Positions 1 to 64,000 of a stretch of DNA of 64,000 nt are shown here, one piece after another (the first letter of the stretch is position 1; each line of letters begins with the position of its first letter). A program made the position numbers and the translations under genes. This stretch comes from Austwickia chelonae NBRC 105200 (GTDB lineage Bacteria > Actinomycetota > Actinomycetes > Actinomycetales > Dermatophilaceae). The DNA lies in contig NZ_BAGZ01000005.1 in the NCBI RefSeq assembly GCF_000298175.1, forward strand, positions 248,001-312,000, read 5' to 3'. Under the pieces are notes generated by a model. The model worked only from the letters and a program-made list of their open reading frames with translations, searched no databases and was not told the origin of the DNA.

Positions 1-740
1 TGGTAACTCTCCGCGGGTGTATTGAACTGCGGGAACTTCTCCGGTTCCCGGGTGTAGTCGAAGGTCCCGGCGTCGACGAGCGCGCCGACGAGCGAGGTGC
101 CGTGTCCGCCGAGGTACTTCGTGGCCGAGTGGATCACCACGTCTGCGCCGTACTCGATCGGACGGATCAGATAAGGCGTCGCGACCGTGTTGTCGACGAA
201 CAACGGCACTCCCGCTTCGTGGGCGATCCCCGCGACGGCCTCGACGTCCAACACCTGCTGGTCGGGATTGGAGATGGTTTCACCGAAGGCGATCTTCGTA
301 TTCGGACGGAAAGCAGCTCGCCACTGGTCGAGGTCGGCCGGGTCCTGCACGAAGGTCGTCTGGATACCCAGGCGTGGAAGCGTGTACTTGAGCAGGTTGT
401 ACGTGCCGCCGTAGAGTGCCGCGCTCGCCACGACGTGGTCGCCCGCCTGGGCGACGTTGAGGATCGCGTACGTCGTCGCAGCCGTTCCGCTCGCCACCAG
501 CAGGGCGCCGACCCCACCCTCGAGGGACGCGAGACGGTTCTCCACGACCTCGGTGGTCGGATTGCCCAAGCGGGTGTAGATCGGTCCCAGGTCGGCGAGG
601 GCGAACCGGTTGGCCGCGGTCTCGGCGTCCTGGAAGACATAACTGGTGGTTTGGAAGATCGGCAGCGCGCGTGCACCCGTCGCCGGGTCGGGGCTCTGTC
701 CGGCGTGGATCTGGCGAGTTTCGAAGGCCCAGTCGGTCAT
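1..740 (-). CDS. metY: O-acetylhomoserine sulfhydrylase MetY (3' end cut by window edge)
   Basis: This is the N-terminal 246 residues of a PLP-dependent Cys/Met-metabolism enzyme, which converts O-acetylhomoserine and sulfide to homocysteine in the cytosol. The N-terminus (MTDWAFETRQIHAGQSPDP) and the segment PIFQTTSYVFQDAE are typical of the MetY subfamily. The PLP-binding lysine lies in the SATKYLGGHG motif near residue 208. The start is the ATG at 738-740, preceded by AAGGAG at good spacing. It is transcribed away from a 228-bp leader that separates it from the helicase gene upstream. Cystathionine gamma-synthase is the main alternative, but the N-terminal region favours MetY. Confidence 0.9.
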   Translation of the reverse strand, partial: MTDWAFETRQIHAGQSPDPATGARALPIFQTTSYVFQDAETAANRFALADLGPIYTRLGNPTTEVVENRLASLEGGVGALLVASGTAATTYAILNVAQAGDHVVASAALYGGTYNLLKYTLPRLGIQTTFVQDPADLDQWRAAFRPNTKIAFGETISNPDQQVLDVEAVAGIAHEAGVPLFVDNTVATPYLIRPIEYGADVVIHSATKYLGGHGTSLVGALVDAGTFDYTREPEKFPQFNTPAESY

Positions 741-831
741 GTCGCTCCTTGGGACGAGAAGTGGCACGTGCCTCGCGCACCGCGGCGGATGGTGCGGGGT
801 CTCGAAACGTCCACGGCGGACCGTGCACCGA

Positions 832-856
832 CCAGCGAGCCGGGGATTTGTGCTGA
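832..856 (-). promoter_or_regulatory. SAM-IV-riboswitch-like core in the metY leader (degenerate)
   Basis: On the minus strand a TCAGC/GCTGG pairing encloses a loop ending CCCCGGCTC. As I recall the SAM-IV aptamer, common before actinobacterial methionine genes, its core is CCAGC...AGCCCCGGCTT...GCTGG, so this resembles it. The conserved CGGCAACC that should follow is replaced by CGGTGCACGG, so the aptamer is either degenerate, a variant, or a chance match. Its location about 100 nt upstream of metY is right for such an element. Confidence 0.25.
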
Positions 857-930
857 CACCTCCAGCGTAGCGAGAAAGGTCTGGAGGCGAGGTCTCCGTC
901 TTGGGCGGGGGCTACAGGCAGAGGCGAAGG

Positions 931-957
931 CCCGGCAGGGTGTCATCCGCTACCGGG
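931..957 (-). terminator. hairpin downstream of the helicase gene
   Basis: CCCGGTAG and CTGCCGGG (minus strand, one G-U pair) form an 8-bp stem starting 12 nt after the helicase stop codon. There is no strong T-run. A second hairpin with 7-bp arms CCTCCAG/CTGGAGG lies at 859-887 and could be part of the metY leader. Confidence 0.45.
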
Positions 958-968
958 TATGCCCGCTG

Positions 969-3900
969 TTAGACCGTCTGTGCCTGTGCGGTGAACAGGC
1001 ACAAGGCGTTCACCAACCGGATCTGTTCCGGTGTCGCGGCGGCCGCATCCAGCAACGAGGGCGATCCGACCCATACCGCCAGCGCTTTCGCACGGGATAC
1101 CGCGACGTTCAGCCGGTGGACGTCGTACAGGAAGGAGATACCTCGGGGTGCATCCAGGGCGCTGGAGCTGCCGGTCGAGTAGATGACGACCGGGGCCTGC
1201 TGCCCTTGGAAGGCGTCCACCGTGCCGACTCTGATCTCGTCCGGCAGCCGTGACCTCAGCCGGGCCACGTGGGCGTTGTACGGCGCCACCACGAGGATGT
1301 CCGATGCTGTCATCGGGTGGGCCCGTCCTTGGGCGTCGGTGAACTGTCCTCGTAGCAGATCGTCGATCAGTCTGGCCACGGTCTGGGCTTCTTCGTCGCT
1401 GTCCTGAACATTCCCCTGGTGGGGCACCGGTACATGCCGTAATCCCGACCCGTGTACTGAGCCTGGGGCCTGCACCGACTGTTGTTCGCGGTCCGGTGCA
1501 GTTCGCAGACGCCCGTCGTAGCTCAGCTGGGACACGAATGCGGTGACCTGAGGGTGCATTCGGTAGGTGACATCGAGGAAGAGACCCCGGTCAGGTGGGA
1601 TGACGTCGTGTCCTCCGATGAGGTGGCCCAGTGCGGAGACCCCGGCCCCGTGCGGGTGGTCGGTCTTGGTGGGTTGGGTCAGCTGTTGGGGATCACCCAG
1701 GAGAACCACCGAATGTGCCGCGTTGGCGACCGATACAGCGTTGGCCAGGGAGAACTGGCCTGCTTCGTCGATGACCAGGATGTCCACGGAGCCGGTCATC
1801 TCCTCGCGGGCCCAGAGCCAGGCCGTCCCACCGACGAGCTGTGTCTCCCCTGCGGCGAGGGCGTTGCCGATGGCTTTGTTGTCGGCGACCTGGACGACTC
1901 CGGACGGGTCCTGCGCCCCGGTCGGGACAGTGCCGACCTTGTGCAGCGCAGGTCGTCCGATCTCGTCGAGGAGGTTGCGGATCACCGCATGGGACTGTGC
2001 GGTGACACCGACCTTGTGTCCGTGGTCGAGCAGCGCCCGGATCAGTCGGGAAGCGGCATAGGTCTTGCCTGCGCCTGGTGGTCCTTGGACGGCGAGTACG
2101 TTCCCGCCCAGGGAGGATCCCACCCTACGGACCGCGTCGGCAGGGCTCTCCCCCGGTCGGAGGGCCAAGTCGTCCGGAACCTTCCTGGTGACGAGCGCGA
2201 TCCCGGTGGGTGATCCGCCGGCGAGGAGTTCTTCGGCCTGGCGGATCAGCGAGCTCCGCAGGACGGCGTTGTCGATCGGGCCGGAGGGCATGATGCCGCG
2301 TGGCGCCGCCGGGTCGAGCGAGGCTTTCCGGGAGAGCACGATCTCTCCTCGGCCGGTGTCGATCTCGATGATCTTCCCGCAGGATGCCCGGGTGTCCACG
2401 TCGTGGGCAGCGGAGTCGATCTGGAGCTTGCAGGTCTGTGGTGGGAAGGAGTATTTCCAGAACCGACTGGTCGCCCGCCCGTTCTTCCCGGTTCGTTCTC
2501 CCGCCGGGATCGGGGAACCGGGTCGTCCGATGGCTGCGGTGTCTTCGAGGAGCTCTTCGTCGCTCATCCCCGCCCTGCGGAAGAAGTCCCACCAGTCAGG
2601 ACGGTCCTCGCGTCGATGCCACCCGATCAGCCCGGCGAGGAGGTCGTGCCCTGCGGCGAGCAATTTTTCCGCAAGTTCTCTTTCAGCGGCAGCCGATTCG
2701 CTCTCAGAGATTTCCTCCAACGAGTTCGATGAAGGTCGTTCCGGAGGGTTTTGCCCTGATTCGACGAGACGCCCGGCCAGCTCGTCGCGGCGTTCCTCCA
2801 ACCAGTCGTGCAGGGCCAGGGTCGAGCGGACGTCTTCCCGGTTGTACTCCGCGATCCGTCGGAGGATCTCCGCGTCCCCTGACTCGAGAAAGCGTTCGTA
2901 CTCCACGACAGAGCTCATCGCGTCGGCAACCTCGTCACCTTCGCCGTGGCGGATATGCCCCCAGTACAGGTCTTCGAGCTTCTTGATCGAGTACGACGGT
3001 TTGCCCACGAGCAGTCCTTGTCGGACCACGGCGTAGAGGTCGACCAGTCGACCGCCCCGCAACAGCGCGTCCAGCTCGGATTCGCCGACCCCGTGACGGC
3101 CGGTGAGCCTCTTCAACGCGCTCTCCTCGTAGGGCGCGTAATGGTAGACGTGCATGCCCGGGTACTGATGCCATCGCTGGACCAGGAACTCCAGCAGGTC
3201 AGCCGTCAGGCGGCCTTCTGCCGGGTCGTCATGTGCCCACCAGGTGTGGAAGCCGCCGTCCCGGTCGTAGAGGCCGGCGAGATATTCCCGCCCTGCACCG
3301 TCACCGGCGAAGGGATCTCCTTCGAAGTCCAGGTAGACGTCACCTGGGTCCGGCAGCGGCAGTGAGGCGAGGCCTTTCCCGGGGACATGGGGAAGCAGGT
3401 CGTAGCGTGGCCGGCCGTCCTCCCGTTCGGCGATCTGGATCCCGGCCTGACGACGTAGTCGTTCATAGGTGCCCCGTCCGACTCCGGGAATCTGTTCCTC
3501 CGTGGCCGCGGCGAGTCCCGCTACCGTCTTGATCCCCGCAGCCTGCAGAGCTGCCCGGTGAGGATGTCTCATCCCGGCGACCAGGCTCAGATCGTCGGTG
3601 TCCTCCCAGGTCCGTTGGCAGTCGGGAAGCCAATGGCAGCGGGCGCAGTGAGCGACGGGGTGACCCTCGGTGTGCGCGGACGGGTCGTCGCTCACTGCTG
3701 CTGCGACGAAGGTCTCCAGGCCTGCGCGGGCCCGGGCTGCGTAGGCGGCGACATCGTCGGGTCGCCACACCTGTTCTTCACCGTTGCCGGTGATCACGGT
3801 CAGCCGCTGCGGTGGCACCCCTTGCAAGGTCTCCAGTCGCTTTGCATAGGTGGAGAGTTGGAGCAGCGCTGCGGTGCTCAGATGGCGAGAGAGCTTCGTG

Positions 3901-4304
3901 TCGACCAGGTCGTAGGCCCATTGGCCGAAACGGGAGGAAGCCTGGGTCTCCTTGATGAGGAAGTCCGCGTAGCCCAGCCAGGTCCCGTCGTACAAGGTTC
4001 CTTGGTAGATGACATCGACTCCGGCGCGCATGGCGTCGACCGTCCGCGCCTCGGCCAGCCGCAGGTCGGGGTGTCGACCGATCTCGACGATCCGGCGGCC
4101 GTCGGATTCCAGCCGTCGCAGGTACTCCCGCTCGTGGGCCATGCCCCGCGCCGAGATCAACATCAGTTGGTCGTCCGCGCTGCGGGGAGGCGCCGGCTTG
4201 AGGCCTCGAGCGACCTCCAGGTCCTGCCTGCTGGCGTGCGGGCAGGCGAGGAAGGTGGTCAGATCGGTCGGAGAGAGGACGATCCGGTCATCGTGTCGAT
4301 GCAT
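969..4304 (-). CDS. TM0106-type RecB-like nuclease fused to a superfamily 1 (Dna2/Upf1-like) helicase
   Basis: A 1111-residue protein in three parts. The N-terminus resembles the Cas4/RecB nuclease fold, with Cys near residue 21 and a CxxCxxxxxC cluster (CARCHWLPDC) suggesting a 4Fe-4S site. The middle (about 320-510) is an RNase H-like exonuclease-type domain with DVYLDFEGD. The C-terminal half is an SF1 helicase: Walker A GPPGAGKT near residue 740, Walker B VIDEAGQ, GDPQQL, TYRMHP, TVDAFQGQ and LNVAVSRAK. It presumably unwinds and nicks nucleic acid; the biological role of this family is unknown. Its start overlaps the end of the upstream ABC ATPase gene by 17 nt, so the two may be co-transcribed, an odd pairing. 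Confidence 0.85.
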   Translation of the reverse strand: MHRHDDRIVLSPTDLTTFLACPHASRQDLEVARGLKPAPPRSADDQLMLISARGMAHEREYLRRLESDGRRIVEIGRHPDLRLAEARTVDAMRAGVDVIYQGTLYDGTWLGYADFLIKETQASSRFGQWAYDLVDTKLSRHLSTAALLQLSTYAKRLETLQGVPPQRLTVITGNGEEQVWRPDDVAAYAARARAGLETFVAAAVSDDPSAHTEGHPVAHCARCHWLPDCQRTWEDTDDLSLVAGMRHPHRAALQAAGIKTVAGLAAATEEQIPGVGRGTYERLRRQAGIQIAEREDGRPRYDLLPHVPGKGLASLPLPDPGDVYLDFEGDPFAGDGAGREYLAGLYDRDGGFHTWWAHDDPAEGRLTADLLEFLVQRWHQYPGMHVYHYAPYEESALKRLTGRHGVGESELDALLRGGRLVDLYAVVRQGLLVGKPSYSIKKLEDLYWGHIRHGEGDEVADAMSSVVEYERFLESGDAEILRRIAEYNREDVRSTLALHDWLEERRDELAGRLVESGQNPPERPSSNSLEEISESESAAAERELAEKLLAAGHDLLAGLIGWHRREDRPDWWDFFRRAGMSDEELLEDTAAIGRPGSPIPAGERTGKNGRATSRFWKYSFPPQTCKLQIDSAAHDVDTRASCGKIIEIDTGRGEIVLSRKASLDPAAPRGIMPSGPIDNAVLRSSLIRQAEELLAGGSPTGIALVTRKVPDDLALRPGESPADAVRRVGSSLGGNVLAVQGPPGAGKTYAASRLIRALLDHGHKVGVTAQSHAVIRNLLDEIGRPALHKVGTVPTGAQDPSGVVQVADNKAIGNALAAGETQLVGGTAWLWAREEMTGSVDILVIDEAGQFSLANAVSVANAAHSVVLLGDPQQLTQPTKTDHPHGAGVSALGHLIGGHDVIPPDRGLFLDVTYRMHPQVTAFVSQLSYDGRLRTAPDREQQSVQAPGSVHGSGLRHVPVPHQGNVQDSDEEAQTVARLIDDLLRGQFTDAQGRAHPMTASDILVVAPYNAHVARLRSRLPDEIRVGTVDAFQGQQAPVVIYSTGSSSALDAPRGISFLYDVHRLNVAVSRAKALAVWVGSPSLLDAAAATPEQIRLVNALCLFTAQAQTV

Positions 4305-6066
4305 CGGCGTTCTCCGTGGGGTGTTCCTCCGCCCGGGCTGCAGCCAGGTCGGCAGCCGTCACCCCGGAGAGCGCACGCTCCACGGTGGGGATGCTGGCGA
4401 CGAGACGACGGGTGTAGGGATGTCGAGGGTCGGTGTAGATCTGCCCGACCGGCCCTTCTTCGACGATCTGCCCTGCTTTCATCACGACCACACGTTCGCA
4501 GACATGACGGACGACGGAGAGATCGTGCGACACGAAGACCAAGGTGAGCCCGAGATCGTCGACCAGGTGGTCGAGGATGTCCAGCACCTGTGCCCGTACC
4601 GAGACGTCCAGCGCGCTGACCGGTTCGTCGGCCAGGAGGATGTCCGGCTCCGGTCCGATGGCGCGTGCGATGGAGATCCGCTGCCGTTGTCCGCCAGAGA
4701 ACTGGTGGGGATAGCGGGTGGCGCTCTCCGGCGCGATCCCGACGGAGTCGAGCAGGGACCAGATCCGTTCCCGGTGTCCTTCGCATCCGGTCGCCAAGAG
4801 AGGTTCCCGTACCGACGAGTAGACGCGCATCCTCGGATCCAGGGAGCCCATCGGATCCTGGAAGACCATCTGCAGGCTGGCACGCAGGAAACCGAGTCCA
4901 CGCTCGGGGACGCCGGACACCTGGCGTCCGTTCACCAGGACGGCACCCTGGGTGGGGTGGTCGATCCCTGCGATCAATCTCAGCAAGGTCGACTTCCCGC
5001 AACCAGACTCGCCGACGATGCCGAGACGTTCCCCCTTGTGGACGGTCAGGTCGACGTCCCGCAACGCCGTCACCACGGGGGGTGGCTCCCGCAAGGAGAT
5101 CCGAGGTCGCCGGTACTCCCGGGTGACCGATCGCACCTGGATCAGGGAGTCGCCCTTGCCCGGTGTGCGGCCCTCGGCCCGGTCCGGGTCCCGGCCGGTG
5201 GAGGTCGGTCGGGCAGCGGCGGGACCGGTTTTCCGACGTTCTTCCAGGTCTCGCAGTTCGGAGGCAGCGACGAGACGTCTGGTGTAGTCGTGGACGGGAG
5301 AGGACAGCACCTCTCGCACGTTCCCGGTCTCCACGACACGTCCGTCGTACATGACCACCACTCGATCACAGACCGTGGCGATCACCCCCAGGTCGTGACT
5401 GATGAAGAGCAGTCCGGCCCCGGGACGGGAGACACCTCGTACGACCAGGTCGAGCACATTGGCCTGAACGGTCACGTCCAGGGCCGTGGTCGGTTCGTCG
5501 CAGATCAACAGGTCAGAGGAGTTGGCCAAGGCCATGGCCAGGACCACCCGTTGACGCTGTCCGCCGGAGAGCTGATGGGGGTAGGCGCGAGCAGCATGTT
5601 CCGGGTCGGGGAGACGCACATCTGTCAACAGGCGGATCACCTCACGGTGCGCTCCGGCCCGGTTCGTACGGCCGTGCAGGAGCATCGTCTCGGCGACCTG
5701 CGTTCCGATCCGCATCGTCGGGTTGAGCGCCGTCATCGGTTCCTGGAAGACCATGCCCATCCGAGAGCCCCGTAGTCTCGACAGGTCTTTCTCCCCCAGG
5801 TCGAGCAGGTTTCCCTGCACACCGGCGAGGTGGATCCGACCGGTGGCGTGGAGGTTCTCGTCGAGCAGCCCCATCACGGCCAAGGCGGTCAAGGTCTTAC
5901 CCGAACCTGATTCGCCGATAAGGCCGACCCGTTCTCCGCGCCGTACCGTCAGGTCGATGTCGTGGACGAGCTCTCGACGGAACGTGGCGATCCGTAATCC
6001 CTGGACCTGCAGGAGCGCATCGTCGTCCGGTTCCCAGCCGTCGGTGCGGGGCGGCATCGTGGTCAT
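4288..6066 (-). CDS. peptide-type ABC transporter, duplicated ATPase (DppD-DppF fusion)
   Basis: A 592-residue cytosolic protein with two complete ABC ATPase domains. The first has Walker A GESGSGKT, signature LSGGQRQR and Walker B LLICDEPTTALD; the second has GESGCGKS, FSGGQRQR and ILLADEPVSALD. Each is followed by the oligopeptide/dipeptide transporter C-terminal segment ending in HPYTRRL-like residues. The open frame runs further upstream, but the ATG at 6064-6066 overlaps the stop of the preceding permease (ATGA) and begins the conserved domain after a short linker. With the adjoining permeases and lipoprotein it forms a complete importer; substrate unknown (peptide or nickel-type). Confidence 0.92.
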   Translation of the reverse strand: MTTMPPRTDGWEPDDDALLQVQGLRIATFRRELVHDIDLTVRRGERVGLIGESGSGKTLTALAVMGLLDENLHATGRIHLAGVQGNLLDLGEKDLSRLRGSRMGMVFQEPMTALNPTMRIGTQVAETMLLHGRTNRAGAHREVIRLLTDVRLPDPEHAARAYPHQLSGGQRQRVVLAMALANSSDLLICDEPTTALDVTVQANVLDLVVRGVSRPGAGLLFISHDLGVIATVCDRVVVMYDGRVVETGNVREVLSSPVHDYTRRLVAASELRDLEERRKTGPAAARPTSTGRDPDRAEGRTPGKGDSLIQVRSVTREYRRPRISLREPPPVVTALRDVDLTVHKGERLGIVGESGCGKSTLLRLIAGIDHPTQGAVLVNGRQVSGVPERGLGFLRASLQMVFQDPMGSLDPRMRVYSSVREPLLATGCEGHRERIWSLLDSVGIAPESATRYPHQFSGGQRQRISIARAIGPEPDILLADEPVSALDVSVRAQVLDILDHLVDDLGLTLVFVSHDLSVVRHVCERVVVMKAGQIVEEGPVGQIYTDPRHPYTRRLVASIPTVERALSGVTAADLAAARAEEHPTENADASTR

Positions 6067-6944
6067 CGACGGCCTTCCAACCGAGGGTCGAGCAGGTCTC
6101 GCAGACCGTCTCCGAGCAGGTTGAATCCCAGGACCGCGACGGCGATCGCCGTACCGGGGAAGAAGGCCAGCAAGGGCTCGGTGGACAGGAAGTCCTGGCT
6201 CTCCTGCAGCATCCGCCCCCACGACGGCGTCGGTGGCGGTGTACCGAGGCCCAGATAGGACAGGGCCGCCTCGGCGAGGACCGCCATCGCGAAGGACACA
6301 GAGACCTGGACGATCAGCAGACTGGCGATATTCGGCAGGACGTGCTGCCGCGCCACAGCCAGGGACGACCGGCCTGCCACCCGCGCAGCGGACACGTAGT
6401 CGCTGGCCATCACCGCGAGCGCGCCTGCGCGGGCCACCCGCGCGAAAGCCGGGATGTTGGCGATACCGATCGCAACCATCGCCATGCCGGTACTGGCACC
6501 GAAGACAGCAGTCGACATGATGGCCAGCAGCAGTGCAGGAAAGGCGAGCAGGACGTCCGAGGTCCGCATCACCAGTTCGTCCAGCCATCGTCGGGAGGAC
6601 ATCGCCGCGCTCAGTCCCAGTGGCACACCGACCCCGGCTGCCACCGCCACCGCGACCACGCCGACGAAAAGGGTGGTCCTGCTGCCGTGGAGGATCCGGG
6701 AGAAGACGTCGCGTCCGAAGGCGTCGGTGCCGAAGAAGTGTTCCCCGCTGGGCGGGAGCAGACGGGGGGTGTCGTCGATGAGAACCGGGTCGTAGGGGGT
6801 CCACAGAAAGGACAATGCGGTGGTGGCCAGGAGCGCCCCGACCAGGAATACCCCTGCTACGAGTGCGCCCCGGGGCAGACGTCCACGGATAGCGCCGGGA
6901 GCGATCTCGGGCGCGGGAGGGAGCGGGAGCTGTTTCTCGGTCAT
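6063..6944 (-). CDS. ABC transporter permease, DppC/OppC family
   Basis: A 293-residue inner-membrane permease. After a short cytosolic N-terminus and one transmembrane helix comes the periplasm-facing segment PHDPVLID-like (here YDPVLIDDTPRLLPPSGEHFFGTDAFGRDVFSRI), the hallmark of DppC proteins. The binding-protein-dependent transport domain follows, with the EAA loop EAALSYLGLGTPPPTPSWG. It overlaps the upstream permease gene by 4 nt and the downstream ATPase gene by 4 nt, indicating tight translational coupling. Confidence 0.9.
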   Translation of the reverse strand: MTEKQLPLPPAPEIAPGAIRGRLPRGALVAGVFLVGALLATTALSFLWTPYDPVLIDDTPRLLPPSGEHFFGTDAFGRDVFSRILHGSRTTLFVGVVAVAVAAGVGVPLGLSAAMSSRRWLDELVMRTSDVLLAFPALLLAIMSTAVFGASTGMAMVAIGIANIPAFARVARAGALAVMASDYVSAARVAGRSSLAVARQHVLPNIASLLIVQVSVSFAMAVLAEAALSYLGLGTPPPTPSWGRMLQESQDFLSTEPLLAFFPGTAIAVAVLGFNLLGDGLRDLLDPRLEGRR

Positions 6945-7891
6945 CGTCGTGGTGCTCTCGTCCGTGGGTCGATGAGGACGTGGAGGGCATCGGTGAGGAA
7001 GGAGATCACCAATACGACCGCGACCAGAAGCATCACCACGTCCTGGACGACGATCAGGTCGCGTAGGCGGACGGCCTCCAACAAGAGACTTCCCAGCCCA
7101 TGGACGACGAAGACCCTCTCGACGACGACAGCGCCGATGAGCATGGCGGAGATCTGTAACCCCAGGACGGTCACCACGGGAACGCCTGCGTTACGTAGAC
7201 CGTGCCGGATCAAGGCGCGGGTGGGGGTGAACCCTTTGGACCGGGCGGTACGCATGTAGTCCTCGCGCAGGACGTCCAGGACGGCGCTGCGGATGTATCG
7301 GGAGAGGACGGCGGACTGGATCAGCCCCAGGGAGAGCGCGGGCAGGGCCAGATGTTCCAGGAAGGCGAGGGGATCCTGCGCGGGTGCGACCCAGCCGGAG
7401 GAGGGCAGGAGATCCCACCGTACGGACACCAGGGCGACCAAGATCATCCCGGCGAGAAAGGCCGGGATCGCGATGCCGACCTGGGAGAGTGCGGTCAAGG
7501 CGATTCCGTCCAGGTGACGGTGCCGAACGGCCATGACGGTGCCGAGCGGGCCGGCGACTGCTGCGGCGACGAGGAGCGCTGCGCCCACGAGCCATCCGGT
7601 GACTGCGAGTGCGTCGAACAGTCGGGGTGCGATCTGCTCACCGGTGACATAGCTCGCGCCCATGTCACCGGTGAGCAGCCCGGCCATCCAGGAGGCGTAC
7701 TGGGTGAGGAGGGGTTCCTCCAACCCGTACTCCTGACGCAGGCGGGCCACGGAGTCCTCGGATGCAGTGATCCCCAGGGCGACTCGTGCCGGATCGCCGG
7801 GGAGTACCTGCATGAACCCGAAGACGACGATGCTGCTGACGAAGAGACTCGCCAGCAGGATCAGGCCGCGACGGGCGAGCGTCAATGCCAT
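6941..7891 (-). CDS. ABC transporter permease, DppB/OppB family
   Basis: A 316-residue permease with about six transmembrane helices. The N-terminus has the family pattern LILLASLFVSSIVVFGFMQ followed by LPGDPARVALG, and the EAA loop reads YMRTARSKGF. It pairs with the DppC-like permease downstream (4-nt overlap) and follows the substrate-binding protein gene by 7 nt. It forms one half of the channel of the importer. Confidence 0.9.
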   Translation of the reverse strand: MALTLARRGLILLASLFVSSIVVFGFMQVLPGDPARVALGITASEDSVARLRQEYGLEEPLLTQYASWMAGLLTGDMGASYVTGEQIAPRLFDALAVTGWLVGAALLVAAAVAGPLGTVMAVRHRHLDGIALTALSQVGIAIPAFLAGMILVALVSVRWDLLPSSGWVAPAQDPLAFLEHLALPALSLGLIQSAVLSRYIRSAVLDVLREDYMRTARSKGFTPTRALIRHGLRNAGVPVVTVLGLQISAMLIGAVVVERVFVVHGLGSLLLEAVRLRDLIVVQDVVMLLVAVVLVISFLTDALHVLIDPRTRAPRR

Positions 7892-7898
7892 CGGGTCG

Positions 7899-9425
7899 TC
7901 ACGAACGGGTGACGGCCGTCACGTCGAAGGATTCGCTGAGCAGGTTCTCGGGTAGGCCGGCGATGCCTTTCTTGGCCACCATGAGGTTGGGCATGAGGAA
8001 GAGCCAGTCGGAGGCGGAGTCCTCGGCGATCATGCGAGCGGCCTCTTTCATCTTGGCGATCTGTGTGGCTTCGTCGCCGCTGTCGGCGGCTTCGAGCGCA
8101 GCGGTGACTGCAGGGTTGCGGTAGTGGATGTAGTAGTCGGGGTTCCCGTAGACCTGTGCGAGGTCGCGGGGCTCGACGTGCGCCACGATCGACGCATCGT
8201 AGTCACTCTTCTGCAGGACGTTGGTGAGCCACGCGGGGAATTCCAGCTGGTCGAGTTTGACCACGAAGCCGACCTGTTCGAGTTGGCTCTTCACGATCTG
8301 CCCGCAGGACACCGCGTAGGGGACGGCAGGCAGTCTCAACCGGATGGTGACGGTGGGCATCTTGGCCTGTGCCAGGAGGTTCTTGGCCTTCGCCGGGTCG
8401 TAGGGCGCGATGGTGGTGAGGTCTTCGTACCACGGGTCGCTGGGCGGGACCATGCTGCCGATGGTCTGTCCTTTGCCGCCCCAGCATTTTTCGATCAGGC
8501 TCTTGCGATCGATGGCTGCGCGGGCAGCCTGGCGGACCACCTTGTCCGCGAAAGGCCCGCGGGCGTTGTTGAAGGACAGGACTACTTCACTGTTCGTGGT
8601 TCCGTTGACGGTGACATATTTCTCAGTGTCCTTGAACCGGTCGACGGCATCCGGCTGGACGACGGAGAGCACGTCGATGCTTCCGGTGAGCATGGCGTTG
8701 TTCAGGGCCGAGGTGTCGGCCATGTACTTGAAGGTGACTTTGTCGTGGTGCGGTTTGGCACCCCAGTAGTCCTTGTTGCGGGCGAGGACCAGAGAGTCCC
8801 CGGGGGTCCATTTCTCGACCTTGTACGGGCCGGTGCCGACCGGTGTCTTGGCGAGATCGCCGACGCCGGTGCGGGAGAACATGGCGCCGACCCTGGTGGC
8901 CGCCATTCGGAAGAGCCAGTCGTTGCTGGGTTTGTTCAGGAAGATCTGCACGGTCTTGGGGTCGGCGACCCGGACGTCCTTGACCATCTGCATCGTCTTG
9001 GCGACAGAAGTCGTCCAGTCCTTCTTGGCACGTTCGACGGAGAACTTGACGTCTTCAGCGGTGAACGCTGCGCCATTGGTGAACTTGGCGTCGTCACGCA
9101 GTTCGAAGGTGTAGGTGAGCCGGTCGGGCGAGACCCGCCAGGAGCGGGCGAGTCCGGCACCGATCCTCCCGTTCTGGTCGACTTTGACCAGTCCTTCGTA
9201 GACGTTGGTGAGCAGGGCCTGGGGAATTGCGGCTCCGTCGGTCTTCGTGAAGTCGAGGGAAGCCGGCGGGAGAACCATGCCGACGGTGAGTGACTGCCCG
9301 TTTCCTCCCGAGCCGTTGGCGCCGCCGGGACCCGGCTGCGACGATCCTGCGCTGCAACCGGCGATCAGGCCGGTTGCGACCGTGACCGCCGCGAGGCTGC
9401 GTACGCGGCGGGGCTTGTGCGTCAT
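7899..9425 (-). CDS. ABC transporter substrate-binding lipoprotein, family 5
   Basis: A 508-residue extracytoplasmic binding protein. A lipoprotein signal peptide ends in the lipobox LIAGC with lipidated Cys24, followed by a Gly/Ser-rich tether. The mature part has the SBP_bac_5 fold: SLTVGMVLPPASLDF at its start, LVKVDQNGRIGAGLARSW, and TYTFELRDDAKFTNGAAFTAEDV. It is the first gene of the importer operon; ATG at 9423-9425 is preceded by GGAGGA. Peptides are the usual ligands, but nothing here fixes the substrate. The 207-bp gap to the divergent fadD gene must hold the promoters of both. Confidence 0.92.
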   Translation of the reverse strand: MTHKPRRVRSLAAVTVATGLIAGCSAGSSQPGPGGANGSGGNGQSLTVGMVLPPASLDFTKTDGAAIPQALLTNVYEGLVKVDQNGRIGAGLARSWRVSPDRLTYTFELRDDAKFTNGAAFTAEDVKFSVERAKKDWTTSVAKTMQMVKDVRVADPKTVQIFLNKPSNDWLFRMAATRVGAMFSRTGVGDLAKTPVGTGPYKVEKWTPGDSLVLARNKDYWGAKPHHDKVTFKYMADTSALNNAMLTGSIDVLSVVQPDAVDRFKDTEKYVTVNGTTNSEVVLSFNNARGPFADKVVRQAARAAIDRKSLIEKCWGGKGQTIGSMVPPSDPWYEDLTTIAPYDPAKAKNLLAQAKMPTVTIRLRLPAVPYAVSCGQIVKSQLEQVGFVVKLDQLEFPAWLTNVLQKSDYDASIVAHVEPRDLAQVYGNPDYYIHYRNPAVTAALEAADSGDEATQIAKMKEAARMIAEDSASDWLFLMPNLMVAKKGIAGLPENLLSESFDVTAVTRS

Positions 9426-9593
9426 TCCTGTCCTCCGTGTGTGTGCCCCCGCTTCGCGGGGCTCGCTCGATCGTATGCCGTCCGCGATCGTGTTCTTGCC
9501 TCGCTGCGCCTGTGGGAGACAGGTGAGGCGATCAGGCGACTCGTCGCCGAAGCGGATTCATTTTCCAGGACACCCAAGTTACGGTCCAGTAGG

Positions 9594-9607
9594 TTACGGT
9601 GGCGTAA
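9594..9607. promoter_or_regulatory. inverted-repeat operator TTACG-N4-CGTAA upstream of fadD
   Basis: A perfect 5-bp inverted repeat, TTACG GTGG CGTAA, lies 26 bp before the fadD start codon. A further GTTACGGT copy lies just upstream at about 9578-9585. The position overlaps or directly follows a possible -10 element (TAGGTT, 9590-9595), so a bound protein would block transcription. Short TTAC/GTAA palindromes are typical of TetR-family fatty-acid regulators; the cognate regulator is not in the window. Confidence 0.5.
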
Positions 9608-9632
9608 GGTGGTTCACCACGAAGGAGGGCCC

Positions 9633-11441
9633 ATGGAACACCCACATCTGATCGGCCTGATCGACGAGTCTGCCTCGCACCACGGACACCGCACCGCACT
9701 CAGCGTCAAACGCTCCGAACAGTGGATACGGCTCTCCTACACCGCACTCAAGGACCAGACCCGGCATATCGCCAACGCTCTCGTCCGAGCAGGCATCGCC
9801 CCCGGCGACCGAGTGGCCGTCTTCGCCGGCAACAGTCCCGAATGGACGCTCGCCGACCTGGGCATCATGACTGCAGGCGCCATCACGGTGACGATCTACC
9901 AGACGTCCAGTCCCGAGCAGGTCCGGCACATCCTCGCCGACTCCGGAGCAGCCATCGTCTTCGTCGGTAGCGCCGCCGAAGCCCGGCGACTGGCCCCGGT
10001 CCGAGAGGAACTCCCCGAACTGAAGAAAGTCTTCTCCCTGTCGACCTCCGCCGAGGACGTGGAGAACGCGCCCCCGGGACTCATCGACGGCACCCTGGCC
10101 GACCTGCTCGCCCAGCCCACAGACCCCGAGGTGGCCTCCACCGTCGAAGCCCACCTCCGAACGATGGGGCACGACACCCTGGCCACGATCGTCTACACCT
10201 CCGGCACCACCGGCGAACCCAAGGGCGTCTGCCTCAGCCACGGCAACATCCTCGCCGAGGTCCTGGCCATGAAGGAACGCTTCCATCTGAGCCCCGGCCT
10301 GCGCAGCATGTGTTTCCTGCCGCTGTCCCACGTCTTCGAACGCAGCTGGACCCTCGTCGTCCTCGCCAACGGTATGGAGAACATCTACGTCACCAACCCC
10401 CGGACCGTCGCCGAGGCGATGGTCGAGATCCGACCCGACGCCTTCTGCTCGGTCCCCCGCCTCTACGAGAAGGTCTACGCCGTCGCCCACGAGCAGGCCG
10501 GCACCGGAGTGAAACGGAAGGTCTTCGACTGGGCCGTCCGCACCGGTTTCGCCACCCAGTCCCGTCGACGCGCAGGCAAGAGTGTCCCCGCGCATCTGCT
10601 CGCCGCGAATGCCATCGCCGATCGGCTCGTCCTGCATCGGGTCAGGGACGCCGTGGGCGGCCCCAAGCGACTCATGGCCAGTGGTGGAGCAGCTACGCGC
10701 CGCGAAGTCATCGAATTCTTCCTGGCAGCAGACCTCGAGGTCTACGAAGGGTACGGACTCACCGAGACCGCACCCATGGTCAGCTGCAACTCCGTCGGCC
10801 AGGTCCGCATCGGTTCCGTCGGTCGCCCCATCCCACGCTGCGAAGTCCGGATCGCCGACAACGGAGAGATCCTCGTCCGCGGACCCAACGTCTTCAACGG
10901 TTACTGGCACGCACCGGAACTCACCGAGGAGGTCTTCACCGACGGCTGGTTCCGCACCGGCGACATCGGCCACCTCGACGAGGACGGTTATCTGTATGTC
11001 ACCGACCGACTCAAGGACCTGATCATCACCGCTCAGGGAAAGAACATCGCGCCGGCCCCGCTGGAGAACCACCTCTCCGCCGACCCGCTGATCGAGTCCG
11101 CCGTGGTCGTCGGCGACAACCGCAAATACCTGGTCGCTCTGCTGCAGCCCAACTTCGCAGGTCTGGAAGAGATCGGACACAGCCGCGGCTGGCCCGTCAG
11201 TGATCGGAACGCACTGGTCCACCACCCCGATGTCCAAGCACTCTACGAACAGAAAGTGACGGCTGCCGGCCAGGGGATGGCCCGGCACGAGCAGATTCAG
11301 AAATTCCGGCTGCTCCCCGGGGACCTGAGCGTCGACTCAGGTGAGATCACCCCCACATTGAAGGTGAAACGCCGGATCGTCGCAGAGCACTTCGCACATC
11401 TCATCGAGGACATGTACGGGCCGGAAAGCGCCCGGGTCTGA
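9633..11441 (+). CDS. fadD: long-chain fatty-acid--CoA ligase (AMP-forming)
   Basis: A 602-residue adenylate-forming enzyme that activates fatty acids to acyl-CoA via acyl-adenylate. It shows the P-loop YTSGTTGEPKG near residue 188, the adenylation motif YEGYGLTET, GWFRTGDIG, and the C-terminal lysine region LIITAQGKNIAP. It is closest in type to FadD15-like ligases of actinobacteria. The open frame extends upstream, but ATG 9633 is preceded by GAAGGAGG and begins the conserved protein. A palindromic operator lies just upstream. It is convergent with the DUF445 gene across a strong shared terminator. Confidence 0.92.
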   Translation: MEHPHLIGLIDESASHHGHRTALSVKRSEQWIRLSYTALKDQTRHIANALVRAGIAPGDRVAVFAGNSPEWTLADLGIMTAGAITVTIYQTSSPEQVRHILADSGAAIVFVGSAAEARRLAPVREELPELKKVFSLSTSAEDVENAPPGLIDGTLADLLAQPTDPEVASTVEAHLRTMGHDTLATIVYTSGTTGEPKGVCLSHGNILAEVLAMKERFHLSPGLRSMCFLPLSHVFERSWTLVVLANGMENIYVTNPRTVAEAMVEIRPDAFCSVPRLYEKVYAVAHEQAGTGVKRKVFDWAVRTGFATQSRRRAGKSVPAHLLAANAIADRLVLHRVRDAVGGPKRLMASGGAATRREVIEFFLAADLEVYEGYGLTETAPMVSCNSVGQVRIGSVGRPIPRCEVRIADNGEILVRGPNVFNGYWHAPELTEEVFTDGWFRTGDIGHLDEDGYLYVTDRLKDLIITAQGKNIAPAPLENHLSADPLIESAVVVGDNRKYLVALLQPNFAGLEEIGHSRGWPVSDRNALVHHPDVQALYEQKVTAAGQGMARHEQIQKFRLLPGDLSVDSGEITPTLKVKRRIVAEHFAHLIEDMYGPESARV

Positions 11442-11455
11442 ACCTCGCCGGGCCA

Positions 11456-11496
11456 GGTCCTCTTGGCTGCGGCTGCACGTCGCAGCCAAGAGGACC
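11456..11496. terminator. bidirectional terminator between fadD and DUF445 gene
   Basis: A perfect 16-bp stem (11456-11471 with 11481-11496) and a 9-nt loop lie 15 nt after the fadD stop and 9 nt after the stop of the convergent gene. There is no pronounced T-run, as is common in high-G+C terminators. Confidence 0.85.
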
Positions 11497-11504
11497 CTCG
11501 GGGC

Positions 11505-12758
11505 TCAGCCGGCGACCATCTGGCTGAAAGTATGGATGAGCAGGCCCGCCAGGCCACCGACCAGCGTGCCGTTGATCCGGATGAACTGCAGGTCCCGCCC
11601 CACGTGCAGTTCGATCTTCTCCGCTGCCTCCTGGCCGTCCCATCGGGCGATCACCTGGGAGATGATCGGTGCAAGCTCCCCGCCGTAGCTGTCCACCATG
11701 AAAGCGATGGCATCACCCGCACGGGCGTCCACCCGCTCCCGCAGGTCTTCCTCCGTGGTCAACCGCTCCCCCAAGCGTCGTAGTTCTTTGGCGATCCTCG
11801 ATCGCAGCAACCCTTCCGGGTCCTCCAACGCACGTTGCAGGCCTGCGCGGAGCACCTCTGCGATGGCCAGTGCGGCATCGGAGGTCTGAGGGTGAGTCAG
11901 CAGTCGACTCTTCAACGTCTCAAGACGCTCCATCGTGGCGGGGTCCTGCTGCATGTCACGTGCCAGGTCGCTCAGCAGATCGTCCAGGGCTGCACGGATC
12001 CGATGATCCGGGTCGTCACGGACCGCGCACACCCAACTGACCGCTTCGAGGTGTGCCCGGTCGGCGATCATGCCGTTCACCCATCCCGGAGTCCATCCGG
12101 GCGCCCGCTCCCCGACGATGGCATTGAACGTCTCCGGGTTGTCCCGCAGCCAGGCATGGGCCTCGATGACCAGGAGGTCCACCAAGGAGTGGTGCAGGCC
12201 GTCACGGACGATCTCGGCCAGCAAGGCACCTGCCACAGGGCTCAACGGTTCGTCGTCCAGCCGAGGAATGACGGAGTGCTCGACCAGGGTGCGCAGGTCC
12301 TCGACCTCGACCCTGGTCAGGGCGTGCGAGAGGACCTGCGCGGATTCGTCGGCGAGTCGGCGGGCGTTCTCCTCGTCGTCGAGCCAGACACCGAGCCGCC
12401 GACTCACGTCGGCCGACATGAAACGCTCGCGAGCGGCCTCACCGGTCAGGAAGTTCCCGGTGACGAAGTCCTCCAGGCCTCGGGCGAAGGTGTCTTTCTT
12501 CTTGGGTACCAGGGCTGTGTGCGGAATGGGGATCCCCAGGGGATGACGGAAGAGTGCTGTCACGGCGAACCAGTCGGCCAGCGCTCCGACCATGGCGGCT
12601 TCAGCAGCCGCGTTGACATAACCCCAGAATCCGCCCTGATGCAGAGTGGCCAGGAAGATCAGTGCGGCGATCACCAACAGGGAAGTGGCGATGCGCCGCA
12701 TCCGAACGAAGTCGCGACGACGTTGTTCGTCGGCGACGGACAAAGCGATGGTGGGCAT
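11505..12758 (-). CDS. DUF445 family membrane protein
   Basis: A 417-residue protein of the DUF445 family (YjiN/YheB-like), function unknown. An N-terminal membrane segment (about residues 25-48) is followed by the family's most conserved stretch, AAMVGALADWFAVTALFRHPLGIPIPHTA and KKKDTFARGL. A long helical domain follows, and the C-terminus ends with another hydrophobic helix (GTLVGGLAGLLIHTFSQM). Such proteins are membrane anchored with a large soluble coiled domain. The start ATG leads directly into the family sequence. It is divergent from the FUSC-like gene, 37 bp away. Confidence 0.85.
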   Translation of the reverse strand: MPTIALSVADEQRRRDFVRMRRIATSLLVIAALIFLATLHQGGFWGYVNAAAEAAMVGALADWFAVTALFRHPLGIPIPHTALVPKKKDTFARGLEDFVTGNFLTGEAARERFMSADVSRRLGVWLDDEENARRLADESAQVLSHALTRVEVEDLRTLVEHSVIPRLDDEPLSPVAGALLAEIVRDGLHHSLVDLLVIEAHAWLRDNPETFNAIVGERAPGWTPGWVNGMIADRAHLEAVSWVCAVRDDPDHRIRAALDDLLSDLARDMQQDPATMERLETLKSRLLTHPQTSDAALAIAEVLRAGLQRALEDPEGLLRSRIAKELRRLGERLTTEEDLRERVDARAGDAIAFMVDSYGGELAPIISQVIARWDGQEAAEKIELHVGRDLQFIRINGTLVGGLAGLLIHTFSQMVAG

Positions 12759-12795
12759 GCGGGCATTCTTCCAAGGGTCGTGGCATCCTGCGCGT

Positions 12796-14091
12796 GTGCA
12801 CTCTGCTTACCTCAGGTCATTACGGGAAGCCCTGTCCCGGAGCCGCTTCCGGGCCCTGGAGCCGTCAAGACTGCGCAGACGCTCGGTACCGACCCTGTGG
12901 ACGGTGTCCCGCCTGACCTCGGCTGCGGTCCTGGCCTATCTCCTGGCGGTGGCAGTGAATCCCGGACTGACCGACCTGACAGGTCCGCTCACCGCGCTCC
13001 TGGTGGTCCAGACGAGTCTGTACGCCACCTTGAAGATGGGGGTCTTCCGCATCCTGTCCGTCCTGACCGGAGTCCTCGTGGCGATCGCCGTCTCCGCCTG
13101 GGTCGGTCTGTCGTGGTGGAGCCTGGGCCTGGTGATCGCGGCCTCCCTGTTGATCGGATCGCTCCTCCGCCTGGGGGACAACCTCCTGGAAGCCCCGATC
13201 AGTGCCATGTTGATCCTCGGCGTCTACGCCCATGACATCGCAGCGGAGACTAGGGTCCTGAACACGTTGATCGGCGCGGGCGTGGGGGCGGCCTTCTCCT
13301 TGTTGCTTCCGCCTTCGGTGGCCCCGCACAGCGCCGAGGAAGCCCTGTTGGAGGTCGCCGAGGAAACCGCGGAAGCGGTGCGTCGTTCCGGCAGGGAGAT
13401 GGCCGAACAGCTCGACCGGCGACGGGTGACCTCTTGGCTGCACGAAACCCATTCATTGCTGCCACTGGTCGAATCGGCCGCGGAATCGGTGGCCCAGATC
13501 GAAGAGAACCGTCGCCTCAACCCGCGCGCCCTGGTCCGTGCCGATGTGGTCCCCATCCTGCGCAGCGGAGTATCCACCTTGGACCGCACGATCCTGTCCC
13601 TACGGGCGATGTTCCAGTCCCTGGAGGACGAACTCCCCGTCACTGCAGGCCACCCCTCGGCCCGCGGGGTGGGCTATGACGACGAACTCCGTGGAGCTTT
13701 CTCCGTCGTGCTGATCGATATGGGCGATGCCATCGCCGCCTTCGGCACCTTGGTGGTGGCCGAAGCAGAAGGACGCCAGGACGAGGCGGAAGAAGCACTC
13801 GCCGAGACCTTGGAGATCCTGCGGGAGACCCGGGCCATCCTCACCGACCTGTACTTCGTCGACGGGCGGGACAATCCTTCGGCCTGGCTCCTGAGAGGAT
13901 CGGTCCTGGCCTCCATCGAGGCGGTTCTGCGCCATCTGGACGTAGAAGAGCGCTCTCGCCAACGGGCTCGGCGAGCCGAGACCGAGCGGGCCCGTAAGGT
14001 GCACGTCATGCCGAACCTTCCGCGGATTCCCGGCGTGCGGGCGACGAAGAGCGACCCACCGTCCTCGGGCGGCGACCGCTCCGACCGCTGA
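12796..14091 (+). CDS. FUSC-like (aromatic acid exporter family) membrane protein
   Basis: A protein of about 431 residues. Six short hydrophobic helices lie in the first 150 residues (LTSAAVLAYLLAVAV, LTGPLTALLVVQTSLYATLK, ILSVLTGVLVAIAVSAWV and others), then a long acidic helical cytosolic domain. This is the layout of FUSC/ArAE-type proteins, proposed to export small aromatic or toxic compounds. I chose the GTG at 12796, which gives the usual short N-terminus; there is no strong Shine-Dalgarno, and the frame is open back to 12646, where it would overlap the divergent gene. The tail is basic and low complexity. Substrate unknown. Confidence 0.75.
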   Translation: MHSAYLRSLREALSRSRFRALEPSRLRRRSVPTLWTVSRLTSAAVLAYLLAVAVNPGLTDLTGPLTALLVVQTSLYATLKMGVFRILSVLTGVLVAIAVSAWVGLSWWSLGLVIAASLLIGSLLRLGDNLLEAPISAMLILGVYAHDIAAETRVLNTLIGAGVGAAFSLLLPPSVAPHSAEEALLEVAEETAEAVRRSGREMAEQLDRRRVTSWLHETHSLLPLVESAAESVAQIEENRRLNPRALVRADVVPILRSGVSTLDRTILSLRAMFQSLEDELPVTAGHPSARGVGYDDELRGAFSVVLIDMGDAIAAFGTLVVAEAEGRQDEAEEALAETLEILRETRAILTDLYFVDGRDNPSAWLLRGSVLASIEAVLRHLDVEERSRQRARRAETERARKVHVMPNLPRIPGVRATKSDPPSSGGDRSDR

Positions 14092-14120
14092 GCTGTCCTT
14101 GCCGGAGGCCCCCGCGACAC

Positions 14121-14163
14121 CTCGGTGGGCCCCGAACCACGAAAGGGTCGGGGGCCCACCGAG
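14121..14163. terminator. bidirectional terminator
   Basis: A 15-bp stem with one bulged G (CTCGGTGGGC... pairing with ...GCCCACCGAG) lies between the FUSC-like gene and the convergent DUF6308-like gene, 30 nt past one stop and 7 nt past the other. Confidence 0.8.
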
Positions 14164-14169
14164 GACGTC

Positions 14170-14880
14170 TCAGAAGCGGTGCGGGGCGTGCATCCACACC
14201 GCGACATCGAGATGACGCAGCAGATGCTTCGGATCCGGCACGACTGTGCCTGGTTCTTCCGCAGTACGTTCGATGAGTCGCGTGAGGTGTTCACGGACGT
14301 CGTCATGCCCCAGCACCCAGGCGAAGACCTGCCAGTCGACCTGGTAGCGCGAAGGCCACAACCGTAGGTAACGGCAGACGACCTCGTCGCGTACCGGGAA
14401 GAGGTCAGGGCGTTTACGAGCGCACAATTTCGCAGCCGTGGCCCAGTTCACCTCGTAACGTTCCCGGGTCGGCGGAACCAGTTCCCTTAAGTACTCGTAC
14501 AGTTCGACCATATTCGCCAGGGTCTCGGGCGTTGCCTCCTCCAGTCTCGCGTCCACGGGGAGGCGCTCGACCGAGAGCAGTTCGTTGATCTTCTCCCGGG
14601 TGGGCCCGGGCTCGAGGAGCGCCCGTACCGCGCGCGGAGGGATCTTCACGTCGAGGAGAGTGACGGCAAGCAGGTCCTCGCAGTCGATGCTCTCCGGATC
14701 GGACCGACAGGCGTCCACGAATGTGGCTCCTGCAAAATTGGCATCCGGAGTGTAATACCGGGTGAGACGTTCTGGCGTCCGCGGATCTCGCAACGCCGTC
14801 CAGACGCGGTCCAGAGCAGGTTCTAGGTACAGGTCTGCATTGCGCCAACCCTCGGTGACCGGCAACCGATCGTTCGCCAT
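14170..14880 (-). CDS. DUF6308-like protein of unknown function
   Basis: A 236-residue soluble protein without signal peptide or membrane helices. It resembles uncharacterised actinobacterial proteins placed in DUF6308, with features such as LTRYYTPDANFAGATF, ARKRPDLFPVRDEVV and a Trp-rich C-terminal segment (DWQVFAWVLGHDDVREHL). ATG 14878-14880 is preceded by AAAGGTAG. It stands alone between two strong terminators, so it is probably monocistronic. Nothing in the neighbourhood points to its role; the family name is recalled, not searched. Confidence 0.55.
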   Translation of the reverse strand: MANDRLPVTEGWRNADLYLEPALDRVWTALRDPRTPERLTRYYTPDANFAGATFVDACRSDPESIDCEDLLAVTLLDVKIPPRAVRALLEPGPTREKINELLSVERLPVDARLEEATPETLANMVELYEYLRELVPPTRERYEVNWATAAKLCARKRPDLFPVRDEVVCRYLRLWPSRYQVDWQVFAWVLGHDDVREHLTRLIERTAEEPGTVVPDPKHLLRHLDVAVWMHAPHRF

Positions 14881-15008
14881 GTCGCTACCTTTCGCGGACG
14901 TATCCAACGGCGGCACAACATCTGAGCTGCGCTGCCCAGGGTCAGCATAGCCAGGTCCCACGAAGGGGCGCGCACCGCAGGGGGTTCCGAGGACTGAGCT
15001 GCGACAGG

Positions 15009-15052
15009 CCGGTGGGGTGGTGACGACAGATCTGTCGTCACCACCCCACCGG
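15009..15052. terminator. perfect 44-bp palindrome, terminator of nrdR-nrdJ
   Basis: Two 22-nt arms (15009-15030 and 15031-15052) are exact reverse complements with no spacer. As RNA this folds into a long G+C-rich hairpin with a small loop. It lies about 20 nt downstream of the nrdJ stop. Confidence 0.8.
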
Positions 15053-15072
15053 TGCCCCGTGCGTCACAGAGG

Positions 15073-17970
15073 TCAGCTGCACCCTGAGGTGCTACCGCAC
15101 CCTTCACAGACGTAGCAGCTTCCTGCCGGACGCATCTTCGTCCCGCAGGTCATGCACATCGGGGCGTCGGCGACCTTGCCCTGGAACTGTTCCATGAGCT
15201 CGGCGGAGCTGTGGATCTTCACGTCGACCTCGCGGGCCGCGGCGGCTCCGCTGTCCGAAGAGACCTCGATCTTGCGGTTCTCCCGGCGGGCGAGATCCCG
15301 GCGCAGACTCTCCCCCGCGCTCTGGGAGAAGTTCTCGATCTCCTCCTCGATCTCCTCCTCCGCGTCGGTGATCGGAGCGTAGGATCCGGTCTCCAACTGA
15401 CGGGCCCGTTCCTCCGCACTGTGGATGCCCATGAAGGAACGCGACTCGAAGTCCAGGTAGTCCAGCGCCAGACGACGGAAGACATAGTCCATGATCGACT
15501 GGGCCATGCGGACGTCCGGGTCGTCGGTCAGCCCGGCAGGCTCGAAACGCAAGTTGGTGAACTTCTCCACATAGGTCTCCAGCGGCACGCCGTACTGCAG
15601 CGCGACCGAGACCGCCAAGGAGAAGGCGTCCATCAGGCCGGCCAGGGTCGACCCCTGTTTGCCGAACTTCAGGAAGATCTCACCGAGCCCACCGTCGGGA
15701 TAGGTCGACGCGGTGAGATAGCCTTCAGCACCACCCACGGTGAACGAGGTCGTCATCGACTCCCGACGTTTGGGCAGACGCTTACGCACCGGACGGTACT
15801 CGATGACCTTCTCCACCACGGGCACGCTCTCCTCCGGGGCCACGGTCTCCTTCTTGGAGGCCTTGGCATCGGACAGCGGCTGCCCCACCTTGCAGTTGTC
15901 CCGGTAGACAGCCAGCGCTTTCAAGCCCAGCTTCCAGCCCTGCAGATAGACATCCTCGATGTCCTCGATGGTGGCGCTCTCGGGCAGGTTCACCGTCTTG
16001 CTGATGGCTCCGGAGAGGAAAGGCTGACAAGCGGCCATCATGCGGACATGGCCCATCGGGGAGATCGCCCGTGCACCCATGGCGCAGTCGAAGACCTCGT
16101 AGTGTTCCGGTTTCAACCCAGGAGCGTCGATGACATGGCCGTGATCGGCGATGTACTCGACGATCGCCTCGACCTGTTCCTCCTGGTATCCCAGCTTGCG
16201 CAGAGCCCGCGGGATGGTCAGGTTCACGATCTGCATCGACCCGCCGCCGACCAGCTTCTTGAACTTGACCAGCGAGAAGTCCGGCTCGATACCGGTGGTG
16301 TCGCAGTCCATCATGAAGCCGATCGTGCCGGTGGGGGCCAGCACGGACGCCTGGGCGTTCCGGAAACCGTGCTCGGCACCGATCGCGACCACGTCGTCCC
16401 AGGCTTTGGTGGCCTCGGCGTGGATGCCTCGGTCCATGTCGTCCAGGGTGCGGATCTCCGCGTTCGCGGAGCGGTGCATCTGCATGACCCTCTGGTGAGC
16501 TTCGGCGTCGCGGGCATAGCCGGTGTACGGCCCGACGATCCCGGCCATCTGGGCAGAGCGACGGTAGGCGGCTCCGGTGAGCAGACTGGTGATCGCGGCG
16601 GCGAGGCTTCGTCCGCCCTCGGAGTCGTAACCGTGCCCGGTCGCCATGAGCAGCGCACCCAGGTTCGCGTACCCGATCCCGAGCTGACGGTAATCGACCG
16701 TCGTCTTCCCGATCGACTCGGTCGGGAAGTCGGCGAAACAGATCGAGATGTCCATCGCCGTGATGACGAGTTCGACCACCTCCGCGAAGGTCGCGGCGTC
16801 GAAGGTGTCGTCCGACCGGAGGAACTTCAGCAGGTTGAGGCTGGCCAGGTTGCAGCTGGAATTGTCCAAGGACATGTATTCCGAGCAGGGGTTGCTCGCC
16901 GTGATCCGACCGGCTTCCGGGTTGGTGTGCCAGGAGTTGATGGCGTCGTCGTACTGGATGCCGGGGTCGGCGCACTCCCAGGCCGCCTTGGCGACCTTGC
17001 GGAAGAGGCCACGGGCGTCGATCTCTTCGATCACCTCACCGGTCATCCGAGAGGTCAGCCCGAAAGCTGCGCCTTCTTCCACCGCCTTCATGAAGGTGTC
17101 GGAGACCCGCACGGAGTTGTTCGCGTTCTGGTACTGGACGGAGACGATGTCACGACCGCCCAGGTCCATGTCGAAACCAGCGTCGCGCAGAGCACGGATC
17201 TTGTGCTCCTCGCGTGCCTTCGTCTCGACGAACTCCTCGATGTCGGGGTGGTCGATGTCCAGGACGACCATCTTCGCCGCGCGCCGGGTCGCTCCGCCGG
17301 ACTTGATGGTCCCGGCGGAGGCGTCCGCACCGCGCATGAAACTGACCGGGCCAGAGGCCGTGCCACCGGAGGACAGGAGTTCCTTGCTGGAGCGGATCCG
17401 GGAGAGGTTGAGGCCCGCACCGGAACCCCCCTTGAAGATGAATCCTTCTTCCTTGTACCAGTTCAGAATCGACTCCATGGAGTCGTCCACGGACAGGATG
17501 AAGCAGGCGCTGACCTGTTGCGGACTGGAGGTCCCGACGTTGAACCAGACCGGAGAGTTGAAACTGAAGATCTGGTGGAGCAGACAGTAGGTCAGCTCGT
17601 GTTCGAAGATCTCGGCGGCCTCGTCGTCGGCGAAGTATCCGTGTTCCTTGCCCGCCAGCACGTAGGTCAGTACGACCCGATCGATCAACGTCTTCAGGGA
17701 GGACTCACGCTGAGGCGTACCCACCGCACCGCGGAAGTACTTCGTGGTGACGATCGTGCTGGCGTTGACCGACCAGAAGTCGGGGAATTCCACTCCGTGC
17801 TGCTCGAAGATGGTCTCGCCGGTCTTCCAGTTGGTCTGGACGACGTCACGCCGCTCCCAGGTCACCGCCTCGTAGGGATGCACTCCGGGAGTGGTGAAGA
17901 TCCGCTCCACGCGCACGCCCTTCGCCGAGCTGCCTTCCGCTCGGGCGCGCGCGCCCGTGGTTTTCGTCAT
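15073..17970 (-). CDS. nrdJ: vitamin B12-dependent (class II) ribonucleoside-diphosphate reductase
   Basis: A 965-residue cytosolic enzyme that reduces ribonucleotides to deoxyribonucleotides using adenosylcobalamin. Visible family features are the N-terminal substrate region (HQIFSFNSPVWFNVG), NPCSEYMSLDNSSCNLASLNL, the catalytic loop APTGTIGFMMDCDTTGIEP, and a C-terminal Cys-rich zinc region (CMTCG...CYVCEGCG). The start is the ATG at 17968-17970, preceded by GGAAGGAA; the frame is open further upstream but overlaps the end of nrdR. It follows nrdR by 85 bp and is the presumed target of that repressor. No cobalamin riboswitch is visible. Confidence 0.95.
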   Translation of the reverse strand: MTKTTGARARAEGSSAKGVRVERIFTTPGVHPYEAVTWERRDVVQTNWKTGETIFEQHGVEFPDFWSVNASTIVTTKYFRGAVGTPQRESSLKTLIDRVVLTYVLAGKEHGYFADDEAAEIFEHELTYCLLHQIFSFNSPVWFNVGTSSPQQVSACFILSVDDSMESILNWYKEEGFIFKGGSGAGLNLSRIRSSKELLSSGGTASGPVSFMRGADASAGTIKSGGATRRAAKMVVLDIDHPDIEEFVETKAREEHKIRALRDAGFDMDLGGRDIVSVQYQNANNSVRVSDTFMKAVEEGAAFGLTSRMTGEVIEEIDARGLFRKVAKAAWECADPGIQYDDAINSWHTNPEAGRITASNPCSEYMSLDNSSCNLASLNLLKFLRSDDTFDAATFAEVVELVITAMDISICFADFPTESIGKTTVDYRQLGIGYANLGALLMATGHGYDSEGGRSLAAAITSLLTGAAYRRSAQMAGIVGPYTGYARDAEAHQRVMQMHRSANAEIRTLDDMDRGIHAEATKAWDDVVAIGAEHGFRNAQASVLAPTGTIGFMMDCDTTGIEPDFSLVKFKKLVGGGSMQIVNLTIPRALRKLGYQEEQVEAIVEYIADHGHVIDAPGLKPEHYEVFDCAMGARAISPMGHVRMMAACQPFLSGAISKTVNLPESATIEDIEDVYLQGWKLGLKALAVYRDNCKVGQPLSDAKASKKETVAPEESVPVVEKVIEYRPVRKRLPKRRESMTTSFTVGGAEGYLTASTYPDGGLGEIFLKFGKQGSTLAGLMDAFSLAVSVALQYGVPLETYVEKFTNLRFEPAGLTDDPDVRMAQSIMDYVFRRLALDYLDFESRSFMGIHSAEERARQLETGSYAPITDAEEEIEEEIENFSQSAGESLRRDLARRENRKIEVSSDSGAAAAREVDVKIHSSAELMEQFQGKVADAPMCMTCGTKMRPAGSCYVCEGCGSTSGCS

Positions 17971-18055
17971 GGCTGTTCCTTCCGTCCGGAATGGTGCGGA
18001 TTCGCTGTGGTGGTCGGCGCGGGGTGTCGCCGATCCGAAGTTCGGTGATGACGCG

Positions 18056-18520
18056 TCAGGCGTCTTCGGAGGGCACTTTCTCTGCCCGCAGCAGAGCGAT
18101 GGCTCCTTCGAAGTCCTCGAGCGAGTCGAAGGCCTGGTAGACGGACGCGAAACGCAGGTAGGCGACCTCGTCCAGTTCTCGAAGAGGAGGGAGGATGGCC
18201 AGACCGATCTCATGGGCGTCGATCTCGGCGTGCCCCTGGGCTCGTACGGTTTCCTCGACCCGCTGGGCCAGACGCGCCAGGTCGTCCTCGTTGACCGGCC
18301 TTCCCTGGCAGGCCTTCCGCAGACCGGCGACGATCTTCGCCCGGCTGAACGGTTCACCCACGCCGGACCGTTTGAGCACGGTCAAGCTGGCGGTCTCGAT
18401 GGTGGTGAAGCGGCGCTCGCAGGAAGGGCACTGGCGGCGGCGTCTGATGACGGTGCCGTCATCAGATGTCCGGCTGTCGATCACGCGACTGTCGGTGTGA
18501 CGACAAAACGGGCAGTGCAA
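18056..18520 (-). CDS. nrdR: transcriptional repressor NrdR
   Basis: A 154-residue repressor of ribonucleotide reductase genes. The N-terminal zinc ribbon has Cys3/Cys6 and Cys31/Cys34 (CPFC...CPSC), with [15 protein letters not shown] typical of the family. An ATP-cone domain follows from about residue 49, sensing ATP/dATP. The start codon is TTG (18518-18520) with a strong AAAGGAGAGG upstream. It is the first gene of an nrdR-nrdJ operon and probably represses itself: two NrdR boxes lie 133-180 bp upstream. Confidence 0.95.
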
Positions 18521-18617
18521 AGCGCCTCTCCTTTCGGTGGTCCCGGTCGTGGGCCGGATGCGCGGCTGGCTTCCGTGCCGTGAGTCCCCTCGCCGAGGGG
18601 CGATCCGTGGATGATCC

Positions 18618-18669
18618 TGTGGACAAACTGTGGAGAAGCCACCATAGCCTGAGGACTACATGTGGATAA
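18618..18669 (-). promoter_or_regulatory. DnaA-box cluster upstream of nrdR-nrdJ
   Basis: Three DnaA-box-like 9-mers lie in the same orientation: TTGTCCACA (18618-18626, the form typical of actinobacteria), TTCTCCACA (18629-18637, one mismatch) and TTATCCACA (18661-18669, exact consensus). The last one overlaps the first NrdR box. DnaA is known to regulate nrdAB in Escherichia coli; here the link is inferred from sequence. Confidence 0.6.
18653..18668 (-). promoter_or_regulatory. NrdR box 1
   Basis: The core CTAcATgTGG fits the NrdR-box consensus (about acaCwATATaTwGtgt) less well than box 2 but is spaced from it by exactly 32 bp, three helical turns, as expected for paired NrdR boxes. Confidence 0.6.
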
Positions 18670-18684
18670 GAAGCATGTCGATCA

Positions 18685-18700
18685 CCACTAGATGTAGGGA
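18685..18700 (-). promoter_or_regulatory. NrdR box 2
   Basis: The core CTAgATgTAG matches the symmetric NrdR consensus well. It is the upstream member of the pair and lies about 165 bp before the nrdR start codon, so the promoter should lie within or near 18640-18710. Confidence 0.7.
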
Positions 18701-19064
18701 TCGTAAGGCCGCAGGGCCTTGGTCGCCAAACTCGACGCGCAGGATCGGCCGAGTGGCGCACCGGCCCTCACTCATCGGCCGACCGTGTCATTTCTCGAGG
18801 TCAGATAGCGGTTCTGCAACCAAAGGGCGCTTCCGGGTGCACGGCTGGCCGCATTTGCGCCCCCGGGTCCGGGATGAGCACGCGGACGCCGGTCGCCCCA
18901 ACGGCGCTGGCAGGAAGCGTCGCACTCCGGGAGGAACCTGCATCGAAGAAAAATTCAGACGCGCCCCGGCCCGGCGTGTCGCTCCACCGGGTCGATCCTG
19001 GTCACATGTTGAGCATCTCTCAGGTCACTTGGACAACCGACCAGAAACATGACAAAACAGACAT
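18701..19064. other. intergenic region between nrdR promoter and lipoprotein gene
   Basis: About 360 bp without a convincing gene. No tRNA, known riboswitch or clear hairpin was seen. The final 60 bp are A-rich (gacaaaacagacat) and probably hold the promoter of the divergent lipoprotein gene. No clear Shine-Dalgarno precedes the chosen ATG. Confidence 0.5.
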
Positions 19065-19739
19065 ATGCGATCTGCTGTGACCTCCCAGGGTGCCTCACCC
19101 ACTCCGGGCCGAGTTGCGGAGCGGACCCCGAGGAGGCCGCGGACGAAGACCTGCTGCACTCGAGCCCTCCCCGCCTGGGCCGCCGGCATCGTTCTGTGCC
19201 TAGCGCTCACCGCCTGCACCGGTGAGCCCCCAGCCATCCGCCGGACCTCGAACAGGCCCGCCCCCGTGAGCTCGACCACGGAGAGCTACGACGTGCTCGC
19301 CGCCCTACCCACCGGCGCCAAGGAGGAGAATCAGCGGGGATCCGAAGAATTCGCACGGTACTTCTTCCTCTCGGTGAGCAGGGCACTGGAAAATCCCGCC
19401 CCCGGGCAGCTCCCACGTCTCTGTCTACCCGGTGTCAAGAGCTGCCTCCGGTTCGACGAGGACATCGCAACACTCGCAAAAGCAGAACAACATGTGTCCG
19501 GCCCGGAACTCGATGTCCTCAGTACCGAATGCGTCCTCTACAAGAGCAAAACACAGGTGAATACCCAAGTCGTGGTGAAGGTCAGATTCGGCGCAACACA
19601 GAAAGTCGACCGGAACGGTAGAACGATCGGCCAATGGAGCACCCCCGGGACTCGCCAATACCTGACATATCTGCAATGGACAGAAGAAAGCTGGCGGGTC
19701 GAGTCGATCAAGATCCTTCCCGGTGCGAGCGAGTCATGA
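19065..19739 (+). CDS. secreted lipoprotein, DUF6318-like, function unknown
   Basis: A protein of up to 224 residues. A hydrophobic stretch (LPAWAAGIVLCLALTAC) ends in a lipobox with Cys near residue 51, so the true start may be later than the ATG used here. The mature part contains EEFARYFFLSVSRALENPAPGQLPRLCLPGVKSC, which resembles the DUF6318 lipoproteins of Micrococcales, with two Cys that could form a disulfide. The C-terminus (YLQWTEESWRVESIKIL) is typical of small secreted sensor-like or assembly-like domains. It overlaps the next gene by 4 nt, so the two are likely made together at the cell surface. Confidence 0.6.
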   Translation: MRSAVTSQGASPTPGRVAERTPRRPRTKTCCTRALPAWAAGIVLCLALTACTGEPPAIRRTSNRPAPVSSTTESYDVLAALPTGAKEENQRGSEEFARYFFLSVSRALENPAPGQLPRLCLPGVKSCLRFDEDIATLAKAEQHVSGPELDVLSTECVLYKSKTQVNTQVVVKVRFGATQKVDRNGRTIGQWSTPGTRQYLTYLQWTEESWRVESIKILPGASES

Positions 19740-20623
19740 AAACGGGAACAGCACTGTTCACGGCCCTCCTGATCTGCCTACCTTTCGCCGCACACGCCGC
19801 CGATGGCTCCGGCAGCGAACACTTCGACGGCACCGTCGACCGCGATGGAGCCGTGGTCAACGGATCTGGAGGACACGCCCCTGGCCGGGCCGCCACACCG
19901 AGAAATCGGACCGCGCCCGGAACCGAGATGCCTGCAGAATGGTCCCCGCCTGTCGAATACCGTGACGTGCCGAGCTGTCCGGAGAACTCCCCCTCCAACC
20001 CGGAAGTCGTCTTCTGCCTCGGTGCTATCGAACCCTGCGCCAAACGGAAGAACGGCCGGGGTTACCTCTCCCGGGTCTACATGAGGAGACAGGGAGAGAA
20101 CAGCTGGAGCTACCTCGGCGCCACATGCGCACCGGAGGAGATCACCGGCGAAGCACCACGGAAAGAACTCACTGTCGCAGACATCCAACGTGTCTTCACA
20201 CATCTTTCTTTTGCCACCCCCGTGCCCTCAATGCAGCCGGTGGACAATCAGAGTCTCATCAACCTCCCGGTCTATTTCCAGATGTCATGGCCTCCAGAAG
20301 GTCATCAACCAGGGAGCACCCATTCAGCAGATCTCCTGGGTCATCGGATCGACATCGCGGTGACTCTCCAACAGATCGAATACATCTTCGGGGACGGGCA
20401 ATCCAGCGGGCCGACCCGCTCGGTCGGCGGCCCGTACCCCACGGGTGACATCCGTCATGCCTATCGCACCGCAGGCATCTACAGCCCTTCGGTGACCGTT
20501 GCTCTCGGCGCTAACTACCGGGTCGACGGCGGGCCGTGGGCGACGCTGCCCGGGATCTCCTCCAGGAACACGTCCTTCCCGCAACTCACCGTGCACACTG
20601 CGAGCAACCGGCTGCGCAGCTGA
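19736..20623 (+). CDS. secreted protein with PKD-like segment, function unknown
   Basis: A 295-residue protein with a cleavable signal peptide (KTGTALFTALLICLPFAAHAAD, cleavage after AHA). The central part has several Cys (SCPENS, FCLGAIEPCAKR, ATCAPEE) that may form disulfides. The C-terminal part, IEYIFGDGQSSGPTRSVGGPYPTGDIRHAYRTAGIYSPSVTV, looks like a PKD-type beta sandwich (FGDG...HxY...G.Y.V.V). The ATG overlaps the stop of the lipoprotein gene (ATGA). Similar lipoprotein/PKD pairs occur in Micrococcales, but no function is known to me. Confidence 0.6.
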   Translation: MKTGTALFTALLICLPFAAHAADGSGSEHFDGTVDRDGAVVNGSGGHAPGRAATPRNRTAPGTEMPAEWSPPVEYRDVPSCPENSPSNPEVVFCLGAIEPCAKRKNGRGYLSRVYMRRQGENSWSYLGATCAPEEITGEAPRKELTVADIQRVFTHLSFATPVPSMQPVDNQSLINLPVYFQMSWPPEGHQPGSTHSADLLGHRIDIAVTLQQIEYIFGDGQSSGPTRSVGGPYPTGDIRHAYRTAGIYSPSVTVALGANYRVDGGPWATLPGISSRNTSFPQLTVHTASNRLRS

Positions 20624-20664
20624 CCTGAACCACCGGATAGTTCTCTGGACATACACCAGTAACA

Positions 20665-20680
20665 TGTTCCGCTGGGAACA
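20665..20680. promoter_or_regulatory. inverted repeat TGTTCC-N4-GGAACA upstream of lexA
   Basis: A perfect 6-bp inverted repeat with a 4-bp spacer lies 110 bp before the lexA start. It has the half-sites of a classical actinobacterial SOS box (GAAC N4 GTTC) but in the reverse arrangement. No canonical SOS box was found in this intergenic region. Confidence 0.4.
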
Positions 20681-20790
20681 CCGGTGCGGCACCGGGCGTG
20701 GAGGACATGCTCCCGAGGCCTCCTCCCTGAGGAGACCGGGTCGTCCCAGCGCCAGATGATCCGATGACGATGACGCCGAGGGAGAAGGTC

Positions 20791-21510
20791 ATGGCACCGA
20801 TCCGTCGCACACCGCAGGTCAGATGCACGATCGAACTCACCACGCGGCAGAAGGACATCCTCGAGGTCATCCGTTCCTCTGTCCACCAGCGCGGATATCC
20901 GCCCAGCCTTCGCGAGATCGGTGAGGCAGTCGGGCTGACGAGCCCCAGCAGCGTCGCCCACCAACTCTCCACCCTGGAACGCAAGGGATATCTGAAACGG
21001 GACCAGAACCGTCCTCGCGCGGTCGAAGTCGTCGATGTCGCGCCCTCCTCCTTGCCCCGTAGGCCAACCAGGTCCCCGGTACGAGGACCCGGATCGCCGT
21101 GCGAGGCCATCGCGCCCTCTCCGGGAGGCTGTCCGAAACCCGCCTACGTCCCCCTGCTGGAAGGCATCACCGAGTGCCCGTCCACCGCGTCCGAACAGGA
21201 ACCACGGGATGTTTTTCCTCTACCCAGACAGGTGGTGGGAGATGGTGAGCTCTTCCTCCTCCAGGTCGACGGCGACTCCATGGTCGACGCCGCCATCTGT
21301 GACGGCGACTGGGTGGTGGTCCGGCGACAGCCGTCGGCGGAGAACGGGGACGTTGTGGCTGCGCTGATGGAGGGAAAGACCACCGTGAAGACCTTCCGGC
21401 GGCGTGACGGGCATATCTGGCTGCTCCCCCACAACGACCTCCACGCCCCGATCCTCGCCGATGACACAGTGATCCTGGGACGGGTCACCGCTGTTCTGCG
21501 CCGCATCTGA
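20791..21510 (+). CDS. lexA: LexA-family repressor with altered self-cleavage site
   Basis: A 239-residue SOS repressor homologue. The N-terminal winged helix is canonical (LTTRQKDILEVIRSS, YPPSLREIGEAVGLTSPSSVAHQL). The C-terminal S24 peptidase fold keeps the catalytic Ser163 (GDSM) and Lys200 (TVKTF). The cleavage loop, normally VPLVGRIAAGGPI, reads VPLLEGITECPST, so the scissile Ala-Gly pair is Glu128-Cys129. The interdomain linker is long and Pro/Arg-rich (about 81-117). I chose ATG 20791 because GGGAGAAGG precedes it; ATG 20764 would add nine residues. The gene presumably represses SOS genes but may not respond to RecA by self-cleavage. Confidence 0.9.
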   Translation: MAPIRRTPQVRCTIELTTRQKDILEVIRSSVHQRGYPPSLREIGEAVGLTSPSSVAHQLSTLERKGYLKRDQNRPRAVEVVDVAPSSLPRRPTRSPVRGPGSPCEAIAPSPGGCPKPAYVPLLEGITECPSTASEQEPRDVFPLPRQVVGDGELFLLQVDGDSMVDAAICDGDWVVVRRQPSAENGDVVAALMEGKTTVKTFRRRDGHIWLLPHNDLHAPILADDTVILGRVTAVLRRI

Positions 21511-21579
21511 ATCCCACTACGCGAAGGCGCACCCGACCGAGCCACTCACCGACCAGGTCACCGATGATCCTCCATGCTC

Positions 21580-21598
21580 GATAACGCTGAGTTATCCT
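21580..21598 (+). promoter_or_regulatory. palindromic operator overlapping the -10 of the LysR gene
   Basis: GATAAC-GCTGA-GTTATC (21580-21596) is a perfect 6-bp inverted repeat. It overlaps a TATCCT -10 element (21593-21598) placed 6 nt before the ATG, with no Shine-Dalgarno. This suggests leaderless transcription and autorepression by the LysR protein. Confidence 0.55.
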
Positions 21599-21604
21599 CT
21601 TGAC

Positions 21605-22543
21605 ATGATCGATGCTGCCGGCTTACGGGTGATGAAAGCAATCGCCGACGAAGGTAGCTTCACCGCCGCCGCAACAGCGCTGGGATACTCCCAACCTGCC
21701 ATCTCCCAGATGGTTCGTCGGCTCGAACAACGCACCGGGACGGTGCTGGTCGAACGGGTCGGTCGCAGCGTCCGACTCACCGAAGCCGGACGGGTACTCT
21801 CCCGGCACGCGGTCGGTGTCCTGGCCGCACTCGAATCAGCCGAAGAAGAGGTTGCCGCAATCGCCGGTCTCCGGGCAGGTCGGGTCCGACTCATGGCCTT
21901 CCCTTCAAGCTCGGCCACTCTGGTCCCTCAAGCCCTTGCCCTCGTCCGAGAGCGTTATCCCGACGTCCACGTCCGGTTCGCCGAGGCAGAACCTCCCGAG
22001 TCCTTGGCCGCGTTACGTGCCGGTGACTGCGATATCGCCGTAGCCTTCACCTACGAAGGGACCGATCTGGGGCGAGGCGAAGAGGACCTGGAGCTCTTCA
22101 AGACCGAAGTTCTCCTGGAGGACGAGGTACGCCTTGTCGTGCCCACCGGGCATCCTCTGGCCGAAGAACCTGTTGCGCATATCGCCCAACTGACCGAGGA
22201 CACCTGGATCGCAGGATGCCCCCGTTGCCGAGGACACCTGGTCCAAGTCTGCGCGACAGCCGGTTTCACTCCCGAAGTCAGTTTCGAGACTGACGATTAC
22301 GTCGCTGTTCTCGGATTCGTGGCCGCTGGGCTGGGAGTCGCGCTCATCCCCGACCTGATCCTGCGCAGCGCCTCCAATCCCGGCGTACACATCCTGCCGA
22401 TCGACCCGCCCTCCAGGCGAACCGTGATGGCGGTCACCACTCCGGACCTCACACGGGTGCCCGCGGTCCAGGCCACCATCCAGGCTCTGTCGGACAGTGC
22501 CTCCCGACTTCTGCGCATGGCACCTCTGTCCATGCCTGTCTGA
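21605..22543 (+). CDS. LysR-family transcriptional regulator
   Basis: A 312-residue regulator. The N-terminal winged helix (residues 1-60) reads LRVMKAIADEGSFTAAATALGYSQPAISQMVRRLEQRTGTVLVERVGR, and a periplasmic-binding-protein-like effector domain follows from about residue 88. The effector is unknown; a CPRC pair near residue 200 is unusual and could be redox or metal sensitive. It has no obvious target next to it: upstream is lexA and downstream is the convergent comEC gene. A palindrome over its own promoter indicates autoregulation. Confidence 0.88.
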   Translation: MIDAAGLRVMKAIADEGSFTAAATALGYSQPAISQMVRRLEQRTGTVLVERVGRSVRLTEAGRVLSRHAVGVLAALESAEEEVAAIAGLRAGRVRLMAFPSSSATLVPQALALVRERYPDVHVRFAEAEPPESLAALRAGDCDIAVAFTYEGTDLGRGEEDLELFKTEVLLEDEVRLVVPTGHPLAEEPVAHIAQLTEDTWIAGCPRCRGHLVQVCATAGFTPEVSFETDDYVAVLGFVAAGLGVALIPDLILRSASNPGVHILPIDPPSRRTVMAVTTPDLTRVPAVQATIQALSDSASRLLRMAPLSMPV

Positions 22544-22558
22544 TCCCTCTGTCCCTGG

Positions 22559-24904
22559 TCACGCCCCGGGCCGCATCACCGCGAGTTCGTCCTCCACGAC
22601 GCAGAACAGAATGTCACCGCCCTGATCTGTCCGATAGACCGGCGCGCCCACCCTGGCCAGGGTCGACATCAACGACGGCGCCGGATGCCCGAAGGTATTA
22701 CGGGCTCCCACGGAGATCACAAAAGATCGAGGCGCCAGTTTCTCCAGCAACTCCGGATCGTGATTCGCCGAACCGTGATGGGCCACCTTCACCACATCGA
22801 CAGGGTCGCCCACTCCCTCTCTGCTCAGCCTGCGTCGTAGCTCTGTCCCCGCCTCCCGCTCGACATCGGCCAGGAGCAACAACCTCAGTCGGTCCACCCG
22901 GACGTCCAACACCACCGAGTTGTTGTTCGTGACCGAACCGGATGCCAAGGGCACCGCAGGCAATCGGACCTGCGCCTGAGCTCTGCTCCACGTCAGCTGT
23001 TCGTCAGGTGCAAGACGACGCAGAGGTAGCCCTCGTCCTGCGGCCAGCCCGGAGATCCGACGGAACTCTGCTTCAGGCTCATCGACCACACCCAACAGGA
23101 GTTCACCAACCTCCCGGTCCCTGAGCACCTGGTCGATACTTCCGCTGTGGTCCCGATCCAGATGAGTCAGGACGACTGCGTCCAGACGCTCGACCCTCAG
23201 TCCCGTGAGGCAGTCCCCCACTCTGCTGTCCACCGGACCCGTGTCGACCAGGACCGCGGAGCCCTCCCCCGAACGAATGACCAGGGCATCCCCCTGGCCC
23301 ACGTCACAGGCGACGAAGGACCACTGCGGATGAGGCCACGGCCCCATCCGGGCTGGGAACACCGCAGCCACCACCAGGACCAGCACGCCGACCACGATCG
23401 ATGGACGTCGCGTCCCGAACTCTCGGAGCCAGGGCAGCATCGCGATACCGGCCACGGTCAATCCGCCCAGGAGCAGCGCACCGCCGACACCTCCCGGCCA
23501 GGGGATCGAAGCGAAAGGCACCCGCGCGCATCTGTGAGCCACTTCGGCGATGCCCAGAACCGGAATCGCAGCTGCCCACGCAACCACCGAACCGACCCCG
23601 ACGTGGAAAGAGGATAGAACTGCCGCCGCCACACCCAGAACAGTGGCTGGGGCCACCAGAGGAGCAGCCACGATATTGGCGACGACTCCGATCATGCTGA
23701 TCGAACCGGACAACAGGACGATCAACGGTGCACAGGCCAGGTGAGCAGCAACCGGAATGGCCACCATCTCACCGAGAAAAGCCAGACGGTCGGGCAACCG
23801 GCGGGCGATCGCCCTGCTCCACGGCCCTGCGAAGACGAGCAGACCGGCTGTTGCCGTCACACTCAACGCGAAACCATATGACCTGGCCAACCACGGATCG
23901 ATCAGCAGGAGCAGCACCATCGCGGCTCCCAGAGCAGGCAGGCCTCCGCCTTTCCGGGAGGTCTGCACCCCCATCAGGCCGACAGCACCCATGACGGCAG
24001 CTCGGATCACACTGGGCTCAGGGCGGGCCATCACCACGAATCCGGCCAGGAGCAGCGCAGCGACCGCAGGCCTGAACCGTCGAGGAAGACGGCAGCCTCG
24101 GGCCAGAGCCAGCGCAGCGGCAAGCACGATGGCCACATTCGACCCGCTCACCGCAGAGAGATGAGTCATCCCGGTGACCTTCATGTCAGCGATCAGGCGT
24201 TCCGAGGCCTGGCCGGTGTCACCGATCACCAACCCGGGAAGGAGCCCCGGCGCATCCCCGGGAAGAGCTGCGGCCGCGGAACGCAGCGAAGAACGGACGT
24301 GTTCAGCCAGGTCGGCGATAACGCCCGGGGCATCCAACACCTCTGCCGTTCCTTGCGCAGTGACCAGTGCGACGACGTCCTGGCCGGGCTCGGCAGGTGC
24401 CAGACGCCCGGTGAAACGCACTTTTTCCTGCCATCGACGCTCGGCCCACGGGGTGGAGCCGATCACCAGGACGGTGGCATTCACCTGACGTCGCGTCCCC
24501 CTGCCCTCCACCTGGTCGACCTGAACGCGGGCCGACCACCGCGCCGGGCCGTCGTCACCCGACTGGTTCGTCCGACGCGGGTCGGTGACCAAGGCGCCCT
24601 GAAGCGTGACCACAGCTTTTTGACCGGCCAGGTCGGCCAACCCTCCGCTCTCCCTGACAATGCTTCCCGCAGCTCCGGCCGACAGCAGCACAGCGGTGAC
24701 GACCGCTGCCGCAGTGACCGGGGCCGTCCATCTTCCGCCGCTGCGCCACCACCAGGTTGCTGCGCCCAGGCATGCCGCAGCTCCGGCGCTTGCGCAGACC
24801 GTGATCGGGCGATGGGGCAGCATGACGACCAGTGATACCCATCCGGCGACGGCCGGTACCACCAGCCTCATATCGAGCACGCCCTGTGCAGGTGTGGAGG
24901 ACAT
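22559..24904 (-). CDS. comEC: DNA uptake channel ComEC/Rec2
   Basis: A 781-residue membrane protein. The N-terminal part has transmembrane helices and an extracellular OB-like region. The competence core follows (TGMTHLSAVSGSNVAIVLAAALALA with many helices), then a C-terminal metallo-beta-lactamase-like domain (VACDVGQGDALVI, TPV-type THLDRDHSG, AHHGSANHDPELL). It should carry single-stranded DNA across the membrane during natural transformation. The start ATG lies 1 nt after the comEA stop; ATG at 24871 is an alternative. Full-length and intact, with the MBL metal ligands present. Confidence 0.93.
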   Translation of the reverse strand: MSSTPAQGVLDMRLVVPAVAGWVSLVVMLPHRPITVCASAGAAACLGAATWWWRSGGRWTAPVTAAAVVTAVLLSAGAAGSIVRESGGLADLAGQKAVVTLQGALVTDPRRTNQSGDDGPARWSARVQVDQVEGRGTRRQVNATVLVIGSTPWAERRWQEKVRFTGRLAPAEPGQDVVALVTAQGTAEVLDAPGVIADLAEHVRSSLRSAAAALPGDAPGLLPGLVIGDTGQASERLIADMKVTGMTHLSAVSGSNVAIVLAAALALARGCRLPRRFRPAVAALLLAGFVVMARPEPSVIRAAVMGAVGLMGVQTSRKGGGLPALGAAMVLLLLIDPWLARSYGFALSVTATAGLLVFAGPWSRAIARRLPDRLAFLGEMVAIPVAAHLACAPLIVLLSGSISMIGVVANIVAAPLVAPATVLGVAAAVLSSFHVGVGSVVAWAAAIPVLGIAEVAHRCARVPFASIPWPGGVGGALLLGGLTVAGIAMLPWLREFGTRRPSIVVGVLVLVVAAVFPARMGPWPHPQWSFVACDVGQGDALVIRSGEGSAVLVDTGPVDSRVGDCLTGLRVERLDAVVLTHLDRDHSGSIDQVLRDREVGELLLGVVDEPEAEFRRISGLAAGRGLPLRRLAPDEQLTWSRAQAQVRLPAVPLASGSVTNNNSVVLDVRVDRLRLLLLADVEREAGTELRRRLSREGVGDPVDVVKVAHHGSANHDPELLEKLAPRSFVISVGARNTFGHPAPSLMSTLARVGAPVYRTDQGGDILFCVVEDELAVMRPGA

Positions 24905-24905
24905 C

Positions 24906-25853
24906 TCAGAGAGTGACGAGCGGAGTGATCTGATCGAGCAGCTTCGGTCCGATGCCGGGAACCTCCTGCAGTTCCTTCATGGACGTGAACCGACCGTGAG
25001 CCTGGCGCCATTCCACGATGCGCCGAGCAGTCACCGGGCCCACTCCGGGCAGTGCGTCCAGAGCTGCGGCATCAGCGGAGTTCACATTGACCTTGCCTGC
25101 GGGCTGGGAAGAGAGCTTCCCTCCTGGAGCATTTCCGGCCGGAGCAGGGGGAACAGCTTCACCTTGAGCAGGTACGACCAGTTGCTCTCCGTCGGTAACG
25201 ACCCGGGCCAGATTCACCTGACGGGTATCTGCCTGGGCGGTCAGTCCACCGGATGCGGCGATCACTTCTTCAACCCTGGAGCCTGATGTCGTCCGGATCA
25301 CCCCGGGGCGTTTCACCTGACCGACGATGTGGACGACCACCGTCGCTGCCGACGAACGTCCTTGGCTCGGAGTCGGATCCGCTGCATTCGATCTGGGCTG
25401 CCCACTCGGCCCAGGGGTTGGCTGTTGTCGGGAGTCACCGCTCCTGTTCGATGATCCCACCGGCGTCGGCGCCGAGGAGGACGAGGCCATGAACACCCGC
25501 ACCCCCATCACCACGGCCACAAGAAGACCGATGACGACCAACCCCCACACCGCACCCCACGCCGGTCTGACCCGACAATTCCGCAGCATGGGCGGAAGTG
25601 TCAGCAGACGCTCGTGATCCCGGGTGCGCGGACCTGGTCGGGTTCTGTCCGGACCTGGCACGTCCGGATCATCAGAAGGCAGACTCTCGGAGTCGCTCCT
25701 GGGGAGGAGGACCGTTTCCACCGCGGCATCGGTCTGGGCCGGCCTGGACCGCCTGACCAGGGCTAGGACACGATCTGTGGGCGGCGGGGCAGGAGAGGTC
25801 GAACGCATGCCGTCAGGCTGCCAAGAAGAACTGCCTCCGGAGCGCTTCCGCAT
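24906..25853 (-). CDS. comEA: competence protein ComEA (DNA receptor)
   Basis: A 315-residue protein: a long cytosolic Pro/Arg/Asp-rich N-terminus (about 95 residues), one transmembrane helix (WGAVWGLVVIGLLVAVVMGV), a Ser/Pro linker, an SLBB domain (VVVHIVGQVKRPGVIR) and a C-terminal helix-hairpin-helix pair (VNVNSADAAALDALPGVGPVTARRIVEWR). It binds double-stranded DNA outside the membrane and passes it to ComEC. The N-terminal extension is longer than usual; ATG at 25808 is an alternative start. Operon with comEC. Confidence 0.9.
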   Translation of the reverse strand: MRKRSGGSSSWQPDGMRSTSPAPPPTDRVLALVRRSRPAQTDAAVETVLLPRSDSESLPSDDPDVPGPDRTRPGPRTRDHERLLTLPPMLRNCRVRPAWGAVWGLVVIGLLVAVVMGVRVFMASSSSAPTPVGSSNRSGDSRQQPTPGPSGQPRSNAADPTPSQGRSSAATVVVHIVGQVKRPGVIRTTSGSRVEEVIAASGGLTAQADTRQVNLARVVTDGEQLVVPAQGEAVPPAPAGNAPGGKLSSQPAGKVNVNSADAAALDALPGVGPVTARRIVEWRQAHGRFTSMKELQEVPGIGPKLLDQITPLVTL

Positions 25854-26011
25854 CTCTGCTGGGGATCGATAGGCCGTTCCCTAGAAGGTTGTGGACATCG
25901 CACCGCCGAGGTAGAGGAACGGACTGGCGGTCGGCCTGCTTACCGTGCTGCTTGCTACGGCAAGCAGACCGACATGTCCGTGAGGGCGGTGATTCGACCC
26001 GTGCAGGTCGG

Positions 26012-28951
<2,940 letters not shown>

Positions 28952-29033
28952 CGCTCTTCGTCCTCGCTCGCTCGTGCGGATGCGTGCGACACCTCATGTC
29001 GCCACCGACGCCGGGTACGACCTTCTGACATGG

Positions 29034-29055
29034 AAAAAGCCCCCTCCCAGGAGGC
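29034..29055 (-). terminator. attenuator terminator in leuS leader
   Basis: On the minus strand GCCTCC pairs with GGGGGC (one G-U) around loop TGGGA, followed directly by TTTTT. This is one of very few T-tailed terminators in the window and lies about 80 nt before the leuS start, within the leader rather than after a gene. Confidence 0.8.
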
Positions 29056-29057
29056 CG

Positions 29058-29089
29058 GCCGCGTCGAGACCCGGGCAAGTCGACGCGGC
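29058..29089 (-). promoter_or_regulatory. attenuator hairpin 1 (pause/anti-antiterminator)
   Basis: A perfect 10-bp stem, GCCGCGTCGA/TCGACGCGGC with a 12-nt loop, begins at the last base of the leader-peptide stop codon. A ribosome stalled on the Leu codons would cover its 5' arm, changing the downstream fold. Confidence 0.75.
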
Positions 29090-29115
29090 TACCTAAGGAG
29101 CAGCAGGCTACGCAT
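29089..29115 (-). CDS. leuS leader peptide MRSLLLLR
   Basis: An eight-residue ORF with four consecutive leucine codons (CTG CTG CTC CTT) immediately before the stop and a stable hairpin. A -10 element TAGCCT (29122-29127) ends 6 nt before its ATG and there is no Shine-Dalgarno, so it is probably translated from a leaderless transcript. The arrangement leader peptide, hairpin, T-tailed terminator, leuS is that of ribosome-mediated attenuation. Confidence 0.75.
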   Translation of the reverse strand: MRSLLLLR

Positions 29116-29169
29116 GCACCCAGGCTAGCGCAGTCGTCCTGGGGCAGACACGCGCCTTTCCCCCTGTGG

Positions 29170-29808
29170 TCACGTCAAAGTCCCCATGACGATGCATACC
29201 TGCGCGAGCTGGTAGGTCATGATGATCACCGCACCGGCGTACGGTCGAGGCGCATCGAACCGGTCCAACGCCAGAACGGTGTCGGACACCACGAAGAGCA
29301 CTCCCCCGATCAAGGTCAGCGGCTGACCCGTGGCTCCGGCGGCGATCGCCATCACCGACAGGATCGAACCGTAACCGAGAGTGGCATAGGACATCATCGA
29401 ACCGTTCTGCTGGCTGGCCCCACTGCGCACCCGCATCAACGAGAGAACCGCGAACGGTGAGATTAACAAGGCGCTCAACAGCGCACTCATCGGGTGCAAC
29501 CAGGAGACGGCGAAGGCCATCACGTAGCACAGATGTCCCATCAAGAAAGCCGACAATCCGGCGAGAAAGGCTGTGCTGTTCTTCCTCAGCAGGAAAGCAT
29601 CGCCGACGAGCCCGCAGATCAGACCCACCAACAGCGCCCTGCCGTGAAGGCTCTCGGAAGCACCCATGCTCGCCGTGAGCGCGACGAGGAGCATCAAGGT
29701 TCCGATTTTCGTCGGCCGGTAGACGATCTGAATGCCCTTCGCTGCGGAATACCAACAGGCGAGAGCAGACACCGCGGTGAAGGAACCGATGAGGTAAGTG
29801 GTGCTCAT
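29170..29808 (-). CDS. lysoplasmalogenase (YhhN/TMEM86 family)
   Basis: A 212-residue membrane protein with about eight hydrophobic helices. Family motifs are YRPTKIGTL, GLICGLVGDAFLL, FLMGHLCYVMAF and FVVSDTVLAL. Characterised members hydrolyse the vinyl-ether bond of lysoplasmalogens; in aerobic actinobacteria the physiological role is unclear. It lies between rpsT and the leuS leader on the same strand, separated from both by terminators or promoters. Confidence 0.8.
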   Translation of the reverse strand: MSTTYLIGSFTAVSALACWYSAAKGIQIVYRPTKIGTLMLLVALTASMGASESLHGRALLVGLICGLVGDAFLLRKNSTAFLAGLSAFLMGHLCYVMAFAVSWLHPMSALLSALLISPFAVLSLMRVRSGASQQNGSMMSYATLGYGSILSVMAIAAGATGQPLTLIGGVLFVVSDTVLALDRFDAPRPYAGAVIIMTYQLAQVCIVMGTLT

Positions 29809-29892
29809 GATGGCCAGGACTCTACCGTCCCGTCAGGATCCGGCTCGCTTCCCTATCGACGAGGGTTCTTGGCGCGTCGGGCAGGACACGCA

Positions 29893-29926
29893 GACGGCCG
29901 CACGCCCAGGAGGACGCGCGGCCGTC
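29893..29926. terminator. hairpin terminator downstream of rpsT
   Basis: GACGGCCGC (29893-29901) pairs with GCGGCCGTC (29918-29926), a perfect 9-bp stem. A smaller hairpin CTGCC/GGCAG lies at 29934-29948, immediately after the rpsT stop. Confidence 0.7.
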
Positions 29927-29954
29927 ATGACGACTGCCGTGAAGGCAGCTCAGG

Positions 29955-30215
29955 TCACAGCTTGGCGTGAACCTTGGCCATCGCCGACTTCTTGTTGGCG
30001 GCCTGGTTCTTGTGGATGACGCCCTTGCTCACAGCCTTGTCGAGCTTCTTGCTCGCCAGGCGGAGCGCTTCCGTGGCGGCGTCCTTGTCGCCTGCGGCGG
30101 CAGCCTCACGGAACTTGCGGATCCACGTGCGCAGCTCGGACTTGTACGCCTTGTTGCGCTCGGTGCGCTTGGCGTTCGTCTTGATGCGCTTCATCTGGGA
30201 CTTGATATTGGCCAC
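29955..30215 (-). CDS. rpsT: 30S ribosomal protein S20
   Basis: An 86-residue, strongly basic helical protein that binds 16S rRNA. The N-terminus [16 protein letters not shown] and the C-terminal [15 protein letters not shown] are diagnostic. The start is GTG (30213-30215) with AGGAGAG upstream. Length is normal. A -10-like TAACGT on the minus strand at 30346-30351 suggests an untranslated leader of about 125 nt. Confidence 0.97.
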
Positions 30216-30421
30216 GAATCTCTCCTGGTCGATCGACTGCCGGATATGGCAGGCCCGGCCTCACCCCCGGCGGGTGGTCACCTCCGGTCAAGGACGGGCT
30301 ACGGATCGCGTGATGCGCACGACCTGGGCGCACACGCGACCTTTAACGTTACCAGCGCTGAGTGAAACGTCCCAAGTCATCGGGGCGAGAACCGAGGCAC
30401 CAGGAAAGACGCCGCGCACCC

Positions 30422-31426
30422 TCATCCCTGCCGGGCCTGACAGATCTGCACCAGGCAATGCTCTACTGCGTACTGCGGGTCCCGCCCCCCGCCCTTGACC
30501 GCGTGATCGGCAGCAGCCACCGCCTGGATCGCCACCCCCAGACCGTGCTTGTCCCATCCGGACAGAGCTCGGCGCGCCCGGTCGATCTGCCAGGGTGCCA
30601 TCCCCAGATCCTTCGCCAAGGCGGCTCCCGATCCACGCGGGGCGCCCGCCACCTTCGCCAACTGACGTAGCTGCGATGCCAACACCGCGACAAGTGGCAC
30701 CGGGTCCACCCCCGCGGACATGGCATGCCGGGCCAGGGCCAGGGCTTCTCCCTGCTGCCCGGCGACAGCCGCGTCGGCCACCCGAAAACCCGTGGCCTCG
30801 ATCTTCCCCCCGTGATACGTCGCCACCACGGATTCGTCGACCGTCCCCCGAGTGTCCGAGATCAACTGGGTGCAGGCCGATGCCAGCTCCGAAAGGTCCT
30901 TGCCGACCGCCTCCACCAACGCACGGACCCCGTCCGAGGTGATCTTTCGACGTTGACGACGGAATTCGTTCATCACGAAATCGGATTTGTCCCGGTCGGA
31001 CTTGACCGCAGGGGCCTCCAACACGCGAGCCCTGTTCTTCTTCAGAGCGTCCACGACCTTCTTCCCCCGGTTGCCCCCTCGGTGACCCACCAGAAGGGTC
31101 ACGTGTTCTGCCGGGCTTCCCAGATAGGTCAGCAGGTCCTTCTGCAGGTCTTCTCCCGCATCGTCCACATCGGGGATGACCACGGCGGTACTTCCCCCGA
31201 ACAAGGACGGGCTGACGTGCACCGACAGCTGGCCCGGCTCATATGTCGCAGCCGAGAGCCGCACCACGTCGAGCTGGGGGTCCTGCTCCCGCAGGGCCTC
31301 CAGAGTGTCCGACACCGCACGTCGCGCCAACAATTCCTCCGGCCCCAGGATCAGCACGCAGCCGGGGACGCTCGACGAAGAAGCAATGGCAGACATCCTC
31401 CCAGCCTGCCATGTCCGCTCGGTCAA
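30422..31426 (-). CDS. holA: DNA polymerase III subunit delta
   Basis: A 334-residue clamp-loader subunit that opens the sliding clamp. Family features include the N-terminal VLILGPEELLARRAV, LLVGHRGGNRGKKVVDAL, DLSELASACTQL and the C-terminal clamp-loader helices (LARHAMSAGVDPVPLVAVLASQLRQL). I used the TTG start that overlaps the upstream helicase stop (TTGA) with GGGAG at correct spacing; ATG at 31396 is an alternative, but its GGGAGG touches the ATG. Translationally coupled to the DinG-like gene. Confidence 0.92.
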   Translation of the reverse strand: MTERTWQAGRMSAIASSSSVPGCVLILGPEELLARRAVSDTLEALREQDPQLDVVRLSAATYEPGQLSVHVSPSLFGGSTAVVIPDVDDAGEDLQKDLLTYLGSPAEHVTLLVGHRGGNRGKKVVDALKKNRARVLEAPAVKSDRDKSDFVMNEFRRQRRKITSDGVRALVEAVGKDLSELASACTQLISDTRGTVDESVVATYHGGKIEATGFRVADAAVAGQQGEALALARHAMSAGVDPVPLVAVLASQLRQLAKVAGAPRGSGAALAKDLGMAPWQIDRARRALSGWDKHGLGVAIQAVAAADHAVKGGGRDPQYAVEHCLVQICQARQG

Positions 31427-33405
31427 GACTTCTCCCGCGTCGGCAGTACCGGTCCTGCCGTCTCGTCCAGCCTGGCCAGAGCCGCCAGAACGAGCTCGCG
31501 ATCGGTCGTGGCCCAGAACGGAGGCAGCGAACTCTGCAGGAAGCCTGCATAACGTGCAGTCATCATGCGTGAGTCGAGGAAGGCTACTACCCCTCGGTCG
31601 TCATCCCGCCTCACCAGGCGTCCGGCTCCCTGCGCGAGACGGAGCGCTGCGTGGGTCGCAGAGACCGCCATGAAGCCATTTCCTCCTCGACGACTGATCT
31701 CCTCGCTGCGCGCGCTCGTCAGAGGGTCGTCGGGGCGGGGGAAGGGGATCCGGTCGATCACCACCAGCTGACAGGCTGGTCCGGGCACGTCGACCCCTTG
31801 CCACAGCGACAGCGTACCGAAGAGACAGGTTCGAGCATCTGAAGCGAATTTCTTTACCAGAGTAGGGGTTTGGTCATCTCCCTGGCACAGGATCGGATAC
31901 TCGTCCGCTAAACGTTCCCGCATCTCCTCGGTCGCGGCCCTGGCCGCCCGCGTCGAGGAGAACAGGCCCAGGGCACGGCCGCCGGCAGCCCTGATCAGCG
32001 ACTCGATCTCGTCCATGGCGACCGGAGATGCGCCCTCCCGAGTAGGGGCGGGAACATGCCGGGCCACATAGGCCATCGCCTGACGTCGATAGTCGAAAGG
32101 ACTCCCGACATCCAACCCGTCCCACTTCGGAGCGCCGTCACCCTGCAGGCCCAAGGCGCCCGCCACGCTCTCGAAGGAACCGCCCAGCTCCAGGGTCGCC
32201 GAAGTCAGCACCACGGTCCGTTCCTGGAAGACCTTCTCCCGCATCATCATCGCCACACTCATCGGCGCGACCCGTAGCACCGCTCCCCTGCGGGCGTCCT
32301 CACCAGACCACAGGACGTCGAGTTCCCTCCCGGACAGGACACGGTCGCACACCTCGAAGATCTCCTCGACCGCAGAGCGAGCCAACAACCGGTCACTGTT
32401 GCTGCCGGGATCGTTCTTACTGCCCTGATCCGATTTCAGTTGTGACTGGACGTCCCGAGCGCTGTCGAGCACCGTGCTCAGCGCCTGGGCCAGCTCCTCG
32501 GGAAGAACACGAAGGCGTCCTTCCGGCAACAGTTCCAGAGCCTGTCTGAGGGTCTCTGCGCCGGCAACGAGATCAGCGGTGTCTGCCAGTCGTCCGGCCT
32601 TACGGGCCGCGCTCTCCACCATGCCTGCGGTCAACTCATCGGTGATGGTAGCCGTCACCCGATCGACCAGTTCGTGGGCTTCATCGATGACAAGCAGATC
32701 GTGCTCGGGAAGCAGCTGACGACCCTCGAAGGAGTCGATCGCCATGAACGAATGATTGGTCACCACGACGTCGACCTCCTGGGCCCTGGCCCGGGCGATC
32801 TCGACGAAACATTCGTCCCGCACGGGACAGGCCCCGCCCAGACATTCGCGTGCGCTCACCGACACCTGGTGCCAAGCACGCTCGGAGACCCCGGGCACCA
32901 GTTCGTCCCGGTCGCCCGAATCGGTCTGTCCGGACCATTCCCGCAGTCGGAGGACCTCCTTGCCCAACCAGGAGGCCTGTTTGTCGACCTCCCCGACCGT
33001 CAACAGGGTGCCCTCGTCGTCATCGGGGAACCCGCCGTCCGTCTTGTACCTGCACAGGTAATTGCGTCGCCCCTTGACGAGGACGCAGGTGGGTTCCCGC
33101 CCGAGGACGGGCCGCAGCGCCTCCGCCAACCGTGGAAGATCTCCGTCGACGATCTGAGCCTGTAGGGCCAAGGTCGCGGTAGCCACCACGGTGGGCCGGC
33201 CCGTGGCGAACGCATGAGCGACCGCCGGAACCAGGTAGGCCAAGGATTTTCCGGTCCCGGTGCCTGCCTGGACCAGGAGATGCCGCTGAGAGTCCACGGC
33301 GCTCTCGACCGCCTGAGCCATTCGAAGCTGACCTGCCCGTTCCCGCCCGCCCATCGTGGAGATGACGGCATTCAGCAAGGAGCGGCAGTCAGCAGTCGTG
33401 GACAC
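31423..33405 (-). CDS. dinG: DinG/XPD-type ATP-dependent DNA helicase
   Basis: A 660-residue superfamily 2 helicase. Walker A is AGTGTGKSLAYL (about residue 47), the DEAH box is VIDEAHELVD, and motif VI lies in QGAGRLVRRDDDRG. Four cysteines (LCRYK and CLGGACPVRDEC) match the 4Fe-4S cluster site of XPD-like helicases. It should unwind DNA 5'-3', probably R-loops or repair intermediates. The start is GTG; a TAGGGT -10 element ends 6 nt before it with no Shine-Dalgarno, so translation is probably leaderless. It overlaps holA by 4 nt. Confidence 0.9.
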   Translation of the reverse strand: MSTTADCRSLLNAVISTMGGRERAGQLRMAQAVESAVDSQRHLLVQAGTGTGKSLAYLVPAVAHAFATGRPTVVATATLALQAQIVDGDLPRLAEALRPVLGREPTCVLVKGRRNYLCRYKTDGGFPDDDEGTLLTVGEVDKQASWLGKEVLRLREWSGQTDSGDRDELVPGVSERAWHQVSVSARECLGGACPVRDECFVEIARARAQEVDVVVTNHSFMAIDSFEGRQLLPEHDLLVIDEAHELVDRVTATITDELTAGMVESAARKAGRLADTADLVAGAETLRQALELLPEGRLRVLPEELAQALSTVLDSARDVQSQLKSDQGSKNDPGSNSDRLLARSAVEEIFEVCDRVLSGRELDVLWSGEDARRGAVLRVAPMSVAMMMREKVFQERTVVLTSATLELGGSFESVAGALGLQGDGAPKWDGLDVGSPFDYRRQAMAYVARHVPAPTREGASPVAMDEIESLIRAAGGRALGLFSSTRAARAATEEMRERLADEYPILCQGDDQTPTLVKKFASDARTCLFGTLSLWQGVDVPGPACQLVVIDRIPFPRPDDPLTSARSEEISRRGGNGFMAVSATHAALRLAQGAGRLVRRDDDRGVVAFLDSRMMTARYAGFLQSSLPPFWATTDRELVLAALARLDETAGPVLPTREKS

Positions 33406-33411
33406 CGGACC

Positions 33412-33417
33412 ACCCTA
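33412..33417 (-). promoter_or_regulatory. -10 element of dinG (leaderless start)
   Basis: TAGGGT on the minus strand is followed by six bases and then the GTG start codon. No Shine-Dalgarno is present. Confidence 0.5.
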
Positions 33418-33516
33418 ATGGCCCGGTCGGCGACGGCCGACATGTCGATGTCGAGCAGGTGTTCCGACCGGCTCCGACCTGAGAAAGGTCTCCGACGACG
33501 CTCTCAGCAGAGCTGG

Positions 33517-35097
33517 TCAGAGTCCGCCGCTCACGAAGCCCGACAACTCCCCAGCCAGATCAGGAAGCACCCTGACCTGCAACCGGGTGCCTTCAGCAGT
33601 GTGCTCCTCGCTGAGGACATCCGCCTCCTCGTGGATGCGGTGGACCAGCGCACCGCGGTCGTAAGGGATGAGCACGGTCAGATCGATGTGAGGGCGAGGA
33701 ATCTCCGTGGCGATCCGCGCGATCAGGGCATCCATACACTCCCCGGTGCGTGCCGAGACGACCAAGCAGTCACGTTCACGACGGACCAGCTGCTGAAGGA
33801 TCTCGGGATCGGCCAGGTCGGCCTTGTTGACGACCACGATCTCGCGCGGACCCGTCCGTACGTCGGCGCCTTCCTTACGCGCTGCGCGGTCCCGAGGGTC
33901 GGAGGACCACGCGTCCTTCGCGAGGGCGTCGGTCTCCTCTGTCGAACCCAGCCGTGCACCTTCCGCTCCGGAGGACATCACCTCGGCGAGCACTTCACGC
34001 ACAGCTGAGATCTGAGCGAATGGATCGGGATGCGACCCGTCCACCACGTGCAGGAGCACATCGGCCTCGGCGACCTCTTCCAAGGTCGAGCGGAAGGCCT
34101 CCACCAACTGGTGGGGCAACGACCGGACGAAACCGACCGTGTCGGAAAGGGTGTACGGGCGTCCGTCGGGAGTGACAGCCTTACGTACTGTCGGATCCAA
34201 GGTCGCGAACAAGGCGTTCTCGACGAGGACACCGGCCCCGGTCAACCGATTCAGCAGGGAAGACTTCCCGGCATTGGTGTACCCGGCAAGAACCACGGCA
34301 GGAACCTGGTTCTCCCGCCGGGCCCCCCGCTTCACATCCCGGGTGGTCTTCATGTGCCGGATCTCCCGGCGGAGTTTGGCCATCCGTGAATTGATCCGGC
34401 GGCGGTCCAGCTCGATCTTCGTCTCACCCGGCCCACGCGACCCCATACCCATACCCCCGGCGGCCTGACCGCCGGCCTGACGGGACATCGACTCTCCCCA
34501 TCCCCGCAGACGGGGAAGCAAGTACTGCAGTTGAGCCAGCTCGACCTGGGCCTTACCCTCTCTCGACTTCGCATGCTGGGCGAAGATGTCGAGGATCAGC
34601 GCGGTCCGGTCGATGACCTTGACCTTCACGATGTCTTCCAGGGCGCGACGTTGGCTGGGCGAGAGCTCTGCGTCGCAGACCACCGTATCGGCGCCTTCGT
34701 TCACGACGACGTCCCGCAGCTCCTCGGCCTTGCCCGACCCCAGAAAGGTCGCCGCGTCCGGGCGCTGTCGACGCTGAAGGACCCCGGCCATCACCTGCGA
34801 GCCGGCGGTCTCGGCCAGGGCGGCCAGCTCTCGGAGTGAGTTCTCCGCGTCCTCGACCGTACCGGCAGACCACACTCCGGCCAGCACCACTTTCTCGAGT
34901 CTGAGCTCGCGGTACTCGACCTCGGTGACATCCTCCAATTCAGTGGAGAGACCGCCCACACGCCGCATGGCGGCCCGCTCTTCGCGTTCGAGCTGATCAC
35001 CGTCGTAGGAAACGAAGTCGGGATCGTCTCGATGCCAGTCGTCGTTGTCCGCCAGAGCGCTGGCGCGGGTGGAGAAGATGTCTTCGGGTCGCGTCAT
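33517..35097 (-). CDS. hflX: ribosome-associated GTPase HflX
   Basis: A 526-residue GTPase that binds and splits stalled ribosomes. The N-terminal HflX domain has ELSPSQRRALEDIVKVKVIDRTALILDIFAQHAKSREGKAQVELAQLQYL; the Gly-rich hinge (QAGGQAAGGMGMGSRGPGETKIE) and the G domain (GYTNAGKSSLLNRL, DTVGF, NKAD) follow. The G domain contains a longer than usual insertion between the DTVG and NKAD motifs, with acidic residues around EGARLGSTEETDALAKDAWS. ATG 35097 has GGAG upstream. A 39-codon out-of-frame ORF with a stronger ribosome site starts 19 nt earlier. Confidence 0.95.
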   Translation of the reverse strand: MTRPEDIFSTRASALADNDDWHRDDPDFVSYDGDQLEREERAAMRRVGGLSTELEDVTEVEYRELRLEKVVLAGVWSAGTVEDAENSLRELAALAETAGSQVMAGVLQRRQRPDAATFLGSGKAEELRDVVVNEGADTVVCDAELSPSQRRALEDIVKVKVIDRTALILDIFAQHAKSREGKAQVELAQLQYLLPRLRGWGESMSRQAGGQAAGGMGMGSRGPGETKIELDRRRINSRMAKLRREIRHMKTTRDVKRGARRENQVPAVVLAGYTNAGKSSLLNRLTGAGVLVENALFATLDPTVRKAVTPDGRPYTLSDTVGFVRSLPHQLVEAFRSTLEEVAEADVLLHVVDGSHPDPFAQISAVREVLAEVMSSGAEGARLGSTEETDALAKDAWSSDPRDRAARKEGADVRTGPREIVVVNKADLADPEILQQLVRRERDCLVVSARTGECMDALIARIATEIPRPHIDLTVLIPYDRGALVHRIHEEADVLSEEHTAEGTRLQVRVLPDLAGELSGFVSGGL

Positions 35098-35116
35098 GAT
35101 GTCTCCAGGGTGTCAT
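34997..35116 (-). other. 39-codon overlapping upstream ORF at hflX
   Basis: AAGGAGGTG, a near-perfect Shine-Dalgarno, sits 5 nt before an ATG at 35114-35116 that is out of frame with hflX and reads through its first 100 nt. The product would be short and very basic (starts MTPWRHHDATRR). It may be a non-functional frame or a decoy that tunes hflX translation. Confidence 0.3.
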
Positions 35117-35325
35117 GTCCACCTCCTTCGCAGCTACTTGTTTTACCGCGGGCCGCTCCCGACTGATCGCCACGTCTGCGGACAACCATCGGCCCGAGAC
35201 GTCGTGCGGCACTAACATGGAAGGTACGCCGTCCTCCCGGAAGAACACCGGAAGGGGTCGGCGCCCGTCATCGACCTACGGGCAGATCATCTGCTCCTCT
35301 CGCCTCCCCGGATCAGGACACGGCC

Positions 35326-36021
35326 GTGAACGACAGCACCCCCGCCCGTCGGCAGCACCGACCGGAAGAGGCGATCCCGTCGAAAAATACCCATCAGCAC
35401 TACTTCTCGGCTCAGCCCGCAGCTGTGGAGGAACGCCGGCAGCTACGTGTCCATCTGGCCGGGCGTGAGGTTCCCGTCTGGACAGCTAACGGAGTCTTCT
35501 CCACCGATCGGCTCGACCTGGGAACCTCCGTATTGCTCCGCGAAGCCCCCGCGCCCCCGCAGGAAGGCACCTTTCTGGACCTGGGATGCGGATGGGGACC
35601 GATCACCCTGACCCTGGCCCTCCAGTCGCCCGATGCAGCCGTCTGGGCAGTCGACGTGAACGAACGCGCGCTGGCCCTCACCGCCGACAACGCCCGCGCT
35701 CTGGGCCTGGAACAGGTTCGCACCGCCCTGCCCGATCAAGTCGAGAAAGACCTCACCTTCGATGTGATCTGGTCGAATCCACCGATTCGGATCGGAAAGA
35801 CGGCTCTGCACACTCTGCTGGCCTCCTGGCTGCCGCGGCTCGCGCCCGGCGGGACGGCCTATCTGGTGGTGCAGAAGAACCTCGGCTCGGACTCTCTCCA
35901 GTCCTGGCTGAGCGGCACCCTCTCCACCGGTTACCACGTCGACAGATATGCCTCGGCAAAAGGTTTCAGGGTCTTACGGGTTCAACGGGATACCAACTGC
36001 TCCTGGGACGATTCCGCCTGA
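35326..36021 (+). CDS. class I SAM-dependent methyltransferase, RsmC/RlmG-like
   Basis: A 231-residue methyltransferase. The SAM-binding motif is FLDLGCGWGPITLTLAL (about residues 85-101), motif II VWAVDVNERAL, and the substrate-base motif SNPPIRIGK is of the NPPxR type found in small-subunit rRNA guanine N2 methyltransferases. The family modifies rRNA guanines, but the exact site cannot be read from sequence. The start is GTG 35326. It converges on dapF with only 10 bp between stops. Confidence 0.85.
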   Translation: MNDSTPARRQHRPEEAIPSKNTHQHYFSAQPAAVEERRQLRVHLAGREVPVWTANGVFSTDRLDLGTSVLLREAPAPPQEGTFLDLGCGWGPITLTLALQSPDAAVWAVDVNERALALTADNARALGLEQVRTALPDQVEKDLTFDVIWSNPPIRIGKTALHTLLASWLPRLAPGGTAYLVVQKNLGSDSLQSWLSGTLSTGYHVDRYASAKGFRVLRVQRDTNCSWDDSA

Positions 36022-36031
36022 GCGGGCACGC

Positions 36032-36904
36032 TCAGCCGAGGACGAAAAGCCCGTCCGCGACCAGTTCCGCAGGACCAGCCAGCTCGACCTCCCCGGAGGG
36101 AAGCGCCGTCACCTGCACCGAGCCTCCGGGCAAATCGACCTGCCATTGTTCGTGGGCAGATGGCTCACCACTCCACAACATGAAAGCCAGGGCAGTCGCG
36201 CACGCACCCGTACCGCACGATCTGGTCTCTCCGACCCCGCGTTCGAAAACCCTCATCTGCAACCGGCCCGGCCCGGTCACTCGGGCCAGTTCCACGTTGG
36301 TGCCCTGCGCAGGCATCGGGATCACCGAAGGCATCACCGACAGGTCCAAAGCACCCAGGTCGACCTCTTCGGGAAGCGCCACCACCGTATGCGGATTCCC
36401 CAGGTCCATCGACAGCCCTGGCCACGGGCCGCTCTGGTGCAGAGCCACAACGGCATCATGCCCGTCCGTAGCGAACCGCTCCGGGTCAGCCACCCGCCAG
36501 CGACCGAGATTCACCGCTATCCGCTCGTCCTCCACCCGGACATATTTCACCCCGGCCCGCGTCGCGATCCCAAACTCCGGACCCTGTTCCCATCCTTCCC
36601 TCACCAGGTAGGCGGCGAAGACCCTGGTGCCATTGCCGCACATCTCCGCGATACTGCCGTCGGCATTGCGATAGTCCATGAACCACTCGGCTTCACGAGA
36701 CTGTGCACGAACTGAGGCCTCGCCCGCGTGCTCCGTACGGACCACCCGGATGACACCGTCCGCACCGATACCGGCCCTACGGTCGCTCAACCTACGCACC
36801 AGCTCTGCGTCGAGATCGAGTTCGCCCGTCGGATCGGGTACCACCACAAAGTCGTTCTCCGTGCCGTGTCCCTTCGTGAAGGGCAGGGCAGGCCGCGCAT
36901 TCAT
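36032..36904 (-). CDS. dapF: diaminopimelate epimerase
   Basis: A 290-residue PLP-independent epimerase converting LL- to meso-diaminopimelate for lysine and peptidoglycan. The two catalytic cysteines lie in MCGNGTR and RSCGTGACA, and the substrate-binding GHGTENDF (usually GxGNDF) is near the N-terminus, with a Thr-Glu insertion or substitution before Asn. The start ATG 36904 is preceded by GGGATGG; an in-frame ATG lies at 36913. Lies downstream of miaA on the same strand, as in many actinobacteria. Confidence 0.95.
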   Translation of the reverse strand: MNARPALPFTKGHGTENDFVVVPDPTGELDLDAELVRRLSDRRAGIGADGVIRVVRTEHAGEASVRAQSREAEWFMDYRNADGSIAEMCGNGTRVFAAYLVREGWEQGPEFGIATRAGVKYVRVEDERIAVNLGRWRVADPERFATDGHDAVVALHQSGPWPGLSMDLGNPHTVVALPEEVDLGALDLSVMPSVIPMPAQGTNVELARVTGPGRLQMRVFERGVGETRSCGTGACATALAFMLWSGEPSAHEQWQVDLPGGSVQVTALPSGEVELAGPAELVADGLFVLG

Positions 36905-37021
36905 CGTCACCATCCCATTCTGACGGGAAGAGCGCACCATCGAAGTCGGCAACCGTATCCCGGTCGCCCGGTCGGGACGGAATACCTCCGATCTCCTCGG
37001 GGCCCGTCGTCGGCAGCCATT

Positions 37022-37930
37022 TCAGCGAGTGGCCTCGAGCGTTTCGACCGCAGCTCCGACAAGGTCGTCGCTACCCGCATCCAACCAATGAATCCGAGGG
37101 TCGGCCCCGAACCACGACTCCTGCCGCCGCACCAACCGTCGGGTCGCCCGGGTGGTGTCCTCGATCGCCTCACGTTCGGAGAACTCACCTCGGATCTGGG
37201 CCAAGGCCTGCGCATAGCCCACCGCCCGGGAAGCCGTTCTGGTGCGGGACAGCCCGGATCTCTCCAGATCCGCGACCTCGTCGAGCAGCCCATCCGCCCA
37301 CATCTTGCGGGTCCGTCGTTCGATGCGCTCGTCCAGAAATGGACGTGGCAGACGCAGGCCCAGCTGCACAGTGGGCAAGAGGTACTCACGGCGAGGCATC
37401 GAGGCCGAAAATGGTCTGCCGGTGATCTCGACGACCTCGAGGGCCCGGACGATCCTCCGTCCGTTGCGAGGGTCGATCTTCGCCGCAGCCACCGGGTCTT
37501 TTTTCACCAACTCGGAGAACACGGCCTCGACGCCTTCGCGATCGAGCTTCTCCTCCCATTTCGCCCTCACCGCGGCATCGGTCGGCGGGATCTCCAGGAC
37601 GTCAAGAGCTGCGCGCACGTACAGCCCGGAACCACCGCAGACCACCGGCAGCTGGCCTCGTCCGAGGATGTCCTCCACATCTGCTCGTGCCGCAGCCTGA
37701 TAAGCCGCGACCGAAGCATCCTGCGTGATGTCCAAAACGTCGATCTGGTGGTGACGCACCCCTTGGCGTGCTGCCGGGGAAAGTTTGGCCGTGCCGATGT
37801 CCATCCCCCGATACAGCTGGGAGGCATCGGAGTTGACCACCTCTCCGCCCAGGTGGAGGGCCAGTTCGACCGCCAGGTCAGATTTTCCCGTGGCCGTAGC
37901 ACCCACCACGGCGATCACTCTCGCGGACAT
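37022..37930 (-). CDS. miaA: tRNA dimethylallyltransferase
   Basis: A 302-residue enzyme that adds the isopentenyl group to A37 of tRNAs reading UNN codons. The P-loop GATATGKSDLA (about residues 10-20), VNSDASQLYRGMDIGTAK, GGSGLYVRA and the RxRxxV-type region are all present. The MiaA product is the substrate for MiaB, encoded next upstream. Confidence 0.96.
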   Translation of the reverse strand: MSARVIAVVGATATGKSDLAVELALHLGGEVVNSDASQLYRGMDIGTAKLSPAARQGVRHHQIDVLDITQDASVAAYQAAARADVEDILGRGQLPVVCGGSGLYVRAALDVLEIPPTDAAVRAKWEEKLDREGVEAVFSELVKKDPVAAAKIDPRNGRRIVRALEVVEITGRPFSASMPRREYLLPTVQLGLRLPRPFLDERIERRTRKMWADGLLDEVADLERSGLSRTRTASRAVGYAQALAQIRGEFSEREAIEDTTRATRRLVRRQESWFGADPRIHWLDAGSDDLVGAAVETLEATR

Positions 37931-38015
37931 GCCTCCGACTCCTCATCCCGTGTACCGGACGCGTCTGAATGCCTATTCGACCCGCAGACAGCACCCAGGT
38001 CTCGACCCATCCACC

Positions 38016-39536
38016 TCAGTCACACCCGCAGGGGGCCGCTTCCACCTTCGGTGGGGCGCCGATGCGGGGAATACCCAGCGAGACCATGGGGCGTCCGCTG
38101 ACCGGGTTGTCCTGGGAGTCCGCCCACGCCTGGCCGCCACGAGTCCGGCGGACCCGGTACGTGCCACCGGACAGGGCTCCGTCCGCCACAAGGTGGTGCG
38201 GCGCACCGTAGGTGACATCGACGTCCACCATGTCACCGGGGCGAGCTATATCGCCGACGGACCGAGCCTCCTGAGGTACCGAGAAGTGCACGAGTCGGTT
38301 GTCCTCTGCCCGTCCCGACATGCGGTCTGTCTGGCCGTCCTTTCGGCCCTCTCCTGGAGCGACCAGAACAGATACGGTCCTTCCCTCCACCTTGCGGTTC
38401 TCCTGCCACGAGATCTCGTCCTGCAGGGCGACAAGTCGTTCGAAACGTTCCTGGACAACAGATTTAGGAACCTGATCCCCCATCGTGGCAGCGGGGGTTC
38501 CCGGTCGGATGGAGTACTGGAAGGTGAACGCACTGGCGAAGCGGGCTTGCTCGACGACTCGCATGGTCTCTTCGAAATCGTCGTCCGTCTCACCGGGAAA
38601 ACCCACGATGATGTCGGTCGTGATGGCCGCCTCGGGGATCCGATCCCGGACCCTGTCCAGGATACGTAGGAACCGATCGCTCCGGTAGCTGCGCCTCATC
38701 GCCCGCAGTACGCTGTCCGAGCCCGCCTGCAGCGGCATATGCAGCTGCGGCATCACCGTCGGGGTCTCGGCCATCGCCTCGATCACGTCGTCGGTGAAAG
38801 CCGCAGGGTGCGGGCTGGTGAATCGGAGTCTTTCCAATCCCTCGATCTGTCCGCACGATCGCAGCAGTTTCCCGAAAGCCTCACGATCCCCGAACTCGAC
38901 GCCGTAGGTGTTGACGTTCTGGCCCAGCAGCGTCACCTCGATGACCCCCTGTTCCACCAGGGCGCGGACCTCGGCCAGGATGTCACCGGGCCGGCGATCC
39001 TGCTCCTTGCCGCGCAGCGCCGGCACGATGCAGTAGGTGCAGGTGTTGTTGCACCCCACACTGATCGAGACCCAGCCGGAGTAGGTCGAGTCGCGCCTGG
39101 TCGGCAACGTCGAGGGAAAAGCCTGCAGCGCTTCGAAGATCTCCACTTCGGCGCGTTTGTTGTGCCGAGCCCGGTCGAGGAGCGCCGGCAGGCTACCGAT
39201 GTTATGCGTCCCGAAGACCACGTCCACCCAGGGCGCACGCTGGACGATGAGGTCCCGGTCCTTCTGCGCCATGCATCCACCGACTGCGATCTGCATCTGC
39301 GGGTTGCGCTGCTTGGCCGGTCGTAGCTGCCCGAGATTGCCGTACAGCTTGTTGTCGGCGTTCTCGCGCACGGCACAGGTGTTGAACACCACCACATCGG
39401 CGACTTCTGGTCGGTCCTGGTCAGGCAGGCTGGCGAGGTCGACATAGCCGGCTGTCTCGAGGAGACCGGCAAGGCGCTCGGAGTCATGGACGTTCATCTG
39501 GCACCCGTGGGTGCGCACGTCGTAAGTCTTCGTCAC
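38016..39536 (-). CDS. miaB: tRNA-2-methylthio-N6-dimethylallyladenosine synthase
   Basis: A 506-residue radical-SAM methylthiotransferase. The N-terminal UPF0004 domain carries three cluster cysteines ([24 protein letters not shown]), the radical-SAM motif is CNNTCTYC, and a TRAM domain lies near residues 380-445. The C-terminus has an extra tail ending APCGCD. The start is a GTG at 39534-39536 (reading [12 protein letters not shown]) with GGAAAG upstream; the frame is open further upstream but not conserved in type. It acts after MiaA on A37. Confidence 0.95.
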
Positions 39537-39704
39537 GGCTGCTTTCCGAAGGAGGCTGTGGGCTGTGGTCGTGTGGGCCGTCCGCGCTCGTGACGACAGG
39601 GCGGCGCCGACTACCCAGGGTACGGGGTGGGCCCCGATAGCGTCCCATCCTGTTCGTCCGTCGTCGGCCACACCACTGGCGCGTCGAGGCGCCTGTGGAG
39701 GAGA

Positions 39705-40383
39705 TCAATCACGTCGGTGCTCCGGTAGCTCGTCAAGAGCCTGTCGGATCACGCAGTAGGCGATCTCACCGGAATAGCCTTTGCGCGCGAGTGCACCGGC
39801 AAGCCGTCGAGCCTGGGTCTCACGAGGCAACCCGTGCATGGTGCGCAGCCTCTTGGCGACGATCCTGCGGGCCTCGTCCTGCTCGTCGGCCTCGCTGACC
39901 TCCGCCAGCGCGGACTCGGCGAGTTCATCGGGAACACCCTTCTTCCGGAGTTCGCCTCTCAACGCCCGACGGGCCAGACCGCGGCTCGCTCGTTGGCTCC
40001 GTACCAGCATCCCGGCATAGGCCTCGTCGTCGATCAATCCGACCTCCTGGAACCGGTCCAGGACCTGTCGGATCGCCTCTTCGTCACACCCACGCCTGAT
40101 GAGGCTCTGCTCGAGTTGCGCCCGGGTACGTGGGGCCATGGTGAGCTGGCGGAGGGCTATCCTGCGCGCGTTCTCCTCCGGCGAGAGCCCCTTGTCGGAG
40201 GACGTACTCCTCCGAGTCGACGAGTCGTCGGAGCCGGTCTCTGACGGGTCTGCGTCATGACGAGCTGACCCCGTGGAGTCTGACAGCTCTCCCGGTGGAG
40301 ACGCTCGTCGTGTTCTGGCCGCAGCCTCCGCCGCAGCCAGAACACGACGAGCGATTTCCTGACGTTCGGCCAGGCTGTCCTTC

Positions 40384-40403
<20 letters not shown>
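39705..40403 (-). CDS. recX: regulatory protein RecX
   Basis: A 232-residue inhibitor of RecA. Three tandem RecX helical repeats occupy the C-terminal two thirds ([28 protein letters not shown]..., [18 protein letters not shown]...). The first 75 residues are low complexity, with a Ser/Asp-rich segment ([29 protein letters not shown]). The start ATG 40401-40403 lies inside the end of recA (20-nt overlap), implying coupled translation. Confidence 0.9.
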
Positions 40404-41508
<1,105 letters not shown>

Positions 41509-41594
41509 CTCACACCCACCCATCTGCTCATCGTCGATTCGGCCGTCTACCTTCGACCGCGAGGGGACACGCTCAGGCGTCACCGTCCGGTCAG

Positions 41595-41617
41595 ACGTTA
41601 GAGGCAGGCTCCGACAA
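41595..41617 (-). promoter_or_regulatory. PafBC-type (LexA-independent) promoter of recA
   Basis: On the minus strand TTGTCGGAG, an 8-bp spacer and TAACGT match the mycobacterial RecA-NDp/PafBC motif TTGTCRGTG-N8-TAnnnT with one mismatch. The -10 lies about 87 nt before the recA ATG. PafB/PafC are not encoded in the window. Confidence 0.65.
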
Positions 41618-41748
41618 AGCTCCGCACGTAAGAAACCACCTGTGCACAACGTGACGGCAGCCCCACCCCTGTGGACACAGCCTAGCCGGACAGGCGTCCG
41701 ACCGACCGGCGCCGCAGGCGGCAGCCCAGGCAGCGCCTCCGACACCAA

Positions 41749-41970
41749 CTATCGACGACGAGGGCGTTCCTTGCCCCACCGACGCTCCGGGGGTACCTGC
41801 ATCTCCTCGCAGACCGCGGCCCAGATGTCCCGCACCGGGACCCCTTGTTCCAAGGCCTCGGCACCGGTCACACTCCCCAAGCCGGACAAGGCCTGACTCT
41901 CGACCAGCATCCTTCCTCGTGCCGAACCGAATTCGTCGTCCATGAGCCGCCAGAAATCAGAGAGTCGCAC
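41749..41970 (-). CDS. DUF3046 family protein
   Basis: A 73-residue protein (VRLSDFWRLMDDEFG at the start, GTG codon) of the DUF3046 family, which typically sits immediately upstream of recA in actinobacteria. Conserved features are LMDDEFGSARGRMLVESQAL and GVPVRDIWAAVCE. Function unknown; its persistent linkage to recA suggests shared regulation or accidental synteny. Divergent from lhr, 71 bp away. Confidence 0.88.
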   Translation of the reverse strand: MRLSDFWRLMDDEFGSARGRMLVESQALSGLGSVTGAEALEQGVPVRDIWAAVCEEMQVPPERRWGKERPRRR

Positions 41971-42041
41971 CGGTCAAGTCAAACATGCTCCGCCCCGGGT
42001 ACCTGTACACGACTGTCGACCCGTGCCAGGCTGAAAACACC

Positions 42042-45000
42042 ATGGACGCCGCCGACCCCCTGAGCGGGTTCTCCCCCGCGACCACGGAATGGTTCCGCGA
42101 GGCCTTCACCGCACCCACTCCCGCCCAGGCCGAGGCCTGGGCCTCCATCCGTACCGGCGCCCACACCCTGGTCATCGCCCCGACCGGTTCGGGCAAGACC
42201 CTGTCGGCCTTCCTCTGGGCGCTGGACGGCCTGCACCGCGACATGCCTCGACAGGAGACCGGCCGACGGTGCCGCATCCTCTACGTTTCTCCTCTGAAAG
42301 CCCTCGCCGCAGACGTCGAGAAGAATCTGCGTATCCCTCTGTCAGGCATCGCGCGCCACAGCGAGCGGTTGCAGATGCCCGCGCCCGATATCCGAGTCTC
42401 CGTGCGATCCGGGGACACCCCGGGGGCAGCACGGCGTGCCTTCGCGAAAAAAGGCGCCGATATCCTGATCACCACCCCCGAGTCCCTCTTCCTCCTGCTG
42501 ACGTCACAGGCACGTGACCGGCTCCGAGACGTCAGCACAGTGATCGTCGACGAGATCCACGCCGTCGCCGGGTCCAAACGAGGTGTCCATCTGGCGCTGA
42601 GCCTCGAGCGGCTCGACGCCCTGCTGGACACATCCGCCCAACGGATCGGGCTCTCCGCCACAGTACGTCCCGAAGAAGACGTCGGACATCTCCTGGCAGG
42701 TGACCGTCCGGTACACATCGTCCGCCCCGAAGCCTCGAAGCAATGGGACCTGAAGGTCGTCGTCCCGGTGGCGCGTCTGGACGACCCCACCGATCCCGGA
42801 GCAGACCGGCCCCTCGCCGTCCCCGACGATCCTCGGCGTCGCTCGGTCTGGCCGCATGTGGAGGGCCGGCTCGTAGACCTCATCACCGAGCACCGATCTA
42901 CCATCGTCTTCACCAACAGCCGACGTCAGGCAGAACGGCTCACCGCGCGGATCAACGAACTCGGAGAAGATCGGTTGAGCCGCACGCCGGAAGGCCTGAA
43001 CCGGATCTGCTCCCCTACGAACACCTCACGGGGAGCTGCGCCCGTCCTCGCCCGTGCCCACCACGGATCAGTGAGCAAAGAACTCCGCTCCGCCATCGAA
43101 TCCGACCTGAAATCCGGGACGATCCCGGCCGTCGTGGCCACCGGCAGTCTCGAACTCGGCATCGACATGGGTGCGGTCGACCTGGTCGTCCACGTCGAAT
43201 CACCGCCCAGTGTCGCCGGAGGTCTCCAACGTATCGGCCGGTCAGGACACCAGGTCGGCGCTGTCTCCACCGGTGTCCTCCTCCCTCGGCACCGTGGTGA
43301 CCTCCTGCAGTGCGCAGTCATCGTCTCCCTGATGCTCGACGGCCGGATCGAGGCCGTGCGCATGCCACGCAATCCCTTGGACGTACTGGCCCAGCAGTTG
43401 GTCGCCATGATCAGCATGGACGACTGGTCGGTCGAGGAGCTCCACAGCCTGCTACGACGCTCGGCCCCCTATCGCACCCTGTCCCGGTCTGCGCTCGAAG
43501 CAGTGCTGGACATGCTTTCCGGCCGCTACCCGGCCGAAGACCTGGCGGTGTTACGCCCTCGACTGGTCTGGGACCGCCTCACGGACCGGCTCACCGCCAG
43601 ACCCGGAGCGCACCGGCTCGCAGTCACCAGCGGTGGCACCATTCCCGACCGGGGCATGTACGGAGTCTTTCTCACCGGGGAAGGTCAGGGAAGGCGGGTC
43701 GGTGAACTGGACGAGGAGATGGTCCACGAATCCCGCCTCGGCGACCTCCTTACCCTCGGCACCTCCACCTGGCGGGTGGAGGAGATCACCCATGACCAGG
43801 TGATCGTCTCTCCGTCGCCAGGATCCACCGGAAGGTTGCCTTTCTGGCGGGGGGACTCCGTCGGGCGCCCAGCAGAACTCGGTGCCGCCATCGGCGACTA
43901 CACCCGGAAGATGTGTTCACTCGACCGGGAGGAGTCCCTCCGTCGTGCCCGTGAGGGAGGATTGGACGCCCACGCTGCGGAGAACCTCGTCGCCTATCTG
44001 GAGGATCAGCAGGCCGCCACCGGCCTGGTACCCGACGACCGCACCATCGTCGTCGAGCATTTCCAGGACGAGCTCGGGGACCGGCAGGCCGTCGTCCACA
44101 CTCCCTACGGTGGGTGCGTCCATGCACCGTGGGCCTTGGTGATCGCCGATCGTCTTCGGCGACATCTGGGGGTCGACGCCCGCCTCACCCATCACGACGA
44201 CGGCATCGTCCTCCGATGGCCTCAGGGTGATAGCGATTCCCCTTCCTCCGGTGCTTTTCCGGGCGACGGCCTCGACCTGGCCCCCTTCCTGACCGTCGAG
44301 CCGGAGGATGTCATGGAGTTGGTCGCGGCCCAGATCGAGGGGACCGCACTGTTCGCCTCGCGGTTCAGAGAGTGCGCTGCCCGTTCGCTGCTTCTGCCTA
44401 AACCGCACCCTGGCCGCCGCCGAGCGCTCTGGCAAGAACGCCAACGCTCAGGTCAACTCTTAGAATTCACAAGTGAATTCACAGATTTTCCGATCGTCTC
44501 AGAGGCCGTCAGAGAATGTTTGCAGGATGTCTTCGATGTGCCTGCGTTGGTCGACCTGATGCAAGGACTCCGCTCGGGAAAGATCACCATCCACCAGGTG
44601 ACGACCGGCACGGCCTCCCCCTACGCGCAAAGCCTGCTCTTCGACCGCCTTGCCCGGTCTCTGTACGAGACGGATACGCCGTCGGCCGAACGGAGGGCTG
44701 CCGCAGCGGGGCTCGACAGCGAGCTCCTGGCCGATCTGCTCGGGGACGAACATCCGCCGCCGTTGTCCGAGCTGCTCGACCCGGGCGTGGTCTCCGTGGT
44801 CGACCAGGAACGACAACACACGACTCCCGAACGACAGTGCCGCGACCTGGAAGATGTCGTCGACATGATTCGCAGATTCGGTCCGGTCACCAGTGACTGG
44901 ATCCGATACCGGACCGCGCCCACCGTCCACCACGAGGTCGACCGTTGGCTCGACGAACTGGTCGCAGCCCGCCGCACAGTCCAGATCCGCCTCGCCGACG

Positions 45001-46688
45001 AACCGCGATGGATCGTCATGGAGGACGTCGGACGTGTCCGGGACGCGCTCGGCGTGACGCTGCCCCCCGGGTTACCGGCATCGCTGTTGGCTCCTGTCGC
45101 CGATCCCCTTGGCGATCTGATGTCACGATATGCCCGGTCCCGTGCGCTGTTCACCGCGGCCGAGGCCGCCGACTGGGCCGCGATCGGGCCGGCGGTCGCC
45201 ACCGCGGCCCTGGACCGGTTGGTCCACGAAGGACGGTTACGACGTGGCAATCTGAGGCCTCGACCGGACAGCCCACCTGATATACCGGGTTCGCCGACGC
45301 CGACAGACTATGCGGACGTCGAGGTCGTCCGCTTACTCCGTCGGCGCACCACAGCCGCGCTGCGTGCCGAAGTGGCACCAGTACCTCAGCGCTCGATGGG
45401 GATCTTCCTTCCCGCCTGGCAGTCCGTCGGCGGAAAGATCCGTGGCCCGGAGGGTGTGCTCCATGTCATCGACCAACTCGCTGGCACAGCGCTCCCGGCA
45501 GCTGTCTGGGAAGAGTGGATCTTCCCCTCCCGAGTACCGGGTTACCGCCCAGGTGATCTCGACGAGATCTCGACCTCCGGTCAGGCATTCTGGCAAGGAC
45601 ATCGAGAGGCTTCCCGGGACTGGCGGATCTCCTGGCATCCTGCCGATATCGCCCCACTGACCCTGGATCTGCCCTGTCCCTTACCGGAAGGCGACGAGTC
45701 GGCACCCACCGACCAGGTACTCCACATCCTGTCCGGCGGCGGCTCCTATCTTTTCCGTACCTTGTCCGCGCAGCTGGACGACATCAAGGACCAGGCTCTC
45801 CTGGACACCCTGTGGAAACTGGTGCGATCAGGCCTGATCACCAACGGCAGCTTCGCCCCGGTGCGGGCCAGGTTCTCCCCGAACGGATCACCCCGACGAA
45901 CCAGCAGCCCCCGACCGATCAAGCGAGGGCGCCTCTCGTTCGGCGCTATCCCCCGCAGCAATCCCACAACCGGCTATCCCTTGCCGCTGACCACCTCACG
46001 CATCCCCCCGACAGGAGCCGGGCATTGGATCGCTTTACCGAAGACCGACCCGGATCCCACCCGTCGGACGCTCGCTGCAGCCGAAGCCTTGGCGACCCGA
46101 TACGGCGTGGTCACCAGCGCAGTCGCCCGCGCCGAATCGATCCCCGGTGGTTTCGCCCCGATCTACCGAGTGCTGTCCGCGGCGGAGGATGCCGGACAGA
46201 TCAGACGCGGATACTTCGTCGAGGGCTTAGGCGCTGCGCAGTTCGCCATGACCTCTGCCGTCGAGCAGCTACGGGCGGCGGCCCGCCGGGACGAGCGCGC
46301 CACCGACGACACGAACACAGTGGTCCTGGCCGCCGCTGACCCGGCGAACCCCTATGGGACCTTCCTTCCCTGGCCGGCGCCTGTCACGCCCGGGGTGACC
46401 GTCCGTTCTCCGCGGAGGGCGGGATCCTTGGTGATCTTCGTCGGAGGTGAGCTGGTACTCCATGTCGAACGCTCTGGGCGAGACGTCACCTCTTATGCAA
46501 CAGATTCCACCGCTCTGATCGCTGCATCCCGCGCCCTGGCCGAACTCGTGCACTCCGGCAGAGCTGAACTGATCCAGGTCGAGCAGGTAGACGGCCGCCC
46601 CTCGCTGGGCTCGGACCACATCGTCGTCAAGGCCCTGCTGGAAACAGGCTTCCGCGCCACGCCCAGAGGGCTACGTCTACGGCGCTGA
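42042..46688 (+). CDS. lhr: large superfamily 2 DNA helicase Lhr
   Basis: A 1548-residue 3'-5' DNA translocase/helicase. Walker A APTGSGKT at residues 46-53, DEIHAVAGSKRG, SATV, and the second RecA domain with RIGRSGH give the SF2 core, followed by the Lhr winged-helix and beta-barrel domains and a long C-terminal half. The size matches mycobacterial Lhr (about 1500). ATG 42042 leads directly into the family sequence; there is no strong Shine-Dalgarno. Residues around 810 (LLEFTSEFTDFPIV) come from an AT-rich patch with an 18-bp palindrome. Role: DNA damage tolerance, by analogy. Confidence 0.93.
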   Translation: MDAADPLSGFSPATTEWFREAFTAPTPAQAEAWASIRTGAHTLVIAPTGSGKTLSAFLWALDGLHRDMPRQETGRRCRILYVSPLKALAADVEKNLRIPLSGIARHSERLQMPAPDIRVSVRSGDTPGAARRAFAKKGADILITTPESLFLLLTSQARDRLRDVSTVIVDEIHAVAGSKRGVHLALSLERLDALLDTSAQRIGLSATVRPEEDVGHLLAGDRPVHIVRPEASKQWDLKVVVPVARLDDPTDPGADRPLAVPDDPRRRSVWPHVEGRLVDLITEHRSTIVFTNSRRQAERLTARINELGEDRLSRTPEGLNRICSPTNTSRGAAPVLARAHHGSVSKELRSAIESDLKSGTIPAVVATGSLELGIDMGAVDLVVHVESPPSVAGGLQRIGRSGHQVGAVSTGVLLPRHRGDLLQCAVIVSLMLDGRIEAVRMPRNPLDVLAQQLVAMISMDDWSVEELHSLLRRSAPYRTLSRSALEAVLDMLSGRYPAEDLAVLRPRLVWDRLTDRLTARPGAHRLAVTSGGTIPDRGMYGVFLTGEGQGRRVGELDEEMVHESRLGDLLTLGTSTWRVEEITHDQVIVSPSPGSTGRLPFWRGDSVGRPAELGAAIGDYTRKMCSLDREESLRRAREGGLDAHAAENLVAYLEDQQAATGLVPDDRTIVVEHFQDELGDRQAVVHTPYGGCVHAPWALVIADRLRRHLGVDARLTHHDDGIVLRWPQGDSDSPSSGAFPGDGLDLAPFLTVEPEDVMELVAAQIEGTALFASRFRECAARSLLLPKPHPGRRRALWQERQRSGQLLEFTSEFTDFPIVSEAVRECLQDVFDVPALVDLMQGLRSGKITIHQVTTGTASPYAQSLLFDRLARSLYETDTPSAERRAAAAGLDSELLADLLGDEHPPPLSELLDPGVVSVVDQERQHTTPERQCRDLEDVVDMIRRFGPVTSDWIRYRTAPTVHHEVDRWLDELVAARRTVQIRLADEPRWIVMEDVGRVRDALGVTLPPGLPASLLAPVADPLGDLMSRYARSRALFTAAEAADWAAIGPAVATAALDRLVHEGRLRRGNLRPRPDSPPDIPGSPTPTDYADVEVVRLLRRRTTAALRAEVAPVPQRSMGIFLPAWQSVGGKIRGPEGVLHVIDQLAGTALPAAVWEEWIFPSRVPGYRPGDLDEISTSGQAFWQGHREASRDWRISWHPADIAPLTLDLPCPLPEGDESAPTDQVLHILSGGGSYLFRTLSAQLDDIKDQALLDTLWKLVRSGLITNGSFAPVRARFSPNGSPRRTSSPRPIKRGRLSFGAIPRSNPTTGYPLPLTTSRIPPTGAGHWIALPKTDPDPTRRTLAAAEALATRYGVVTSAVARAESIPGGFAPIYRVLSAAEDAGQIRRGYFVEGLGAAQFAMTSAVEQLRAAARRDERATDDTNTVVLAAADPANPYGTFLPWPAPVTPGVTVRSPRRAGSLVIFVGGELVLHVERSGRDVTSYATDSTALIAASRALAELVHSGRAELIQVEQVDGRPSLGSDHIVVKALLETGFRATPRGLRLRR

Positions 46689-46774
46689 GTCCCAGCCATC
46701 TTTTTCGGTCAGAACCTACGGCGCGCTCTGTCACCTGTGGCGAGAAACCGTCGCCTCGATCACAATATGACTGA

Positions 46775-46811
46775 TCACGGGGGGTGCCACTCAGTTCTGT
46801 CCTCCCCGTGA
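46775..46811. promoter_or_regulatory. hairpin in the leader of the subtilase gene
   Basis: TCACGGGG (46775-46782) and CCCCGTGA (46804-46811) form a perfect 8-bp stem with a 21-nt loop, 73 nt before the subtilase start. It may be the lhr terminator or a structured leader; it matches no riboswitch I know. Confidence 0.4.
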
Positions 46812-46883
46812 CGATGGGAGCACGTCACCGGGTGAGGCCCACCACGGGTAGTCCTGGCGGCCTGTGCCGCGGAAGGAGCGGTC

Positions 46884-48698
46884 ATGTCGCGGCGTCGCTC
46901 TCCCGTTTCGGCGGTGATCAGCACAGTCCTCCTGGCAGTCCCCCTGTCCTGGAGTATCGGAGGCCTCGGGGGTCCACCTCCAGCTGCACCTGTAGGGCCC
47001 TCGCTCTCGGCGCCAGCGTCAGCGGTCTCCGCAGCCGCCGCAAATATCGACTTCCCCCTGGCTCCGATGGACGACGAAGCCACCGGAGAATCCGACGAAA
47101 GCGCCAAGCCCGCTCCCGGGGATTCAGCCGTCGCGATCAGCCGCCGTCAGGCGGAGCGCACGGCCAGTGCGCCAAAATACACCGGTCGTGTGGTCTTGAA
47201 ACTCACCGGGCCTCCGGCCAGCGCAGCCGAGGAGAGCAGCCGGCTACTGGCCGCAGCGACCGAGGCCGGAGCCCAGATCGATCTCGCCCGTCATACGGCC
47301 ACCGGCGCGATGGTCGTCGAGGTCGTAGGGGACGCCGTCGCCGTCGCCCGCACCCTGGCTGCCCGCCCTGGCGTCGAGTACGCAGTACCCGAGCGCCGAT
47401 TCACCACAGCAGAAGTGCCCAACGACCCGTACTACCCCGCTCAGTGGGATCTTCCGGCGATCCGGGTACCCGAGGCCTGGAAAATCAGTGACGGCAGCGG
47501 AACCACCGTGGCGGTCGTCGACACCGGTTCCCTCCCCCATCCGGACATCCAAGGACGTTTTCTGCCCGGTTACGACTTCATCAGCGATGCCACCTACTCC
47601 CTCGACGGCAACGGTCGGGACGCCGATCCGACCGACTCCGGTGACTGGAGCAGCTCGGGGATGTGTGACGACCCCACACCGACATCGTCTTCCTGGCACG
47701 GCCTGCACGTTGCCGGCACCATCGCCGCACTCACCGGAAACGGGCTGGGAGTAGCCGGAATCGCGCCAGGGTCCCGTATCGTGCCCATCCGCGCGCTGGG
47801 GCGGTGCGGAGGCACGGACAGCGACGTGGCCGACGCCGTCGTCTGGGCTGCCGGAGGCCCTGTCCCTGGCGTCCCGGCCAATGCACATCCGGCGAAAATC
47901 ATCAATCTCTCTCTCGGCGGTATCGGCACGTGCAGCCCCATCGAACAGAGCGCCATCGACATGGCGTCCGCACGAGGCGCGCTGGTGATCGTCGCGGCCG
48001 GCAACGATGCGAGCGACGTCTCCCAGTACAGCCCCGCGAACTGTCGCGGAGTGATCACCGTGGCCGCCTCGACCCAGAACCGCACCGGCGCGGCCTTCTC
48101 GAACACCGGAAACGCAGTCACCCTGTCCGCTCCGGGAACCTCGATATGGGGACTGGGCAATACGTCCACTCGTTCGGCCGACCCGGCCGGTTGGACGTAC
48201 ACCTCTCGTTATGGCACTTCGATGGCCACACCTCATGTGTCGGCGATCGCCAGCCTGATGTGGTCGGTGAGCCCTTCCTCGACACCCGCACAGATCCGTT
48301 CCGCGCTGGTCTCCAGCGTCACCCCTTTCGTCTCAGGAGGCAGCGGTTTCGGTGTCGGGATCGTCGATGCCTGGCGCGCAGTGGATGCCGTCCGCCCCCA
48401 GCAGACGGCTCCGCCGACGGTGAGCTCGGTGAACCCAGCCGGGGCACGAACCGTCGGCGGTGACGTGATCACTGTGAACGGGACCGGGCTGATCGGAGGC
48501 CGGGTCGCGGTCGGCGGGCGCTCGGCCACAGTCCTCTCCTCCTCGGAGAGCTCGCTGACCTTCCAGGCCCCGCCCGGCCCACTCGGCCGCACCACCATGG
48601 TGATCACCACGCCTGGCGGCGCCGTCACCACTGCCTTCTTCTACGACACCCGGCAGATCATCGCCCGACCCGGCATCCCCCTCTTCCCTCAGCGGTGA
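46884..48698 (+). CDS. secreted S8 (subtilisin-like) serine protease with IPT/TIG domain
   Basis: A 604-residue exported protease. A signal peptide (VISTVLLAVPLSWSIGGLGG region) is followed by a propeptide of about 130 residues ending before VPNDPYYPAQWDL. The catalytic domain carries Asp213 (VVDTG), His272 (WHGLHVAGT), Asn374 (AAGND) and Ser446 (YGTSMATPH). A C-terminal IPT/TIG beta-sandwich (about 511-588, PPTVSSVNPAGARTVGGDVITVNGTGL) probably binds a surface or substrate. AAGGAG precedes the ATG. Likely a secreted nutrient or virulence protease; unlinked to its neighbours. Confidence 0.92.
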   Translation: MSRRRSPVSAVISTVLLAVPLSWSIGGLGGPPPAAPVGPSLSAPASAVSAAAANIDFPLAPMDDEATGESDESAKPAPGDSAVAISRRQAERTASAPKYTGRVVLKLTGPPASAAEESSRLLAAATEAGAQIDLARHTATGAMVVEVVGDAVAVARTLAARPGVEYAVPERRFTTAEVPNDPYYPAQWDLPAIRVPEAWKISDGSGTTVAVVDTGSLPHPDIQGRFLPGYDFISDATYSLDGNGRDADPTDSGDWSSSGMCDDPTPTSSSWHGLHVAGTIAALTGNGLGVAGIAPGSRIVPIRALGRCGGTDSDVADAVVWAAGGPVPGVPANAHPAKIINLSLGGIGTCSPIEQSAIDMASARGALVIVAAGNDASDVSQYSPANCRGVITVAASTQNRTGAAFSNTGNAVTLSAPGTSIWGLGNTSTRSADPAGWTYTSRYGTSMATPHVSAIASLMWSVSPSSTPAQIRSALVSSVTPFVSGGSGFGVGIVDAWRAVDAVRPQQTAPPTVSSVNPAGARTVGGDVITVNGTGLIGGRVAVGGRSATVLSSSESSLTFQAPPGPLGRTTMVITTPGGAVTTAFFYDTRQIIARPGIPLFPQR

Positions 48699-48753
48699 GC
48701 GGCCGGGCTCTCCCGACCAGTGAGCGCCTCCGGGCAGCCCATCGCATCCCGGC

Positions 48754-49053
48754 TCAAGCGGCCGAAGCCCGGATGCTGTTCTCCCGAGGCAGTGGCAAGG
48801 CCACCGGTACGCTGGACCTCTCGGCTGCCTCCGCACGCTCGGCGACCCGCACCAGCAGCTGGGACATCGGCAGTGACAAGGCTGCGCAGATCGCAGCCAA
48901 CAACTCTGATGAAGCCTCTTTCTCACCGCGTTCTATCTCGCTGAGATATCCCAGAGAGACCGATGCTGCAGAGGAGATGTCTCGGAGGGTCCGGCCTTGG
49001 GAAGTGCGGCATTCCCGCAGCGCGTCCCCCATCTCCCGCCTGAGCAGGATCAT
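48754..49053 (-). CDS. clgR: ClgR, XRE-family regulator of clp proteases
   Basis: A 99-residue HTH regulator. [56 protein letters not shown] is the signature of ClgR, which activates clpP/clpC genes in actinobacteria. The C-terminus ends in RASAA; in Streptomyces a terminal Ala-Ala makes ClgR a substrate of the ClpP proteases it induces. It follows cinA with 156 bp between, the usual order rimO-pgsA-cinA-clgR. Confidence 0.9.
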
Positions 49054-49209
49054 GCGCTTACCTCCCTGTACCTCTTGGTCATCAGGCCATCCGTGGACAC
49101 GGACGTCGGCATTATGCAGGTGCTGGGAGCGACCTGTACCGATGCCGCCAGTGTCAGGATAACCGGCTCGTTCCCGTCACGCCGCTCAGTTTGTGTGCAG
49201 GGGCACCGG

Positions 49210-49704
49210 TCAACGGACGTTCGCCTGACGGATGCACTCCCGCAGGAGATCCAGGACTTCGTCGACGGCGGCCAAGCGGACCCGATGCCGACCACCGGTC
49301 AACTCGAGCCTACGGACGGTGGTCCCCCCTGGGCCGTCCACGGCGATGAAAACTGTCCCTGCCGGATTTCCGTCCGCCACCCCGGGGCCAGCCACCCCGG
49401 TAGTGCCCACTCCCCAGGTCGCACGGAAACGGGTCCGTGCGCCTCGTGCCAGCTGGGCAGCGACCTCGGACTGGACCGATCCCCCTACCGCGAGCAACAT
49501 GTCATCGACACCGGCCAATGACACCTTCAGATCGGGGTGGTAGACCACCATTCCGCCACGGACGACAGCAGATGCCCCGGGCACATCGATCAGGCTAGCG
49601 ACCACGAGGCCACCGGTGAGGGACTCGGCGGTGGCCACGGTCTGCGCCGCGAGACAGAGATCATCGACCACGTTCGAGGAGCGATCCGCACCGGTCGTCG
49701 TCAT
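49210..49704 (-). CDS. cinA: CinA-family protein (NMN deamidase-type domain)
   Basis: A 164-residue protein containing only the C-terminal CinA domain (PncC, nicotinamide-nucleotide amidase type). Key motifs are TVATAESLTGGLVVASL, VVYHPDLKVSL, and GTTGVAGPGVADGNPAGTVFIAV. The N-terminal molybdopterin-binding-like domain of longer CinA proteins is absent, as usual in actinobacteria. ATG 49704 overlaps the pgsA stop (ATGA). Confidence 0.9.
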   Translation of the reverse strand: MTTTGADRSSNVVDDLCLAAQTVATAESLTGGLVVASLIDVPGASAVVRGGMVVYHPDLKVSLAGVDDMLLAVGGSVQSEVAAQLARGARTRFRATWGVGTTGVAGPGVADGNPAGTVFIAVDGPGGTTVRRLELTGGRHRVRLAAVDEVLDLLRECIRQANVR

Positions 49705-50366
49705 TCCTGTCTTCCCGCTTTCCGGTCGGCGGACTGGCCTACGACCAAGGCCCGTGCCTTGATCACGTAGTCGATCCCGGTCCCGACGGTGACCACGGTG
49801 GCCGCGGCTGTCACTGCGTAGGCCAGCCACAACCACCACTCGCCGCCCGGCGCGGTGAGCATCCCCAAGGCGACCGCCTGAAGGAAGGTCTTCAACTTGC
49901 CGCCCTTGCTGGCCGCCATCACCCCGTACCGGATCACCACGAAACGCAGCAGCGTGATCCCCAACTCCCGGAAGAGGATCAACCCTGTCACCCACCACCA
50001 CAGGTCACCGATGAGGGACAGACCGATGAATCCCATCCCTGTCAAGGCTTTGTCGGCGATCGGGTCGGCCATCTTCCCGAAGTCGGTGATCAGCCCCTTC
50101 GCGCGAGCTATCTCACCGTCGAGTCGGTCGGTGATCATCGCGAGCACGAAGACCGCACAAGCCCACCAACGCAGGGTGGTGTCGGTGCCACCTTCGCTGA
50201 GCAGTAGCCATCCGTAGATCGGGACCATGAAGATCCGTAGCACGGTCAGCGCATTCGGGAGATTCCACGGGCTGGGTGGGACGTTTTCGGGATCGGCTGC
50301 GGCGGCAGGCGCCTGGTGTGCAGAGGGCTCGCCTGCCGGCGACGTGTTCGAGGCCTGAGGGTTCAC
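49701..50366 (-). CDS. pgsA: CDP-diacylglycerol--glycerol-3-phosphate 3-phosphatidyltransferase
   Basis: A 221-residue membrane enzyme making phosphatidylglycerol phosphate. Four to five transmembrane helices, and the CDP-alcohol phosphotransferase motif D-G-x2-A-R-x8-G-x3-D-x3-D reads [27 protein letters not shown] (here TDRLDG). A Pro/Ala-rich cytosolic N-terminus of about 35 residues precedes the domain. The GTG start (50364-50366) overlaps the rimO stop (GTGA). Operon rimO-pgsA-cinA. Confidence 0.93.
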
Positions 50367-51814
50367 ATCAACTCCACGACGAGGTCGACTCCATCTGATC
50401 CGATGACCTCCCCCTCGACGAAGTCGCCTGCGACCAGACCTGTGGTCTCCCCGTTCAGCAGGCACATTCCGTCGACCTCCGGCCCCTGGTGCGCAGCCCG
50501 CCCCACCAGTTCGCCGTCCTCCTCGCCCTCGACCATGACGGTCACCCGTTCGCCTACGCGTTCCTCGGCCCGCTGCGCCGTGAGCTCCTCAGCCAGCGCC
50601 CGCACCCGCCGGTAGCGTTCGGCGACGATCTCCGGGTCGATCTTGTCCGCGTAGGTCTCGGCTTCGGTGCCGTCCTCGTCGGAGTAGGCGAAGACCCCAG
50701 CCACATCGAGCCGGGCCGATTCCAGGAATCCCATCAGCTCGTCCACGTCGTCCTCGGTCTCGCCGGGGAAGCCGACGATGACATTCGAACGAATGCCGGC
50801 CGTGGGGGACAGCGAACGGATCTGTTCGATCAGGGCGAGGAAGGAATCCGTCGAACCGAACCTGCGCATCCGACGCAGAACGGACTCGCTCGAATGCTGG
50901 AAGGACAAGTCGAAGTAATCGGCCACGCCCGGGGTCTTCACGATCGCTTGGAGAAGTCCTGGCCGGGTCTCGGCCGGTTGGAGATAGCTCACTCTGACCC
51001 GCTCGATGCCGGGCACCGCTGTCAGCTCGGGGAGGAGGGACTCCAACAGACGCAGATCGCCCAGATCTTTACCGTAAGAGGTCGAGTTCTCGCTGACCAG
51101 GAAGACCTCCTTGACTCCCTGTTCGGCCAGCCAAGCAGCTTCGGCCAAGATGTCGGAGGGACGACGCGAGACGAAGGAACCGCGGAAGCTGGGAATAGCG
51201 CAGAAAGCACACCGGCGATCACAGCCGCTGGCGACCTTCAACGGTGCCCACGGCCGACCGTCCAGACGGGCACGGTGCACCCGAGGCCCGCCCAAACCTT
51301 CTCCGCCCACTTCGCCGTGCCCGGGGACGAAGACCTCCTCAGCAGCGGACTGCCGTTCGGCCGGGGTCAGCGGAAGCAGGCGCCGACGATCGACCGGAAC
51401 GTGCGCAGCCGGGCGCTCACCGGCGAGGATCGAGGTGAGATGACTGGACATGTCCCGATAGGTGTCGAACCCGAGCACGGCGTCCGCCTCGGGAAGCTCA
51501 TCGGCAAGCTTCTCCCCATAACGCTCAGCCAGACAACCGACCGCCACCACGGCTCTGGTCCGTCCGGACTGTTTGAGATCGGCAGCCTCCAGAAGGGCGT
51601 CGATGGAATCCTTCTTGGCCTGTTCCACGAAACCGCAGGTGTTGACCACGGCTACATCGGCCTCAGCCGGATCGGCGACGAGCTGCCACCCCTGGGAGGC
51701 CAGCCGCCCAGCAAGTTCTTCGGAATCCACGTCGTTCCGGGCACACCCGAGGGTCACCACGGCCACTGATCCGTGCTGAGGCGCACGATCGCGCAGCTGT
51801 GCTGATTCGGTCAT
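50363..51814 (-). CDS. rimO: ribosomal protein S12 methylthiotransferase
   Basis: A 483-residue radical-SAM enzyme modifying Asp88-type residue of ribosomal protein S12. The N-terminal cluster cysteines are in [23 protein letters not shown] and VGCLAERYG; the radical-SAM motif is CDRRCAFC; a TRAM domain ends the protein. An insertion before the radical-SAM domain ([23 protein letters not shown]) is common in actinobacterial RimO. First gene of the rimO-pgsA-cinA operon. Confidence 0.95.
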
Positions 51815-51918
51815 GACTCCACTTTACGGGTCGACACAGGGTGCCAGCGGAGCGGCTCTCGCAGGGTGAACCTCCACGCCCACGCGGCGGAGTCTCACGC
51901 AGACCCTCTCCTCCAGGC

Positions 51919-54636
51919 TCAGACGCCGTCCCCCTCCGGTGTGGAACCTGGTCGAGGAGAGACGACTGCAGGGGCCTCCTCCCCCTTGATCATCGCCACG
52001 GTGGCCGGAAGGTCATCCGGTTTGATGAGTACGTCACGCGCTTTGCTGCCTTCGGACGGACCGACGACCCCGCGGGTCTCCAACAGGTCCATGAGACGCC
52101 CCGCCTTGGCGAAACCGACCCGCAGCTTGCGTTGAAGCATCGAGGTCGATCCGAACTGGCTGTTCACGATGAGTTCGGTCGCCTGCAGGAGCAGCTCGAG
52201 GTCGTCGCCGATCTCCTCGTCGATCTGCTTCCGTTCGGACTGCACCATGACGTCCTCGCGGTACGTCGGTTTCAGTTGCTCGGTCACGTGCCGTACGACC
52301 TGGTGGATCTCGGACTCGGTGACCCAGGCACCCTGGACCCGCATCGGTTTACTGGCACCCATGGGCAGGAACAGGGCATCGCCCTGCCCGATGAGTTTCT
52401 CCGCGCCGGGTTGATCCAGCACCACTCTGCTGTCGGCCAGCGAAGAGGTCGCGAAAGCCATCCGGGAAGGCACATTCGCCTTGATCAGACCGGTGACCAC
52501 GTCGACGGACGGCCGTTGGGTCGCCAGAACGAGGTGGATGCCTGCGGCTCGCGCCAACTGGGTGATCCGGACGATGGACTCCTCGACGTCCCGCGGTGCC
52601 ACCATCATCAGGTCGGCGAGTTCGTCGACCACGACCAGCAGGTAAGGGTAGGGCTGGATGACCCGCTCCGACCCAGGAAGAGGTTTGACCTTGCCCGATT
52701 TGACAGCCTTGTTGAAGTCGTCGATGTGCTTGTAGCCGAAAGCTGCCAGGTCGTCGTAACGGGCATCCATCTCCCGAACCACCCATTGCAGGGCCTCCGC
52801 GGCCTTCTTCGGGTTCGTGATGATCGGGGTGATGAGGTGCGGAATGCCGTCGTACGCGGTCAGTTCGACCCGTTTGGGGTCGACGAGGATCATGCGGACC
52901 TCGTCAGGGGTGGACCGCATGAGCAACGAGGTGATCATCGAGTTGACGAAGCTCGACTTCCCCGCACCGGTCGCGCCGGCCACGAGCAGATGGGGCATCT
53001 TCGCGAGATTGGCGATCACGTAACCGCCCTCGACGTCCTTACCGACCCCCATCACCATCGCGTGCTGGTTGTTGTGCGCCACCTGGCTGCGCAGGACATC
53101 GCCCAGGGAGACTTTCTCCCGATCGGTGTTGGGGATCTCGATTCCGATGGCCGACTTCCCCGGGATGGGCGAGAGGATGCGGACATCGGCCGATGCCACC
53201 GCGTAGGCGATGTTCTTGGACAGCGCGGTGACCCGTTCGACCTTGACGCCGCCGCCCAGTTCGACCTCGTAACGAGTGACCGTCGGGCCACGGGTGAAAC
53301 CGGTGACCCTGGCGTCGACACCGAACTGGTCCAGGACTCCGGTGAGTGCTTCGACGACCCGGTCGTTCGCTGCGCTGCGGGATTTGGGCGGTGTCCCGGG
53401 CTCGAGGACTGCAGGGTCGGGGAGCGTGTAGGTCACGTCCCCGGCGAGGGCGAGTTGTTCCACGCGCTGAGGTAGGGGCGTGGTGATCGGTGCGGGCAGA
53501 TCCGTCTTCTCCGCCGGGGCCGACCTGCGGATGTCCTCCTGGTGCCCGGTAGGGGCGGGGTCTGAGCCCGAAGAGCCGGGCTGAGCGGCTGGGAGCTGAC
53601 TGCTGCTGCGTGGGCCGGGTTCTTGGCCGAGCTGAGGATCGGCTGGGTCCGTCTCCGTCCGCCGTCGATGACGCAGGAGCCGGGCCGGGCGGTCCCGGTG
53701 CACCTCTGCGGCTTGCAGGAAGGCCTCGTCACCGTCCCGCCCACCTGGAAGGTCAGGGTCGGGTTCACCACGGCGTCGGGATCCCGGCCGCGCACCGGTC
53801 GGGCGAGGACGACGGGTGACCTCCTCGATGGGCAGACCGAACAGGCGGTGGTACGCGGAGTTCAACCGTTCGGGGATACGATGCACCGGCGTGGCGGTGA
53901 CGACCAGCACGCCGAAAAAGCCCAGCAGAAGGAGAAGCAGGACGGCACCCCACGTGGTCAGACCGGCCACGAGTGGGGCTGAGACGATGTAGCCGAGCAT
54001 GCCGCCGGCTTCACGAACTGCATCGAATCCCGTGGTGGGGACGGGGACTCCGTAGCTGGCGTGCGCGATGCCACAGGCAGACAGCCCGAGAGCACCGAGG
54101 CCGATGCTGACCCGATTCGTGCCGTGGATGTCGTCCGGACGCCGGAGCACCCGGGCACCCAGACCGACCAGGAGTACGGGCAGCGCGAAGGCGATCCGGC
54201 CGAAGGTTCCGGCGGACACGGCATGGATGAGGTCGCCGAGCCCCCCGGGCAACCCCCACCATTCCCTGGCCGCCACGACGACAGCCAGAGCGATGAGCAG
54301 TAGGCCTGCGCCGTCCCTGCGATATTCCGGCTCGAGCGTGACCGGCCTGCTGTTCGCCCTGGTCGCTGAGCCGGTGTTCCGTCCTGCTGAGCTCCGTGTC
54401 TTGTTGCCCGTGCGTCGCACGGTTTTCCCCGCCACCTGCGCTACTCCCGTCCACATCCCACGCAGCACCCGAACCGGCACCGCTGCACCGCTCCTCGAGG
54501 TCGAGGAGCCCCCGCCGTGCGAGGTGGGCCGTCCGGACGCACGGCTCTTCGCGCCGGAACCACGACCGGTTCGGGGCCGACCCGAGGACTCAGGGGCGGG
54601 CCGGGAACGGTTCGGGGACGAGGCACGCTTCACCAC
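51919..54636 (-). CDS. ftsK: DNA translocase FtsK/SpoIIIE
   Basis: A 905-residue septal DNA pump. A basic Ser/Arg-rich N-terminus (100 residues), four transmembrane helices (about 108-265), a Pro/Arg linker, then the motor with VAGATGAGKSSFVNSMI (Walker A), LLVVVDELADLMM (Walker B) and LATQRPSVDVVTGLIKANVPSRMAF. The C-terminal gamma winged helix (LELLLQATELIVNSQFGSTSMLQRKLRVGFAKAGRLMDLLE) reads KOPS-like polarity sequences. GTG start; the frame shows a second GTG one codon later. Confidence 0.96.
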   Translation of the reverse strand: MVKRASSPNRSRPAPESSGRPRTGRGSGAKSRASGRPTSHGGGSSTSRSGAAVPVRVLRGMWTGVAQVAGKTVRRTGNKTRSSAGRNTGSATRANSRPVTLEPEYRRDGAGLLLIALAVVVAAREWWGLPGGLGDLIHAVSAGTFGRIAFALPVLLVGLGARVLRRPDDIHGTNRVSIGLGALGLSACGIAHASYGVPVPTTGFDAVREAGGMLGYIVSAPLVAGLTTWGAVLLLLLLGFFGVLVVTATPVHRIPERLNSAYHRLFGLPIEEVTRRPRPTGARPGSRRRGEPDPDLPGGRDGDEAFLQAAEVHRDRPARLLRHRRRTETDPADPQLGQEPGPRSSSQLPAAQPGSSGSDPAPTGHQEDIRRSAPAEKTDLPAPITTPLPQRVEQLALAGDVTYTLPDPAVLEPGTPPKSRSAANDRVVEALTGVLDQFGVDARVTGFTRGPTVTRYEVELGGGVKVERVTALSKNIAYAVASADVRILSPIPGKSAIGIEIPNTDREKVSLGDVLRSQVAHNNQHAMVMGVGKDVEGGYVIANLAKMPHLLVAGATGAGKSSFVNSMITSLLMRSTPDEVRMILVDPKRVELTAYDGIPHLITPIITNPKKAAEALQWVVREMDARYDDLAAFGYKHIDDFNKAVKSGKVKPLPGSERVIQPYPYLLVVVDELADLMMVAPRDVEESIVRITQLARAAGIHLVLATQRPSVDVVTGLIKANVPSRMAFATSSLADSRVVLDQPGAEKLIGQGDALFLPMGASKPMRVQGAWVTESEIHQVVRHVTEQLKPTYREDVMVQSERKQIDEEIGDDLELLLQATELIVNSQFGSTSMLQRKLRVGFAKAGRLMDLLETRGVVGPSEGSKARDVLIKPDDLPATVAMIKGEEAPAVVSPRPGSTPEGDGV

Positions 54637-54816
54637 GGTCGAAGGCTAGGTGAGAACGAGGAGATCACCGTGTCGGCGCGCCGACAAAGCTCCCCTGATC
54701 CTTCCGTCACAATCTCGACCTGCATTTTCGTCGCGACGACGACCATATAAAGAATCCACACTAAACATGGCCGATCAGATTGCTCAAAACGGGCGTGAAT
54801 TCTGCGTCCCGCCCCA

Positions 54817-54854
54817 GGGGCGCCTGGAAATTTCCTGGATGGCCCGGGCGCCCC
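54817..54854. terminator. hairpin downstream of RNase J
   Basis: GGGGCGCC (54817-54824) pairs with GGCGCCCC (54847-54854), enclosing a smaller palindrome GGAAATTTCC. It lies 19 nt past the RNase J stop, in the gap before ftsK. The rest of this 236-bp gap is A+T-richer and probably carries the ftsK promoter. Confidence 0.6.
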
Positions 54855-54872
54855 CGGAAGACGAATTCGGCC

Positions 54873-56558
54873 TCAGACCTCCACGACCACGGGGATGATC
54901 ATCGGGCGCCGACGCAGTTTTCCTCCGACGAATGACCCGACGGTGCGCCGGATCAGCTGCTGCAACTGGTAGGTGTCCACGATGCCCTTCCCCATCGCGT
55001 CCTCAACGGCCTCGACGATCAGCGGGCTCACCCTTCGGAAGGTCTCTTGGTCCTCGGCCACGCCGCGCGACAGGATCTCCGGCTCGGAGGAGACCTTCCC
55101 CCTGCTGGCGTCGACAGCGACGATGACGGTGACGAATCCCTCGTCACGCAGGATCCGACGGTCCTTGAGCAGTGCTTCGTCGGTCGCTCCGACGGAGGAG
55201 CCGTCCACGTAGACATATCCGCAGTCCACTGCGCCTGCGATCCGGGCCAGGCCGTCGACCAGATCGACGACGACGCCGTTCTCGGCCAGGACGACTCGGT
55301 CACGGGGCACCCCGGTGGCGATGGCGAGTGCGCCATTGGCCACCAGATGTCGCCACTCACCGTGCACGGGCATGACATTCGTCGGGCGGACGACGTTGTA
55401 GCAGTAGAGCAGCTCCCCCGCACTGGCATGTCCGGAGACATGCACCTTGGCGTTCCCGCGGTGGACGACGGTGGCTCCGAGTCTCATCAATCCGTTGATC
55501 ACCCGGTAGACGGCGTTCTCGTTCCCCGGGATCAGGGATGAAGCCAGGATGACGGTGTCTCCCTCACCGACCTCGATGGCGTGGTCCCGGTTGGCCATAC
55601 GGGACAGTGCAGCCATCGGCTCGCCCTGTGACCCGGTGCAGATGAGCACCTGTTCGTCGTCGGGATAATCACGAAGTTTGCGGACGTCGACGACAGTCCG
55701 GTCCGGGACACGGAGATAGCCGAGTTCTTCGGCGATCGTCATATTGCGCACCATCGATCGGCCGACGAAAGCTACTTTGCGGCCGAATTCTTCTGCAGCG
55801 TCGAGTACTTGTTGGACGCGATGGACGTGAGACGCGAACGAGGCGACGATGATCCGCCGGTCCGCTTTCTCGAAAACGGTTTCCAATGCCGGGTAGATGT
55901 CCTTCTCCGGCATGGTGAAGCCGGGGACTTCAGCATTGGTGGAGTCGGTGAGGAAGAGGTCGACACCCTCCTCCCCCAGCCTCGCGAAGCCCCGCAGATC
56001 CGTGATCCGTTTGTCGAGGGGGAGCTGGTCCATCTTGAAGTCACCGGTGTGCAGGATGAGCCCGGCCTCGGTACGGATGGCCACGGCCAATGCGTCGGGG
56101 ATCGAGTGGTTCACTGCGAGGAACTCGAGGTCGAATCCGCCGACCGTGGCCCGTTCCCCCTCGACCACCTTGCGCAGCACCGGCTTGATCCGATGCTCCC
56201 GCAGCTTGGCCTCCACGAGCGCGAGAGTCAGATTGGACCCCAGGAGTGGAATGTCCTTGCGGAGCCGCAGCAGATAGGGCACGGCTCCGATGTGGTCTTC
56301 GTGCCCGTGGGTGAGGACGACAGCCTCGATGTCCCCGACCCGGTCTTCGATATATCCGAAGTCAGGCAGGATCAGGTCGACCCCTGGCTGATGGTCATCG
56401 GGGAAAAGCACCCCGCAGTCGACGACCAGAAGCTTGGAATCGTGCTCCAGAACCGTCATATTGCGGCCGACCTCGCCCAGCCCTCCAAGGGCGACGATGC
56501 GGACGCCCGACGGGGCGAGAGGTTCAGGTGCGGTCAGTTCGGGATGGGGGTGGCTCAC
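54873..56558 (-). CDS. rnj: ribonuclease J
   Basis: A 561-residue RNase with 5'-3' exonuclease and endonuclease activity for rRNA maturation and mRNA decay. The metallo-beta-lactamase motif is THGHEDHIG with His84, His86, Asp88, His89; the beta-CASP region and the C-terminal domain are complete (GTGSQGEPMAALSRMA, HVSGHASAGEL, PVHGEWRHL). The start is a GTG at 56556-56558 (reading VSHPHPEL) with CAGGAG about 10 nt upstream; the frame is open to 56681. Often linked to dapA, but not here. Confidence 0.94.
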   Translation of the reverse strand: MSHPHPELTAPEPLAPSGVRIVALGGLGEVGRNMTVLEHDSKLLVVDCGVLFPDDHQPGVDLILPDFGYIEDRVGDIEAVVLTHGHEDHIGAVPYLLRLRKDIPLLGSNLTLALVEAKLREHRIKPVLRKVVEGERATVGGFDLEFLAVNHSIPDALAVAIRTEAGLILHTGDFKMDQLPLDKRITDLRGFARLGEEGVDLFLTDSTNAEVPGFTMPEKDIYPALETVFEKADRRIIVASFASHVHRVQQVLDAAEEFGRKVAFVGRSMVRNMTIAEELGYLRVPDRTVVDVRKLRDYPDDEQVLICTGSQGEPMAALSRMANRDHAIEVGEGDTVILASSLIPGNENAVYRVINGLMRLGATVVHRGNAKVHVSGHASAGELLYCYNVVRPTNVMPVHGEWRHLVANGALAIATGVPRDRVVLAENGVVVDLVDGLARIAGAVDCGYVYVDGSSVGATDEALLKDRRILRDEGFVTVIVAVDASRGKVSSEPEILSRGVAEDQETFRRVSPLIVEAVEDAMGKGIVDTYQLQQLIRRTVGSFVGGKLRRRPMIIPVVVEV

Positions 56559-56878
56559 GTGGTTCGGGCTCCTGAGGACGCGGTGGAGGAACAGGACATT
56601 CCCTTTCACGGTATCGCCGATGAGCGCCTCAGGTCGCTGTCGCCCAGGGATCGACCTGGATGAACTTCCAGGGATCCTCACCGGGCAACCGGTTCACGGA
56701 AGCCGTCCGACGGGGTCGGCCACCGCCGCAGGATGCCGGGCAGATGTCGCTGTCGTGGACAAGAACCTGATGTGGACGGCAGCCGTGACGCCACCCGCTC
56801 GGGGGTCCGGATGGCGCCACGACCACCTGATCCATCCTGAGCCGACGACGACCCGATGAGGGATCAACGCCACGCCGC

Positions 56879-56894
56879 TGTGATACGCATCACG
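56879..56894. promoter_or_regulatory. CRP/GlxR-like site TGTGA-N6-TCACG
   Basis: TGTGA TACGCA TCACG matches the CRP-family consensus TGTGA-N6-TCACA at nine of ten positions. It lies 89-104 bp before thyA and about 320 bp from the RNase J start. Confidence 0.45.
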
Positions 56895-56968
56895 GTAGAA
56901 GCTCTCTCTTCCGAAGAGGGGCCGACGACCTCGTCCCACAAGGAAGGGCGTCTCCCGGATCGAGGCCC

Positions 56969-56974
56969 TAGGCT
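56969..56974 (+). promoter_or_regulatory. -10 element of thyA (leaderless start)
   Basis: TAGGCT is followed by eight bases and the GTG start, with no Shine-Dalgarno between them. Confidence 0.45.
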
Positions 56975-56982
56975 TCTTCCCT

Positions 56983-57774
56983 GTGCAGCCTTACCACGAT
57001 CTTCTCCGCCGTATCCTCCACGACGGGGTGCCCCGCGACGACCGCACCGGCACCGGGACCCTCGGTGTCTTCGGCCACCAGATGCGTTTCGACCTGTCCG
57101 CGGGCTTCCCTGCCCTGACCACCAAGAAACTGCATCTGCGTTCGATCGTGGGAGAGCTCATCTGGTTCCTGCGCGGTGACACCAACGTGCGGTGGCTCCA
57201 CGAACAGGGCATCTCCATCTGGGACGAGTGGGCGGATGCCGACGGAGAACTCGGGCCGGTGTACGGACATCAATGGCGCTCCTGGCCGACGCCGGACGGT
57301 GGGGCCGTCGATCAGATCGCCAAAGTGGTCTCCGACATCCGATCCGACCCGTACAGCCGACGGCACATCGTGTCGGCCTGGAATGTCGCCGATGTCGACT
57401 CGATGGCCCTGCCGCCCTGCCATGCCCTTTTCCAGTTCCACGTCGCCCAGGGCCGTCTGTCCTGTCAGCTGTACCAGCGCAGCGCGGACGTCTTCCTCGG
57501 AGTGCCCTTCAATATCGCCTCCTATGCTTTGCTGACCCATATGGTCGCCCAGGCCACAGATCTGGAGGTCGGTGAATTCATCCACACTCTGGGCGATGCC
57601 CACCTCTACCTGAATCATCTGGACCAGGCCCGGACCCAGCTCGAGCGCGAGCCCCGACCATTGCCGACCCTGGAGATGACCCCGCGGGAGCGCCTGGAGG
57701 ACCATCTGATCGACGACATCCGTCTGGTCGGCTACGACCCGCACCCGACGATCAAGGCCCCGATCGCGGTATGA
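56983..57774 (+). CDS. thyA: thymidylate synthase
   Basis: A 263-residue enzyme converting dUMP to dTMP with methylene-tetrahydrofolate. Catalytic Cys146 lies in [10 protein letters not shown], the substrate-binding arginines in [10 protein letters not shown], and the C-terminus ends IKAPIAV, the usual closing motif. GTG start. It overlaps folA by 4 nt; the pair regenerates and consumes folate, so coupling makes sense. Length is normal. Confidence 0.97.
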
Positions 57775-58310
57775 CCGTCGCCGACTCCCCCATGGACATG
57801 ACCCCTCACCCGCCAGGAAGCGAGGAGATCGTGTTGGTCGCGATGGTCTCCGCAAACCGGGTGATCGGCGACGGACATGACCAGCCCTGGCATCTCCGAG
57901 AGGACCAACAGCGTTTTCGTCGGATGACGATGGGGCACCCACTGCTCATGGGTCGACGCACCTGGGAGGCGATCGGTCGCCCGCTGCCCGGCCGCCCTGC
58001 CGTGGTCCTGACCAGGGACACCGGGTGGTCGGCCGAAGGCGTCACCGTCGCGCACGACCCCGTGGCCGGGTTGAACGCCGCGCGCGCTCTTCCCGGAGCC
58101 GATCGCATCATGGTGATCGGAGGCGGTCAGGTCTACGAGGCCCTGCTCCCTTTCGCGACCCACGCCGAGATCACCGAGGTCGACGCGGAGTCGCCCGGTG
58201 AGACCCTCTTCCCGGAGCTCACCGGGCCGGATTGGGTGGAGACCGGTCGCGACGACCGTTTCGCCTTCGCCTTCGTCACTTACCAGCACACAGCGAGGAC
58301 CCGTCGATGA
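57771..58310 (+). CDS. folA: dihydrofolate reductase
   Basis: A 179-residue DHFR regenerating tetrahydrofolate for Thy[34 protein letters not shown] carries the catalytic acidic residue and substrate site; [22 protein letters not shown] and [12 protein letters not shown] bind NADPH. The N-terminal 20 residues ([15 protein letters not shown]) are an unusual extension; an internal ATG (MDMTPH) could be the true start. Overlaps thyA (ATGA) and the next gene (ATGA). Confidence 0.96.
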
Positions 58311-58909
58311 CTGTCCCCCTTCCCTTTCCTCGACCTCGCGACGAAGTCCAGCAGGCTGGGCCCGGTTTTTCCCGTTCAGGGGTCCGACAGGCCCGACCGG
58401 ACGATGCGGAGGCAGTCGGTGCAGTTCAGGCAGCTCTGTGGGTGAAGTCCTTCGCCGATGACCTTCCTGCCGAGGCCCTCGCGATGTGCACCCCTGCGGC
58501 TTTCACCGCGTCCTGGCGGTCGTCGCTGGTCGATCCACCCTCGGACGGGCACCGCCTCCTGGTCGCTACCGAGGGCGAGGGGATCGTCGGGCTGGCAGCC
58601 TTCGTTCCCGGTGACGAACCGGACCTGGACGGGGCGGAGCTCCTCCTCCTGGGGGTGGCTGAGGACCGTCGGCGCCGCGGGCATGCCAGTCGGCTGTTGT
58701 CCGCCGTGGCGGAGGCGGTCGAGCAGGGCGGGGACGAGCTGCTCGTCGCTTGGATCGTGGCCGGCCACGAGGAGCTGCGTGCTCATCTCCAGGGCGCAGG
58801 GTTCATCGCCGACGGTGCCTATCGGGAGCGGGTGGTCGGACCGGGCGCGCGGACCGTGACGGAGGTTCGGCTGGTGGTTTCCTTGCGGGAAGCTCGGGCC
58901 GCACTCTGA
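58307..58909 (+). CDS. GNAT-family N-acetyltransferase
   Basis: A 200-residue protein. The acetyl-CoA-binding motif is LLLLGVAEDRRRRGHASRLLSAV (motif A, RRRGHA), with a preceding beta strand GIVGLAAFVPGDEP. Substrate unknown. It starts within the folA stop (ATGA), so the three genes thyA-folA-GNAT form one coupled operon; a link to folate or thymidine metabolism is possible but unproven. Confidence 0.82.
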   Translation: MTVPLPFPRPRDEVQQAGPGFSRSGVRQARPDDAEAVGAVQAALWVKSFADDLPAEALAMCTPAAFTASWRSSLVDPPSDGHRLLVATEGEGIVGLAAFVPGDEPDLDGAELLLLGVAEDRRRRGHASRLLSAVAEAVEQGGDELLVAWIVAGHEELRAHLQGAGFIADGAYRERVVGPGARTVTEVRLVVSLREARAAL

Positions 58910-59240
58910 CTTTCTCGATGGACCCTCGCCTGGTCCCGGGTGGAGAATCCCGACGTGTTTCGTGCTGTGTCCCCCGCCGGATCGGCTTATATCACTACCG
59001 TTCTTCTCAATGAAGAGAATCACCATTGAAAGATTTCCGATGCGGTGACACCCGAGCTCATTTATGGACAGGCCAGAATCGTTGACTCCGAGTCGAATAC
59101 ACTCCCGTAACTACTCAGGGGAGAACATTCGCGCAGGTCACCGCCGCCTAACGGTCGACGATTCTTTGCGCGAGGCGCTTCCCGGGGCTGACACCCATGG
59201 GTAACTTGCCCGTGTTCTAGCACCCATCGAGGAGCCGACA
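58910..59240. other. A+T-richer intergenic region upstream of cstA
   Basis: 331 bp without a convincing gene and lower in G+C than its surroundings. It contains a TTGACT hexamer (about 59082) and the palindrome ACCCATGGGT (about 59189), probably the cstA promoter with a long leader. GAGGAG precedes the cstA ATG. No canonical CRP site is evident. Confidence 0.45.
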
Positions 59241-61517
59241 ATGAGCGTCGACACCGTGACGGAGGCCAAGGTCCGGAACGACCCTGCGCTACCTCCGATC
59301 GCCGTGAACGAGCCTCCGCACATGACGCGGAAGACCCGGATCTATCTGGCCATCTGTGCCGTCCTGGCCGGAATCGGATGGATCATGCTCGCACTCGTCC
59401 GCGGAGAGGAGGTCAACGCCCGATGGTTCGTCTTCGCTGCTGTCGGAAGCTATCTGATAGCGCTGCAGTTCTACGCCCGTTACATCGAACGCAAGATCCT
59501 CCAGCCTGACGACGCCCGTGCCACCCCCGCCGAGAAATTCGACAACGGCAAAGACTTCATGCCGACCGACCGGCGTGTCCTCTTCGGCCATCACTTCGCG
59601 GCCATCGCCGGAGCGGGACCACTCGTCGGTCCCATCCTCGCCTCCCAGATGGGATACCTTCCGGGAACGCTGTGGATCGTCCTCGGTGTCGTCCTCGCCG
59701 GCGGCGTCCAGGACTACATGGTGTTGCACTTCTCGATGCGACGTAACGGCCGTTCCCTGGGACAGATGGCCCGGGAGGAACTCGGCCCCATAGGCGGTTG
59801 GGCCGCCATCATCGGCGTGCTGACCATCATGATCATGATCATCGCCGTCCTCGGCGTCGTCATGATCGGGGCCCTGGCCGAATCCGCGTGGGCTCTCTTC
59901 TCCATCGCCTGCACCATCCCGATCGCCCTCTTCATGGGGGTCTACCTGCGTTATCTGCGCCCAGGTGCGGTGAACGAGATCTCCCTCATCGGTGTCATCC
60001 TGCTGGTCGTCTCCATCGTCGCCGGTAAATACGTGGCCGACTCCTCCATCGCCCACTACTTCATCCTCGACAAGCCGACCCTGGCCGTCATCATCGCCCT
60101 CTACGGATTCGCGGCTTCGGTTCTCCCGGTCTGGCTGCTGCTGGCACCCCGCGACTACCTGTCGACCTTCATGAAAGTCGGCACGATCGTCCTGCTTGCC
60201 GTCGGAATCGTCGTCGTCGGGCCCACCATCCAGATGCCGGCGGTCACCACATTCGCCGAGACCGGAACCGGACCGGCCTTCGCCGGCGGGCTCTTCCCCT
60301 TCCTGTTCATCACCATCGCCTGCGGCGCCATCTCCGGTTTCCATGCCCTGATCAGCTCCGGTACCACACCGAAACTGATCGAGAAGGAAAAACAGGCCCG
60401 GATCATCGGCTACGGCGGCATGCTGACCGAGAGCTTCGTGGCGATCATGGCGTTGGTCGCAGCCTGCACCCTCGATCAGCATCTGTACTTCGCGATGAAT
60501 GCTCCCGGCGGACTGACCGGAGCCCCGGACCCGACGAAGGCAGCGGCCTACACCAACGGTCTGGGTCTGGTCGGCCCCGGCGGTGCTCCGCTGAGTGCGG
60601 TGGACGCCTCGATGTACGCCGAAGCCGCCAAACAGGTCGGAGAGAGCACCATCATCTCCCGGACCGGTGGAGCGCCCACCCTCGCGATGGGCATGGCCGA
60701 CGTCATGCATCAGACGCCACTGCTCAACCTGCTGGGCAACAAGGCCTTCTGGTACCACTTCGCCGTGATGTTCGAGGCTCTGTTCATCCTCACCACCATC
60801 GATGCCGGCACCAGGGTCGCCAGGTTCATGTTCTCCGACACGATCGCCCACATCCCCGGCATGAAACGTTTCGCCGACCCCTCCTGGCGGGTAGGCGCCT
60901 GGGTCTGCTCGGCCATCGTGGTCCTCGGATGGGGCGGCATCCTCTACATGGGGGTGACCGACCCACTGGGCGGTATCAACACGCTGTTCCCGCTGTTCGG
61001 CATCAGCAACCAGCTACTGGCCTGCATCGCACTGTGCGTCGTCTTCGCCATCGTCTGCAAGAAGGGGCTGTTCAAGTACGCCTGGATCCCTGGCCTGCCG
61101 CTGTTCGGCCTGCTGGCCGTCACCCAGACGGCGTCCTTCCAGAAGATCTTCTCCTCCGACGTGAAACTCGGTTACAACGCCGTGCGACAGGCAGCGATCA
61201 AGGCCAAGGAATCCGGGGCTCAGAGTTTCCAGACCGCCAAGACACCCGAGCAGATCGACCAGGTGATCTTCAACTCCGGCATCCAGCTGGGGCTGTCGAT
61301 CGTCTACGCACTGCTCGTCCTCATCGTCTTCGCCACCACCATGTGGGTCGTCTGGAAGGCCGTCCGCGCAGGAGGGATGCCTACCAGCGAGGAAGAGGCC
61401 ACCCCCAGCAAGATCTTCGCCCCGGCCTCCTTCATTCCCACCCCGTTGGAAAAAGAGGTCCTGGCCGAGTGGAAAGCGGCAGGACTCGACCCCACACCCA
61501 CCCGCGGTCATCATTGA
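59241..61517 (+). CDS. cstA: pyruvate/peptide transporter CstA family
   Basis: A 758-residue membrane protein with about 16-18 hydrophobic helices. CstA features are FGHHFAAIAGAGPLVGPILASQMGYLPG, GGVQDYMVLHFSMRRNGRSLGQMAREELG, and GAISGFHALISSGTTPKLI. The family was named for carbon starvation and shown to take up pyruvate or peptides in enterobacteria. It is followed 4 bp later by ybdD, the usual partner. Likely induced on carbon limitation, but the regulator is not visible. Confidence 0.94.
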   Translation: MSVDTVTEAKVRNDPALPPIAVNEPPHMTRKTRIYLAICAVLAGIGWIMLALVRGEEVNARWFVFAAVGSYLIALQFYARYIERKILQPDDARATPAEKFDNGKDFMPTDRRVLFGHHFAAIAGAGPLVGPILASQMGYLPGTLWIVLGVVLAGGVQDYMVLHFSMRRNGRSLGQMAREELGPIGGWAAIIGVLTIMIMIIAVLGVVMIGALAESAWALFSIACTIPIALFMGVYLRYLRPGAVNEISLIGVILLVVSIVAGKYVADSSIAHYFILDKPTLAVIIALYGFAASVLPVWLLLAPRDYLSTFMKVGTIVLLAVGIVVVGPTIQMPAVTTFAETGTGPAFAGGLFPFLFITIACGAISGFHALISSGTTPKLIEKEKQARIIGYGGMLTESFVAIMALVAACTLDQHLYFAMNAPGGLTGAPDPTKAAAYTNGLGLVGPGGAPLSAVDASMYAEAAKQVGESTIISRTGGAPTLAMGMADVMHQTPLLNLLGNKAFWYHFAVMFEALFILTTIDAGTRVARFMFSDTIAHIPGMKRFADPSWRVGAWVCSAIVVLGWGGILYMGVTDPLGGINTLFPLFGISNQLLACIALCVVFAIVCKKGLFKYAWIPGLPLFGLLAVTQTASFQKIFSSDVKLGYNAVRQAAIKAKESGAQSFQTAKTPEQIDQVIFNSGIQLGLSIVYALLVLIVFATTMWVVWKAVRAGGMPTSEEEATPSKIFAPASFIPTPLEKEVLAEWKAAGLDPTPTRGHH

Positions 61518-61521
61518 CGTC

Positions 61522-61728
61522 ATGAGCAGTGACGCCATCGCCCGTCTCCGACGTGCCACCGGAGCTTTTCGCTGGTGGTGCAACGGAGTGACCGGAGCTG
61601 ACGCCTACGATCGCTATGTCGATCATCTGCGACGTCACCACCCTGACGCGCAGATCCCGACCAAGCGGCAGTTCTGGCGGGACAAGTACGACGAGATGGA
61701 ACGCAATCCGAAGACCCGGTGTTGCTGA
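61522..61728 (+). CDS. ybdD: YbdD/YjiX family small protein
   Basis: A 68-residue protein almost always encoded directly after cstA/yjiY. RWWCNGVTGADAYDRYVDHLRRHHPDAQIPTKRQFWRDKYDEMERNPKTRCC is the full family signature. It is thought to be needed for CstA-type transporter function. Four bp after cstA, so translated together. Confidence 0.93.
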   Translation: MSSDAIARLRRATGAFRWWCNGVTGADAYDRYVDHLRRHHPDAQIPTKRQFWRDKYDEMERNPKTRCC

Positions 61729-61744
61729 GCGCCGAGGATGCGGA

Positions 61745-61792
61745 CCATGGTTGAGGGCCCCGGCACGGATGTGCCGGGGCCCTCAACCATGG
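61745..61792. terminator. bidirectional terminator between ybdD and dapB
   Basis: Two perfectly complementary 22-nt arms (61745-61766 and 61771-61792) with loop GGAT, 16 nt after the ybdD stop and 17 nt after the dapB stop. Confidence 0.9.
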
Positions 61793-61809
61793 ATGTCACC
61801 GCTGCGACA

Positions 61810-62562
61810 TCAGTTCAGTCCGAGATAGTGCTCCAACCCGACCGTCAGACCCGGGTGCGAACGGACCCCCCGCACTCCTTCCAGCACACCGGGCATGAAA
61901 CTGACCCGGTCGAAGCTGTCATGACGGATGGTCAGCCCTTCCCCCTCCGCGCCGAAGAGGACCTCCTGGTGTGCGATGTACCCGCGCAGCCGCACGCCGT
62001 GGACGTGCACGCCGTCGATCTGAGCGCCGCGGGCACCGTCCGGGTCCTGGACTGTCGCATCCGGTACCGGGCCCAGCCCGGCTTCCTGACGTGCCTGCGC
62101 CACGAGCTCGGCAGTCCGGGCCGCCGTTCCCGACGGCGCATCCACCTTGTTCGGGTGATGCAGCTCGACGATCTCCACGGATTCGTAGAAACGCGCCGCA
62201 GTCCTGGCGAAGGACATCATGAGGATCGCACCGATCGCGAAGTTCGGAGCGATGAGGACACCGGTTCCCTCCGGCGCGTCGGAGAGCTGATCACGCAACG
62301 CCGCGAGACGCTGCTCGTCCCAACCTGTCGTCCCGACCACCACATGGACTCCCCGTTCCAGACAGTGAGCCACATTTCCCGGGGCCGAATCAGGGACACT
62401 GAACTCGACGACGACCTCGGCTCCCGCCAGATCACCGAGTTGGTCCCCGACGTCGAACCGACCGACGAGTTCCATGTCAGCAGCCTCCTCGACCGCCCGA
62501 CACACGGTTGATCCCATACGACCTGAAGCGCCGATGACGGCGACTTTGATGCTTTCACTCAC
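61810..62562 (-). CDS. dapB: 4-hydroxy-tetrahydrodipicolinate reductase
   Basis: A 250-residue NAD(P)H-dependent reductase of lysine/diaminopimelate synthesis. The dinucleotide motif GASGRMG is at residues 11-17; the catalytic segment ELHHPNKVDAPSGTA is complete. The start is a GTG at 62560-62562 that follows a TACTGT -10 element by 6 nt, with no Shine-Dalgarno, so translation is probably leaderless; the frame is open to 62664 but not conserved in type. dapF lies elsewhere in this window. Confidence 0.95.
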   Translation of the reverse strand: MSESIKVAVIGASGRMGSTVCRAVEEAADMELVGRFDVGDQLGDLAGAEVVVEFSVPDSAPGNVAHCLERGVHVVVGTTGWDEQRLAALRDQLSDAPEGTGVLIAPNFAIGAILMMSFARTAARFYESVEIVELHHPNKVDAPSGTAARTAELVAQARQEAGLGPVPDATVQDPDGARGAQIDGVHVHGVRLRGYIAHQEVLFGAEGEGLTIRHDSFDRVSFMPGVLEGVRGVRSHPGLTVGLEHYLGLN

Positions 62563-62568
62563 CCGTCC

Positions 62569-62574
62569 ACAGTA
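62569..62574 (-). promoter_or_regulatory. -10 element of dapB (leaderless start)
   Basis: TACTGT on the minus strand is followed by six bases and the GTG start codon; no Shine-Dalgarno is present. Confidence 0.5.
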
Positions 62575-62711
62575 GATGCCGGTACCCGTGGACCGAGCCG
62601 ACCAGCCGCGGTTTGACGTAGATTCGGGCACCGCGAACAAAAAGGAACGAAGCAGATCTCCCAAGCGTTCCCCTACCGACCCTGTCCTCCAATCACGATC
62701 GGAGACCCCAC

Positions 62712-63119
62712 ATGCCGAACCGGCACGATCCTCCTCCCGACCTCGCCGAACTCGACGATCCAGACCTGAGACGTTTCGCCGAGGAACTCGGCCGGCTCTG
62801 GCCTACCGTGGAACCCCTCGTCACTCCCATGGACGAGGCCAGCCACGACGACTTGTACGCCTTCATGGTGAAGGCCTCGAAGAACGGGCGCATCAGCGCC
62901 GAGACAGTCTGCTCCGCCGCGCAGGTCCACGGCGACCTCGGCGCATTACGTGCCGGATGGACTCATTTCACCCCGGGCCAGAAGGCCGTCCTGAATGCGG
63001 CTACCGCCTTCGTGCTGGAGAAGAGCGGAGCGACCGCGGGCGCCCCAGCCTGCCCTGCAGGGTCTCCCACCGACCGAGTGCTCTCGGCGGCAGTGCGTAC
63101 CTTGCTGAACCGCAACTGA
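62712..63119 (+). CDS. hypothetical protein, 135 residues
   Basis: A soluble protein I do not recognise. The N-terminus is acidic (DLAELDDPDLRRFAEELGRLW), the middle helical (DDLYAFMVKASKNGRISAETVCSAAQV), and the C-terminus is Ala-rich with CPAGSPTDRVLSAAVRTLL. No signal peptide or membrane helix. GGAG lies 8 nt before the ATG. Codon use and G+C match its neighbours, and a promoter-like TTGACG lies about 100 bp upstream, so it is probably real. Confidence 0.6.
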   Translation: MPNRHDPPPDLAELDDPDLRRFAEELGRLWPTVEPLVTPMDEASHDDLYAFMVKASKNGRISAETVCSAAQVHGDLGALRAGWTHFTPGQKAVLNAATAFVLEKSGATAGAPACPAGSPTDRVLSAAVRTLLNRN

Positions 63120-63228
63120 TCTCGGGCCTGGGGGCGGCAGGAGTCACCAGGCGGAAGGTCCCTCCTCCGGGTTACCCCAGAGGGCTAGGATCCCCCTGAC
63201 TGTCGTCGACCCACAACGAGGTGTGTCA

Positions 63229-64000
63229 ATGCCCCCGCTACGCCGTGACATCACCCAGCTTCCCGACCTCCGCCAGGCCTCGGGACGAGTTGCACCGGTG
63301 CGCTCCCGCATGCCGGTGTACGTCGACCTTCTTCCACCATGCAACAACGCCTGCCCAGCCGGAGAGAACATCCAGGAATGGCTCCGGCTGCTCAAGGAAG
63401 ACGAGCCCCGAGCGGCATGGGAGATGCTCACCCGGGACAACCCGTTCCCGGCCATCCACGGTCGCGTCTGCTATCACCCATGTGAAAGCAACTGCAATCG
63501 CACAGAACTGGACAGCCCCATCTCCATCCACGGAGTGGAGCGCTACCTCGGCGACCTCGCCCTGGAAAGCGGTTGGCTCTTCCCCGACCCCCCTCCCCCC
63601 TCAGGGAGACGAGTCCTCGTCGTCGGAGCCGGACCATCCGGACTCTCCGCCGCCTACCACCTGGCCCGACGCGGACATGAGGTCGAAATCCACGACAGCT
63701 CAACGCAACCCGGCGGCATGATGCGTTATGGCATCCCGGAGTACCGCCTCCCCCGGGCCATCCTCGACGCCGAAATCGCTCGCCTGACCGCCATGGGCGT
63801 GCGCATCGTCACCGACCACCCCGTAAAAGACCTTCTCGCCGAACAACGCGAAGGTGGCTTCGACGCCGTCTTCGTCGCCATCGGAGCGCACCTGTCCAAA
63901 CGGGTCGACCTCCCGGCCCGTGACGCCGAGAAAGTCGTCGACGCCGTCAGTTTCCTACGTACCGTGGCCAGCGGAGAACGCCCCATCATGGGACGACGCG
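63229..64000 (+). CDS. GltD-like NAD(P)-dependent FAD/iron-sulfur oxidoreductase (cut by window edge)
   Basis: The first 257 residues of a glutamate-synthase small-subunit-like protein. The N-terminal 4Fe-4S region has LLPPCNNACPAGENIQEWL (Cys38, Cys42) and CYHPCESNCNR; the FAD-binding motif is VLVVGAGPSGLSAAYHLARRG near residue 130; GGMMRYGIPEYRLP follows. Such proteins pass electrons from NAD(P)H to a partner. The short N-terminus and the absence of a visible gltB fit the stand-alone members that pair with ferredoxin-type oxidoreductases. The ATG is preceded by CGAGGTG. Confidence 0.85.
   Translation, partial: MPPLRRDITQLPDLRQASGRVAPVRSRMPVYVDLLPPCNNACPAGENIQEWLRLLKEDEPRAAWEMLTRDNPFPAIHGRVCYHPCESNCNRTELDSPISIHGVERYLGDLALESGWLFPDPPPPSGRRVLVVGAGPSGLSAAYHLARRGHEVEIHDSSTQPGGMMRYGIPEYRLPRAILDAEIARLTAMGVRIVTDHPVKDLLAEQREGGFDAVFVAIGAHLSKRVDLPARDAEKVVDAVSFLRTVASGERPIMGRR

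Follow-up and report, generated by a model that had tools for sequence, protein, structure and literature searches.

A putative transcription attenuator with a probably leaderless leader peptide upstream of leuS in Austwickia chelonae and related Actinobacteria

The leu and trp attenuators of enterobacteria combine a ribosome stall at control codons with competing hairpins and a U-tailed terminator. Their leader peptides have a ribosome-binding site, and their targets are biosynthetic genes. Cys-rich leaderless short ORFs of mycobacteria were reportedly presented as an amino-acid sensor in the title of a 2020 paper by Canestrari et al.; the amino acid is said to be cysteine, and an intrinsic terminator is said to be absent. 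Classical attenuators before leuS were predicted in Streptomyces avermitilis and S. coelicolor in 2005 (Seliverstov et al., PMC1262725). The peptide LeuL2 of S. lividans, MRAVRLLLSEPR, located before leuS, was described in 2021 as 'transcribed leaderless' on the basis of RNA-seq data, and its ORF is followed by a hairpin and uridines (PMC8079986). The LEU element before actinobacterial leuA is described as a pseudoknot in which Leu codons pair with the Shine-Dalgarno box of leuA (PMC1262725). Going by the available parts of these two papers, attenuation of leuS and its leaderless form are not new in Actinobacteria, and an earlier note on the present DNA, which had called a leaderless leader peptide for leuS notable, was anticipated by them. 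The available passages of PMC2965389, PMC13236596 and PMC4833913 contain no mention of leuS. In a few further papers, among them PMC9413887, PMC3896937 and PMC11995493, leuS occurs together with the terms leader peptide or attenuation.

The leader analysed here lies in a window of 64,000 nucleotides from A. chelonae NBRC 105200, in which all positions are counted. Its parts, listed below in the order of transcription, are on the minus strand, as is leuS (28951-26012), the putatively controlled gene, which encodes a leucyl-tRNA synthetase of 979 aa (TIGR00396, 863.9 bits at a curated cut-off of 548.4). A CTGCG box at 29133-29129, recognized from letter counts in 158 leaders, stands 1 nt (C) before the -10 element TAGCCT at 29127-29122 and forms with it an extended -10-like TGCGNTANNNT. 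After six nucleotides, GGGTGC, the leader ORF begins (29115-29089). It reads ATG CGT AGC CTG CTG CTC CTT AGG TAG, and its eight codons, four of them consecutive Leu codons, encode the probably leaderless peptide MRSLLLLR*. The last Leu codon, CTT (29097-29095), is the likely main control codon according to codon counts across leaders. Hairpin 1 is a perfect 10-bp helix with a 12-nt loop, which covaries in a 45-row alignment. Its 5' arm GCCGCGTCGA (region 1, 29089-29080) begins in the stop codon, the G of TAG being the first paired base, and its 3' arm is TCGACGCGGC (region 2, 29067-29058). Within its loop, CCCGGG (29075-29070) is a candidate antiterminator partner of CCTGGG at 29051-29046, as predicted by folding. 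The terminator hairpin GCCTCCT-GGG-AGGGGGC (29055-29039, stem 29055-29049 / 29045-29039) was found in the sequence and by pattern scan, and its position is conserved in alignment A1. It is followed by the U-tract TTTTT (29038-29034), 82 nt before the leuS ATG. A short ORF with codons for the cognate amino acid is thus followed by an intrinsic terminator. The eight-codon ORF with its four consecutive Leu codons, the perfect 10-bp hairpin from the stop codon, the T-tailed terminator ahead of leuS and the TAGCCT ending 6 nt before the leader ATG had been listed in the earlier note, and all are present. The pattern scan gave 2 terminator-like sites at the leader and 0.1 in shuffles; the folding energy of the whole leader was not below that of shuffled sequence (z -0.13). 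The upstream neighbour on the same strand, a YhhN-family gene (PF07947, 29170-29808), ends 42 nt before the -10 element, and the leader terminator may also end its transcript.

The window leader resembles the enterobacterial leu and trp attenuators in its predicted stall, competing hairpins and U-tailed terminator; it differs in probably lacking their leader ribosome-binding site and in its target, which is not biosynthetic. With the Cys-rich ORFs reported from mycobacteria it would share a leaderless short ORF as putative amino-acid sensor, and the amino acid differs. As far as the available descriptions go, it agrees with the Streptomyces leuS attenuator (leuL2) in the gene, in a Leu-rich leader peptide (leaderless in S. 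lividans) and in the terminator. By alignment the two are the same RNA element, CTT-N6-CCGYG ... CRCGGC ... terminator, and one covariance model, whose training rows include Streptomyces-type leaders, covers both. The peptide MRAVRLLLSEPR recurs identically in 20 of 166 leaders. The window peptide is shortened, with TAG before CCG; GAG or GGG takes that place in most of the Streptomyces leaders seen, which end in PR*. The window terminator loop is GGG and not CTGYGY. With the LEU element of leuA the window leader shares a Leu-rich leader peptide ahead of a leucine gene (PMC1262725, available part).

LeuS was found in 149/149 genomes of the window's family. From these, 137 loci were fetched; 12 genomes were left out because leuS was truncated at a contig end or lay very close to one, G053 being omitted without a stated reason. 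A further actinobacterial sample comprised the best 80 of at least 593 leuS loci and was uneven, 37 of the 80 being titled Streptomyces. Up to 500 nt before 217 leuS starts were searched (one of 218 loci, L206, had no LeuS start, and the window's own locus was counted twice). A short ORF with LLL occurred in 142 of the 217 regions, or 141/216 without the window's duplicate, and in 139 of the 142 a TANNNT stood 5-9 nt ahead of a start. The reverse-complement control gave 4/217 and, with TANNNT, 0/217. A relaxed rule yielded 166 distinct leaders; since it required a -10 at 5-9 nt (three leaders were kept by hand), the -10 count within this set is partly by construction, and a separate count was made without selecting on the -10. 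The common pattern, with exceptions, is CTN-CTN-CTT-NNN-NNG-CCGYGY ... CRCGGC ... CCCCTC-CTGYGY-GAGGGG-T-run.

A covariance model was trained on 45 of the 166 leaders (80% identity cut), 7 from the actinobacterial sample and 38 from family loci. It found the leader in 59 of the best 80 of at least 593 actinobacterial loci, the same 59 as the ORF search, and in 109/137 family loci; the training rows, 7 of the 59 and 38 of the 109, match by construction. Among the best 80 the leader was present in 37/37 Streptomyces loci and in 22/43 others. It was present in all four drawn genomes of the window's genus (L082, L083, L084 and L106). The leader was not found in 21 of the best 80 actinobacterial loci and 28/137 family loci. 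No leader was seen in the fetched loci of Nocardia, Corynebacterium, Williamsia, Bifidobacterium, Brevibacterium, Cellulomonas, Actinotalea, Aeromicrobium, Actinomyces, Arcanobacterium, Boudabousia, Schaalia and two MAGs. In the organism's own genome the model had one significant match (E 1.7e-13), the next being at 0.69. Among 296 phylum genomes searched with stricter filters, the own genome included, 31 matched at E 0.01 or better, and all 16 matches below E 1e-8, the window's included, were upstream of leuS. The weak matches L223, L246 and L248 had no evident leader and were treated as chance. At three of the 16, L237, L238 and L239, the gene behind the leuS leader encodes a distant type of LeuS, with 34-40% identity to the window's LeuS over the matched stretch; here the leader may have been retained, or gained anew, upon replacement of the synthetase. 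A plasmid search with leuS gave one partial match, which was irrelevant.

The check called for in the earlier note, comparison of the Leu codons among relatives, came out in its favour: Leu run, hairpin, terminator and -10 spacing are kept in most relatives examined. The leader is real and functional-looking. With these results, control of leuS of the kind known from Streptomyces reaches most of the family members examined and several other genera. They also suggest that these bacteria stably keep the sensor peptide at the very start of the RNA, and that this is no peculiarity of a single species. The aligned set of leaders allows the sensing codon, the promoter box and the hairpins to be tested.

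Of the 161 leaders that could be anchored (5 of the 166 could not), 157 have CTT as their last Leu codon, as do 44 of 45 non-redundant ones. The sole non-CTT row among the 45 is L189, which is mis-anchored by two codons; its true codon is CTG by eye. The two Leu codons preceding CTT are a mixture of CTG, CTC and CTT. CTT is rare: its share of the 899 Leu codons counted in 15 long window ORFs is 4.4%, and leuS uses it for 7 of its 79 Leu codons. Leu-poor leaders such as MASQQQRLIGPR and MAVTVHLPGPR still retain it. The simplest reading is that the rare CTT serves as a sensitive control codon. That CTT is kept for pairing is less likely, given that G-rich partners would be matched better by CTC. 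The codon before CCG is CAG, GAG or GGG in 112/161 leaders, giving peptide ends such as QPR*, EPR* and GPR*, and in 29/166 leaders, those of the window's genus and some others, it is TAG and ends the ORF. The C-terminal residues of the leader peptide thus seem to follow from the RNA hairpin. A hairpin beginning at the stop codon, as in the window, is one variant of a structure that in other leaders takes in the final codons of the ORF.

Hairpin 1 overlaps the end of the ORF and is conserved by compensatory change. In the 45-row alignment 96.4% of the cells of both helices were paired. Two-sided changes were seen in 27 cells compared with 8.8 in shuffles, none of 500 shuffles reaching as many, and all 27 were in hairpin 1; helix 2 showed no two-sided change in this alignment. 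Pairing was lost when the alignment was slid by 1-3 columns, a test biased towards the structure, since that alignment had also served to derive it. Two of the five covariation measures, those less sensitive to relatedness, were not clearly above shuffles: pairs with two-sided change numbered 4 vs 2.5 (reached by 47/500 shuffles) and further pair types 13 vs 11.2 (reached by 50/500). The base of hairpin 1, GCCG/CGGC, hardly varies and is uninformative on pairing, and one inner pair is non-standard in 11/45 rows. One pair is C-G in 146 and U-A in 9 of 155 leaders, all of which fit a pattern that allows just C/U and A/G at that pair; 11 of the 166 leaders do not fit it. The parts of the leader, their conservation and the covariation of hairpin 1 can, at the level of sequence, be read directly from these alignments.

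In the count made without selection on the -10, with the duplicate removed, TANNNT stood 6 or 7 nt before the start of 133/148 LLL ORFs vs 28/713 other short ORFs of the same regions. The 158 leaders with TANNNT at 6 or 7 nt share TGCG-N-TANNNT, the letters occurring as T 140, G 153, C 140 and G 158; TGCG had not been used to select them. The full TGCG is present in 128/158 leaders and in 33/42 non-redundant ones, where the single letters number 37, 39, 38 and 42 of 42. The C ahead of it is weaker (127/158; 26/42 non-redundant). No conserved -35 was seen upstream of the leaders, and no promoter with a -35 was found at the window leader. TGCG-N-TANNNT resembles an extended -10; its conservation at this single locus in many genera could reflect an extended -10 or a regulator site. 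In the own genome, the leuS leader was the only match to the pattern CTGCGNTANNNTN{6,7}RTG (reversed-pattern control 2). A wider class of TGCG promoters was not found there: CTGCG gave 1 match (control 2), TGCG 2 (control 9) and the variant TGTG 0 (control 1), and no leader was seen at the second TGCG match (L220). The -10 lies six nucleotides before the ATG, and this spacing makes the A of that ATG the most likely first nucleotide of the leader RNA. The published leaderless transcription of the homologous S. lividans leader supports such a start by analogy.

Ribosome-mediated transcription attenuation of leuS with a leaderless leader peptide, as put forward in the earlier note, is the best explanation of these data and very probably the right one: the Leu run, the hairpin, the terminator and the -10 spacing are conserved, and hairpin 1 covaries. 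A 70S ribosome would begin right at the RNA's 5' end and translate MRSLLLLR. With ample charged tRNA-Leu it would get to the stop codon and leave, so that regions 1 and 2 form hairpin 1; the terminator would then form and RNA polymerase would halt ahead of leuS. When charged tRNA-Leu is scarce, the ribosome would stall at the Leu codons, chiefly CTT, and cover the 5' arm of hairpin 1 at its base. The freed RNA would form short-lived pairs with the 5' arm or the loop of the nascent terminator, through CCCGGG and CCTGGG in the window and through RCGCGG and CUGYGY in relatives, and transcription would enter leuS. Stalling, antitermination and the direction in which leuS responds are inferred.

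Folding was done on the 153 of 166 leaders that have a T-rich tail (13 were excluded), the set used for the alignment, in which a GC hairpin with such a tail follows hairpin 1. Each was folded both free and under a ribosome footprint whose edge lay 12 nt from the first base of the A-site codon. In nascent RNA, in which the 3' arm of the terminator is not yet made, at least 4 pairs between regions 1-2 and the terminator 5' arm or loop were formed by 7/153 unblocked leaders, by 109/153 with the ribosome at CTT and by 127/153 with the ribosome at the stop codon, counts that are without a shuffle control. In these predictions hairpin 1 keeps the pairing of regions 1-2 away from the terminator, as an attenuator requires. 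A ribosome at the stop codon also frees this pairing, so fast release of the ribosome must be assumed. In finished RNA with the ribosome at CTT blocked out, the terminator still folded in 150/153 leaders, and antitermination would therefore have to be kinetic. In unblocked finished RNA the terminator formed in 144/153. The window's own leader is among the 9 without it; its best unblocked fold pairs the Leu region with the terminator region, which counts against the simple scheme. With the ribosome at CTT, nascent window RNA was predicted to pair CCCGGG (29075-29070) with CCTGGG (29051-29046); in the closest congener, L083, the letters are identical and this pairing was not predicted. In the Streptomyces leader L013, GCGCGG was predicted to pair with CUGUGC of the terminator loop. 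When nine leaders were viewed singly, a clear antiterminator was seen in two (L082 and L013), the other seven having weaker or other pairings, and inner pairs of hairpin 1 often survived the ribosome block.

Among the 108 leaders whose terminator has the standard stem, the loop reads CTGYGY in 92, a conservation not expected of a terminator loop. This loop is partly complementary to the 3' arm of hairpin 1, moderately better than shuffles, as on average 25% of loops of the same letters pair equally well. The register CRCG:YGYG fits 8 of the 9 leaders with an A in region 2 (Fisher p 0.0008, from related sequences that are not independent and with 42 leaders without a YGYGAG loop left out). The register RCGCGG:CUGYGY fits Streptomyces, yet it fits only 3 of the 9 A-containing leaders. 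With loop and region 2 just moderately more complementary than shuffled loops, and with the folding results above, the antiterminator, on which the earlier note was silent, is only a proposal and the weak point of the model. Pairing of the Leu codons with the 3' arm of the terminator was set aside by eye as an antiterminator, because it predicts termination on stalling, because it misfits Streptomyces CTTCTGCTT and because CTC would outpair the conserved CTT. Contrary to this rejection, the best unblocked fold of the window leader contains the Leu-codon pairing and no terminator, and this counterevidence stands. From sources seen in part, with subscription journals scarcely covered, our impression is that the near-invariant CTT, the TGCG box without a -35 and the CTGYGY loop are apparently undescribed.

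Three other explanations were weighed. The terminator could be an ordinary one that stops transcripts of the YhhN-family gene, whose end lies so close upstream on the same strand, the Leu-rich ORF having arisen by chance. In many genera the region before leuS keeps the ORF, CTT, the -10 spacing and hairpin 1, which argues strongly against this as the sole explanation, as does the frequency of Leu-run ORFs in the reverse-complement control (4/217), and we consider it very improbable. Still less credit is due to a T-box or another leader that binds tRNA or a metabolite. T-boxes do precede ileS in several Actinobacteria (PMC1262725, available part), but the conserved part of the present leader is a translated Leu run, and Rfam gave no match at the gathering threshold in the window; the matches near the leader were weak and unrelated, and the T-box model was unmatched.

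The leader peptide might instead control translation of leuS, or act through Rho and not through an intrinsic terminator. In the cys leaders of Actinobacteria an intrinsic terminator is not obvious, and a role of Rho has been suggested (PMC1262725, available part); in some relatives, four T in a row do not occur within 110 nt of the leader ORF, and the predicted antiterminator is weak. Against this stand the GC hairpin and T-rich tail that follow hairpin 1 in the aligned leaders, 153 of 166 having been kept for their tail, and the TTTTT of the window, so that control of translation or through Rho appears improbable. Within the preferred reading, transcription attenuation, it is possible though doubtful that all of the following hold together: that the leuS leaders are one ancient RNA element, that the near-invariant rare CTT is essentially their single sensor, that a dedicated promoter, the TGCG extended -10, sets the 5' end of the RNA at the start codon, and that the freed 3' arm of hairpin 1 captures the loop of the nascent terminator and not its stem.

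Leaders of related type were seen at other genes. Among 14 weaker-matching loci examined, 2 lie before 2-isopropylmalate synthase and at least 8 before acetolactate synthase; the identity of four of the downstream proteins was checked, and the rest were judged by eye. At L240 and L242 a Leu-rich leader, with its hairpin and terminator, stands ahead of the gene for 2-isopropylmalate synthase (leuA). In Actinomycetota outside the window's class, sister leaders stand before acetolactate synthase-like genes at L241, L243, L244, L245, L247, L249, L251 and L252. They read CTC GTA CTT ATT/ATC-xxx-TAG or a close variant (Leu-Val-Leu-Ile), for example CTC GTA CTT ATT ACC TAG, and also carry a hairpin and a terminator.
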